Position numbers and translations under genes: made by a program. DNA of 45,540 nt from Caldilineaceae bacterium (lineage in GTDB: Bacteria > Chloroflexota > Anaerolineae > Caldilineales > Caldilineaceae), in contig JAJDZJ010000019.1 in NCBI GenBank assembly GCA_022824685.1, positions 1-45,540 on the forward strand, in the 5' to 3' direction. Positions within the stretch are counted from its first letter, which is position 1; every line of letters starts with the position of its first letter. Shown one piece after another: positions 1 through 45,540 of this stretch. The notes under the pieces are model-generated. The model did no database searches, was not told the DNA's origin, and worked only from the letters and a program-made list of their open reading frames with translations.

Positions 1-783
1 GGCGGCGGCATGGGCCTCCACGATCTGGGCTGGATGGAGAGCCATCTGCCCGGCGACGGCTCGGCCGTCCTGGTCGACATTTCGGCCGCACAGTGCTGCA
101 TCGGCCTGTGGGGGCCGCGCGCCCGCGACCTGCTCAGCCGCGTCAGCGAAGACGACCTGAGCGACGCCGCCTTCCCTTACCTGACCGCCCGGCAAATTAC
201 AATCGCCGAGGTCCCCGCGCTCGCCCTGCGCATCTCCTACGTTGGCGAGCTCGGCTGGGAGCTCTACGCCCCCTTCGAACAGGGCCTGCGCCTGTGGGAC
301 ATCCTCTGGCAGGCGGGCGAGCCTCTCGGCGTGATCGCGGCCGGCGGCGGCGCATTTGACTCGCTGCGGCTTGAAAAGGGGTACCGCCTTTGGGGCCAGG
401 ACATCCACACCGAGTACAATCCCTACGAGGCCGGCATCGGTTTTGCCGTACGCATGGGCAAGGGTGACTTCATCGGCCGCGAGGCGCTGGCCAAGAGCCG
501 CGCCGAAGGTGCCGCCCGCCAACTCTGCTGCATGACGCTAAACGACCCGGCAGCCGTCGTCATGGGCAAGGAGCCAATTATGGACGGGGACCGCGTTGTG
601 GGCTATGTTACAAGCGCCAACTACGGCCACACCATCGGCCGCGGCATCGTCTATGGCTACCTGCCGGTCGACTGCGCCGCAGCGGGAACCAGCGTCGACA
701 TCCTTTATTTCGGCGAACGGCTTGCCGCTACGGTCGCAAAAGAGCCCCTCTACGACCCGCGCGGCGCCAGGATGAAGGCATAG
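1..783 (+). CDS. GcvT-domain aminomethyltransferase-like protein, C-terminal part (5' end outside window)
   Basis: The frame is open to the first base of the window, so this is the 3' part of a longer gene; the first ATG, at 10, need not be the start. The visible ~257 residues form a folate-binding GcvT fold: a GELGWELY stretch near residue 78, SLRLEKGYRLWGQDI near 118, and GKGDFIGREAL near 150, followed by the small C-terminal barrel. This arrangement is typical of the C-terminal half of dimethylglycine/sarcosine dehydrogenase-like proteins, where an N-terminal FAD-dependent amine oxidase domain is followed by GcvT that passes the methyl or methylene group to tetrahydrofolate. The FAD part, if any, is not visible. 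The next gene is also a GcvT-fold protein on the same strand 73 bases downstream, suggesting a shared methylamine/DMSP-type demethylation role. Family assignment is firm; substrate is unknown. Confidence 0.85.
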   Translation, partial: GGGMGLHDLGWMESHLPGDGSAVLVDISAAQCCIGLWGPRARDLLSRVSEDDLSDAAFPYLTARQITIAEVPALALRISYVGELGWELYAPFEQGLRLWDILWQAGEPLGVIAAGGGAFDSLRLEKGYRLWGQDIHTEYNPYEAGIGFAVRMGKGDFIGREALAKSRAEGAARQLCCMTLNDPAAVVMGKEPIMDGDRVVGYVTSANYGHTIGRGIVYGYLPVDCAAAGTSVDILYFGERLAATVAKEPLYDPRGARMKA

Positions 784-856
784 CAGAATTCTGGCTGCTA
801 CCCACAAAGTCCAGAAACTCAAGACTGAAAACTCAGAACAACCGGAGCTACTCCAA

Positions 857-2110
857 ATGCAACAGACTCTACTCATTGACGGTCTCAAGCAGCGCCGCCT
901 GCCCATTAACCTGCGCCAGAGCGGCAACAGCGACGCCCGCATGCTCATCTCGACCCGCATCAGGAAGTCGCCATGGTGGCACCTGTCCAAAGCCGCCGGC
1001 TGCTGGGCCTACACCACCTACAACCACCAGTACCACCCGCGCGCCTACATCAAGCCCGAAGACGGCGGCATGCTCGCCGAGTACAAATACCTGACCGAGC
1101 ACGTCAGCATGTGGGACGTCGCAGTCGAGCGCCAGATCCAGGTCAAGGGCCCCGACGCCGCCGCCTTTGTCGACTATCTCATCACCCGTGATGTGCATAG
1201 CTTGTTGCCCACGATGCAGGCCCGTTATGTGATCCTTTGCAACCAGTACGGCGGCATCATCAACGACCCGGTCCTGCTGCGCGTTGCCGACGACGAGTTC
1301 TGGTTCAGCATCTCCGACTCCGACGTGCTGCTCTGGGCGCAGGGCGTCAACTCCACCGGCAGATTCAACGCTGACATCCACGAGCTCGATGTCTCTCCGG
1401 TGCAGATACAAGGCCCCAAATCAGCCGCGCTCCTGGAGAAGATGGTCGGCCCCCACGTCCGCGAGATGCCCTACTACAGCCTGATCCACGACACGGTCAA
1501 CGGCCATCCCGTTACCATCTCGCGCACCGGCTTCTCCGCCGAACTCGGCTTCGAGATATACCTGCACAACGCCATGCTCCACGCCGACGACGTCTGGCCC
1601 TACATCCTCGAACAGGGCGAAGAGTTCAATCTCGGCGTCATCGCGCCCAGCCATATCCGCCGCATCGAGGCGGGCATCCTCTCCTACGGCCAGGACATGG
1701 ACATCGAGAACAACCCCTACGAAGTTCGGCTCGGCTGGCAGGTGGACCTGGTCAAAGGGGACTTTATCGGCAAAGAGGCGCTTACGCGGATCAAGCGGGA
1801 GGGGGTCAATCAACGGCTGGTCGGTCTGCGCGTAGGCGGCGAACCGATCGTCTGGTACAACGAGGATTTCTACCTGGTCAAGGACAAGGACTCCGGCGAC
1901 GACGTCGGTTACGTCACCAGCGCCTTCTGGTCTCCGGCCCAGGATTCAAACATCGCCCTGGCCGTCATGCCCCGCTCCCACTGGCGACGCGGCACGCAGG
2001 TCAAAGTCCAGCTCCCCGCCGACGGCATCGTCGACGCCGAAGTCGTGCGCGTCCCCTTCGTCGACCCGACCAAGGAGCGGCCCAAAACGGAGTTGCAGCA
2101 AGCGGGGTAG
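857..2110 (+). CDS. DmdA-like GcvT-family demethylase
   Basis: A 417-residue GcvT/aminomethyltransferase family protein. The N-terminal half carries features I associate with the DMSP demethylase DmdA group rather than glycine cleavage T proteins: an early STRIRKSPW segment, then YTTYNHQY, VSMWDVAVERQI, VKGPDAA, GGIINDPVLLRVADDEFW and ISDSDVLLW. The C-terminal half has GFSAELGFEIYL and GQDMDIENNPYE, as in folate-dependent members. DmdA transfers a methyl group from dimethylsulfoniopropionate to tetrahydrofolate in the cytoplasm, but many paralogues act on other methylated compounds, so the reaction is inferred. It is somewhat longer than classical DmdA (about 370 residues), mainly at the N terminus. 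The ATG at 857 has GGAG at 844-847, nine bases upstream. It follows another GcvT-domain gene on the same strand. Confidence 0.8.
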   Translation: MQQTLLIDGLKQRRLPINLRQSGNSDARMLISTRIRKSPWWHLSKAAGCWAYTTYNHQYHPRAYIKPEDGGMLAEYKYLTEHVSMWDVAVERQIQVKGPDAAAFVDYLITRDVHSLLPTMQARYVILCNQYGGIINDPVLLRVADDEFWFSISDSDVLLWAQGVNSTGRFNADIHELDVSPVQIQGPKSAALLEKMVGPHVREMPYYSLIHDTVNGHPVTISRTGFSAELGFEIYLHNAMLHADDVWPYILEQGEEFNLGVIAPSHIRRIEAGILSYGQDMDIENNPYEVRLGWQVDLVKGDFIGKEALTRIKREGVNQRLVGLRVGGEPIVWYNEDFYLVKDKDSGDDVGYVTSAFWSPAQDSNIALAVMPRSHWRRGTQVKVQLPADGIVDAEVVRVPFVDPTKERPKTELQQAG

Positions 2111-2142
2111 CCCGCCGTCGCACAGTCTATGTGCGCCGCGGG
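2111..2142 (+). terminator. GC-rich hairpin directly after the DmdA-like gene
   Basis: The sequence right after the TAG stop can fold as CCCGC/GCGGG (2111-2115 with 2138-2142) around an inner CGCAC/GTGCG stem (2119-2123 with 2131-2135). There is no T-tract, so it may be a weak terminator or an mRNA 3'-end stabiliser. It lies between convergent genes. Confidence 0.35.
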
Positions 2143-2307
2143 TCTCCTTCGGATTGGCAGGGACTCATTCGTCCACCAGATCCGACATTAGTTCGCGTCG
2201 GGGTCGCAGACGTGATACGGGGGATAAGCTTGCGCCCCAGCTGCCCGGTCGAGTTCCGACGTCTTGTCAGCCGTCACCTGTGTCTTTGAAGAACCATACT
2301 CGCACAT

Positions 2308-3075
2308 TCAAGGGGTCCCGATTCGCCTCGAAATGGAATCGGAGAAGTTTGCCAAATTGACGAGGCAGTGCGCAATAATGCAGGGGCGGACGCTGCGCGT
2401 GTGGATGGCTGTGTAGATAAGCGGAAGGATGCCCAACGTGCGGACCGGAATCATCCAGGGCGTGTCAAAGTGGTATATGGCGAAGAGTAAGCTGTGTGCG
2501 GCGGGCTTCAGGCGCCCGAACTGGCTTGGCATTCTTGGGAGCAGATACCCCCGGAAATAGAGTTCTTCGGTTATGGGAACGAGGATGCCGGTGAGCGCGA
2601 TGTTCGCAAAAAGAACGAACCCTGCGAGCTCCGAAACCCCAGTCATTTGGTATTTCGCGAAGACGCTAAAACCAACGAAAGTTTCAAACCAAAGAGTGAT
2701 CGGCTCAAACGCGGCAAAGATAATTGCGGTTGGCGCCAGGATCGCGGGAACCCATATGAAATAGCGAGACAAAGAAACTGGCTGACTGTATACAACAATG
2801 CCTTCAAGCGACCATCCTGGGTTATGCCGCTTCTTAGCCAGGAAGTAGAGGTATCCAAGCTGCACGGGAATCAGCACGAATACGTTTGTGAATACGCCGT
2901 AGATTAGATCCGGAGGTAATGACGGGTTCCAAAAGGTCGCCAACCCCAGCAAGATCGCTGCCATGTTTGCGATGCCGGGGGCCAAGTGGAGGAAAAGGCA
3001 CTTGCCCAAAGAATGAGGCTCAACATCCGAACCGGTCAGAACGCTACCCGGTCGTCCTGATGCAGAAGTATTCAT
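2308..3075 (-). CDS. CPBP family intramembrane metalloprotease
   Basis: A membrane protein of about 255 residues with several hydrophobic segments and the CPBP (CAAX protease and bacteriocin-processing, Abi) signature: EELYFRGYLLPR in the second half, followed by a histidine motif within SLLFAIYHFDTPW and a final IIAHCLVNLANF. The paired glutamates and the two histidines are the expected metal-binding residues. Family members cleave near the C terminus of prenylated or small peptide substrates in the membrane; the substrate here is unknown. A GTG at 3081 lies only three bases after AGGAGG (3085-3090), whereas ATG at 3075 lies nine bases after it, so I choose the ATG. The gene stands alone, convergent with the DmdA-like gene, and is less GC-rich than its neighbours. 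Confidence 0.85.
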   Translation of the reverse strand: MNTSASGRPGSVLTGSDVEPHSLGKCLFLHLAPGIANMAAILLGLATFWNPSLPPDLIYGVFTNVFVLIPVQLGYLYFLAKKRHNPGWSLEGIVVYSQPVSLSRYFIWVPAILAPTAIIFAAFEPITLWFETFVGFSVFAKYQMTGVSELAGFVLFANIALTGILVPITEELYFRGYLLPRMPSQFGRLKPAAHSLLFAIYHFDTPWMIPVRTLGILPLIYTAIHTRSVRPCIIAHCLVNLANFSDSISRRIGTP

Positions 3076-3504
3076 CCTCACTCTCCTCCTGTCTCATGCC
3101 CTTGAAGGAGACCGTTATTCTTAGCGCCTCGTATCGTTCCGTCTGGCACTTCATTTGGAACTCCCACATTGCAACGCAATAAGGCACGCTAAGTTCGTCA
3201 AAATCGTTGGACATTGCTTGTCTTCAGACTGGGGGTACGCATCCAGCTAAACGGTTGTTCGAGGGCGGGGCCATGTGCCCAATTTAGTGAGCTTGCCCAA
3301 TTCCGGCGGAATCCTCTCATTTAACTTCCATAGGGCGACGGTGAACCCGTCCAAGGGCCGCCACGAATTCAACCACCAACACGACAGCCTTCATCCTTGC
3401 CGCCACACCGTTTACCCCAGCAAGAATCTCCGCTGCCCATTTGAACACCTGCCACAGCCGTTATATGCTTAGCCCACAACATCCAGCAGGAGGAAGATCC
3501 CCCC
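3076..3504. other. gene-free stretch
   Basis: About 430 bases between the start of the CPBP protease and the small coiled-coil gene, which point away from each other. I see no convincing gene, RNA or repeat. Both promoters must lie here, but no clear -35/-10 pair stands out. Confidence 0.5.
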
Positions 3505-3756
3505 ATGACTGAACAGAGTGAAGATCGCCTTGACCGCACCGAACGCATTTTAGAACAGAGCGCCAAAGAGCACGCAGAGCGGTTCACCCATATCGAGGAG
3601 ATGTTCGCCAACGCCGCCGAACAGTTCAACCGCAACGAAGAACGATTCGCCGCACTGGTCGAGAGACTTGACCAGTTGTCCCATGATATCGGCTTCCTGT
3701 ACGCTGCCGTGAAGGGGCATGTCTCGCAGCCCGCGCCGCCGGCCCATCAGGACTGA
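3505..3756 (+). CDS. small coiled-coil protein of unknown function
   Basis: An 83-residue, charged, helical protein. Residues 5-68 show regular heptad-like spacing (DRLDRTERILEQ, FTHIEEMFANAAEQF, LVERLDQLSHDI), so a single amphipathic coiled coil is likely, with a short proline-rich tail. There is no signal peptide or membrane segment. A strong AGGAGG at 3488-3493 lies 11 bases before the ATG, supporting real translation. It stands alone and converges with the oxidoreductase gene to its right. I do not recognise a named family; similar short coiled-coil proteins are common in Chloroflexota and cyanobacteria. Confidence 0.6.
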   Translation: MTEQSEDRLDRTERILEQSAKEHAERFTHIEEMFANAAEQFNRNEERFAALVERLDQLSHDIGFLYAAVKGHVSQPAPPAHQD

Positions 3757-3884
3757 CGCCAAAAATCAGGGGTCGGAAAAAAGCAACTGGCCAGCCTTCT
3801 CTGCATCTAAGTTTCCAACCGCCAGCTACTTTTATGATAGCTTGGCCGCTTCTCTTGCCATTCTTGTAGCGCGGGTGGGTTGAA

Positions 3885-4880
3885 TCACACCCCCTCCAGC
3901 CCAAACGCCTCGCCCAAATCCACCGTCGCGCCGCTGGCGATCGCCCGCTTGATCCCCGCCTCGAACTGCAGCTCCTGCAACCCGGCCACGCCCGGTATCG
4001 GCGGCGGTGCCCCATCCCGCACGCTGTCCAGGTAAGCGTTGATCGCCTTGCCGAACGATGCCCGGTACTGGTCCCAGCGCGCGATGTCGAACGTCAGGTT
4101 GTGCCTTTCATGGCGGCCCGTGCGGTAGTCGATCACCTCCATCTCGCCGTCAAGGTCCCGCATACTCAGCCGTCCGTGCTCGAACGCGAAAGTCAACTCG
4201 TAGAGCGGCAGCTTGGGATCGATGGCCGAGGTGCCGATAAGCGTGCCGGTGGCGTCGTTTTCCAGGCGCGCAGCCACCGTCACATTGCGCGATTCGTCGG
4301 CGCCCGCGCCCGGCGAGGACGCCTGCGCGCTGATGCTGGCCGCCGGCCCCATGAAATACAGTAACAGGTCGATGCAGTGGCTCCAGCAGTTGTAGTGCAC
4401 CATGCACGTGAAATGCACCGGCTGCCCGAACGCCTTCTGCTCCACGATCTCCCGCGCCAGCCGCGTCTGGTCGAAGAAGCGGTAGTTGAAGACCATCGCC
4501 GTCTCCACGCCCGCGCCCTGCGCCGCCTGCATCATCGCGCGCGCATCGAAGAAATCCTCCTCGACCACGTTCGCCTGCCCGTGCCGCGCAGCCAGCGGCT
4601 TCTCGAAAAACAGCCGTTTCGGCCCGTGCGGCAGCAACGCGTTCGCCGCGTCCAGGCGGTCCGTCTCCTTGGTAAAGACCAGACACGTATCCGGCTCGTC
4701 CGCCATCAGGTCGGCCGCGTCAGCCGCAACGCGCCCGCCAAACTGCTCCGCCACCGCCTCTGCCTTGCTGCGCGTGCGGTTCAGGTAGCTGAGCTGGATG
4801 CCCTCGCGCTCAGCGATGTAGGGCAGATAGTTCCTCTCGGCCACGCCGCCGGTACCCACAACTGCAATCTTCATTGTCAT
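3885..4880 (-). CDS. Gfo/Idh/MocA family NAD(P)-dependent oxidoreductase
   Basis: A 331-residue sugar-dehydrogenase-type protein. The N-terminal Rossmann segment reads KIAVVGTGGVAERNYLP, and the conserved EKP motif appears as FFEKPLAA near residue 93. The C-terminal alpha/beta domain contains NCWSHCIDLLLYFMG, matching the substrate-binding histidine region of the family. Members oxidise or reduce cyclic polyols and sugars using NAD(P). It lies 35 bases downstream of the alpha-L-rhamnosidase on the same strand, so it probably processes the released sugar, or an oxidised form of it, in the cytoplasm. Two in-frame ATGs (4880 and 4874) are possible starts; an AAAAAGG stretch lies just before the first, and either may be used. 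Confidence 0.85.
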   Translation of the reverse strand: MTMKIAVVGTGGVAERNYLPYIAEREGIQLSYLNRTRSKAEAVAEQFGGRVAADAADLMADEPDTCLVFTKETDRLDAANALLPHGPKRLFFEKPLAARHGQANVVEEDFFDARAMMQAAQGAGVETAMVFNYRFFDQTRLAREIVEQKAFGQPVHFTCMVHYNCWSHCIDLLLYFMGPAASISAQASSPGAGADESRNVTVAARLENDATGTLIGTSAIDPKLPLYELTFAFEHGRLSMRDLDGEMEVIDYRTGRHERHNLTFDIARWDQYRASFGKAINAYLDSVRDGAPPPIPGVAGLQELQFEAGIKRAIASGATVDLGEAFGLEGV

Positions 4881-4915
4881 CCTTTTTCCCCTGGATCTGA
4901 TTTTCCGGTTTCAAG

Positions 4916-7681
4916 TTACTCTTCGACCAGGCGGAAATTATACGAGCCGGAGCCTACCCGAAAAGTAATAGCGTCTCCGCTCTCCTCGCCCGCGCCGATA
5001 CCCGCAACACCTGGTCTGAACATTCCCTCTTCCCAGATTGGTCTTCCACCCTCGCTGACAGCCACCGCGCCCAGCCCCAACTTGGGCACGCTGACCTCCG
5101 CCGTCGTGTTGACCGGAACTGTCACCTGCATATTGAACACACCTGCGTCGCGCTGCCAGGCCGTTGACACCGGGCCTGCCCGCGTCCTGACCTCCGCCTC
5201 CACCTCGGTCACACCGCCGACTTCGCTCGGGCTGATCGCGATCGTCCGGTAGCCGGGGCCGGTTGGGCTGATGCCGGCCAGCGTCCGGTAGAAGAACACC
5301 TCCGTGCTGCAGAACATCTTCATATTCAGGCTCAGCTCCTCCTCCGGGGCGCCGTTCCACGACTCCCACACCGTCGTCGTGCCCTTTGCGATCTGCTCGC
5401 CCCAGCTTGGGAAAGTCGTCTGCGACATCAGTTCGGCCATGACCTCGGCCTGACCGTAGCGCGGCAGTGCGTTCTCCAGCGCCGCCGTGCCGATGATGCC
5501 CGTCGTCAGATGCCCGTTCTGGCGGACGCGGATATCCTCGACCAGGTTGGCGACGACCGCCTCCACCCTCTCCTCCGGCACCAGGTCAAGGTGCAGCGCC
5601 ACCGCGTTCGCGGTCTGGCTGCCGCCCCCATACTGATTGGCCTCTTCGTCCAGGAACTCGCGGTTGAACGCCTTCCTGATTGCCCCGGCCAGCGCACTGT
5701 ACCGCCTCGCGTCATCCTCCTCGCCCAGGACCCGCGCCGCCTGCGCCAGGATCCACACGCAGTGCTGGTAATAGGCCGTCGACGTGAGCGGCATCGGCGT
5801 ATGCAGCGGCTTGAAGCTGGAAGTTCCGTCCGCCTGCGGCTCCATGTGATCGCCCAGCCCATGGCGCATGATATGCCCTTCCGCCAGCGCGCCGTAGAAT
5901 GCCATCATCCGCTTCAGCGAACCGTAATGCCTGGCCAGCACGCGCCCGTCGCCGTAATGGCGGTAGACCTGCCACACGAAAATCGGATACGTGCTCGCCC
6001 AGTCCATCCAGCGCAGATACGGGTCCATCGTCGTGCGCCAGTGCAGCGGGGCCACCACCGGTACATCGCCTTCCTCCTTCTGCGCGTCAGCGATGTCCTC
6101 CAGCCACTTCGCCCAGAAACTGGCGCTTTCAAAGTTGTAAAGATAGTCCTCGGCGATGAAGCCCGGATCCCCCAGCCACGCTACCCGTTCCGAACGGTCC
6201 GCCGCGTCCTGCGAAATGCTCTGGAAGCTCCCCCGCAGCGTCCAGTGTACATTGCTATGAATCCGGTTGAAGAGCTCGTTCGAACAGCGAAATCGGCTCC
6301 CGGTCCCCACCGCCGTATGCACAACGCGTCCCTCCACGCTCTCCAACGTGGGCACGCCCGGATATCCTGTGACCTCAACGTAGCGGAAACTGTGCAGCGT
6401 GAACCTCGGCTCCCATACCTCGACGCCGCTGCCTTTGAGCGTATAGCTGTCCGTCTGCCGCGCGCAATGATGTACGCCCCCGTCGCGGCCGATACCCAGT
6501 CTGTAGTCCTCTTTAGTCTCCGGCGCGTTGGTCAGATTGCTGCGCGCGTCCAGCGTCCCGTCCGCGTAGAGGCAGGTTCCATGCCGCAGCGTTACCTTCG
6601 CACCCGCCGGTCCCCGCGCTCGCAACCGGCACCATCCGGTGATCGTCTGCCCCAGGTCGAAGATATACACTCCCTTGCGCGGGTTGGTCATCGCCACCGC
6701 TGGCAGCGTCCCGGTCACGCGCGCCGGCGGCATACTCTGCGCCGTCAGCGCGCCGCCGGGCGCGTCTACAACCACAGCCGGCTGCCAGCCCGCGTCGTCG
6801 TAACCAGGGCTGTCCCACCCCGCTTTTTCCAAGCACGCGTCGTAACGCTCGCCGTTGTTGAAATCGTTATACGTGATCGGGCCCGGCGCCGTCTGCCACT
6901 CGCCATCAGAGACGATGCTGACCTGCCCGCCGTCCTCGTACTCAATGATTCCTTGCAGCAGCAGCCTGGGCCTGTCCCCGTAAGGCGTGCGGTGGCTGGG
7001 CGACGGCGGGATGTCCTCCTCCGCACTGTACCAGCCATGCCCCAGCATGACGCCGAAAACGTTGGCCCCCGGCTGCAGCAACGCCGTGACATCGTGGCTC
7101 ACGTAAAGCACCCGCGCGCCCAGCGCAAAAGGCTGGTCGTTGCTGTAGTACGTGTTTCCGGGGTCCAGCACGCTCTGCCCCGCCTTGGCGCCTTTCACAT
7201 ACAGCTCCCCGTAACCCAGCCCGGCCATGTGAACAGTCGCCCGCCGCGCCGGCCTGTCCAGGGTAAACTCTCGCCGCAGCAGCGGCGCGGAGATCGAACT
7301 GTCGGCCGCGCCGATCCAGCCGCCCTGCCAGTCGCTGGCCTCCAGCAGCCCCATGCTGAACATCGCCGGATCGCTGAAGCCGTTGGCATTTCCTTCCCCG
7401 TCCCACACCCGCACCGCCCACCAGCAGCGCTCATTGCTCTCCAGCGCCGCGCCTTCGTATTCGACCTGCGCCATGTCTGACGACACGACCCGGCCGCTGT
7501 CCCACCTGTCACCGTCCCCGACCAGCAGATTGGCCTCGCTGCTGGCGACCAGGATCCTGTAGGCCGACTGGCTCTGGCCGCGTTCCTCCGCGCGCAGCAG
7601 CCAACTGAAGCGCGGCCGAAGCGTGTCGATGCCCACCGGGTCGACAGCGTATTCGCACTGCAAATCAAAGGGGGTGATCAT
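4916..7681 (-). CDS. GH78-type alpha-L-rhamnosidase
   Basis: A 921-residue protein with the full bacterial alpha-L-rhamnosidase order: N-terminal fibronectin-like region (FSWLLRAEERGQSQSAYRILV), a beta-sandwich domain with FTLDRPARRATVHMAGLGYGELYVKG, the concanavalin-like domain, then an (alpha/alpha)6 barrel. In the barrel, DRSERVAWLGDPGFIAEDY carries the acidic residues that act in inverting hydrolysis, and GEQIAKGTTTVWESWNG is a second conserved block. There is no signal peptide, so it probably acts in the cytoplasm on imported rhamnosides. The start at 7681 has only a weak AGG in its leader, and that leader lies inside the terminal repeat of an insertion element beginning at 7687. A Gfo/Idh/MocA gene follows 35 bases downstream, forming a two-gene operon. 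The high-GC frame also opens a long spurious frame on the opposite strand. Confidence 0.93.
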   Translation of the reverse strand: MITPFDLQCEYAVDPVGIDTLRPRFSWLLRAEERGQSQSAYRILVASSEANLLVGDGDRWDSGRVVSSDMAQVEYEGAALESNERCWWAVRVWDGEGNANGFSDPAMFSMGLLEASDWQGGWIGAADSSISAPLLRREFTLDRPARRATVHMAGLGYGELYVKGAKAGQSVLDPGNTYYSNDQPFALGARVLYVSHDVTALLQPGANVFGVMLGHGWYSAEEDIPPSPSHRTPYGDRPRLLLQGIIEYEDGGQVSIVSDGEWQTAPGPITYNDFNNGERYDACLEKAGWDSPGYDDAGWQPAVVVDAPGGALTAQSMPPARVTGTLPAVAMTNPRKGVYIFDLGQTITGWCRLRARGPAGAKVTLRHGTCLYADGTLDARSNLTNAPETKEDYRLGIGRDGGVHHCARQTDSYTLKGSGVEVWEPRFTLHSFRYVEVTGYPGVPTLESVEGRVVHTAVGTGSRFRCSNELFNRIHSNVHWTLRGSFQSISQDAADRSERVAWLGDPGFIAEDYLYNFESASFWAKWLEDIADAQKEEGDVPVVAPLHWRTTMDPYLRWMDWASTYPIFVWQVYRHYGDGRVLARHYGSLKRMMAFYGALAEGHIMRHGLGDHMEPQADGTSSFKPLHTPMPLTSTAYYQHCVWILAQAARVLGEEDDARRYSALAGAIRKAFNREFLDEEANQYGGGSQTANAVALHLDLVPEERVEAVVANLVEDIRVRQNGHLTTGIIGTAALENALPRYGQAEVMAELMSQTTFPSWGEQIAKGTTTVWESWNGAPEEELSLNMKMFCSTEVFFYRTLAGISPTGPGYRTIAISPSEVGGVTEVEAEVRTRAGPVSTAWQRDAGVFNMQVTVPVNTTAEVSVPKLGLGAVAVSEGGRPIWEEGMFRPGVAGIGAGEESGDAITFRVGSGSYNFRLVEE

Positions 7682-7686
7682 CGTGC

Positions 7687-7703
7687 TAACCTGAATTCGG
7701 AGT
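7687..7703 (+). repeat. left terminal inverted repeat
   Basis: TAACCTGAATTCGGAGT, a perfect inverted copy of 8196-8212. On the minus strand it reads into the rhamnosidase leader and supplies the only AGG near a ribosome-binding position for that gene. Confidence 0.85.
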
Positions 7704-7706
7704 AAG

Positions 7707-7775
7707 TGAGCACCTTACCAAGCTGGTAGAATAGTAATTCTGCAACCAAAATTCTCCAGCAAAGAAAGGTGCTCA
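7707..7775 (+). repeat. 10-bp inverted repeat in the transposase leader
   Basis: TGAGCACCTT (7707-7716) and AAGGTGCTCA (7766-7775) are perfect complements. The right arm overlaps the AAAGG before the transposase ATG at 7779, so a leader hairpin could block translation from read-through transcripts, as in many insertion elements. Confidence 0.5.
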
Positions 7776-7778
7776 GTG

Positions 7779-8141
7779 ATGAGTATACTCAAACTGTTCT
7801 GTCATGTCGACAGTTTCTGTCAGTGGTTGGCTACTTGGGAGTATGCCAAGCTGTTGGGCGTTAATCGCAAGCGAGGGCCGGCGCCTCGTTTGAGCTTTAG
7901 TGAAGTGATGACGATTCTGATTCACTTTCTTCAGTCGCATTAACGCGATTTCAAAGCCTACTATACGCAGCGCGTAAGTGAGCACATGCGCAGTGAATTT
8001 CCAGCTCTGGTCAGTTACACGCGCTTTGTGGAGTTAATTCCATCCTCCCTGCCAGCCATGTGTCTCTATCTGCGTGTGCGCTTTGGTCAGGGGACAGGGG
8101 TGGCATTCATTGATTCGACCCTGTTGGCTGTCTGCCATAAA
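7779..8141 (+). pseudogene. IS982-family transposase, nonsense mutation and 3' truncation
   Basis: Reading from ATG 7779 gives an IS982-like N terminus: MSILKLFCHVDSFC, then KRGPAPRLSFSEVMTILIHF. A TAA at 7941-7943 replaces the tyrosine codon expected after QSH. The same frame continues with [22 protein letters not shown] and [15 protein letters not shown] up to about 8141. Beyond that the similarity stops and the right inverted repeat follows, so the catalytic C-terminal half is absent. AAAGAAAGG lies nine bases before the ATG. The gene is dead. Confidence 0.85.
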
Positions 8142-8193
8142 GCCGTCTCTACATCTCTCCGAAATCGAGTTGGCTCTACTGCCAACCACCATT

Positions 8194-9168
8194 TCACTCC
8201 GAATTCAGGTTATAGTCTATTGCATATCTCGCACCAGCAAGAAAACCTTCTGTCACTATGATTGCGTACATGTTGTCCAAGTAAGCGGCTGGGACTTCCG
8301 TTCGAGAAGGAAGAGGAAGGTTCATTTCTTCGTGCGTAACCATTTCTGGCCAGCGAAACCTCCACAGGAGACATTCCCTAAGGTTTGACAAGGCTTTCTG
8401 CTCTTCTTCAGTCACTACGATAAATTCGTCAAACAACTCAACATACAAGCAAAAGAGATAGCCACCATAGATCTGAACCACATTCATATAGTGAGCACTC
8501 ATAATCTCATTCTTGGCACTAAGAGTAACATTCGGCAGGACTCCCTGTTGGGGTGGGGACTTCCCCCAACCTAGGCTAAGCAAGACCCGAGGATTAAAGT
8601 GAACTAGCCCTGAAGTGAGCCGGTAGATAAAATCGTAAACGATCTCTAGGATTCCTGGGTCAGTTTTTTCAGCAATTGCTCTTGTTGACGGCTTGAGTCT
8701 TCGCCTGTTTGCGGTAAAGGATGGCCAACCATTGCTCCTCCAAAAGAGCGTGAGTTCATCGATCCACTTCACGCTTTCTGCCTGTGCTGGAGGCGAAGGC
8801 AGGATGGGCTGGAACGGACGAAATAACCGAAAAAAGGCGTGTTGGTCATTCAATTCGTTCAGGGCCTCAAGATTAGATAGGTGATTCACTACTATTTCGC
8901 GGCTTTCCTCCGGAACGCTAGAAAGAAAGCGCAATAGTATGATTTCTTCTGCTACTGCTCTAAGGGCTGGCATGAAAAAGAATGCCTCGGCTGTGTTTTC
9001 ACTTGCAGCGAGATCTACAAGCTCAAAGGCCTTGACAAAGGATGCCTTAAGGCATGTGGAAAAAGGATTCCGTCTATCAAAGTGTATCGCCGCTGTTCTG
9101 TCGATCAGCGGCTTAAGAGTCTTGAGTCTGGTAGCAAGTGGGGCAAGCATTTTAGTCATATTGGTCAC
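8194..9168 (-). CDS. unrecognised helical protein, 3' end supplied by an insertion element
   Basis: A 324-residue, mostly helical protein without signal peptide or membrane segment. [22 protein letters not shown] near residue 65 and [19 protein letters not shown] near residue 200 recall uncharacterised HEPN-like/DUF5677-type proteins, where an arginine-acidic helix and a late histidine are conserved; this resemblance is weak and unproved. Its last five residues (NLNSE) and the TGA stop are read from the right inverted repeat of the insertion element (8196-8212), so the natural C terminus was probably lost or changed. Base composition is AT-rich like the helicase operon, pointing to joint acquisition. 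Function unknown. Confidence 0.6.
8196..8212 (-). repeat. right terminal inverted repeat
   Basis: ACTCCGAATTCAGGTTA, perfect complement of 7687-7703. Read on the minus strand it encodes the last residues of the neighbouring gene, with the TGA stop at its inner edge. Confidence 0.85.
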
Positions 9169-9998
9169 TATCGAAGGCCCAAAGGGCCGAATGCGCTTAG
9201 ACCGAATCCGGAGTCTAACTGCAGCAAGTCAAGTAGAGTGCCAAATGACTGTCCGAGAGTTGGAAAGAGGGCCTTCTGACCAGCCAAGTTAGAGCACTTG
9301 ATCCATCAATGAAATTCGCCAAGAAATCTGGATCCGCTTCGGTATCAAGTTCGAGCGGTTTGAGAAATGGACCTCCGTAGGTTATTGATCGGGACAACTG
9401 TTGAACCCTTTCGAGTAAGTAGCCAGTTTTCTTTGGCGACGATATGATCTCTTGTGGACGTCTGTCTGTACAGCAAATTACGGGAGGAAAGTGCGACCGA
9501 TTCTCGCAGCACCGCACAGATGCACGAAGAAAACCTGCTACGCCTTTGGTGTTCTCCGCGCCCCTCCGCGGATCAGAAAAAATTGCTTTCCGCTCCCTCT
9601 TCGCCGCAGCACAAATCATCCTTAATCTCCCAAATCCCCCTAAATCACAGTTCAGACTACGCCCCTCCGCGGATCGAACTCGTACGGCTTCCCCAATTCG
9701 TCGACGGAACTTGGTCTCTACGAGTGACAGATCAGCACCAGGCAAGTCGAAGTCTGCCAGAGAAAAGCCGCCGCTCCACCCGGCAGGCTTACTCCTGATT
9801 GATAAGAAACAGGCGGTGGATGTCGGATAGTTGGATTGTCATTCGGCTAGAGTTTCCTAAACTTTATTGTCTGTTCGGCGATATGTTTTTCGGGGCCTAG
9901 CAGGTAGAGGAGCAGGGGTCTAATGAATTGCGAAAAGGAATCGCTCCTCGTGATTCTGGCCATTCTTTCCCAGATCACACCCTTTTGATACAGTAATT
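9169..9998. other. degenerate stretch without a confident gene
   Basis: About 830 bases. The minus-strand frame 9215-9745 is open for 176 codons. Only its second half looks protein-like (KKTGYLLERVQQL, then a PLELDTEADPDFL segment); the first half has skewed composition and crosses the repeat pair at 9559-9675. It may be a decayed gene fragment; a vague similarity to AbiEi-type antitoxin C termini is not strong enough to name it. No RNA gene is seen. Confidence 0.4.
9559..9675 (+). repeat. two direct copies of a 16-bp sequence
   Basis: CGCCCCTCCGCGGATC occurs at 9559-9574 and again at 9660-9675, spaced 101 bases. Each copy contains the self-complementary CCGCGG. It may be a pair of dispersed intergenic repeats left in the degenerate stretch. 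Confidence 0.6.
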
Positions 9999-10694
9999 CT
10001 AACCCCTGAATATTATTCCCTTGAGTCTTGATGCTTTTTCGGCTAGTTTTCGCACTTCATTTACCTGTGTTTCCAGTGCATTCAGACGCTGCAATATTTT
10101 TCCAGTGTCGGAGCTTGTCTCAGAAGTGAATTCCTTCTCCAAACTATCCATCCGCTGGACCAAGGCTCCACGAAGTTCTGCACCAACTTGCTCTGTGGTT
10201 GCTTGAGTTCCATTGGTGATACTCTTTTCCAGAATGTCAATTCGTTGAATTAGCGCTCCTCTTAATTCAGCACCGGCGCGTCCAGTGGCGGACTCAGTTC
10301 CGGCAGTAACCTCGCTTCCCAATTTGTCTATGTGCTGTATCAGCGCGGACTGCAGGTCTTTCCCAACCCGTTCTGTTGTGGTCTGGGTATTCTCTACCAG
10401 ATCTTCTCTTAGACCGTCCATTCGTTGAGAAAGAGCTGTTCGCATCTCTATTAGTAACTCCCTCATCTCTGATGCTCTCAAAGCGTCAATTACGCGACCG
10501 CTTAAGTCAACCAAGGACCCAATTTCAACAACAAGGTTTTCAACGGAATCTTGGAGCAATTGTGATCGTTTGCCAGTCTCATCCAATAGTTGTGCAGCTG
10601 TCTTCATTTGTCCCAACTCTTCGGAGATCCGCAAGATGCTTTCTTCCGCTTCAAGGATCGTTTCGCTAATGTCATCATTCGATTCTTGTGTCAT
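9999..10694 (-). CDS. coiled-coil protein with three 30-residue tandem repeats
   Basis: A 231-residue soluble protein predicted to be almost entirely helical. Residues 103-132, 133-162 and 163-192 are three near-identical 30-residue units with the pattern T-x-x-T-E-x-V-G-x-E-L-(R)-x-A-L-I-Q-R-I-D-x-L-E-K. A more divergent unit precedes them (~78-102) and a shortened one follows (LQRLNALETQVNEV). The spacing suits a long oligomeric coiled coil. The first 70 residues are acidic and also helical. The ATG at 10694 overlaps the last 20 bases of the nuclease-helicase gene, so the two are translationally coupled and probably work together. I recognise no named family; a scaffold or sensor role is an inference from shape and linkage only. 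Confidence 0.75.
   Translation of the reverse strand: MTQESNDDISETILEAEESILRISEELGQMKTAAQLLDETGKRSQLLQDSVENLVVEIGSLVDLSGRVIDALRASEMRELLIEMRTALSQRMDGLREDLVENTQTTTERVGKDLQSALIQHIDKLGSEVTAGTESATGRAGAELRGALIQRIDILEKSITNGTQATTEQVGAELRGALVQRMDSLEKEFTSETSSDTGKILQRLNALETQVNEVRKLAEKASRLKGIIFRG
10119..10388 (-). repeat. three 90-bp in-frame tandem repeats
   Basis: Codons 103-192 of the coiled-coil gene form three 90-bp units. The second and third are the most alike (AELRGALIQRID versus AELRGALVQRMD). Their similarity suggests expansion by slippage or unequal exchange. Confidence 0.75.
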
Positions 10695-13600
10695 CCTGTC
10701 CTCCTAACGGCTTCAAACTGTAGAATCCGCTAATCTCTCTGACGGTTTCAAAAACATTGGATGAAATTGCGTCGAGGGCAGCAAGCCGCACGCGATCGTC
10801 ATGTCTTCGCCCAACCTGAAGTAGATGGCGCGCAAAGTCCAAACCGTCTTCCCCGGCACACATGGATTTGGCAACACTACTCACTGCACCAGGGCGCCAG
10901 CGCATGATGTCCTGCAATAATTCAACCCGTATCCAGTCCATATTTAGTCTTTCATTGCGTGCCCAGACGAAAAGCGTCGCCATCTCCTCAAGCACACTCT
11001 GTTCGGTTTCCCCAGGGCTCGCCGCGCGGGCGCATACAGAGAGGTACCTTAACGCGATGTTTTCGGGGTCGGCTTCTAACATTCGACGCGTGGTACCAAT
11101 TAGACCACGCAGCTTTCCCAAATCGTCGCCATCTTTTTGCTTTTCCAAGTCATCTAGTACTCCTCTAACCCCTGCTAATCCGATCTGTCGGAAAGACTTA
11201 CGTCGCCATTCATTGAGATCCTTTGTGAACGGCGATTCCTCCAAATAGGCCAGAATCGAAGCACGGAAACTTTCGCTGTCTTCAAAGTCCCGGCACAGTT
11301 GCACCATGTTTCGAATTGCTTCTTTCCTTTTGGCGACCACCGCGTCGTAAATGAAGTCAACCAAAACGTCTACCGCTTGTTCCACCGCCTCCGAAAGGCC
11401 TTGGGCTTCTACCCGATTTACTTGCTGATGCACAAATCCTGGGAACTTGTACCTAGCAAGATATGTCGACAAACATTCACGAATCTTGTCGACGTCGCCG
11501 TCACCTGTTTCGACCAAGAACCACCCTTTCTGCCTCGGCTCCAACTCTACATAATGCACTGTGTAGTCATTCACGATGCCCAGAATCCTCAGCCGGTAGA
11601 TGCATTTCTCTCTTTGGCTACATTCTTCTTCGTTCTGAAATGGAATGTTTACAGTACTGTTACCGCCTCCGCTTCCGTAGACACTCTTCAGAAATTTTTG
11701 CCAAAGTTCGGTTAGTCTGCTCTTTTCTTCTTCCCGACCACTAAACGAATTGAGCAAGAAGTACAAGGGGATTAGTATGTCGGCCTGACTGCCCTTCTCT
11801 TGCATCGCCTTCAAATTAGCAGTGGCGTTCGAGTGATCAGGCTCATCAAGGATTTCTGATATCGCTTTGTCTGACCCTGCGTCAATATAGATTACTGTGC
11901 AGTGGGCCTGGTCTCCATCTCTGCCAGCGCGACCGGCCTCCTGATAAAACTGTTCCACCGATGCAGGCATGACGTAATGAATGGTATACCTAATATTTCT
12001 CTTGTCGATTCCCATTCCGAATGACTTTGTTGCTACGATTTCTCCCAGTTTGTTTTGAGAGAATCTCTGCTGTAATTCCCTTTTGTGCTTCTTCCAGAGT
12101 TCTCGCAATTCGCTCTCCGGAGGAGGACCATCCTTACCTTGGTGAAGGTGACTCCAATCGTTAGAGAAACTTCGCGGCACTTTCCCTCCATAATAGTTCC
12201 TGTGCCCCAGTGTTTTGGCAATCTGAGCAATGCCTAGTTTGCCATTCACGTGAGGACAGAACACAAGTCCACCCGTTGTCTTTTGGCCGTCAAGCCCTTC
12301 GAATTCTGCTGTGGTCATATTCAACATTTGCGGTAAGTCTTTACTAATCGAAAGCAGTGCCTCGGTCCGGCCCTTGTTTGTAATCGGTCGGACCGTAAAC
12401 TTCAACTCCTTCCTATCAAAGGAATCGGGACGGATGATTGCCTCTTCGGGGTCTATACGCAATTCCGCCTGCACATCTTCCAGTACAGCGTAGGATGCCG
12501 TGCCAGTAAGTGCGACTAAAGTTGGCACTGCCTCAGTATTGTGATCCTTACAATAGCGCTGCAAGCTCAAAGGGAGATTTAGGTATGCGGGCCGAAAATC
12601 ATGCCCCCATTCTGAGAGGCAATGTGCCTCGTCCAGAGCAACTAGGGGGATAGGATTGCGCCTCGTGACGTTCTGCAGTTCATCGCGGAATCTTTCTGAC
12701 TGCAATCTTTCGGGAGACACATAAACAAAATTCAATTTTCCTTCGGCCATTTCACTCATTGCTTTTTGAATGTCCTCAGTTTGACTCGAGATTCCTTCCG
12801 TTGAGTCTATGCACATCTCCTTCAGACTACGGACTTGGTCATCCATTAGGGAAACTATTGGATCTACATTTAGAGTCATTCCTGGCATGAGCATTCCAAC
12901 AAACTGATAAATTAGCGATTTACCGCCCCCAGTTGGCAGAAGCACGATTGTATGCTTACCTTGCAGCAGACGCGTAATGGATCGCACCTGCCCATTGTTG
13001 AATTTCCTTTTTCGAAACACTAATTGAAGGAAGCGTGTAAGAACATCCTCTGAGAGCTGGAGATCGTTTTCTGGCTGGTCATTTGTCCCGGGAGCCCATA
13101 GTAAGGCCCGATCAGTGCGACTGCCAATGGCACGTCTGATTCGTAGTGCATTAGAGGTCAGGCAAGGCGCCAGTTGTTCCAGTCGAGGACCGCAGTGCCC
13201 TTCTCCTAAGAGTAGGCTGTTTGAAATAACAGCATCGTATTCGCCATCCGCCCGATCGACGAATCTCACATAGTGGTCAGCGTCTCCAATCCCCTTCCCG
13301 CCTATCACTTCTAACTGGAAGTCCGGAGGTCCAATGCTCAAATTTGGCTGGACTGTCATGGTGATCTCCCAGAGCTCCCTTAGCATCTGGAAGGCGTCTG
13401 CTACAACTGGGATGTCTTCCTCTATGGCTAAGATCCTTTGTGGTCGAGAAGCGTCCAGAGCACCATGGCGATACATCATTACCAATCCACGCATACATCT
13501 CTGCAGTGCAAGAGGTCGGAGTAATAAATGCCAGGCTGCACGATGAATAAGAGAAGAATCCACTGCCTTTTTTGCAGAACCCAGTTGTGCCACTACTTCG

Positions 13601-13941
13601 AGTGATTGGAGTTCTTCCCCCTGGGCATCAGCCCATGCTGTACGAAGCCAATCATCAAGGCGGGAACGAACCTTCTCAGCCTCAACTCTCAATACCTTCC
13701 ATCCTCCTGCCTGCAAGGTACTGTCGCGAAATCTGTCCTTACTACGCTGGGATGGTTCAAGGTGCTGGTTGCCGTCGACTTCGATCACCCATCGAAGTCG
13801 ACTCATTTGAACCGCTAAGTCCACCCGATTGTCGGATAACGCGGTTGCTGCACCCCCACCCACCAAGTCTGTAATAAGGGCCTGTCGTTGAACGGCCCCA
13901 CTTGCACTAGGCCCTAACTTGGCAATTAGGCCTGCATACAA
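10675..13941 (-). CDS. nuclease-RecQ helicase fusion protein
   Basis: A 1088-residue two-part enzyme. Residues ~38-90 look like a DUF559/Vsr-type PD-(D/E)XK nuclease: RVDLAV (Asp41), WVIEVDGNQH (Glu54, Asp56), then a QR..DRFRD...AGGWKVLRVEA run. Residues ~300-700 form a RecQ-family helicase: LLPTGGGKS (338-342), VSLMDDQV, YVSPERL, DEAHCLSEWGHDFRP (DEAH 437-440, with the RecQ aromatic-rich loop), LTGTAS, ATKSFGMGIDKRNIRY and QEAGRAGRDGD (667-). A winged-helix-like CIYRLRILGIVNDYTV follows near 780, then ~300 helical residues. The likely role is ATP-driven unwinding and cleavage of DNA, probably in defence. The only upstream start is a TTG at 13941 with no good ribosome-binding site, three bases after an in-frame TAG. 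The N terminus probably continued into the upstream frame before mutation. It overlaps the coiled-coil gene by 20 bases. Confidence 0.85.
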   Translation of the reverse strand: MYAGLIAKLGPSASGAVQRQALITDLVGGGAATALSDNRVDLAVQMSRLRWVIEVDGNQHLEPSQRSKDRFRDSTLQAGGWKVLRVEAEKVRSRLDDWLRTAWADAQGEELQSLEVVAQLGSAKKAVDSSLIHRAAWHLLLRPLALQRCMRGLVMMYRHGALDASRPQRILAIEEDIPVVADAFQMLRELWEITMTVQPNLSIGPPDFQLEVIGGKGIGDADHYVRFVDRADGEYDAVISNSLLLGEGHCGPRLEQLAPCLTSNALRIRRAIGSRTDRALLWAPGTNDQPENDLQLSEDVLTRFLQLVFRKRKFNNGQVRSITRLLQGKHTIVLLPTGGGKSLIYQFVGMLMPGMTLNVDPIVSLMDDQVRSLKEMCIDSTEGISSQTEDIQKAMSEMAEGKLNFVYVSPERLQSERFRDELQNVTRRNPIPLVALDEAHCLSEWGHDFRPAYLNLPLSLQRYCKDHNTEAVPTLVALTGTASYAVLEDVQAELRIDPEEAIIRPDSFDRKELKFTVRPITNKGRTEALLSISKDLPQMLNMTTAEFEGLDGQKTTGGLVFCPHVNGKLGIAQIAKTLGHRNYYGGKVPRSFSNDWSHLHQGKDGPPPESELRELWKKHKRELQQRFSQNKLGEIVATKSFGMGIDKRNIRYTIHYVMPASVEQFYQEAGRAGRDGDQAHCTVIYIDAGSDKAISEILDEPDHSNATANLKAMQEKGSQADILIPLYFLLNSFSGREEEKSRLTELWQKFLKSVYGSGGGNSTVNIPFQNEEECSQREKCIYRLRILGIVNDYTVHYVELEPRQKGWFLVETGDGDVDKIRECLSTYLARYKFPGFVHQQVNRVEAQGLSEAVEQAVDVLVDFIYDAVVAKRKEAIRNMVQLCRDFEDSESFRASILAYLEESPFTKDLNEWRRKSFRQIGLAGVRGVLDDLEKQKDGDDLGKLRGLIGTTRRMLEADPENIALRYLSVCARAASPGETEQSVLEEMATLFVWARNERLNMDWIRVELLQDIMRWRPGAVSSVAKSMCAGEDGLDFARHLLQVGRRHDDRVRLAALDAISSNVFETVREISGFYSLKPLGGQDDTRIE

Positions 13942-13944
13942 GGC

Positions 13945-14452
13945 CTATTCTTCTGCACTACATATGTTCTGCAAGTCAGCTGGAAGAATCTGCCTAAGCG
14001 TAGTGCAGTCATCTTTCCATGGAAGGTCCAGCAAATCCTTTGCCGACTCTAGTAGTTGGAAAATGCTTCCTTCAGGCCATAGGTAATCGCTAATTGTGAA
14101 TCTGATCTCTTTCTCGTCCGTTTCTTCCCAACGCAGAAACTCGCTACCTAGGCCAGCAAGGAGGACTCGCTCCCAGTCTGGATCTACATATGTAGGATTG
14201 CCGCGGGCGGCAATTTTGTCGCAGACGGCAGTAATTGCCGCCAATGCGGGGTCGTCAGTCTCGGTAAAATCATGATAATCTGATTCGATTACTCCGTGCT
14301 GATTCGATTACTCCGTGCGCGTTAAATTGAAGCAACTCGTCCAAATGGGAGCGCCATTCTTCCTCTCCCAGATTGTCCAGAGAATCCCATACTCCCAAAC
14401 GACCTGAGGCCGTATATCTTACTCTGTTCATATTTGTCAGTTTGCCCTGCAT
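13945..14452 (-). pseudogene. broken 5' part of the nuclease-helicase gene (frameshift plus amber)
   Basis: From ATG 14452 the frame runs 51 codons (MNRVRYTASGRLGVWDSLDN onward), then enters a second copy of a 19-bp tandem repeat and stops at 14270. If one repeat copy is removed, the frame continues without a break through DYHDFTETDDPALAAITAV to AEE and a TAG at 13945-13947, giving about 162 codons. That TAG is in the same frame as the nuclease-helicase, and the residues around it (SAEE-stop-ALYAGLIAKLGP) read as one helix. I infer that 10675-14452 was once a single gene of about 1250 codons. The piece itself matches no family I know. It begins only 29 bases after the aldolase gene on the same strand. 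Confidence 0.7.
14281..14318 (+). repeat. perfect 19-bp tandem duplication
   Basis: TGATTCGATTACTCCGTGC occurs twice head to tail (14281-14299 and 14300-14318). Nineteen is not a multiple of three, so the second copy shifts the reading frame of the minus-strand gene. Loss of one copy restores the frame exactly. Confidence 0.95.
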
Positions 14453-14481
14453 TCAGTAAGAGTTAATTCAGTTTCGATCCA

Positions 14482-15231
14482 TCACAACCCCGGGGCCACC
14501 TGCAACACCGTCACACCCATCTCGACGTATTTGTCCCGCTCCTCCGCGCTCGCCGCGCCCAAACTCACCTGCACAGGACTGTCCTTCATCTGCGCCAGCA
14601 CGTGGCCGATGCACTCGTCAACCGTATTGAACGGACTGTGCGGCAGACTCTCCATGCTGAACCGCAGGTCGTTCGGCCCGAATGCCAGCAGGTCGACGCC
14701 CGGCTTGGCCAGTTTGCCGGCGTTGATGACCGCCTCCACCGATTCCAGCTGGATCGCCAGAAAGCCGTTGCTGTTCCACCAGTCCGCGTAGGCAAGGCGG
14801 TCGATGGAGGCCGGGTCGGTCGGCTCGCCGAAGGCCCTCAGATTGCGGCGGTTGACTCCACCTGAGCTGCGGTGCCCCACTTGGGGGTAGTAAAAGTAGT
14901 CGATGGCCTCATCTACCTCGGCCGTAGTCTGAACTTCCGGCACCATGATGCCGGTCGGACCCAGATCGAGGAAGCGCCCGACCAAGTATGTGTGCCGAGT
15001 ATGTTGAATGCGGAACTGCACAGGGATCCCCAGCTTTTCGGCGTGCCCGCAGAAGTTTTCCAGGTCGATTTCACAAAAGGCCGTGTGCTGGCTATCTACG
15101 TAGACGAAGCTGTAGTCGCCCTGGGCCAGCAAATCTTCCAGCTGGGTCTGATTGAAATAAACCTGCGCGCCAACCCCAAAAATCAGTTCGCCGCTGTGTA
15201 TTCGTTCTTTCAGATTGGAAACGTCCGCCAT
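14482..15231 (-). CDS. HpcH/HpaI family aldolase
   Basis: A 249-residue class II pyruvate aldolase-type TIM barrel. Family landmarks are VYVDSQHTAF near residue 43, a PEVQ segment after GIMVP, QLESVEAV carrying the metal-binding glutamate, and FGPNDL with the metal-binding aspartate near residue 190. Members cleave 4-hydroxy-2-oxo acids to pyruvate or glyoxylate plus an aldehyde using Mg or Mn. It is the last gene of a long minus-strand string, 13 bases after the ThDP enzyme, so it may work on the same intermediate. A second, divergent aldolase lies at 27073. The AT-rich island begins immediately downstream. Confidence 0.88.
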   Translation of the reverse strand: MADVSNLKERIHSGELIFGVGAQVYFNQTQLEDLLAQGDYSFVYVDSQHTAFCEIDLENFCGHAEKLGIPVQFRIQHTRHTYLVGRFLDLGPTGIMVPEVQTTAEVDEAIDYFYYPQVGHRSSGGVNRRNLRAFGEPTDPASIDRLAYADWWNSNGFLAIQLESVEAVINAGKLAKPGVDLLAFGPNDLRFSMESLPHSPFNTVDECIGHVLAQMKDSPVQVSLGAASAEERDKYVEMGVTVLQVAPGL

Positions 15232-15244
15232 GCCTGTGCCTCCC

Positions 15245-16837
15245 TCAGAACTCTCTGTCCAACATGCCCACCGGAACTTCGATTAGTGTTGGTTTCCCGT
15301 TCCTGCCGGCAACGGCCTCTTCCAGAGCCGTCTGCAGTGCGCTGGCGTCTGTGGCTTGTACGCCGTGCGCGCCGAAACTTTGCGCCAGCGCAACGAAGTC
15401 GGGGTTGTGCAGTTTGGTGCCGAGAACATGCCCGTCAAACTCCTCCATCTGCGCCCGCAGGACGTTGCCGTAGGCGTTGTCGTTGAAGACGATGGCCACC
15501 GCGTTGATCCCGTACTGCACCGCCGTGGACAGCTCGTGCACATTGTAGAGAAAGCCGCCGTCACCGGAAATCGAAACGACGGTCCGGTCTGGGCAAGCGA
15601 CTTTGGCGCCCAACGCGATAGGGTAGGCGCAGCCCAGTGTGCCGTGAGACGAGCTGGTCAAGTATGAGTGCGGCGCCCGGGGCCTGAAATAGTTGCGGCT
15701 GTAGTACCCCATCTGGTTCATGCCCTGGATAACGATGCCGTCATCGGGCAGGGCCGCGTGGATCGCCTCCATGAAGCCCCACTGCGGCTGCAACTGGGAG
15801 GAGGGATCGAAGCGGGCCCCGTTTATTGCCGCGACCTCCGCCTGAACGGCCTCGGCCTTGTCGCCGCGGGAAGGTCCGGCAGCGGCGACGGCCTGATTGA
15901 GCGCCATCATTACCGGATAGGCATCGCCTTGAATGGTAAGTTGCTCGTTGTCTCCTACGAGCTCGGACTCGTCGACATCGATACGGATTACCTGCTGGCC
16001 GTCGCCGCGCCTGAAGTTGCTCGCGCCGACTGCCAGAATCAGGTCCCGACCTGTGAGCCAGCTGCGCAGCGGCTGAAAGCGCATTTCCGCCATGCCAAGA
16101 GAAAGCGGATGGAGTTCCGAAATTGCCCCCTTCCCCTGTCTCGTCGTCACGACCGGTATCTGCAGGTAGTCTGCCAGCTCGGCCACAAGAGTAGCGGCCT
16201 TGGCCCGCATTACGCCGCCCCCAGCCCAGATGACCGGCCGCCGCGCCGACACGAGCAGTTCCGCCGCCTGTTGAATTATCTGCGCATCGTCAAACCTGGG
16301 CTTTGGTGTATCGGAAGCGGGCTGTTCCATGCCAACCTCCTCCGTCGCAGCGAACACCGACGGAGGCACTTCGATCCCCACCGGCCGCGGCCGCCCCTTG
16401 CGAAGCTGCCGAAACGCCTCCCGCACAATCTCGGGAATCTCGGCCGGACGCCGCGCACGACCAACCCACTTCGTCAGCGGACCCAGCCACGCGCTCTCGT
16501 CGAGTTCAAGCCCTTCCTTGCGATGGTGATGACCTCCAGTCACCACCAATATCGGCGATGACGTCGCGTAGGCGGTTGCGACGCCTGAAAGGGCGTTGAA
16601 GAGACCGGGCCCCTCCACAACCAGGGCTGCCCCTATCTCGCCGCTGGCGCGCGCATACCCGTCCGCCATGTAGCTGGCGGCCTGTTCGTGCCGCACCGCG
16701 ATGTAGCGTACGCTCTGTGTCGTGTAAAGCGCGTCGATCGCTTCGTACTGTCCTGCACCGGGCACGCCGAATACGACCCGCAGCCCTTCAACGGCCAGCG
16801 ACCGCACCAACGCCTGCCCTCCATTCATTCTCGCCAT
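15245..16837 (-). CDS. thiamine diphosphate-dependent enzyme (acetolactate synthase/decarboxylase family)
   Basis: A 530-residue protein with the three-domain layout of acetolactate synthase, benzoylformate decarboxylase and related enzymes. The N-terminal PYR domain starts VFGVPGAGQYEAIDALY and contains the cofactor-activating glutamate in AVRHEQAASYMADGYAR (Glu51). A central FAD/NAD-like domain follows. The C-terminal PP domain has GDGGFLYNVHELSTAVQYG and NDNAYGNV, the GDG-to-NDN metal-diphosphate motif. The reaction is carboligation or decarboxylation of a 2-oxo acid; the sequence does not tell which. No small regulatory subunit is nearby, which argues against branched-chain amino acid synthesis. 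Its place between an LLM monooxygenase and an HpcH aldolase suggests catabolism of a 2-oxo acid from the imported solute. Confidence 0.88.
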   Translation of the reverse strand: MARMNGGQALVRSLAVEGLRVVFGVPGAGQYEAIDALYTTQSVRYIAVRHEQAASYMADGYARASGEIGAALVVEGPGLFNALSGVATAYATSSPILVVTGGHHHRKEGLELDESAWLGPLTKWVGRARRPAEIPEIVREAFRQLRKGRPRPVGIEVPPSVFAATEEVGMEQPASDTPKPRFDDAQIIQQAAELLVSARRPVIWAGGGVMRAKAATLVAELADYLQIPVVTTRQGKGAISELHPLSLGMAEMRFQPLRSWLTGRDLILAVGASNFRRGDGQQVIRIDVDESELVGDNEQLTIQGDAYPVMMALNQAVAAAGPSRGDKAEAVQAEVAAINGARFDPSSQLQPQWGFMEAIHAALPDDGIVIQGMNQMGYYSRNYFRPRAPHSYLTSSSHGTLGCAYPIALGAKVACPDRTVVSISGDGGFLYNVHELSTAVQYGINAVAIVFNDNAYGNVLRAQMEEFDGHVLGTKLHNPDFVALAQSFGAHGVQATDASALQTALEEAVAGRNGKPTLIEVPVGMLDREF

Positions 16838-16914
16838 TTATCAGCTATCCTGACTGTGTTGGTTCAAATCTGCTATTGTATCGAGCCGGGCGTTGGCCCT
16901 GCCCGAAGAGGATC

Positions 16915-17985
16915 CTACGGCAGCTCGGGCACGATCTCGTTGGCAAGCGTCTCCATGCAAGCGAGCCACCGTTCCTTGTCATCCCAGTCGTGCGCAATCA
17001 TCAGCAGCGTGCCCCAGCCGCCGGTCTCTTCGTACAGTTCATGCAGTCGCCTCAGACACTCATCCTTGTCGCCGATGATGCACAGTTCCTTCAGCATGTA
17101 GTCCACGGTGACATCCTCGTCCGGCATCTCCGGGTCATCTTTCAATACCTCGACCATGCCTGCCGATCCGATCAACCAGCGCAAATAGGCCATTGATCCC
17201 GCCAAGGCGCCGCTGCTGGCCCGTTCCCAGGCTGCTTCGGTCGTCTCGTCGATGAAGATGCTGCGAGATACGCGCCAAATGTCTCGGTCCGGCTCTGGCA
17301 GTCCGGTGGAAGCGGCCCCCTTGCAATATGTCTCCCAATGTTCGGCAAGCGTGGAGCCGGAAACAGCGTTTGTGCTGATGGGGATGTATCCCCTTTCGCC
17401 CGCCATGTTGGCTGCTCGAGACTGGCCGCGGATGATGCTCATCCCGATCGGCGGATGCGGCTTCTGATACGGTTGCAGCATCTCGCCGATTCCATACTCA
17501 GGGTTTCCCCCTTCAAGTTTGATGTGGTAGAAGTCGCCTTTGAAATCAAAAGGCGGATCGGTCTGCCATAGCTTCAGAATCATGTCGATGCTCTCGACCG
17601 TCATCAGGCCCTGCGTGCCCGGATCCGGCAGGTCGAAGAGACCCCAGTCGGTCGGTACGCCCCCCTGCCCGAACCCGCAATTGATGCGTCCGCGCGAGAG
17701 ATGGTCCAGGTAGGCCAGCCGCACCGCCACGTTGACCGGGTGATGCTGCGGCAGGATGGAGACGCCGCTTCCGAGCCGGATGTTTTTGGTGCGCGGAAGG
17801 ACGTTGGCGATGAAAACATCGTTTGACGGGATAGGTTCCCATGCGAGCGTATGGTGCTGGCCGATCCAGGCCTCGGTAAACCCCAACTCGTCCGCCCGCA
17901 CCACAAATTCGATATCCTCTTCAAATCCGAGAGTAAAGTCCTTTTCCGGCGGATGCAGCGGCATCATGAATGTGCCAAGTTTCAT
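16915..17985 (-). CDS. LLM-class flavin-dependent oxidoreductase (luciferase-like monooxygenase)
   Basis: A 356-residue bacterial luciferase-like TIM barrel. It starts MKLGTFMMPLHPPEKDF, then FVVRADELGFTEAWIGQHH, RLGSGVSILPQHHPVNVA and LDHLSRGRINCGFGQG, all typical of FMNH2- or F420-dependent members of the alkanal monooxygenase family. These enzymes oxygenate or oxidise small organic molecules using reduced flavin from a partner. A reductase is not encoded nearby. It sits between the sialidase-like gene (33 bases upstream) and the ThDP enzyme (77 bases downstream), in the same transcription direction. Substrate unknown. Confidence 0.9.
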   Translation of the reverse strand: MKLGTFMMPLHPPEKDFTLGFEEDIEFVVRADELGFTEAWIGQHHTLAWEPIPSNDVFIANVLPRTKNIRLGSGVSILPQHHPVNVAVRLAYLDHLSRGRINCGFGQGGVPTDWGLFDLPDPGTQGLMTVESIDMILKLWQTDPPFDFKGDFYHIKLEGGNPEYGIGEMLQPYQKPHPPIGMSIIRGQSRAANMAGERGYIPISTNAVSGSTLAEHWETYCKGAASTGLPEPDRDIWRVSRSIFIDETTEAAWERASSGALAGSMAYLRWLIGSAGMVEVLKDDPEMPDEDVTVDYMLKELCIIGDKDECLRRLHELYEETGGWGTLLMIAHDWDDKERWLACMETLANEIVPELP

Positions 17986-18018
17986 TTCAATGCCTCCCTC
18001 TTTCCTCTGTGAGAGCTG

Positions 18019-19203
18019 TTAGCGCGGCGGCGTGCCTCTGCTATGGGTTGGCTTCAGATCGAGTGCCAGCGCCCTGAAATTCTCGATGCGGTGCAAAGTG
18101 ACAAGATTCGTGTCATGCTGGTTGAACCCACCCTGCGAAGTGCGGGAAATCACCAGCAGATCGTTCCCCTTGATCAGTTGCGAAGCATAGCTGAAAGCTT
18201 CGAAAATGCTGCGGCTCATCGCCACACAGCCGGCCTGGAACCAGTTGAGTGCGTCCAGGCTGTACATCAGCATCAATATGCGCCGTTCGTTGCCCGGCGG
18301 GCTTGCGAAGCCGGCCGCGCGCAGCGGTTCCCGATCCTGCCACGTGTCGGTTGGCAGTGTCACGGTCGTCCAGAACAGGTCGCTCGGCTCGTCGTATACG
18401 ATGTGGAATTTACACTGCGCCCCCGGCATTGGATAGAACTGGATAAAGCGGTAATCCAAAGTCTCGCCGTCATCCTCCAGGCCGCAAACTGAGGCGATGC
18501 CACCCGTAGTATGCCCGTCAATGATGGTGCGCAGAAGCACTCGCATCTCCCCGCGTACGTCGATGATGTTGCCCTCAATGAAACAGTCCTCCACCACCTT
18601 GTCCGCCGCGCTCGCCTGGTAACGGCGCTGGCTCAACGCGTCCGGCACGCCGGGAAAGTGGACCTTGTTGGACATGCGCCAGGCTGAAGGGTCGAGCAGG
18701 TCCCGTTCGAGGTCGCCGGCGATGACGAGCGACTCCCACTGGCTCCTGCCAACCGCGTCGTCGCCGACCGGGCATGTCTCGAAAGCGCGATATACGCAGC
18801 CGTTGCGAAAGAGGATGCTGGTCGGCGCGTTGTGATGACGGCAGCCAAACAGCCGGGAAGGATGGCTCCAGCTTTCCCCTCCGTCCTCCGATCGCGCGAT
18901 GATGATTTCACGGCTCAGGCGGCGGTTGCCAATGCAGTACAACGTGTCTTCCACTGCAAACAATGAAGGCCAGATGATGTCCAGCGCCGCAGTCCTGCGC
19001 CACCGGTTGCCGTCGTCGTCGCTCACAAGGATTTCAAGCTGGTCGGGGATCTTCTCAACGAGCGGCTGCGGGCGAAACCATTCAAAACTCGCGATCAAGC
19101 GGCCCGAAGGCAGCTGCGCCAGACATGGCGAGCCGGTATACACACTCTCTCTGTCGGGAGACTCCGCAATTACCAGAAAGTCGCCCGCGAGAATCCTGTT
19201 CAT
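18019..19203 (-). CDS. sialidase-like (BNR/Asp-box) six-bladed propeller protein
   Basis: A 394-residue protein with at least two Asp boxes of the S-x-D-x-G-x-x-W type: SDDDGNRW near residue 60 and SEDGGESW near residue 108. The N-terminal ESVYTGSPCLAQLPSGRLIASF matches the first blade of exo-alpha-sialidase-like proteins. No signal peptide is visible, so it would act in the cytoplasm unless exported another way. Asp boxes mark the fold, not the activity: many such proteins are not neuraminidases, and no sialate lyase or kinase gene is in the window. It follows the Opp-type transporter genes on the same strand, so it may hydrolyse an imported glycoside. A second family member heads the divergent operon at 25833. 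Confidence 0.8.
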   Translation of the reverse strand: MNRILAGDFLVIAESPDRESVYTGSPCLAQLPSGRLIASFEWFRPQPLVEKIPDQLEILVSDDDGNRWRRTAALDIIWPSLFAVEDTLYCIGNRRLSREIIIARSEDGGESWSHPSRLFGCRHHNAPTSILFRNGCVYRAFETCPVGDDAVGRSQWESLVIAGDLERDLLDPSAWRMSNKVHFPGVPDALSQRRYQASAADKVVEDCFIEGNIIDVRGEMRVLLRTIIDGHTTGGIASVCGLEDDGETLDYRFIQFYPMPGAQCKFHIVYDEPSDLFWTTVTLPTDTWQDREPLRAAGFASPPGNERRILMLMYSLDALNWFQAGCVAMSRSIFEAFSYASQLIKGNDLLVISRTSQGGFNQHDTNLVTLHRIENFRALALDLKPTHSRGTPPR

Positions 19204-19337
19204 CAGCTGCCTTGTGAACTCTGTTGGAAAGAGTGCGGAAGGAATGAAATGGTGTCTTCAACTGCATCGCCTGCCCGCGCCATCAGCCTTGAAGGTGAGG
19301 TAGAGGGAGCGGCCACGTTCTACCTGCGGCCTTGGTG

Positions 19338-20330
19338 TCACACCGCGTGACAGGCGACCCAATGGCCGGGCTCGGCCTCCCGCCACTCCGGCACCACATG
19401 ATCGCACGGCTCAAAGGCAAGAGGACAGCGGGGATGGAAGCGGCAACCGCTGGGTGGACTGATCGCGCTCGGCACGTTGCCTTCAATGACGATATGCTCC
19501 CGTTGCCGCTCCTGGCGCGGATTTGGTACCGGCACCGACAGCAAAAGCGCGTTGGTATAGGGATGCAAGGGATTGTCAAATAAGCTCTCTTTCGGCGCCA
19601 TCTCCACCACCCGGCCCAGATACATCACCGCCACCCTGTCGCTGATATGGCGTACCACGGCCAGATCATGAGCGATGAAGAGATAGGTGAGGTCATACTC
19701 CTCCTGCAGGTCCTGCAGCAGGTTGATTATCTGGGCCTGAATCGAAACGTCCAGGGCCGAAATCGGCTCATCGCAGACAATAAACTCCGGTTCGCAAGCC
19801 AAGGCGCGTGCGATACACACCCGCTGCCGCTGGCCGCCGGAAAACTCGTGCGGGTAGCGGAATGCAAAAGCAGGGTTAAGCCCGACATCGTTCAGCAGCC
19901 TGGAAATCCGCTCCTGGGCCTCCTTCCCGCTTGCCAGTTCGTGCAGCCAAAGCGGTTCGCCAATCGCGTTGCCAACTGTCATACGCGGGCTGAGCGTAGA
20001 ATAGGGATCCTGGAAAATAATCTGCATTCGCCTGCGCAGCGGCCGCATCTCCTTTTCCGAAAGCCCGGTGACCTCGTTCCCTTCAAAGTAGACTTTTCCA
20101 GATGTCGGTCGATGCAACTGAAGTAGTGTCAGGCCCGCCGTAGACTTGCCGCAGCCGGATTCGCCCACCAGCCCCAGTGTTTCGCCCCGTTGCACGTCAA
20201 ATGAGACCTCGTCCAGCGCATGCACCGTCGCCTTGGTCTCGCCATAGGCTCCAATGCGCACGGAGAAGTGCTTGGTCAGATTCTCAACCCGTACAAGGGG
20301 CGCCCTGTTACTGCTGTCAGTCTGGCTCAT
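19338..20330 (-). CDS. oligopeptide/dipeptide-type ABC transporter ATPase (OppF/DppF-like)
   Basis: A 330-residue ATPase. Walker A is [12 protein letters not shown] near residue 55, the signature is [15 protein letters not shown] near 165, and Walker B with the catalytic glutamate is [14 protein letters not shown]. The Oligo_HPY C-terminal extension ([17 protein letters not shown], and [10 protein letters not shown] with clustered cysteines) is typical of the Opp/Dpp family. It pairs with the ATPase at 20379 to drive the permeases at 21482 and 22610. The gene starts 48 bases downstream of its partner. Confidence 0.94.
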
Positions 20331-20378
20331 AACCGATCCTGGGATTCCGGCACTTGGATAGGTTCAGGTTGGCTCTGG

Positions 20379-21398
20379 CTAAACGCTGCCGGCCGCGGCG
20401 CCGGCCTCCAATTCTACCTCGCGGATGTCGACCCAGCAGGCAGCGCGATGGCCTCCGTCACCGGCGTCGATAACCGGCTCCAGCATGGGGTTTTCTTTCC
20501 GGCAACGGTCAATGGCGTACGGGCAGCGGGGATGAAAGGGACAGAACTCGGGTAGGTCAACCAGGTCCGGCGGCGAACCGCCAATCGTCGTCAGGCGCGT
20601 TCCCGTCTCACCTGCCAGGCTGGGCAGCGCCCCCATCAGACCAACCGTATAGGGGTGACGCGGATCTTCGAAAAGCGCATCGACCGGCGCCTCCTCTACG
20701 ATGTAGCCCGCATACATGACGATGACCCGGTCGGCAATGCCCGCGACAACGCTCAAATCATGCGTAATCCAGATCACCGCAACGCCCGACCGGTCGCGTA
20801 ACTCCTTGACCAGCTCGACGATCTGCGCCTGAATCGTAACATCCAGCGCGGTCGTAGGCTCATCCGCGATCAGGACAGCCGGTTCACACGACATCGACAT
20901 GGCGATCATGACCCGCTGGCGCATGCCGCCGGAGAACTGGTGCGGATATTCCCGCAGCCGCGCCGCACCGTCAGGGATACCCACCATCTCCAGCAGCTCT
21001 GCGCTCCGGGCGAGCGCCTCGCTCTTGCTCATCCCTCGATGGTAGATGAGAGGCTCGGCCATCTGCGTGCCGATGTTGATGAACGGGTTGAGCGAAGTCA
21101 TCGGATCCTGGAAAATCATGCCGATCTCGCCGCCGCGCACGTCTCGCAGCTGCCGCAGGTTCAGCTGAAGCAGATCTTCGCCCCGCAGCAACACCTGGCC
21201 GCTCTCTATGCTGGCGGCCGGCGGCAACAGCCGCACAAGGCTGAGCATGGTCACGCTCTTGCCGCAACCGCTTTCGCCCACCACCGCCAAAGTCTCGCCC
21301 TGGTCCAGTTGGAAGGAGACCCCGTTGACCGCGTAGACGTGTCCCTTGCGTACTTGGAAACGAGTCTGCAGATCTTGAACATCTAGGAGAACTGACAT
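20379..21398 (-). CDS. oligopeptide/dipeptide-type ABC transporter ATPase (OppD/DppD-like)
   Basis: About 339 residues from the chosen ATG at 21398, which opens [14 protein letters not shown]. The frame is open further upstream, but that extension overlaps the permease gene and has no protein-like sequence. Walker A is [10 protein letters not shown], the signature FSGGMRQRV, Walker [14 protein letters not shown], and the Oligo_HPY tail has [14 protein letters not shown] plus [10 protein letters not shown]. It forms the ATPase pair with the gene at 19338. No clear Shine-Dalgarno sequence precedes the ATG, so coupling to the upstream permease gene is possible. Confidence 0.93.
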
Positions 21399-21481
21399 AG
21401 GGATTGTAATCTGGTTCTCATGCTCTGGCAGGAATCCGACTGTCGGTGGGCAGCAAACGCGCAGGACCTGTTGCTGGAACC

Positions 21482-22453
21482 TTACCCTCCCCACTGACGG
21501 GGATTGAGCGCATCGTTGAGGCCGTCGCCCAGCCAGGCAAACGACACGGTTATGATGGCCATCATCACGGCCGGGCCGGCCAGCAGGTAAGGATGGGTCT
21601 GCCACATTCTCAGCCCGTCACTGATCATTTTCCCCCAGCTGGGTATGGGCAGCTGCACGCCAACGCCCAGGAAACTGAAGGCTGACTCCAGCACCATGGC
21701 GCCTCCCAGACCGGCGCTCACCGCCACGATCAGAGGACCCATTGCATTTGGAATCACGTAGCGCGTGAGAATTCGGCCCGTCGGCATGCCAAGGGCGCGA
21801 GCCGCAAGCACGTAGTTGCGGCTGCGGATCGACAGAATCTGGCCCCGGATCAGGCGGGCGTAGCCGGGCCACTGGATCAGCGCCAGCGCGCCAAAGACCA
21901 GGACTAGATCAACCCACATCGTCTGGCGGAAGAAACCGTTCTTCGTCGCCAGGTACATCTGCTCCATCCAGGCTTCGAGCGGAACCTTCAGCGTCAGATT
22001 GATGACAATTGCCAGCAGCAGAGCGGGCATCGAACGTGTCATGTCGGTCAGCCATACCACCAGCATGTCGACCCGTCCACCGAGGTATCCTGCCAGGGAA
22101 CCCATGATCAGCCCGACGATCAGGCTGATTGCGGTCGAGACCAGGCCCACCGCCACAGCCGTGCGCGCGCCGTAGAGAATGCGGCTGAACACGTCTCGGC
22201 CCAACTCGTCTGTGCCCAACCAGTGTTCGCTCGACGGCGCGGCCAGCCGGGCTGTAAAGTCCTGGGCCAGAAAATCGTAGGGCGTCAGGTATGGACCAAA
22301 TATGGCGATGAAAAAGAGGAGGATGATGGGAATGATGCCGATGACCGCAAGTTTATTCGCGGCCAGGCGCGCGACGGCGTCCTTCCACAAATTGGTGCGG
22401 CTGGCCTCCGCGATGCCAAAGTCGTCTGTTGGCGCTATTTCCTGGGTCGTCAT
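21482..22453 (-). CDS. oligopeptide/dipeptide-type ABC transporter permease (OppC/DppC-like)
   Basis: A 323-residue inner-membrane permease. A cytoplasmic N terminus leads into a first membrane helix (LAVIGIIPIILLFFIAIFG), followed by the OppC_N segment with HWLGTDELGRDVFSRILYGAR, the strongest marker of this subfamily. Several more membrane helices follow, and the ATPase-contacting EAA loop is seen as LAARALGMPTGRILTRYVIPNAMGP. It forms the channel with the permease at 22610. Confidence 0.94.
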   Translation of the reverse strand: MTTQEIAPTDDFGIAEASRTNLWKDAVARLAANKLAVIGIIPIILLFFIAIFGPYLTPYDFLAQDFTARLAAPSSEHWLGTDELGRDVFSRILYGARTAVAVGLVSTAISLIVGLIMGSLAGYLGGRVDMLVVWLTDMTRSMPALLLAIVINLTLKVPLEAWMEQMYLATKNGFFRQTMWVDLVLVFGALALIQWPGYARLIRGQILSIRSRNYVLAARALGMPTGRILTRYVIPNAMGPLIVAVSAGLGGAMVLESAFSFLGVGVQLPIPSWGKMISDGLRMWQTHPYLLAGPAVMMAIITVSFAWLGDGLNDALNPRQWGG

Positions 22454-22609
22454 CTCGTTATGGTCTGCTGGTCAGTGGAGAGCGAAATCGCTTCACTTTC
22501 AAGGCGGGGCTCAAAAAGGGGGTTTCGATGTCCCTTTCCGCTGAGACCCGATGAGGGCATTCGCGTTGGATCGTGGGGCGAGGCCTGTCCCCTGTAACTG
22601 GAGGATCGG

Positions 22610-23575
22610 TTACTCCTCGACACCGGTCATTGCCTGTGCGGCTCTCGGGTCCAATAGCGGATAGGTGATGTCAACCAACAGGTTCAACGCCATCACCAGG
22701 AACGCGCCAATCAGGGTGATCGCCACGATAACAGGATAGTCCACTCCGTAGGTGAAGTCGATCGTCAGGCGGCCCAGACCGGGGATGCCAAAAATCTTCT
22801 CGACGATGATTGCGCCGTTTACAATTCCAATTAACATCTGCCCCAATACGGTGACGACCGGCGTCAGCACAGGCCGCAGCATATGGCGGACAATCACCAT
22901 GAACTCCGGGACCCCCTTGGCGCGCGCTGTCCGCACATAGTCCTCCGACAACACCTCCAGCACGCCCGAACGCGTCTGACGAATGATGATCGCGATCGAA
23001 CCGAAGACCATCACGAACATCGGCAGAATCGCCTTCTTGCTGAACAATCCTTCCCAGCCGTATGGCGTCGTTTTCATAATTCCCAGACCCAATACCAGAA
23101 AGACCATCAGCATCGGACCAACAACGTAGCTCGGAATCCCGCTGATAAACAGCGCGGAGCCGAGTATCGAATTGTCGACCCAGTTGTTGTGGTTTAACCC
23201 CGCAATGATCCCTAACGGGATGCCGAGCAGGGCCACCAGAATCACCGTCGCAAGCCCAATCTGAAAGGAGACAGGCGCAGTGGCGCCGATCATGTCATTC
23301 ACCGAGCGCCCTGAAATCACCGACATGCCGAGGTCGCCTTGCACCAGGTGCCAAGTGTATTCTCCGAACTGAACGAGAAAGGGTCGGTCGAGCCCCTTTT
23401 CGCGGCGAATGGCATCCAACCTCTGCGCGTCATAGGTTACGTCTCCCTCCTCGCGCAGAAACATCAGCTTGATCGGATCGCCCGCGCCAAAAAAGGCCAT
23501 CGCATACACCGATAGGGCAAGAAGCAGCAGGGCCGGAATCCAGTAAAGAATGCGGCGCAATATATATTGACCCAT
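22610..23575 (-). CDS. oligopeptide/dipeptide-type ABC transporter permease (OppB/DppB-like)
   Basis: A 321-residue inner-membrane permease. It begins MGQYILRRILYWIPALLLLALSV, the usual OppB first helix, then has the periplasmic RLDAIRREKGLDRPFLVQFGEYTWH segment. Its EAA loop is EDYVRTARAKGVPEFMVIVRHMLRP, and it ends with TYPLLDPR, typical of the family. The binding-protein gene lies upstream, separated by 186 bases holding a long hairpin; the OppC-like gene lies 156 bases downstream. Confidence 0.94.
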   Translation of the reverse strand: MGQYILRRILYWIPALLLLALSVYAMAFFGAGDPIKLMFLREEGDVTYDAQRLDAIRREKGLDRPFLVQFGEYTWHLVQGDLGMSVISGRSVNDMIGATAPVSFQIGLATVILVALLGIPLGIIAGLNHNNWVDNSILGSALFISGIPSYVVGPMLMVFLVLGLGIMKTTPYGWEGLFSKKAILPMFVMVFGSIAIIIRQTRSGVLEVLSEDYVRTARAKGVPEFMVIVRHMLRPVLTPVVTVLGQMLIGIVNGAIIVEKIFGIPGLGRLTIDFTYGVDYPVIVAITLIGAFLVMALNLLVDITYPLLDPRAAQAMTGVEE

Positions 23576-23681
23576 TGCTAACCCTAACCCTTCATCGCTG
23601 GAATCGGATCGCTTTCACCTTCCAGCATCTGCCTGCGGGGAACGAGGAGACTCGCGCTAGAGAGTCTGTTTGCCGGGTAAA

Positions 23682-23732
23682 GCCGCAGGCAAAGGCGCCA
23701 GATAGGGTACTGACTGACGCCTTTGCCGCGGC
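23682..23732 (-). terminator. strong intercistronic stem-loop between binding-protein and permease genes
   Basis: GCCGC-A-GGCAAAGGCG (23682-23697) pairs with CGCCTTTGCCGCGGC (23718-23732): fifteen base pairs with one bulged A and a 20-base loop. On the transcribed strand it is followed by TTTACCC, a short T run, so partial termination is possible. Such hairpins commonly protect the upstream binding-protein mRNA and keep permease levels lower. Confidence 0.65.
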
Positions 23733-23761
23733 ATCATTTCGAGTTCAGGTTCGCGTAGACG

Positions 23762-25432
23762 CTATTCCATGTGCTCGATGTAGATCTTCCAGGGTTCGAT
23801 GAACTGGGCGTCTGCGTTGCGTCGCGTGCCATGCACCCAGGGCATCGCGCCGCCGCGGGCCGAACCTCCGCAGCCCGTGCCGATCGGAATCACCATATAC
23901 TGTTCTTGGAAGAGCCGCTGGGCCTGTCGCGCCAGTTCAATGCGTTCAGGATCGTCGGCCCCCTTTGTTACTGCCGCTTCGATCAGGGCATCGACCTCAG
24001 GATCGTGGTAGCCGCCCATAATGTTACGCGCCAGGTTGGACGAGGAGTGCAGCGAGCCGAGCAGCATCAAGGCCGCGTCGGGAACGCGGACGCCGGCGCC
24101 GTCACGGAACAGTGCCGGCGCGCCGGGGCCTTCCCAGCTGTCAAACTGCGGGCTCATCTCGATCGCCTCAATGCCGAAAAGCTGGCGCCACTGCTCCGCC
24201 ATGTACTGCGCCAGCACCTCCGTCCCGGGGCTGCTCACGCCGGCCATGATCATCTTGGGGACGTCAGACACATCAGCGTACCCTGAGGCAGCCATCGCCT
24301 CTTGGGCGGCCTCCGGATCGAACGGATGCGGAACGAAGTCGGGATCCGATCCCGGCAGCGCCCGCAGCGGCTCACCGCTGGGAACCCAACCGCTGCCGTC
24401 AGGGCTGGACAGGTTGAAAATCTGCTCTCTGTCCACCGCCAGGATCAACGCCTTGCGGAAGTTGATGTCGTTGGTCGGCTCGATGGTGGGATTCAGGAAG
24501 AAGCCGCCAATGCCGGGCGCCTCCGCGCACTCGAAGTAGTCGGCGCCAAGCAGTGCCTGTGAAGTGGCGTCGTTGGGCGGCCAGCCCTGGTCCAGCTCGT
24601 CATTGGCCAGCATCGTCGTGACAATCGTCGTGTCCTCAATCGAGGTGACGGTGAATCGGTCCAGCATCGGCTCCGCCACCCAGAAATTCGGGTTTCTTAC
24701 AAAGGTAACGACACCCTTGTTCAGATCCATCTCGTCCGGCATGAAGGGACCGCTGGTGACGGGATTGTTCTTCGGATGCCACCATTCCGCGACCTCAAAG
24801 CCATCTTCCCCAATCGCGACCGAAGCCTTGACCGGGCCAATCAGGTTGGTGGCCAGCTTCTTGTGAAACAGGGGGTCCGGCCCTTCCAAATTAACCTGCA
24901 CCGTGCTATCGTCCAACGCGACCACACCGGGCATCGTCATCGCCTCGCCGTTGAACACATCCTCAAAGCCAACCACACCTGTGAGGAACAGGGTGACGCG
25001 CTGGTGCGTGGTCGCGGGATGGGCAATCAGGTTCCAGGTTGCCACCACATCGTGGGCGGTGATCGCGCTTCCATCCGAATAAACGGCATCCGGGTCAATC
25101 TTGAAGGTCCACTCCGTCATGTCTTCATTGGGCGTCCACTCGTTGAAGACATAAGCATGCAGTTCGCCGTGCTCATCAATGTACATTGGCCCGGCGTTCC
25201 AGAATGCCAGGTAATGCATGTTCCAGCCCCCGCCTCGCAGCGGCGACCAGTCCTGCGCAAAGAACGGAATCGTCGCGCGGAAATGCTGCTCCTCCATCAT
25301 CTCGTCCCCGGCGTCTGCGGCCATCTCTCCCGAATCGGCCGCCGGAGCCGCCGGAGCCGCACAGGCCGAGACAACGAGGGCAAGCGCCATCAGAATAATC
25401 CCCAATTTTGGGACCTTGCGTTTCGACAACAT
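23762..25432 (-). CDS. ABC transporter substrate-binding lipoprotein, family 5 (OppA/DppA-like)
   Basis: About 556 residues from ATG 25432, chosen because GGGAGGAG lies six bases upstream; the longer open frame has no such support. The N terminus MLSKRKVPKLGIILMALALV is a signal peptide ending in a lipobox (VVSAC), so the mature protein is anchored at Cys in the cell envelope. The SBP_bac_5 core is clear: EWTFKIDPDAVYSDGSAITAHDVVATWN, then NPNFWVAEPMLDRFTV, and INFRKALILAVDREQIFNL. It captures a peptide or other bulky solute for the downstream permeases and ATPases. First gene of the long minus-strand string, transcribed from the divergent control region. Confidence 0.93.
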   Translation of the reverse strand: MLSKRKVPKLGIILMALALVVSACAAPAAPAADSGEMAADAGDEMMEEQHFRATIPFFAQDWSPLRGGGWNMHYLAFWNAGPMYIDEHGELHAYVFNEWTPNEDMTEWTFKIDPDAVYSDGSAITAHDVVATWNLIAHPATTHQRVTLFLTGVVGFEDVFNGEAMTMPGVVALDDSTVQVNLEGPDPLFHKKLATNLIGPVKASVAIGEDGFEVAEWWHPKNNPVTSGPFMPDEMDLNKGVVTFVRNPNFWVAEPMLDRFTVTSIEDTTIVTTMLANDELDQGWPPNDATSQALLGADYFECAEAPGIGGFFLNPTIEPTNDINFRKALILAVDREQIFNLSSPDGSGWVPSGEPLRALPGSDPDFVPHPFDPEAAQEAMAASGYADVSDVPKMIMAGVSSPGTEVLAQYMAEQWRQLFGIEAIEMSPQFDSWEGPGAPALFRDGAGVRVPDAALMLLGSLHSSSNLARNIMGGYHDPEVDALIEAAVTKGADDPERIELARQAQRLFQEQYMVIPIGTGCGGSARGGAMPWVHGTRRNADAQFIEPWKIYIEHME

Positions 25433-25832
25433 CAACGTCTCCTCCCTTACAGTGTTGAAATATGATGAAACTAGCAGTCGGATCGAAAAACCGAATGGGA
25501 TGTGCCGGTAGTCTGTTGGCAGGCAAACGCTCGCCAAGGCGTCACAGCCAAACTATTGGACAGGATTACGAGGTCAGGAATGTACAGATTTGCAGGTGGA
25601 CGAATTGAGCCGCAATATAGCACGGTCCCCTGAGCATGTCAAAGCCTGTTTTCTTTTTCTCTTATCCAGAGCAACAGGAGGCCTCTCAGTGTTCCTGTTC
25701 GATAAGGGCAAATGGGTTTGTGCAAAGCGTGTCAAACTGGTGTAGGATACCCGTAACTCCTTCCAACATTAAATTTGTCGGCATCAAGACACGGCTGACG
25801 CATCCGCAAACGAACCCAGAGCGAACGACAAA
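25433..25832. promoter_or_regulatory. divergent control region between the two catabolic strings
   Basis: Four hundred bases without a gene separate the two nine-gene strings, which start in opposite directions. It is less GC-rich than the flanks and should hold promoters for both. I see no convincing -35/-10 pair or operator palindrome by eye, and no regulator gene is adjacent. Confidence 0.55.
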
Positions 25833-27005
25833 ATGCAGATCACCGACAGCGGTATAATCAGCCGCGGGCAGCCGGGTACAGATCGCGCGATTCTTACCTT
25901 TCCCACCGTCATCGCCCTTGAAGACGGCACGCTGCTGGCCACCTACCGTTCCGGCTCGACCAAGGATTCAGCCGACGGGACCGTCGAATTCGTGCGCTCG
26001 CAGGACGGCGGTCATACTTGGAGCGAACCATGGCGGCCCTTCCAAAGCCCGACAATTGATGGCCTCTGCGGGTCCATGCGGGTCTGCTATCTGACTGAAA
26101 TGTCGCCCGGCCGTCTGCTCGCCTCCACCATGTGGATTGATCGAACGACCTATCCGGGAGGCGGGCTCTTCAATGAGGAGACTGAGGGCTGCCTGCCCAT
26201 GTCGGTCCTGCTGGCCGACTCCGAAGACAACGGCGCAAGCTGGTCCGCGTGGCGGCTTGTACCGATGCCGGAGGAGATTGGCCCGCCGAGCCTTACCGCG
26301 CCGGTCCTGAAGCTGGCTGACGGGTCGCTGGCGCTGAGCATCGAGACCAACAAACAATACAACGACGCATCGCCCTGGATGCAAAAGGTCGTTTTCATCC
26401 ACAGTCATGAATATCAGAAGGGTAACGCGAAACTTGAACCTGGAGGCCAGATGGCCGTGGCCCAGGGTTGGGCCGCTCCGGTCATCGCCGGTGAGGACCC
26501 CACAGGACGCATTTTCAATTGGGACCTGCGCTGCGGAATCGCCCCGGATGGACGCGTCGCTACATTCTCCTGGACATACGACACGGTTGCGGCCCGCTAC
26601 CTCAACATCCACCGTCGCATCAGCACAGACAGCGGCCAGAGCTGGACGGAGGCCGAAGACCTGGGCTTCGCCGATCAGGCCGCGCGTCCTGCCATGCTGG
26701 CCGACGGCCGGGTCGTGCTGCCCTACGTCGATCGATTTGGCAGCCGTTCAATCCGCGCCCGCCTTTCGCAAGCAGTAGATGCCCCATTTGATCCGGTGAC
26801 CGAAGTGGTTATCTACAGCCTTGAGGTTGAAGACGGGGAGCAAACCCGGAGTACAAGCGAAACGCTCAGCGATATGGCTATTTGGACCTTCGGATTGCCC
26901 TATGGCGAGACACTAGCCGATGGCACGGCATTGGTTGTCTACTATGCGGGGACCGATGAGCAGATGGACATTTACTGGGCCAGAATCGATCCCGATCCTG
27001 CCTGA
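25833..27005 (+). CDS. sialidase-like (BNR/Asp-box) propeller protein
   Basis: A 390-residue protein with three Asp boxes: SQDGGHTW near residue 58, SEDNGASW near residue 130 and STDSGQSW near residue 268. The first blade reads RAILTFPTVIALEDGTLLATYRSG, as in exo-alpha-sialidase-like proteins. There is no signal peptide. The sequence differs clearly from the other family member at 18019, so this is not a recent duplication. It heads the plus-strand operon and is followed 67 bases later by an HpcH aldolase. Hydrolysis of a glycoside or related ester is likely; true sialidase activity is not shown. Confidence 0.8.
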   Translation: MQITDSGIISRGQPGTDRAILTFPTVIALEDGTLLATYRSGSTKDSADGTVEFVRSQDGGHTWSEPWRPFQSPTIDGLCGSMRVCYLTEMSPGRLLASTMWIDRTTYPGGGLFNEETEGCLPMSVLLADSEDNGASWSAWRLVPMPEEIGPPSLTAPVLKLADGSLALSIETNKQYNDASPWMQKVVFIHSHEYQKGNAKLEPGGQMAVAQGWAAPVIAGEDPTGRIFNWDLRCGIAPDGRVATFSWTYDTVAARYLNIHRRISTDSGQSWTEAEDLGFADQAARPAMLADGRVVLPYVDRFGSRSIRARLSQAVDAPFDPVTEVVIYSLEVEDGEQTRSTSETLSDMAIWTFGLPYGETLADGTALVVYYAGTDEQMDIYWARIDPDPA

Positions 27006-27072
27006 ACCGATTGCCAAAACAAACCGCGTCCAAACTGCGGCGCTCACTTAACCGACCAGCAAAGGAACTGCC

Positions 27073-27852
27073 ATGCGCCAGAGCAAAATGCTTCAGAAAT
27101 TCCGCAGCGACGGCTTCGCCCGCGTCTGCGGGTTGGGTCACTATCTCCCCTTCTACGTCCGCTACGCGGCGCACTACAAATTCGATGGTATCTGGTTTGA
27201 CCTCGAACATCGCGCAATGGACGCGCGCGAGGTGCAGGCGATTATCATGATGTGCCACCATAACGATATCGATTGCATGGTTCGCCCTCCAACGTTGGAA
27301 CGAACGAAGCTGTACCGATACCTTGAGGACGGGGCAACCGGTTTCCTGATGCCCCTGGTCTCCGATCCGCAAACGGCCTCCGACATCGTCCAGGCCGTGA
27401 GATTCCCGCCGCTGGGCAACCGCGGCATGGACGGAGCCGGTCTGGACGGTGATTTCGGTATAGGAGTCTGGCATCCTGAGAGCAACTACAACGCCGATTC
27501 CAACCAGGAGACCTTTCTGATCACCCAGGTCGAGACCCTGCAAGCTGTCGCAAACGCCGAGGAGATTGCTTCGATCGATGGCATCGACGGACTATTCATC
27601 GGGCCCGCTGATCTTTCGCTCCGTATCGCGACGCAAGGGGACGGCGAGTTGACCATGGAGAAGGCCATCGAAACAGTTGCCGCTGCGACGGAGAAGCACG
27701 GCAAGGTCTGGGGCATCACTGCCGGTTCGGTGGAAGAAATCCAACGTTTCCGAGAAATGGGCGCGCAGATGGTTCCGTGGGGCGGAGACTTCAGCCTGAT
27801 GAATGTTCTGAAGGAATGCAGCGAAGGCCTGGACAGCGTGCCGGGCGCGTAA
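27073..27852 (+). CDS. HpcH/HpaI family aldolase
   Basis: A 259-residue class II pyruvate aldolase-type barrel. Landmarks are FDGIWFDLEHRAMD near residue 38, the MVRPPT strand, GATGFLMPLVSDPQTA, PPLGNRGMDGAG near 115, the metal-binding glutamate in LITQVETLQAV, and FIGPADLSLR with the metal-binding aspartate near 178. It would split a 4-hydroxy-2-oxo acid into pyruvate and an aldehyde. It is closer to the canonical HpaI pattern than the aldolase at 14482, so the two probably act on different substrates. Located between the sialidase-like and MDR dehydrogenase genes. Confidence 0.9.
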   Translation: MRQSKMLQKFRSDGFARVCGLGHYLPFYVRYAAHYKFDGIWFDLEHRAMDAREVQAIIMMCHHNDIDCMVRPPTLERTKLYRYLEDGATGFLMPLVSDPQTASDIVQAVRFPPLGNRGMDGAGLDGDFGIGVWHPESNYNADSNQETFLITQVETLQAVANAEEIASIDGIDGLFIGPADLSLRIATQGDGELTMEKAIETVAAATEKHGKVWGITAGSVEEIQRFREMGAQMVPWGGDFSLMNVLKECSEGLDSVPGA

Positions 27853-27898
27853 ACACGCGGCCAGCGGAGGAACCCCAAGAAGAGAGAGGCGAAATCGC

Positions 27899-28930
27899 AT
27901 GAAGATAGCAATTCTGCATGGCCCGCGCGATCTGCAAATCGAGGAGCAGGAGCTGGACGCCAGCCAGCTTGCCGACGACGAGGTGTGGGTGAAGACCCGC
28001 ATCTCCGCACTGAAAATCGGCACCGATCGCGGCAACTATGAAGGGGCCGACCAGGTCCCCGGGGCGCCCGGATACCCTCGATGGGTCGGCGACAGCAACC
28101 TGGGTATCGTACAGGCGGCCGGAAGCAAGGTCTCGCGCGTCAAAGTGGGGGATCGAATCGTTACCCGCGCGCCCCACCAGTCCGAATACATCATGGCTGA
28201 GTCGGAGAGCCTCGTCGTGATCCCGGATGGCGTCCCGGATGAGGATGCCGTCTACGCCCATCTTTACGCGCTCAGCGCGCACTGCTACCACAAGGCCCAG
28301 TTCCGACCGGGAGAAAATGTGGCCGTCGTGGGCGTGGGCGTCCTGGGCCTGGGCGCCATTGCTTTGGGTCCTCTCTTCGGCGGTCGCGTCGCAGGAATCG
28401 CCAACAGCCCCATCCGAATGGAGATGTCCGACAGGATGGGCGCGCACGCCAACTTTCTCTATAATGACTCCAAACTCGAGGCCAAGCTGGACGCCTTTAC
28501 AAACGGCCAGGGCATTGACCTTGTCATCCTGACCGCCAATCCGTGGCCCGCCTTCCGAACTGCCATGGAAATCGTCCGGCCCGGCGGGCGCGTCTCAGTC
28601 GTCAGCCTCCTCGGCCGCGGAGAGCCGCCCCTGGACTTCAACCCGCTTGCGATGGAGCTATTCTACAACAAAGGTACGTCGTTGATCGCCGTTTCCGAAA
28701 GGGCCGGCTACCTCTATCCCGGGGCCGGGTCAGACCCTTACAATACGGCCGACCGTTACGCCTGGGACAACATCGCCGACCATGTCGTGTCTCTCATGGC
28801 CGATGGACTGCTGGAACCGAGCCGCCTGATCACGCACCGTTTCCACTTCAGCGAGATGGTGGAAGCCTACGAGATGGCCTACCATCGCGAGAAAAATATG
28901 CTGGGCGTGATATTCAACTGGCAAGATTAG
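27899..28930 (+). CDS. medium-chain dehydrogenase/reductase without zinc ligands
   Basis: A 343-residue MDR-family protein. The N-terminal GroES-like domain opens MKIAILHGPRDLQIEE and the Rossmann motif is VAVVGVGVLGLGAIALGPL near residue 141. At the place of the catalytic-zinc Cys it reads SALKIGTDRGN, and the usual GHE histidine is replaced by RWVGDSNLG; the four-cysteine structural zinc lobe is also missing. It is therefore a zinc-independent NAD(P)H dehydrogenase or reductase of this superfamily. It lies 46 bases after the aldolase and 56 before the aminotransferase in the same direction, and may interconvert an alcohol and ketone in their pathway. Confidence 0.82.
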   Translation: MKIAILHGPRDLQIEEQELDASQLADDEVWVKTRISALKIGTDRGNYEGADQVPGAPGYPRWVGDSNLGIVQAAGSKVSRVKVGDRIVTRAPHQSEYIMAESESLVVIPDGVPDEDAVYAHLYALSAHCYHKAQFRPGENVAVVGVGVLGLGAIALGPLFGGRVAGIANSPIRMEMSDRMGAHANFLYNDSKLEAKLDAFTNGQGIDLVILTANPWPAFRTAMEIVRPGGRVSVVSLLGRGEPPLDFNPLAMELFYNKGTSLIAVSERAGYLYPGAGSDPYNTADRYAWDNIADHVVSLMADGLLEPSRLITHRFHFSEMVEAYEMAYHREKNMLGVIFNWQD

Positions 28931-28986
28931 ATTCCCGTCTCTTATCACGGGCATGGCGCCCGCGCACAGGCAAATCGGAGGCCAAC

Positions 28987-30339
28987 ATGACCTCGTTCCC
29001 AAATGCCGCTACACACGATGTATCCCGCTCGCTCGATCTCTACGACCAGGCGGAGGAGTTGATTCCCGGTTGGACACAGCTGATCAGCCGCCGCGCCGAC
29101 CAGTTCGCCCACGGCGTCAGCCCCATCTATGCCCAGAGCGCCAAGGGTTCTCGCTTCATCGATGTTGATGAGAATGAGTACATCGACTGGATGAACGCAG
29201 TTGGCGCCATTATCCTGGGCCATGCGGATGATGTCGTAGACGCTGCGGTGAAGGAACAGATCGACCGCAGCAGTCTCTTTTCCGCCAACAGCCCCCTGGA
29301 ATTGGAGCTTGCCGAAGAACTCAACGACACGATTCCCAGTTCCCAGATGGTTCGTTACTCCAAAGGGGGAGGCGATGCCTGCGCAGTAGCCGTGCGCATC
29401 GCACGCGGCACGACAGGCAAGGACAAAATCCTTTTCTGCGGCTATCATGGCTGGCACGACTGGTACCAGGCCGCCAACTTCGGCGTTGACCCGGAAAGCG
29501 GTGAATTTCCCTTCGCCGGCATCGAGCCGATCGGTGTCCCCAAAGCGCTTGAAGGAACCGTCATCCCCTTTGTCTACGGCGATCTGGAGATGCTCTCCGC
29601 GTTGCTGGAAGAACATGCTGGCGAGGTCGCCGCCATCATGATGGAGCCTGCCCGATCCGAGCTGCCCCCTCCGGGCTACCTTGAAGGGGTCAAGAAGCTG
29701 GCTGCTGACCATGGCGTCATTCTCATCTTCGACGAAGTTTCCTGCGGTTGGCGCATCGCCGTCGGCGGCGTACAGGAGGCCGTCGGCGTCACTCCGGACA
29801 TGACTGTGGTTGCCAAGTCGATGTCAAACGGTTACCCAATGGGCGCGGTGGTCGGCTCGCGTGAGGTGATGGAACCGGCCAAGCACATGTTCATCTCAAG
29901 TTCATACTGGAGCGACAATATCGGACTGGCCGCCTCGCTGGCAACGATTCGTGAACTGAAAAAGCGCGAATCGCCCCGTCGCTTCAAAGAGATTGGCGAG
30001 AATCTGCGCAGCGAACTGAACAAGGCGATCGAGGAGTCCGGCCTCGACGGCGCCTGCACCGGTCTGCATACCGGCCCAACCGTTACGCTCAATACGCCGG
30101 ACGACATCGATCCGCGCAAGGTCTCTACCCTGTTTATCCAGGAGATGGCCCGCCGCGGGGTCCACACCTACATGAGCTTCAAGGCGACACTGGCGCATAC
30201 CGATGAGGATATCCGGCTGACGGGCGAAGCGGCCGCTGAGGCCCTGCAGGTCGTTCGCGCCGGGCTGGAGCAGGGCAATATCGACGACCTGCTTACCGTC
30301 AATCTCAAGAAGGAGCCATTCCGCCGCCAAGTCAGATAG
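28987..30339 (+). CDS. class III aminotransferase (glutamate-1-semialdehyde aminomutase-like)
   Basis: A 450-residue PLP enzyme. ATG 28987 is chosen because GGAGG (28977-28981) lies five bases before it; the longer open frame overlaps the dehydrogenase. Motifs in order: IDWMNAVGAIILGHAD near 66, SKGGGDACAVAVRIAR near 125, GYHGWHDWY near 152, IFDEVSCGWR with the cofactor aspartate (Asp249), and VAKSMSNGYPMGAVVG with the Schiff-base lysine (Lys277). The usual G-T-E-A step is G-G-D-A here, a substitution at the cofactor phosphate and substrate region. No heme-synthesis genes are nearby, so it is probably a catabolic aminotransferase or aminomutase for an amino sugar or keto acid, not HemL. Confidence 0.88.
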   Translation: MTSFPNAATHDVSRSLDLYDQAEELIPGWTQLISRRADQFAHGVSPIYAQSAKGSRFIDVDENEYIDWMNAVGAIILGHADDVVDAAVKEQIDRSSLFSANSPLELELAEELNDTIPSSQMVRYSKGGGDACAVAVRIARGTTGKDKILFCGYHGWHDWYQAANFGVDPESGEFPFAGIEPIGVPKALEGTVIPFVYGDLEMLSALLEEHAGEVAAIMMEPARSELPPPGYLEGVKKLAADHGVILIFDEVSCGWRIAVGGVQEAVGVTPDMTVVAKSMSNGYPMGAVVGSREVMEPAKHMFISSSYWSDNIGLAASLATIRELKKRESPRRFKEIGENLRSELNKAIEESGLDGACTGLHTGPTVTLNTPDDIDPRKVSTLFIQEMARRGVHTYMSFKATLAHTDEDIRLTGEAAAEALQVVRAGLEQGNIDDLLTVNLKKEPFRRQVR

Positions 30340-30394
30340 ATCTGCGCATTCCTTTTGCGGAACAGCCAGGGCGGCCTACTGCTGGGAACCTACC

Positions 30395-31453
30395 ATGTTT
30401 GAATATGAGTTTACAGAAGCAGACCAGTCATTTCTTGAGAGAGAGGTCCTGCCCTTTCTGCCGGACCGCATTTTCGACGCCCACGCGCACCTCTTCACCC
30501 ACGAGCACTATCCGGAAGGAGGCCCCCCCGCCGGGCTTGCCTCGACCCCGCCGCGGCTGGGTCTGGCCGAATTCGAGCAGTACAACGAGTGGCTGCACCC
30601 GGGAGGACGAGTCGTTGGCGGCCTCTTCTTTGGGCTCGCCTTTCTCGGCGACCGCCGGGCCAACAACGACTTCATCGGCGCAGAAATCAGTGGCCCGTCA
30701 CCGCTCGCGGCCAACTCGCGCGGGCAGCTGATCATCTCGCCCGACATGGACGCCGAAACCATCTTGGACGACGTCCGCCGACTGGGCATGACCGGCCTGA
30801 AGTGCTACCACACCATGGCGCCGCTCAATCCCAAGCTGGGCACAGACGAGTCCGCAGCCGGATCCTACACCGCCGATGACCCGACCTGGACGGCGCCGAT
30901 CGAGGCCTATCTGCCCGAGGAGCACGTTGCCGCGGCCAATACATTGGGGCTGACCATCACCCTGCACATGGTGCGCGACCGCGCCCTGGCCGACCCGGTC
31001 AATCAGGCAACAATCCGCCGATACTGCGAATCCTATCCCAAGATGCAGTTGATTCTGGCCCACGCGGCGCGCGGCTTCAACCCATGGCATACAATCGAGG
31101 GCATCGAAAGCCTGCGCGGCCTCGATAACGTATGGTTTGATACATCCGCGGTGACCGAAGCAGGCGCGTTCGAGGCCATTGTCGAGACGATGGGCCACGA
31201 GAAGCTGATGTACGGAACCGACTTCCATGTCAGCCACACACGCGGCCGCTGTGTTGCCATCGGCGACTCCTTCCACTGGCTCTACGCCGACGAGATGAAC
31301 CTGGACGAGAAGCATATCTCACTGCAGCCGGTGCTGGTCGGCCTTGAGTCGTTGCGAAGCATCCGGCTCGCATGCGACCGGCTGAAATTGAGCGAGCGCC
31401 AAGTCGAAGACATTTTCTACGGCAACGCTGCGGCACTCCTTGGAATCGAATAA
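30395..31453 (+). CDS. amidohydrolase family (TIM-barrel) protein
   Basis: A 352-residue metal-dependent hydrolase of the amidohydrolase_2 type. IFDAHAHLFTHEHY gives the H-x-H pair (His30, His32). Later landmarks are TGLKCYHTMAP, the ligand histidine in TITLHMVRD, the LILAHAARGFNPWH strand, VWFDTSAVTE and MYGTDFHVSH with the catalytic aspartate. Family members hydrolyse or decarboxylate ring or carboxylate compounds, including lactones and orotate-like rings. A GGGA lies nine bases before the ATG at 30395. It follows the aminotransferase by 55 bases; the next gene's AGGAGG overlaps its stop codon, so the two are tightly coupled. Confidence 0.85.
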   Translation: MFEYEFTEADQSFLEREVLPFLPDRIFDAHAHLFTHEHYPEGGPPAGLASTPPRLGLAEFEQYNEWLHPGGRVVGGLFFGLAFLGDRRANNDFIGAEISGPSPLAANSRGQLIISPDMDAETILDDVRRLGMTGLKCYHTMAPLNPKLGTDESAAGSYTADDPTWTAPIEAYLPEEHVAAANTLGLTITLHMVRDRALADPVNQATIRRYCESYPKMQLILAHAARGFNPWHTIEGIESLRGLDNVWFDTSAVTEAGAFEAIVETMGHEKLMYGTDFHVSHTRGRCVAIGDSFHWLYADEMNLDEKHISLQPVLVGLESLRSIRLACDRLKLSERQVEDIFYGNAAALLGIE

Positions 31454-31464
31454 GGAGGAGGATT

Positions 31465-32676
31465 ATGCAGGTAATATCCCCAACGGAAGAGATTAATTTC
31501 GCCCACAACAAGCAGCTACTCAACCGCTACCGCTTCATCGAATATGAGACGCTGCGTATTCTGGCTGCCTGGCTACCGGGAACCGCCAATATGGACTGGA
31601 AACTGGCCATGGGGCGACTGCTTTGGGAAGACGCCCAGCATGTACAGTATCTCTACCAGCGGCTGCGCGAAATCCAGACCCCTGCTTTCCGGCCGCCCGG
31701 CGACGACGAGCTCGAACACCTGATGGCGGAAGCGGTTCACGCGCCCGCCGAGGCTGACCTCCTGTCCGGGCTCTTCCGTGTGATCAAGCCCGCTCTCGTC
31801 GACACCTATCGCTGGCACTGCGAGCAGACGTTCGCCAATCCCGACGCGCCGACCCTGTATGCATTCAAACACATATTGATCGATGAAGAAGCGCAACTCG
31901 CCTGGGCAGACGAAGCCCTGGCCGACCATGCGCCCGGTGAATGGGAAAGTTATTTGGCCGAACTGTTGGGCGCGGCTGGGGGCGTTTCCGGACGTGAAGA
32001 GCGAACCGGGAAACCGGCGCAGCCCGCTTGCCGCAAGCCATTTGAATGCCCGGCAGACGCTGCCCGCGACAGCCGCTTCAGCCTGGTCAATCGCGACGCC
32101 GGAAAGCGCGTCACCGCGACCGATCATGCGACACAGCGTCTGCGGGACTTTGAGAGCTACAGCCAGGAGATGCTGGCCGCCGAAACGGTTGCGCTCATCA
32201 TCCACCTTTCGCCCGACATGCCGTGGGCCTTCACCTACGACAGCGCACGCCACTGCTATGACGAGACCCGGCACTGCAAACTGGGCATCGAATGGCTGGC
32301 CCACCACGGACTCGACTACACAGATGTACCGCAGAATACGCTTATCTTCACCTGGCGCAGCCAGTACGATGCCGCCACGCAATACTGTCTCCTGACGATG
32401 GGAAACGAGACACACGCGTTCCCGCACCGCCACGAGCAGATGGCCGCCTACGCAGAAACCGGTGACCGCCTGTCGGCCCAGTTTGTCAGTTACGACATGG
32501 CCGACGAACGGCAACATGTCGCATTCGGTCATAAGTGGCTGCCGGCGTTGATGGCCCAGCACGGGATCGACAGGCCCGTAGATGAGTTCATCAAAGAGAC
32601 GGTGGCCTTGTGGGAACAGGAGTACATGTCGGGGGCACTTCCCATCCACGAAACAGATGCGACCGAAAAACGTTGA
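31465..32676 (+). CDS. ferritin-like di-iron protein with duplicated metal motifs
   Basis: A 403-residue protein from ATG 31465, which has AGGAGGAGG (31453-31461) just upstream. It consists of two helical halves: residues ~15-170 with YETLRILAAW, LLWEDAQHVQYL (Glu55, His59) and ILIDEEAQLAWAD; and residues ~225-370 with SYSQEMLAAETVAL, YDETRHCKLG (Glu267, His270) and DMADERQHVAFGHKW (Glu348, His351). The E-x-x-H pairs in long helices are the pattern of di-iron carboxylate ferritin-like enzymes. The middle (~170-225) is low in conserved pattern. It could be an O2-using oxygenase acting with the amidohydrolase ten bases upstream. I do not recognise a named family. Confidence 0.75.
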   Translation: MQVISPTEEINFAHNKQLLNRYRFIEYETLRILAAWLPGTANMDWKLAMGRLLWEDAQHVQYLYQRLREIQTPAFRPPGDDELEHLMAEAVHAPAEADLLSGLFRVIKPALVDTYRWHCEQTFANPDAPTLYAFKHILIDEEAQLAWADEALADHAPGEWESYLAELLGAAGGVSGREERTGKPAQPACRKPFECPADAARDSRFSLVNRDAGKRVTATDHATQRLRDFESYSQEMLAAETVALIIHLSPDMPWAFTYDSARHCYDETRHCKLGIEWLAHHGLDYTDVPQNTLIFTWRSQYDAATQYCLLTMGNETHAFPHRHEQMAAYAETGDRLSAQFVSYDMADERQHVAFGHKWLPALMAQHGIDRPVDEFIKETVALWEQEYMSGALPIHETDATEKR

Positions 32677-32730
32677 CCATCAGCCAGTATCCGCATCAGC
32701 CGCCTCCTTCAAGCCACTGGCACGAAACCC

Positions 32731-33741
32731 ATGGACCGCAGTCACTATCGCACTCTAGGACGAACCGGGCTGTCCGTTTCTCCCATCGCTTTAGGCACCG
32801 TTGAACTGGGGATGGACTACGGGATCCCCGTGCCCGGTCACTACGGGCAACCCTCCAAATCTGCCGCCGAACGGCTGGTCGGCGCCGCGCTGGACGCCGG
32901 GATCAACTTCATTGACACCGCCCAGGCTTACGGCAACAGCGAGGCAATTCTGGGCCGGGCACTTCGCGGCCGGCGATCACGGGTGGTGATTGCCACCAAG
33001 GCCACGGTGCAGGCTGACGGCAAGACGCTGCGCGGCGAAGCTCTGCGCAGAGCCATGCTTGCAGGCCTGGAAAACAGTCTCCGCTCACTGCAGACCGACT
33101 ATGTGGACATCTGGCAGATTCACAACGTGGACGGAGACCTTCTGGACCAGGCAGACCTTGTGGCAGAGGTCTTTTCGCAGGCGCGCGCCAGCGGGATGAT
33201 GCTCTGGCGAGGCGGTTCCTTTTACGGGCCTGACCTGCCCCTCGCCGCTCTCGAATTGGAACTGTTCGACACCGTTCAGGTTACCTATTCCCTCTTCGAC
33301 CAGCGCCTGGCGGCTAAACTTTTTCCCGCGGCAGTGAGGCGGAACATCGGCATACTGGTGCGCTCGGTCCTGTTACAAGGCGTCCTGACCGAACGCGCCG
33401 ACTACCTGCCCGGCAGGCTTGAGCCGTTGAAGGCGCGCTCGAGGCGCTTCCGCCACTTGGTTGCCGAGGCCGCCAGGAACCCCCGGCAGACGACCAGCGG
33501 CCTTACTCCGGCGCAAGCGGCGATCGCTTTCGCTTTGGCTGAACCCCGGATCGGTTCAGTTCTCGTCGGCATGCGCACGCAGACGGAACTCGAAGAAAAC
33601 CTGGCCGCGGCGACAGCAACGCTGTCGCCCGATCTGATTCACGAACTGCGTCAGCTGCGCATCGACGATCCCGCGTTGCTAAATCCGAGCAACTGGCAGG
33701 CTGACTTACTCTCGGCAGCAAAGAGGATGCGTCTGTCCTGA
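32731..33741 (+). CDS. aldo/keto reductase
   Basis: A 336-residue AKR-type barrel. It starts YRTLGRTGLSVSPIALGTVELG, and has the catalytic tetrad in NFIDTAQAYGNSEAILG (Asp, Tyr), VVIATKAT (Lys) and YVDIWQIHNVD (His). The C-terminal NADP-binding end is IGSVLVGMRTQTELEENL. It reduces a carbonyl or oxidises an alcohol with NADP(H). The next gene is also an AKR, but the two differ strongly in the middle of the protein, so they are not a recent tandem copy. Confidence 0.92.
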   Translation: MDRSHYRTLGRTGLSVSPIALGTVELGMDYGIPVPGHYGQPSKSAAERLVGAALDAGINFIDTAQAYGNSEAILGRALRGRRSRVVIATKATVQADGKTLRGEALRRAMLAGLENSLRSLQTDYVDIWQIHNVDGDLLDQADLVAEVFSQARASGMMLWRGGSFYGPDLPLAALELELFDTVQVTYSLFDQRLAAKLFPAAVRRNIGILVRSVLLQGVLTERADYLPGRLEPLKARSRRFRHLVAEAARNPRQTTSGLTPAQAAIAFALAEPRIGSVLVGMRTQTELEENLAAATATLSPDLIHELRQLRIDDPALLNPSNWQADLLSAAKRMRLS

Positions 33742-33862
33742 TTCGGGGCGACCTTGAATCGTAGAGATTGCGATCGAGCGGTGGGCCAACCATACGCCCG
33801 CCGCCTCGGGAGTCACTTCAAAACCAAGCAAAACCTTTAAGGCATGTCAGGAGGTATAGCAG

Positions 33863-34774
33863 ATGGAATTTCGCCAATTGGGCAACTCTGATCTGAACGT
33901 CAGTTCAATCGGCCTGGGCAGCGTGACCTTCGGCCGCGAAATCGACTTGGAAACGTCCTTCTCGATTCTCGACTACGCCATGGACAAGGAAGTCAACCTG
34001 ATCGACACCGCCGAGGTCTATTCAGCCGGGGGCTCCGAGGAGGTGCTTGGGCACTGGCTTTCCCGCAACGGCAACCGGCAAAAAGTCGTGCTCGCGACCA
34101 AAATCGCGCCGCCATTGGGCCGCGAGCGGGTTCTGCAGTTCGCCGACGATAGCCTGCGCCGGTTGCAGACCGACGTCATCGATCTCTACCAGCTCCATGC
34201 TTACGACGACGGCACGCCCTTCGAAGAAACGCTGGATGCACTCAATACGCTTGTAGAACAGGGGAAAGTACGCTACGTGGGGAGCAGCAACTTCGCCTCA
34301 TGGCAGCTGTGCAAAGCGCTCTGGATTGCCGACGTAAACGGTTGGGCGCCCATGGTATCGGTTCAGCCCAACTACAACGTTGCCATCCGTGACATTGAGG
34401 CCGAAGTGCTCCCTTTCTGCGCCGACCAGAACATCGGCGTGATCTCCTATAGCCCATTAGGCGCCGGGTTCCTCACCGGTAAGTACACCAAGACCTGGAC
34501 AGCGCCCAAGGGGACGCGCTTCGATGTCATGCCCGACCACTGGGAGATTTATGAGAACGACGTTTCGATGCGCCGCATGGAGGGTCTTCGCGAAGTGGCC
34601 GCGGAAACAGGAATCTCCATGGTACAGCTTTCGCTGGCTTGGGCGATAGGCCAGCCTGGCATCACTTCCGTGCTGATCGGGTGCCGCACGACCTCCCATG
34701 TCGATCAGGCCTTCCAGGCTGAGGCAATGGGGCTGACACAAGAGATTCGAGATAGGATCAATGCTTTGGGTTGA
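33863..34774 (+). CDS. aldo/keto reductase
   Basis: A 303-residue AKR family barrel close to the YajO/voltage-gated K+ channel beta-like group. MEFRQLGNSDLNVSSIGLGSVTFG is the first strand; the tetrad lies in NLIDTAEVYSAGGSEEVLG, VVLATKIAPP and DLYQLHAYDD. VRYVGSSNFASWQL and TSVLIGCRTTSHVDQAF complete the family pattern. AGGAGGT at 33849-33855 gives a strong ribosome-binding site. Likely works on a sugar-derived carbonyl along with the neighbouring reductase and the Gfo/Idh/MocA protein downstream. Confidence 0.93.
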   Translation: MEFRQLGNSDLNVSSIGLGSVTFGREIDLETSFSILDYAMDKEVNLIDTAEVYSAGGSEEVLGHWLSRNGNRQKVVLATKIAPPLGRERVLQFADDSLRRLQTDVIDLYQLHAYDDGTPFEETLDALNTLVEQGKVRYVGSSNFASWQLCKALWIADVNGWAPMVSVQPNYNVAIRDIEAEVLPFCADQNIGVISYSPLGAGFLTGKYTKTWTAPKGTRFDVMPDHWEIYENDVSMRRMEGLREVAAETGISMVQLSLAWAIGQPGITSVLIGCRTTSHVDQAFQAEAMGLTQEIRDRINALG

Positions 34775-34843
34775 CCAAAGGATGCCTGTACGGTTCGCAA
34801 CGAAACCTTGCCCAACAGAAACTGCACGAGGAGGATGGAAGCG

Positions 34844-35932
34844 ATGAAAACTTACCGCGCCGGAGTAATCGGTTGCAGCCGAATGGGTGGGTTCATTGAC
34901 AATGAAGTTGTCGGATATGCGAGAATCGCGCTCCCCTACTCACACGCGGCCGGCTACACGACCTGTGATCGCACAAACCTGGTTGCCTGCGCCGATCTTC
35001 GTACCGACGTCATGGCAGAGTTCGGCCAACTGCACGGTGTGCCCGCCGAAGGCCAGTACACCGACTACCGCGAAATGCTCGCCAAAGAGAATCTCGACAT
35101 CGTAAGCGTGGCCACCCAACCGGAGCCGCGCGCCGCCATCGTCGTCGACTGCGCCAACCACGGCGTCAAGGCGATCTATGCCGAAAAAGCGATGGCCGCC
35201 TCAATGGCCGACGCCGACGCCATGGTCGAGGCTGTCGAGCGCAACGGCGCCATCCTCAATCTCGGGACCAACCGCCGCTATGACACCAAGTACGACCGCA
35301 TGAAAGAGATCATCGACAGCGGCGAACTGGGTGATCTTCAGCAGCTGATCATCTACAACGTCGGCCCCTTGTTCAATAACGGCAGCCACTTTCTGGACCT
35401 CATTCTGCGGCTAAATGACGACGCGCCGGCCGAGTGGGTGCAAGGCCATCTGCCTGACGGCGACAGCATGCTCGACGGCGATGTACTGACAGGCGACCCG
35501 CAGGGCGAGGGGATTATCCAGTTCGCTAATGGGGTGAAGGCGTACGTTCTGCTCACCGACCGCAGATCAGAGACCGAAGCCATCTGCACTCTCGGAACGA
35601 TTACCGCCTTCAACGACGGGAGTGAATGGCAGGTGCGCAAGGCAGAACCGGTTGGCCTGCGCGGACGCAACGAACTCCAGACCGGGCCCGCGCCTGTGAC
35701 ACCCTCGACCAGTTCTACATTGCGAGCCGTCCAAGACCTTGTCCGTGCGCTCGACACGGGGCAGCCTCCCAGGGGAGGCGTGCGCGCGGCCCGCGCCGGC
35801 AACGAACTGATCTTCGGCTTCATTGAATCACATCTTCTCGGCGGCGCACGGGTAACCCTGCCGCTCGCAAAGCGCACGACCCGCATGGTCCGTGACCATA
35901 CGCCGCGCCAGCCCAAGTATAAGCCTGACTGA
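34844..35932 (+). CDS. Gfo/Idh/MocA family oxidoreductase with altered EKP motif
   Basis: About 362 residues from ATG 34844, chosen because GAGGAGG (34828-34834) lies nine bases upstream; an ATG at 34835 abuts that site and is unlikely. The Rossmann start is YRAGVIGCSRMGGF. Then IVSVATQPEPRA and AIYAEKAMAAS appear, where the usual E-K-P is E-K-A, a change in a normally conserved proline. LGTNRRYDTKYDRMKEIIDSGELGDL and GSHFLDLILRLND match the family's substrate side. It is the last gene of the plus-strand string and likely an NAD(P) dehydrogenase of a sugar or cyclitol; it is only distantly similar to the oxidoreductase at 3885. Confidence 0.87.
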   Translation: MKTYRAGVIGCSRMGGFIDNEVVGYARIALPYSHAAGYTTCDRTNLVACADLRTDVMAEFGQLHGVPAEGQYTDYREMLAKENLDIVSVATQPEPRAAIVVDCANHGVKAIYAEKAMAASMADADAMVEAVERNGAILNLGTNRRYDTKYDRMKEIIDSGELGDLQQLIIYNVGPLFNNGSHFLDLILRLNDDAPAEWVQGHLPDGDSMLDGDVLTGDPQGEGIIQFANGVKAYVLLTDRRSETEAICTLGTITAFNDGSEWQVRKAEPVGLRGRNELQTGPAPVTPSTSSTLRAVQDLVRALDTGQPPRGGVRAARAGNELIFGFIESHLLGGARVTLPLAKRTTRMVRDHTPRQPKYKPD

Positions 35933-35988
35933 GTGAGAGAATGCGTACTTGCAGAATCGTCTGATTTGCTGGACGACTTACTCAACGG

Positions 35989-36726
35989 TCAACGCAAATA
36001 TGGCTTGGGATTCCTTTCCACCTCGGCCTGGAGCGTGTCTACGTAGCCTCGAATCCCAAACAACCGGCAGGCCGCGTCTCCGACTCGTCCGTGCCGCGGT
36101 TCCCCTGACCCTTCCCAGAACGCGCCCAATTTGACCCGATCCAGGGCTGGGAATCCCGGCTCGCGCTCTGTATTCCGGCTCCTGCCGCGCAGCATGCGCC
36201 AGTACATCGCTTCGACCAGATGGACGTAGGTCGAAGTGTAGTAGTCCACCCCCAGCATGAGCAGCTTCCCACCTGCCTCATAGGCCTTGTACATGGGCGA
36301 ATGCAGGCCGAACGTCTTGCCCCACGGCTCGCGGTCCCAATGTGAACCGTACCCCTCCTGACGAAGATGACCCGCAACAAAAGCTTTGGCTCCTCTTCCG
36401 CGCGCCGCCACCGAGTGTGAGTAGTGGTCTGAACGATAGACGCCTGGCAACTGTCGGAACCTCTCCGTTATCCAGCCGACAGTGGAAGGCGTATACTGTA
36501 AGTCCCACGTCTCCGGCCGCAGCTCCCACGTCACCAGGTTAAAGGAGGGCATCAGCAACAGCCCCTCCGGCCCGATCGCGTCCTCTAACGCCCGGATCAC
36601 GCTATCCGCGCCGCCGTCGACCGGACCCAGAGATTTGAACGAGGAGTGAACAAAGAGGATGTCGCCCGCTTCAACGCCGAGGCGCCGCAGGTCTTGTGTC
36701 AAATCATTGCTGCTATACGAGGACAT
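35989..36726 (-). CDS. AAC(3)-family aminoglycoside N-acetyltransferase-like protein
   Basis: A 245-residue acetyl-CoA-dependent enzyme of the aminoglycoside 3-N-acetyltransferase family. GDILFVHSSFKSLGPVDGGADSVIRALEDAIGPEG is the diagnostic N-terminal stretch; RSDHYSHSVAARG, and SPMYKAYEAGGKLLMLGVDYYTSTYVHLVEA with the catalytic histidine complete it. Resistance is not proved: many environmental members act on amino sugars or other amines. It is the last gene of the right-hand minus-strand block, 33 bases after the propeller protein, and convergent with the oxidoreductase gene on the left. A role in acetylating an amino sugar in the same pathway is plausible. Confidence 0.88.
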   Translation of the reverse strand: MSSYSSNDLTQDLRRLGVEAGDILFVHSSFKSLGPVDGGADSVIRALEDAIGPEGLLLMPSFNLVTWELRPETWDLQYTPSTVGWITERFRQLPGVYRSDHYSHSVAARGRGAKAFVAGHLRQEGYGSHWDREPWGKTFGLHSPMYKAYEAGGKLLMLGVDYYTSTYVHLVEAMYWRMLRGRSRNTEREPGFPALDRVKLGAFWEGSGEPRHGRVGDAACRLFGIRGYVDTLQAEVERNPKPYLR

Positions 36727-36759
36727 GAGAGAGAGGACTGTAGGCGCCGGTTCAGTGAC

Positions 36760-37917
36760 CTATGGGGCTACGGCTGCGGAAACGTCCATCACATACACTT
36801 GGCGCGTCCCTTCGTGGACTGAATCGAAGCAGACCTGGCGTTCATCCCGGCTCCAGCGCGGGTGCATGTCACAGCGGATTTCGCCGCGGAAAGGGGGAGG
36901 CGACGCAAACTGTCCCAGATGAACCAGCCGCTCCTCCTCCATATTCCACAGCATCAGAGACTGCAGGTTGTTCTCGTCCGGCCCCGTGTCGGTCAGCATC
37001 CAGACGCCGTCCCGGGTAAAGCTGTTATGGCCGTTGCGGGTGAGAACGTCAGGACGCAGCAGCTCATAATCGCCGCTGGGTTCATCGATCCGGTACCAGT
37101 TTTCGCCCTCCTTCATCGTGACCCAGCCGATCAGCGTTCTCGCCGACTGCCAGTCGAAGTGCGACGCGCCCAAATCGGTCAGAATGCGCAGATCGCCCCC
37201 TTTGAGGCTGGCAGAGACCAGGACCGTATGTTTGATTTCGACCCCCGGCTCGTTCCAACGGACGACAAAGACGACGCGGGTATCGTCTCGGTTGATAACG
37301 GTGTGGTTGAACCAGAGTTTGTGGGTCTGCGCATCGGGGTCGTCGCGCAACAGGGCGCGAGCATCCTCGTAGGACACGAGCACATCCGCTTCTCCCGTCT
37401 CGGTGTCCATCAGGTAAATGCCGTCGTCTTCAGGATGGTTCTGGTCGGCGAAAAGATCCGGCAGGCCGGCGTACCCGACAACCGGACGCAGGGACTTTAG
37501 CCGGGCATAGTTCAGGCTGACCGCGTAGCGGCCGTCGCGGGTCAGCCCGCTTATCGGGCGGGGCAGAACGCGTTTCTTCCCGGAGTGGATGTCCAGGACT
37601 ACTGCCACATGCCTGTCGCCCTGTCGGTCATTATATGTGATGAGGCGGTCCGGCGCGGTCGGCAGCCAGTGCAGCATGCAGCCCTGTTGCAGGTTCCAGG
37701 CCCGCGTCTCAGCCAGCGGCTCGAATCTGCCAGTCGCCAGCTCAACCAACCCGACCACCGCGCGATCGTCAGCCCCGGGCGGCCGTTCGTGGAACTCCGA
37801 CTCCAGGCAGAGTAGATACTGCCCCGTAGAATCCCAGGGGCAGATGCCATAGTAGCCGAAAAAGTGGTGCTTGGGACCTTGCGTTGCTACTTTCGCCTCA
37901 AAGGCTCGCGAGGACAT
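36760..37917 (-). CDS. oligogalacturonate-lyase-type beta-propeller protein
   Basis: About 385 residues from ATG 37917; an upstream GTG at 37995 has no ribosome-binding support. HHFFGYYGICPWDSTGQYLL near residue 12, and repeated blades such as LITYNDRQGDRHVAVVLDI, ISGLTRDGRYAVSLNYARL, IYLMDTETGEADVLVSY and GHNSFTRDGVWMLTDTG, mark the TolB/PD40-like seven-bladed family that includes oligogalacturonate lyase. The family's common HFFGYYD is HFFGYYG here. It ends with CDMHPRWSRDERQVCFDSVHEG, a typical final blade. It may bind or cleave an oligosaccharide; no signal peptide is seen. It lies between the PhyH gene and the acetyltransferase. Confidence 0.75.
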   Translation of the reverse strand: MSSRAFEAKVATQGPKHHFFGYYGICPWDSTGQYLLCLESEFHERPPGADDRAVVGLVELATGRFEPLAETRAWNLQQGCMLHWLPTAPDRLITYNDRQGDRHVAVVLDIHSGKKRVLPRPISGLTRDGRYAVSLNYARLKSLRPVVGYAGLPDLFADQNHPEDDGIYLMDTETGEADVLVSYEDARALLRDDPDAQTHKLWFNHTVINRDDTRVVFVVRWNEPGVEIKHTVLVSASLKGGDLRILTDLGASHFDWQSARTLIGWVTMKEGENWYRIDEPSGDYELLRPDVLTRNGHNSFTRDGVWMLTDTGPDENNLQSLMLWNMEEERLVHLGQFASPPPFRGEIRCDMHPRWSRDERQVCFDSVHEGTRQVYVMDVSAAVAP

Positions 37918-38003
37918 GAAGAGGGCGCCTCTCCGGGTAAGGGAGAAATGTCGCGCAGCGTTCTCCCTTACCAGACCTGGCAAAACTGGCGGCACGGAGC
38001 AGA

Positions 38004-38954
38004 CTATGTGGTTGTGGTAAGGTAGGTGAGAGATTTCTTTCGCTTGATTTCGTCCTCGGACATGGCGGCGATCAAAGTGCCCCAGTGTCTGGGCGGCGTC
38101 CTCGGCTCGCCGGTGAACTCGAATCCCTCGTCCATCAGGCGCACGCCGCTGCCTTCCAGGCCGTCGTAGCCCAATTCCTTACGTGTGTCGATCATCTTCT
38201 GGGCTGCGGCCAGGGCGCGGTCGTCGAACAGACCCCTTTCCTTTTCCAACTGCTGGACGTAGCCAAGGTGGCCGTAGCTCTGTTCCTGGACCTCACGGTT
38301 CATGTAATGTACGTAGAAAGTGCGGCGAAGATCGGGAGTGCGGTTGCCGGCAGAGCCGTGCGGAGCGGACAGGCAGTGGAAACTGACATCGCCCGGCCCC
38401 AACTCGATTGGCACGGCCCCCAGTTCGTCGAACAGCATCTCCTCCGAATAGTTCTCGACTTCAACGTGGCCTACCAGATGATGCCCCGGAATCGCCCAGA
38501 CGCAGCCGTTCTCGATCGTTGAATGGTCCAGGTAGATGTCGGCGTCGATATTGGGGATCGGGTGTGTATCCGGCCATTCCGGGTCGCCGAACGGCGGGTC
38601 CTGGTGCCAGTGGACCGGCACGTCACCTTCCGGAATCTTGCACACGAAAGAATCGACGATCGGCATGAAGGGGTGTCCGACCAGTTGACCGTAATGCGCC
38701 AGCAGCGACGGATTGGCCGTCACCGCCTGAAAGACCGGGTCCCGGTCCCACATGAACTCGCTGCGAAAATACGTGCGCGACCCGTCCGGGTTCGGCCGGT
38801 AGCGGTGCCCCCCTTCATCGATGCCCGCCATCCCCTCCTCCATCACCCGGTCCGCCGCCTTGCGCAGCGCGGCCAACTCCTCGCCCTGTACGACTCCCTT
38901 TGCCACGATGAATCCGTCGCGGTGAAACTGGTCGATTTCGGCTTGTGTGAACAT
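38004..38954 (-). CDS. phytanoyl-CoA dioxygenase (PhyH) family protein
   Basis: A 316-residue Fe(II)/2-oxoglutarate-dependent dioxygenase. FTQAEIDQFHRDGFIVAKGVV is the typical PhyH start. The iron triad is VHWHQD (His117, Asp119) and the distal histidine in LSAPHGSAGNRTPDLRR (His199), where the following Arg pair suits 2-oxoglutarate binding. Members hydroxylate many small molecules, not only phytanoyl-CoA. Its place just after two sugar-type ABC importers suggests oxidation of an imported sugar or other small organic compound in the cytoplasm. Confidence 0.9.
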   Translation of the reverse strand: MFTQAEIDQFHRDGFIVAKGVVQGEELAALRKAADRVMEEGMAGIDEGGHRYRPNPDGSRTYFRSEFMWDRDPVFQAVTANPSLLAHYGQLVGHPFMPIVDSFVCKIPEGDVPVHWHQDPPFGDPEWPDTHPIPNIDADIYLDHSTIENGCVWAIPGHHLVGHVEVENYSEEMLFDELGAVPIELGPGDVSFHCLSAPHGSAGNRTPDLRRTFYVHYMNREVQEQSYGHLGYVQQLEKERGLFDDRALAAAQKMIDTRKELGYDGLEGSGVRLMDEGFEFTGEPRTPPRHWGTLIAAMSEDEIKRKKSLTYLTTTT

Positions 38955-39057
38955 TCGTCAGCGCTCCTTGAGAAACGTATCCAACGTAATCAGTTTATGC
39001 CAGCCCGGATCTGGCAGCGGCATTGACGGTGCTGTCCGCTCGGGGTCACGCTTGAAC

Positions 39058-39921
39058 TCAGCCCTTCAACCCAGTCATCACAACTCCCTTGACAAAATAA
39101 CGCTGCAAGGCAAAGAAGACAAGAATGACAGGAACGACCATGGCTGTCGAAGCAGCCATCAGCCAGTCCCAGCGAGAGCGTCCGCCTGCGGATCCCATCC
39201 CTCCCACGGCTGCCCGGAAAAGAGCGAGGCCCAGGGCAACCGTGTAGTTTTCCGGCGAGTTGAGATAGAGCAGCGGTCCCATGAAGTCGTTCCAGCCGTC
39301 AATGAAGGTAAAGATCGCCACCGCAATCAGGCCTGGTTTGGCTAAGGGCATCAAAATCCGGGCGTAGATGGCATATTCGTTGCAACCGTCGATCCGAGCC
39401 GCGTCAGCGAGCTCTTCAGGAATGGTGCGGAAGAACTGACGCAGCAAAAATATGTTAAACGCCCCGCCCCCGAAAAACCACGGTACGGTGAGTGGAAGAA
39501 AGGTGTCGATCCATTGCAGACGGGTAAAGAGCACATAGGTCGGCACCATCAGGACAATGTAAGGAACCATCATCGTCGCAAGAACAATGCCAAACCAGAT
39601 GTCGCGTCCCACGAAGCGCAGCCGTGCAAAGCCATAGGCGCAGAAGGAGGCGGAGAGAATGACCGCCGCTTCGCGCACGATGACGATGATCACTGTATTC
39701 TTGACGTAAACGTAGAACGGCATCGCATTCGGGTTTGCCAGCGCTTCAGGGTAGTTTTGCCAGCGTATTGGGTTGGGGAAAATCTGGGGCGGAAACTGAA
39801 AGATGTGGAGTTCGTGCTTCAACGAGCTGCTTACCATCCAAAGGAATGGCAGAGCCATAAGGATCGCCCCAACCAGAAGAATCAACTGAATTAGAGTCCG
39901 CTGTCCAGCATTCTTTGTCAC
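39058..39921 (-). CDS. carbohydrate ABC transporter permease (MalG-type)
   Basis: A 287-residue inner-membrane permease with six likely membrane helices, beginning [26 protein letters not shown]. The ATPase-contacting EAA loop is [32 protein letters not shown], and the C terminus [16 protein letters not shown] is characteristic of MalG/LacG-type proteins. It pairs with the MalF-type permease 81 bases upstream and the Tat-exported binding protein at 41025. No ATPase gene is in this cluster, so a shared MsmX/UgpC-like ATPase encoded elsewhere is expected. Confidence 0.94.
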
Positions 39922-40002
39922 TTCGTTCTACAGCCCTTTTCTTCTCCTACAGTGCCTCGTACTGAGGTCTGCCTGCTTCTTTCTTCCACCCAGAGCTCTT
40001 TG

Positions 40003-40923
40003 TCAACGGGTGTCTTCGTAGTAAATCATGCTTCCCACGTACCTGAAGATGAGCACTGTCAGCCCCATTATAATAATGAAAAGCACCCAAGCGAGGGCAG
40101 CCGCGTACCCCATCTTGAGGTGCAGGAATCCCGCGCGATACAGGTACAGGACGTAGAAAAGCGTAGCGTTCTGTGGACCGCCGCTGGTGATCAGGTAACC
40201 GGCGGTGAAGATCTGGAAACTGGCGATGATGCCCATGACCAGATTGAAGAAAATGACTGGGGACAAAAGTGGAATGGTTACATGCAGCAGCTTGCTCCCG
40301 GCGCCGGCCCCGTCAATCTCAGCCGCTTCATAGTACACATCGGGTATGCCCTGCAGTCCCGCCAGGTAGATCACCATCGTGGCTCCCAGCCCCCACAGAC
40401 TCATCAGGATCAGGGCGGGCAAAGCCCACTCCGGTTCCTGCAGCCAGAGGATTTTAGGCAGTCCGATTGCGCGCAGCCCGGCGTTGAGCAACCCGAATTC
40501 TGAGTTCAAAATGAAGGCCCAAAGAACTGCGCTAGCCACTGCCGGAACGATGCTGGGGAGGTAATAGATCGTTCGATAGATGCTGATGCCGCGAGTTCTT
40601 GTATTGAGTAGAAGTGCAATAAAAAAACTCAGCACCAGGCCAAGGGGTACCGCCACCAGCGTGTAGACTGTGGTGACCTTCAGAGACTGCAGAAACAGTT
40701 CATCCCTGAAGAGATTCTCGATGTTGTCCAAGCCGACAAAGCGCGGCGCCGTGATCAGATTCCACTTCTGAAATGTAAGCCAGCCGGCAGTGAGAGCCGG
40801 AGTGAGGAACCAGATGAGGACCCCAAGAATGAAGGGGGATATAAAAATATATCCGGTGATGTTTCGCCTGGCCGCGGGGCTATTCAGACCCCAACGGCTG
40901 AGCCCTTGGCCTATCATGGACAT
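40003..40923 (-). CDS. carbohydrate ABC transporter permease (MalF-type)
   Basis: A 306-residue inner-membrane permease. The first helix follows [24 protein letters not shown], and the typical [16 protein letters not shown] segment precedes the core. The EAA loop is [29 protein letters not shown], and [22 protein letters not shown] gives the last helix. It forms the pore with the MalG-type protein at 39058. The binding-protein gene ends 101 bases upstream. Confidence 0.94.
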
Positions 40924-41024
40924 TCTTCAATCCGGGTGCAGTGCCAGCGGGGAAGGGCCGGCAACGCGCGGCGAGTGAACTTAGACCCTGACCGGACCTT
41001 TCTCACCCGCCGCGGAAGGGCGGA

Positions 41025-42389
41025 TTATGCACTCTTCAGGACTTCGTTCGCCTTTGGCGTGGCATCCAGCAGCGCCTCCTCGGCGGTCTTGTCACCGATC
41101 CAGACCGCGTCAAGGGCCGGCCAAATGAAACCGCTCGCCTCGCCTTCGCCGGGAGGCCCGTACATCGGATGCCCGTAATCCGGCACCCATTTGGTCACGA
41201 TATCTCTGTATCCTTCCCGGTGTACCTCAAGAGACATCCAGCGGTCCATCGCTTCTTCTTCCATCAGCGCCGTCTGGCTGGGCAACCAGAGACCGGAGAC
41301 CAGGAAAAGTTCCTGGTAATAGGGGCTGCTGAGGAAGCGAACCAGCTTCCAGGACTCGTCTATATGCTTCGTGCCCTGCAAGATCATGTGCAGATGCGCC
41401 GAAAGCCAAGTGGCGGGCACCTTCATCTTGGGCAGAACTGCAGTGCCTAGCGGCTCCTGCATATCATGTGTATATGCCATCGACCACGAGCCTTCAATGA
41501 CCATTGCCATTGTGCGCGTCTCCAGCAGTTGCACAAAGCCCATGCCGATCGCCTCAAACGTCGCAGAGTTAGGCATAACCTGGTCGACCAGCACTAAGTC
41601 AGCCACCTTCTGCACTGCCTCGATCGCCTCTGGTTGGTCGTAGCCGTAGAGCCTCGTTTCCGGATGCCAGATATAGCCGCCGTTCGAAAGGACGAAGGAC
41701 GAGTGCATCCAATATGGAATGTTCATGCCCCAGCGCTCAACGTTTTCAATGTCAAACCCACTGTCTCCGGGATGGTTGCCATTCGCGTCCACCGTCATCT
41801 GGCGTGCAACGTCCACGAAGTGGTCCCACGTCCAGATTTCGTCAGGATCGGTGCTGGGCGGGTCGATGCCTTCCTCCTCGAAGATGGCGCGATTGTAGTA
41901 TACATGGTGGCAGACCCAACATGAGCCAATGCCGTACCAGCGTCCTTCCCACGTGCAGCGCTCCTCTTCCTGCGGCTGGATGAAGTAATCTTCAGCGCCC
42001 AGCAACGGATCGGCCATCAGCATGTCCGTGATATCAATCAGGAGTCCATCGCGGGCGAATGTGTAGAAGTCGGTGCTGAACGCAGTATCGGGCGGCGTGC
42101 CGGCGGCGATCATGGAGAGCAGCTTCGCGCGGTAATCACCCGGAGTCTCTACCCAGGTTGCCTTGATTCCGGGATTCTCTTCTTCGAATGTCTCCAGCCC
42201 CTCGAGAAGCTCCGGCCCCTGACCCGGCCATCCTGCCAGTTGAAGCTCCACGTCTTCCATTGCCGGCGCGGCGGCCTGCCCTTCGTCTGTTGCCGCCGGC
42301 GCGGGCCCGCAGGCAGCCAGGACAGCCGCGCCGCCTGCCGCGCCTGTCACCGACAAGAATTCTCGTCTGCTAATTGGCATTCTTCGCAT
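41025..42389 (-). CDS. sugar ABC transporter substrate-binding protein with Tat-type lipoprotein signal
   Basis: A 454-residue extracellular solute-binding protein, family 1. ATG 42389 is preceded by AAAGGGG about nine bases upstream. The N terminus RRMPISRREFLSVTGAAGGAAVLAAC joins a twin-arginine motif (SRREFL) to a lipobox cysteine, so export is probably by the Tat route with lipid anchoring. The body has the GQGPELLEGLETFEEENPGIKATWVETP start and the GSWSMAYTHD and WLPSQTALM segments common in sugar-binding proteins. It delivers a sugar or glycoside to the permeases at 40003 and 39058. Confidence 0.92.
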   Translation of the reverse strand: MRRMPISRREFLSVTGAAGGAAVLAACGPAPAATDEGQAAAPAMEDVELQLAGWPGQGPELLEGLETFEEENPGIKATWVETPGDYRAKLLSMIAAGTPPDTAFSTDFYTFARDGLLIDITDMLMADPLLGAEDYFIQPQEEERCTWEGRWYGIGSCWVCHHVYYNRAIFEEEGIDPPSTDPDEIWTWDHFVDVARQMTVDANGNHPGDSGFDIENVERWGMNIPYWMHSSFVLSNGGYIWHPETRLYGYDQPEAIEAVQKVADLVLVDQVMPNSATFEAIGMGFVQLLETRTMAMVIEGSWSMAYTHDMQEPLGTAVLPKMKVPATWLSAHLHMILQGTKHIDESWKLVRFLSSPYYQELFLVSGLWLPSQTALMEEEAMDRWMSLEVHREGYRDIVTKWVPDYGHPMYGPPGEGEASGFIWPALDAVWIGDKTAEEALLDATPKANEVLKSA

Positions 42390-42543
42390 GATCTTTGACC
42401 CCTTTCGGTTCAATACCGGTTCGGTCCGCCGAATCCAATGGGATAAGTCTGCTTGTCTGATGGGTAAACTGGGACGACACAAGAAATCTGGGGCATCAGG
42501 GGAAGCGAATCTTCAACGATTCAATTGCAGCTGTTCGAGAAGT

Positions 42544-43410
42544 CTACATCTTGATGCCGGACTCAACCAGCCCCTCGACGTAGAACTTGCCGAGCACGAT
42601 AAAGAGTATGACAAGGGGTATAGAAGCCAGCACATAGCCGGCGAAAAGAGGACCGCCCGAGCCAAAGTCGACGCTGTCGTTGGTCGTTCGCGACAGGCGG
42701 AAAAGGCCAACCGATATCACCTGCTTGCTCATATCGCTGATCGTCACCAGCGGCCACAGAAAAGAGTTCCACTCGGCCACGAAATTGAGCACGGAGAGCG
42801 TTGCCAGCCCGGGAAGGCTCAGGGGGAACGTAATGCGCCAGATGAGCGACCAGGCGCCCGCGCCGTCGCAGCGGGCCGATTCATAGAGCTCCTCAGGTAT
42901 GCCGGTTATGAATGCCCGCATCAGAAAGATGCCGAAAATCGGGCCGCCGGCGACGTTGGGGATAATCAAGGCCCAGCGCGTGTTGAGCAAACCCAGATTG
43001 TTATAGAGCATGTAAGCGGGAATAAAGGAGAGTACCCACGGAACCATCAGCAGCGCGATGATGGCGTAATAGAGCGGCTCTCGCAAGGGAAAACGCATGC
43101 GCGCGAAGACGTAGCCGCCGATCAGCGAGAGAATCAACACACCTGCAAGACCGACCATGGCCACAAGCACAGTATTGATCATGTAGGCGTCGATCACGTC
43201 CCAGGCCGACAGATAGTTCGAGCCGCGTAATGGCAGACTCAGTGACCAGCGTTCCCAACGGTACTGCAACCCGTTCTTGAACGACAGGTTGATCATGATC
43301 ACCGTCGGAATCAGCGAAAGAAGCAGCAGGAAGGCGATCAGCAGATGAAGGCCCAATTGGGACATCTGCAGCGGGCGGCGATTCGGGCTCCTCTTCAGGT
43401 CGGTCGTCAT
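42544..43410 (-). CDS. carbohydrate ABC transporter permease (MalG-type)
   Basis: About 288 residues from ATG 43410, which has AGGA eight bases upstream; an alternative ATG lies further upstream at 43464. The protein has six likely membrane helices, beginning LGLHLLIAFLLLLSLIPTVI. The EAA loop is IPEELYESARCDGAGAWSLIWRITFPLSLPGL, and the end is GKFYVEGLVESGIKM, typical of MalG-type permeases. It pairs with the MalF-type permease at 43487. A full binding-protein gene follows 154 bases downstream, but it may belong to the second importer. Confidence 0.93.
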   Translation of the reverse strand: MTTDLKRSPNRRPLQMSQLGLHLLIAFLLLLSLIPTVIMINLSFKNGLQYRWERWSLSLPLRGSNYLSAWDVIDAYMINTVLVAMVGLAGVLILSLIGGYVFARMRFPLREPLYYAIIALLMVPWVLSFIPAYMLYNNLGLLNTRWALIIPNVAGGPIFGIFLMRAFITGIPEELYESARCDGAGAWSLIWRITFPLSLPGLATLSVLNFVAEWNSFLWPLVTISDMSKQVISVGLFRLSRTTNDSVDFGSGGPLFAGYVLASIPLVILFIVLGKFYVEGLVESGIKM

Positions 43411-43486
43411 GCCAGTGTCCTGTAAATCTTCTTCGAGATGTCGCATCGCTGCCTGGCGCCCCATGCAGCTTCAGGCTTGCAATGTT

Positions 43487-44464
43487 CTACTGCCGCAGCT
43501 CTTCGTTCGCGGGCCGAATGCCCCGGTTTATTATGAGCGTTCCCGACATGGCAATGATGAACAAAAGGAGGCCAATTGCCGAAGAATAGCCGAACTTTTG
43601 GGCGCGGAACGCCGAATGAAACATCGTCAGTCCTGGCACCATCGTCGAGAATCCCGGCCCCCCGTCGGTGAGAACAAGGATGTTCTGGAACGCAGTAATC
43701 GCGTTGATGATGGCCAGGATCGCCAGCAGGCGTACCTGGCCCAGCACCAGCGGAATGTCGATGCGCATCACCCGACCCACGCCGGTGCAGCCGTCCAATG
43801 CCGCGGCTTCGTACACCGACTCGGAAATTTGGCCCAGTCCGCCCAGATAGATCAGTGTACCCACGCCCCACACCCACGGGAACCCGACAAACATGATGGC
43901 ATAGATGGCAATACGATGCTCGCCCAGCCAGTTCAGAGCGAACTGCTCCAGGCCCATTGCCCTCAGCATGTCGTTGATCGGCCCAAGATAGGGATCGTAG
44001 AGTTTCTGCCAGAGGAGAACGGTCACGATGCCGGGAACCAGCATCGGGATGATCACCAGCAGGCGATAGAGTTCCTTCAAGGCCGGAGAGCGCACAAAGA
44101 AGATCAACTCGGCCATGATGAACGGCATGACGATGCCGGCAAAAAGGCCGAAAACCAGCAGCTTGACGATGTTGACTAACTCATGAGGAGTTTCAGCGTA
44201 GGTGAAGTAAGTGACAAAATTGTCCAGCCCGACGAACGTGGCAGGTACACCGGGCCGCCAGCGAAAAAAGGCGCGAATGAGGCCCAGGATGGGCGGGTAG
44301 TAGACAAAGACGATGAGCAAGGCAAAGATCGGGCTGAGGAGCGCGTAAGCCTGCCAGGAGCGGCGAAACGCTCTCCAACTCAGCGACGTGGTAGGACGCA
44401 TTCTTCTCCACAAAATTCGGCCGCTCGGCGCCGAATCCGTCTGCGTTGACTGCGCACTGCTCAT
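43487..44464 (-). CDS. carbohydrate ABC transporter permease (MalF-type)
   Basis: A 325-residue inner-membrane permease. A charged ~35-residue cytoplasmic leader precedes the first helix (YALLSPIFALLIVFVYYPPIL). FFRWRPGVPATFVGLDNFVTYF is the usual post-helix segment, and the EAA loop is SVYEAAALDGCTGVGRVMRIDIPLVLGQV. It forms the first of two importers in this cluster with the MalG-type gene at 42544. The small Ig-like gene ends 17 bases upstream, so the two are likely on one transcript. Confidence 0.93.
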   Translation of the reverse strand: MSSAQSTQTDSAPSGRILWRRMRPTTSLSWRAFRRSWQAYALLSPIFALLIVFVYYPPILGLIRAFFRWRPGVPATFVGLDNFVTYFTYAETPHELVNIVKLLVFGLFAGIVMPFIMAELIFFVRSPALKELYRLLVIIPMLVPGIVTVLLWQKLYDPYLGPINDMLRAMGLEQFALNWLGEHRIAIYAIMFVGFPWVWGVGTLIYLGGLGQISESVYEAAALDGCTGVGRVMRIDIPLVLGQVRLLAILAIINAITAFQNILVLTDGGPGFSTMVPGLTMFHSAFRAQKFGYSSAIGLLLFIIAMSGTLIINRGIRPANEELRQ

Positions 44465-44481
44465 GCAGCAGGTCCTTAACT

Positions 44482-44919
44482 CTAATCCGTGGTCAATGGC
44501 GCTTCGACTGGAATCTGAATGCGGTAATGCTTGTCCACTTCGAACAGTCTGCCAATGCCAATATCAATCACATGTGCAATTGTATCTTCCTGCAGGTCAT
44601 AAGGCCCGGCCGCGTTCGGCGTGTACGTATATTCGGCAAACCCGTTTTCGTCGGTATAGTTCCATTCCGGTATGAAGAGACCGCCTCCGGACTCGAGCCA
44701 AGCCTGGAGCAACGCGTTGGTACGCGGCTGGCCATTTTCCGTCACCCTCACGGTCAATATGATCGAGCTCTTTCCATCCGCGATGACCTTGGGCTGGTCA
44801 AACTCTCCGGTAATGGAGATGTTAGGCAGGCGCGCCTGTGCCTGCGCATAGTCGACCGCAATGGCTGCAAGCAGCAGCCCAATTGCGGCGAACGCGAGCA
44901 GCCGTCCTCTTCCAGACAT
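44482..44919 (-). CDS. small exported protein with Ig-like (Big-type) fold
   Basis: About 145 residues from ATG 44919 (a TTG two codons upstream is less likely). The N terminus GRGRLLAFAAIGLLLAAIAV is a signal peptide or membrane anchor, followed by AQAQ at a possible cleavage site. Residues ~40-125 look like a bacterial Ig-like domain: ADGKSSIILTVRVTENGQPRTNALLQAWLESGGG, then YTDENGFAEYTYTPNAAGPYDL, as in invasin-type and adhesin Ig repeats. It is one domain only. It lies between a truncated binding-protein gene and the permeases, an unusual place; it may serve as an accessory envelope protein of the importer. Confidence 0.65.
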   Translation of the reverse strand: MSGRGRLLAFAAIGLLLAAIAVDYAQAQARLPNISITGEFDQPKVIADGKSSIILTVRVTENGQPRTNALLQAWLESGGGLFIPEWNYTDENGFAEYTYTPNAAGPYDLQEDTIAHVIDIGIGRLFEVDKHYRIQIPVEAPLTTD

Positions 44920-45006
44920 CGTCAAAAACCAGTACTCAGTTCCAAGTCGTTCGCAGCCGGTGGCCGGTCCCTCACCAGAGCTCCGACCACCGGCCCTTCC
45001 GGACGC

Positions 45007-45417
45007 CTAACTGTCGGAAGTCTGCTCCTGCAGAATCTCTTCGTAACGCTGCGCGCCGGCGGCGAACTCTTCCTCCTGGCGAATGTAGAAGGTCTCCTCA
45101 TCGATCTGGCCGGTAATCCATTCGATGAATACCGGTCGCCATCGCATGAAGTTGTCATTATCCCAATACCAGCCCTGGCCCCACCAGGCAATTGCGTAGT
45201 CATAGAGGGGCAACTTGAAGGTGGCAATCTCCTGCCAAATGGATCCGAGCGGCGCGTCCACGGCCGAAGAAATGCGGGCCTGGTTCTCATTGACGAGGAA
45301 AGCGTTGTTCTGCGGTTCGGTAAGGAACATCCAGAAATCTGTCGTCTGTTCCAGATTGCCGTCCTTTTCAGTCGAAGATGCCATGGTGACATACTCTGAA
45401 CCCCAGGGCAATCGCAT
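45007..45417 (-). pseudogene. C-terminal fragment of a sugar ABC transporter substrate-binding protein
   Basis: The 136-codon frame reads like the last third of a family 1 solute-binding protein: LPWGSEYVTMASST, then DFWMFLTEPQNNAFL, IATFKLPLYDYAIAWWGQGW and a final RYEEILQEQTSDS. The ATG at 45417 follows an in-frame TAG directly, and another in-frame TGA lies further upstream, so the N-terminal two thirds with signal peptide are missing from this frame. It lies where the binding protein of the first importer is expected. Either the gene is truncated, or a frameshift joins it to a frame that runs out of the window. No plausible N-terminal partner is visible between 45418 and 45540. Confidence 0.6.
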
Positions 45418-45540
45418 CTAAATCTGTAGGCCGATTCAGTTGAAATTGTGGCCAGAAGAAAGCGAGAATAAGTGGAAATCACCCTGCGCTTACTGAATAT
45501 CGACGGGAAGACGCCGCGGATCAGGCCCTCAGTCGGCGAG

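Follow-up and report, generated by a model that had tools for sequence, protein, structure and literature searches.

In the RqlHI system, the DprA-like protein RqlI keeps a genotoxic RecQ helicase in check and binds it physically, and RqlH itself combines a helicase with a PRTase (PMC4670107). A system composed of DprA and a PRTase guards Escherichia coli against T7 and lambda (PMC9122126). SNIPE, a nuclease held at the membrane, cuts the DNA of phages as it is injected, and loss of its membrane segment makes it toxic (PMC13190303). Here, a stretch of 45,540 nucleotides from a Caldilineaceae bacterium (contig JAJDZJ010000019.1), referred to in full as the window, was analyzed. A candidate defense operon, with a nuclease-RecQ helicase and a coiled-coil partner, had been proposed in it from the sequence alone (the original prediction).

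The analysis gives good support to a real and conserved two-gene module, which is apparently unnamed. No paper on this gene pair was found in the open-access literature, to which the search was confined (paywalled papers and preprints lay outside it), and the main text of DefensePredictor mentions neither helicase nor DprA. We give an even chance to the full reading, in which the module is conserved and mobile, is tethered to the membrane, and cuts foreign DNA, with the window holding a decayed copy.

Nuclease and motor domains of the helicase

The helicase open reading frame (ORF) (positions 10675 to 13941, minus strand) starts at a TTG codon and encodes 1088 amino acids. On the same strand, it contains a PD-(D/E)XK-type (DUF559/MTES_1575-like) nuclease domain at approximately residues 17 to 105 (13627 to 13893), with D41, E54, D56, and H60 conserved; a RecQ-family motor at approximately residues 295 to 700 (11842 to 13059), with the signatures LLPTGGGKS, DEAHCLSEWGHDFR, ATKSFGMGIDK, and QEAGRAGRD; and a C-terminal helical region without a known Pfam family at approximately residues 845 to 1073 (10723 to 11409).

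The DUF559-like nuclease with Asp41, Glu54, and Asp56 that the original prediction had recognized was confirmed. DUF559 matched the whole protein with an E value of 1.4e-7 (31.7 bits versus a Pfam cut-off of 20.6) and the isolated N-terminal 108 residues with an E value of 5e-9 (36.4 bits, also above the cut-off). MTES_1575 matched these 108 residues as well (E = 1.4e-8) but fell below its own cut-off. The domain match and the D...ExD pattern place the protein among the DUF559/MTES_1575 PD-(D/E)XK nucleases. Residues D41, E54, D56, G57, H60, D69, and R72, together with the motor signatures, are invariant across 17 aligned homologs. In the AlphaFold model, built with 17 sequences (mean pLDDT, 77.7; pTM, 0.74), the nuclease region is predicted to fold as strand-strand-helix-strand (strands 42 to 46 and 49 to 56, helix 63 to 78, and strand 82 to 87), the second of these strands carrying E54 and D56. 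A nuclease fold at the N terminus, the lack of which would have counted against the original prediction, is thus supported.

The motor is complete, as had been claimed, and belongs to the RecQ family (TIGR00614, 260.7 bits versus a cut-off of 219.8). A search of solved structures with the modeled helicase returned RecQ motors as its sole matches, including BLM (Z score of 27.6 and root mean square deviation of 3.0 Å over 391 residues). The housekeeping RecQ equivalog TIGR01389 scored 274.2 bits, far below its cut-off of 640.2, and two ordinary RecQ-type loci lie elsewhere in the source genome, separate from this gene. The block at 8 to 14 kb is AT rich, as described originally, with a G+C content of 48 to 51% versus approximately 60% on either side. 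The insertion remnant said to border it was not substantiated, with no transposase family detected in the two adjacent ORFs scanned; other evidence for insertion comes from the aldolase site described below.

The window carries a damaged copy

The 1088-residue ORF is real but does not correspond to the native gene. Comparison with congeners indicates that it is a remnant of a longer gene, since the intact genes of congeners G415 and G408 encode approximately 1240 residues, with the N termini MNRVRFTASGRLGVWD and MRRVRYTASGRLGVWD, respectively. The gene originally began at the ATG at 14431 to 14429 (MNRVRYTASGRLGVWD...), which the N termini of the congeners and of Rhodothermus match. The first 53 codons of the ancestral gene (MNRVRYTASGRLGVWD...; 14270 to 14431, minus strand) run into a frameshift and a premature stop. 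A perfect 19-bp tandem duplication (14280 to 14317, with copies at 14280 to 14298 and 14299 to 14317) throws the reading frame into a TGA at 14272 to 14270. The N-terminal region then continues in the helicase frame (13945 to 14244, minus strand; family motif RGxPT) up to the second lesion, an in-frame TAG at 13947 to 13945 that separates this upstream stretch (...RGNPTYVDPDWERVL...) from the 1088-residue ORF. The family profile alignment spans 10744 to 14250, straight across this one TAG.

The dN/dS ratios against G415 were 0.14 for the helicase ORF, 0.14 for the N-terminal stretch, and 0.15 for the partner, and the substitution patterns still indicate purifying selection on both sides of the TAG. 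The damage would therefore be recent, or else an assembly error; a sequencing or assembly error could account for both lesions. Readthrough or recoding of the TAG was also considered, prompted by TAGs in G415 and G414. It is not needed, because in G415 the TAG precedes the start codon, and the genes of G415 and G408 are intact.

The coiled-coil partner

The partner gene (9999 to 10694, minus strand) encodes 231 amino acids and overlaps the helicase ORF by 20 bases (10675 to 10694). Both this overlap and the repeats of approximately 30 residues had been reported correctly, and four copies of the repeat are visible in the translation. The protein ends in SRLKGIIFRG and has no transmembrane (TM) helix. 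AlphaFold predicts an all-helical protein with two long helices, at residues 2 to 132 and 136 to 230 (mean pLDDT, 72.6). Most heptad scores in the main partner set were above those of shuffled sequences, the difference being 0.5 to 6 standard deviations.

The C termini of 31 partners from the family were divided into classes. In total, 20 partners terminate in a TM helix, a segment of 19 residues with strong hydrophobicity; 9, including that of the window, have a short basic-hydrophobic tail; and 2 are cut by contig ends. Examples of the basic-hydrophobic tails are SRLKGIIFRG (window), SSKRKGLLL, AAAKKGLVF, TKKKGWFS, KKKKGWFA, and PRGLFGRRKG. With an adjacent downstream coiled-coil gene and a tail of this kind, the window locus belongs to the family, whose partners end in either a TM or a basic-hydrophobic tail. 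The membrane tail present on the partner in most relatives had been missed in the original prediction. Decay does not explain the missing TM helix of the window partner, since those of the intact G415 and G408 loci and several others equally lack one and have the same tail type. Membrane tethering of the nuclease-helicase is plausible from these tails, with a probability just short of even; that the basic-hydrophobic tails bind membrane would be a guess from their composition.

The pairing is conserved across phyla

Homologs were sought in plasmids, 84,980 species genomes, and the genus, class, and phylum of the window. A full-length single-protein query against genome contigs retrieved no relatives; those described here were found with an alignment of the nuclease and linker. 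Protein A of this family (the nuclease-helicase; approximately 1100 to 1560 residues) joins a helical N-terminal part to a DUF559-type nuclease and a RecQ-family helicase of 3'-5' polarity. Wherever the DNA past the helicase gene could be read, in 31 loci of 31, that gene is directly followed by one for a proline-poor, charged, helical coiled-coil protein (protein B), which starts between -62 and +102 bp relative to the helicase stop. Four further loci ended less than 200 bp past the helicase and were left out of this count. As controls, 18 RecQ regions lacking the nuclease were taken from the genus, family, and class; 17 of them could be judged, and none of the 17 had such a downstream gene. 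The homologs thus do not sit in housekeeping repair contexts without the partner (31/31 versus 0/17).

The pairing occurs in Chloroflexota-like members of the same class and in Rhodothermota, Bacteroidota, Thermomicrobiota, Bacillota, Pseudomonadota, Fidelibacterota, Ignavibacteriota, and Melainabacteria. A tree based on the motor alone separated the nuclease-bearing proteins from ordinary RecQs (support, 100/99). Locus L086 was put in this clade by its motor alone, and its nuclease motif and TM-tailed partner were recognized afterwards. Locus L010 is an exception, having the partner and no recognizable nuclease motif.

Distribution and mobility

The module is accessory and mobile and moves horizontally. 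The helicase was found in 8 of 298 genomes of the class, and within the genus, 3 genomes out of 17 carry this orthologue (the window, G415, and G408). All three genus copies directly follow an HpcH/HpaI aldolase gene, which is followed elsewhere in the genus by other conserved genes. In G415, the aldolase 3' end recurs after the insert as a copy of 365 bp with 91.5% identity to the main one, and G401 has a 365-bp aldolase duplicate (95.6%) with a different and smaller cargo, which suggests that the aldolase end is a recurrent integration site. Against G415, the module has a dS of 1.76 versus 0.92 for the adjacent aldolase gene, as expected for a segment exchanged separately. Two other congeners, G410 and G414, have a second, divergent member of the module elsewhere in the genome, and the G414 copy is broken by a stop codon. 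The Klebsiella-type operon was found in 7 of 5426 E. coli genomes, on chromosomes in 3 and on plasmids in 4. In a phage collection, the only matches were generic ones to the RecQ motor, and no nuclease-RecQ gene was recognized in the 11 viral loci inspected.

Copies are borne on plasmids of Rhodothermus, Salinibacter, Haliscomenobacter, Klebsiella, and E. coli, and these, like the duplicated 365 bp from the end of the target gene flanking the G415 copy, would suit a selfish function, such as the maintenance of a plasmid or integrative element or the exclusion of related elements in competition, rather than one against phages. We regard this as very unlikely, as the module also occurs on chromosomes with no plasmid genes around it and has no recurring relaxase or replication partner.

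Neighboring genes and ShosTA-like parts

Several copies lie near defense genes. The two E. coli chromosomal copies inspected lie in a variable island that also contains a type I restriction system and the MZA system. In addition, a type I restriction system is near the Salinibacter copy, HmaA/HmaB are near the Vampirovibrio copy, a type I restriction enzyme is near a Bacteroidales copy, and a PDC-S37/Mokosh-like protein is near the Acinetobacter copy. The chromosomal copies L052, L054, L064, and L088 adjoin ordinary genes, and the link to defense loci, which consists of individual examples of neighbors, is anecdotal.

The RecQ motor, the DprA beside some members, and the ordinary chromosomal surroundings of some copies would also be consistent with an accessory factor of DNA repair or recombination, in which a membrane-associated RecQ would act on stalled forks or incoming DNA to the advantage of the cell. 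The presence of two other RecQ-type loci in the source genome, the patchy and mobile distribution, and the defense-system neighbors in several genomes make such a role improbable.

In gammaproteobacteria, the pair is joined by further parts. The operon of Klebsiella and E. coli has an upstream DprA that matches ShosA (1.9e-65), and the N terminus of its helicase contains HAD and a ShosT-like PRTase (2.3e-7). Around the nuclease-helicase and coiled-coil pair of Acinetobacter, DprA, HAD, and PRTase are each encoded by a gene of their own. On the basis of the neighbors and the ShosTA-like parts, the role of the module is probably defense. The defense-type reading of the original prediction is therefore reasonable, given also the 31/31 pairing. 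It did not recognize that the window copy is truncated.

These DprA and PRTase parts also bear on the main rival, a toxin-antitoxin or abortive switch of the RqlHI/PsyrTA/ShosTA kind. A trigger would free the nuclease-helicase to damage host DNA, the coiled coil (and DprA, if present) would otherwise restrain it, and the cell would die with no selective cutting of phage DNA. The restraint of the RecQ helicase by RqlI in RqlHI (PMC4670107) offers a parallel, and the decayed window copy and the G414 nonsense allele would suit a costly gene. However, most members, including those of the clade of the window, have no PRTase or DprA nearby, and the partner is a rod with a membrane tail, unlike known antitoxins. 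Such a switch is rather unlikely.

A putative membrane-tethered nuclease

A membrane-tethered, motor-driven nuclease is the simplest model to use all of the parts. Protein B would self-assemble through its coiled coil and bind protein A, and its tail would place it on the cytoplasmic side of the cell membrane, where it would hold A. Protein A would be loaded on foreign DNA, of phage or plasmid origin, at entry or at the onset of replication; its RecQ motor would unwind this DNA, and its nuclease would cut it. Tethering by B may also keep A off the host chromosome. In its most specific form, that of a widespread immune module in which a tail-anchored coiled coil tethers a nuclease-RecQ motor in trans, so that foreign DNA is cut at entry, and which is joined to a ShosTA pair in gammaproteobacteria, the model is tentative and has somewhat less than an even chance.

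If it is right, a defense module spanning many phyla is listed in databases only as a "RecQ family helicase" and a "hypothetical protein" (or under a DpdF-labeled profile). The module would then parallel SNIPE-like membrane nucleases, with two proteins and an added processive motor. Since the window copy is damaged, intact relatives are suited to functional work, and the natural E. coli and Klebsiella copies would allow direct testing in laboratory E. coli. The joined ShosTA parts may give a handle on the links of DprA and PRTase to DNA-processing effectors.

Comparison with known defense systems

By the profile searches of the window ORFs scanned, the module belongs to none of Hachiman, Dpd, RqlHI/PsyrTA, and SNIPE. 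Hachiman and Dpd, which had been offered as analogs, are not the closest systems. HamA/HamB of Hachiman follow the same logic of nuclease plus helicase but involve a different nuclease family and no coiled-coil gene; HamB matched with an E value of only 0.023, best in the motor, and the five ORFs scanned contained no match to HamA. DpdF of the Dpd system shares a RecQ-like helicase with the window protein, which scored 164.9 bits against NCBIfam DpdF (cut-off of 550), and no Dpd partner genes were found among the window genes scanned. A PADLOC profile labeled DpdF (PDLC02868) covers both the nuclease and the motor of the Klebsiella homolog; since it covers this architecture, the family is not unseen by databases.

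Some partners in the family show weak coiled-coil similarity to the tails of ZorA (best, 2.8e-6, L046). However, the family partners lack the length that a MotA/ExbB-like motor requires, and any TM helix in them is a single one at the C terminus; ZorB and ZorD are absent, and neither ZorA nor ZorB matched the window ORFs scanned.

RqlHI/PsyrTA have a RecQ helicase core in common with the present family, and the PsyrT profile scored 213.8 bits on the window helicase, with its best stretch confined to the motor. ShosTA-like parts (a ShosA-like DprA and a PRTase) are carried by the Klebsiella/E. coli and Acinetobacter members, and a DprA-like partner was found in relatives L009 and L049. The window helicase had no Pfam match to PRTase, and no DprA partner matched among the window ORFs scanned. 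RqlHI/PsyrTA and ShosTA, in turn, have neither the DUF559 nuclease nor the coiled-coil partner with a membrane tail.

The working idea of a membrane-held nuclease that acts on incoming DNA and is restrained by its anchor resembles SNIPE (PMC13190303), which is an experimentally demonstrated precedent for this principle. The SNIPE domains DUF4041 and GIY-YIG were not among the Pfam hits of the window ORFs scanned. SNIPE has an unrelated GIY-YIG nuclease, no helicase, and an anchor in the same chain, whereas in the present family the putative anchor is a separate coiled-coil protein.

Integration site and neighboring genes

The HpcH/HpaI aldolase gene (window positions 14482 to 15231) was compared with loci L152 and L154 of other genomes. 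In the congeners G415 and G401, a 365-bp duplicate of the aldolase 3′ end follows the insert that adjoins this gene, with identities of 91.5% and 95.6%, respectively; the two inserts differ in cargo. No second copy of the aldolase 3′ end is present in the window. These sequence comparisons suggest that, within the genus, the aldolase 3′ end has served repeatedly as an integration site.

A DUF5677 gene (8194 to 9168; E = 3e-7) lies directly downstream of the module and shares its AT-rich block; in the congeners, the DUF5677 gene is not adjacent to the module. A perfect 17-bp inverted repeat (7687 to 7703 and 8196 to 8212), with arms 492 bp apart, straddles the border between the rhamnosidase gene start and the DUF5677 gene end and may mark a small insertion.

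Diversity of the module

The number of 30-residue repeats in the coiled-coil partner (window positions 9999 to 10694) varies among congeners (L152 and L153), which indicates that rod length varies between them. Two congeners carry an additional, divergent nuclease-RecQ and coiled-coil pair (L159, 6411 to 10668; L160, 6955 to 11182) with an extra zinc-finger-like segment at the N terminus, and the G414 copy of this pair is interrupted by a stop. PADLOC profile PDLC02868, labeled DpdF, aligned over nearly its full length with the nuclease-RecQ protein of L009 (5559 to 10232), a relative with ShosTA-like parts; thus, annotation tools may call the nuclease-RecQ family DpdF.
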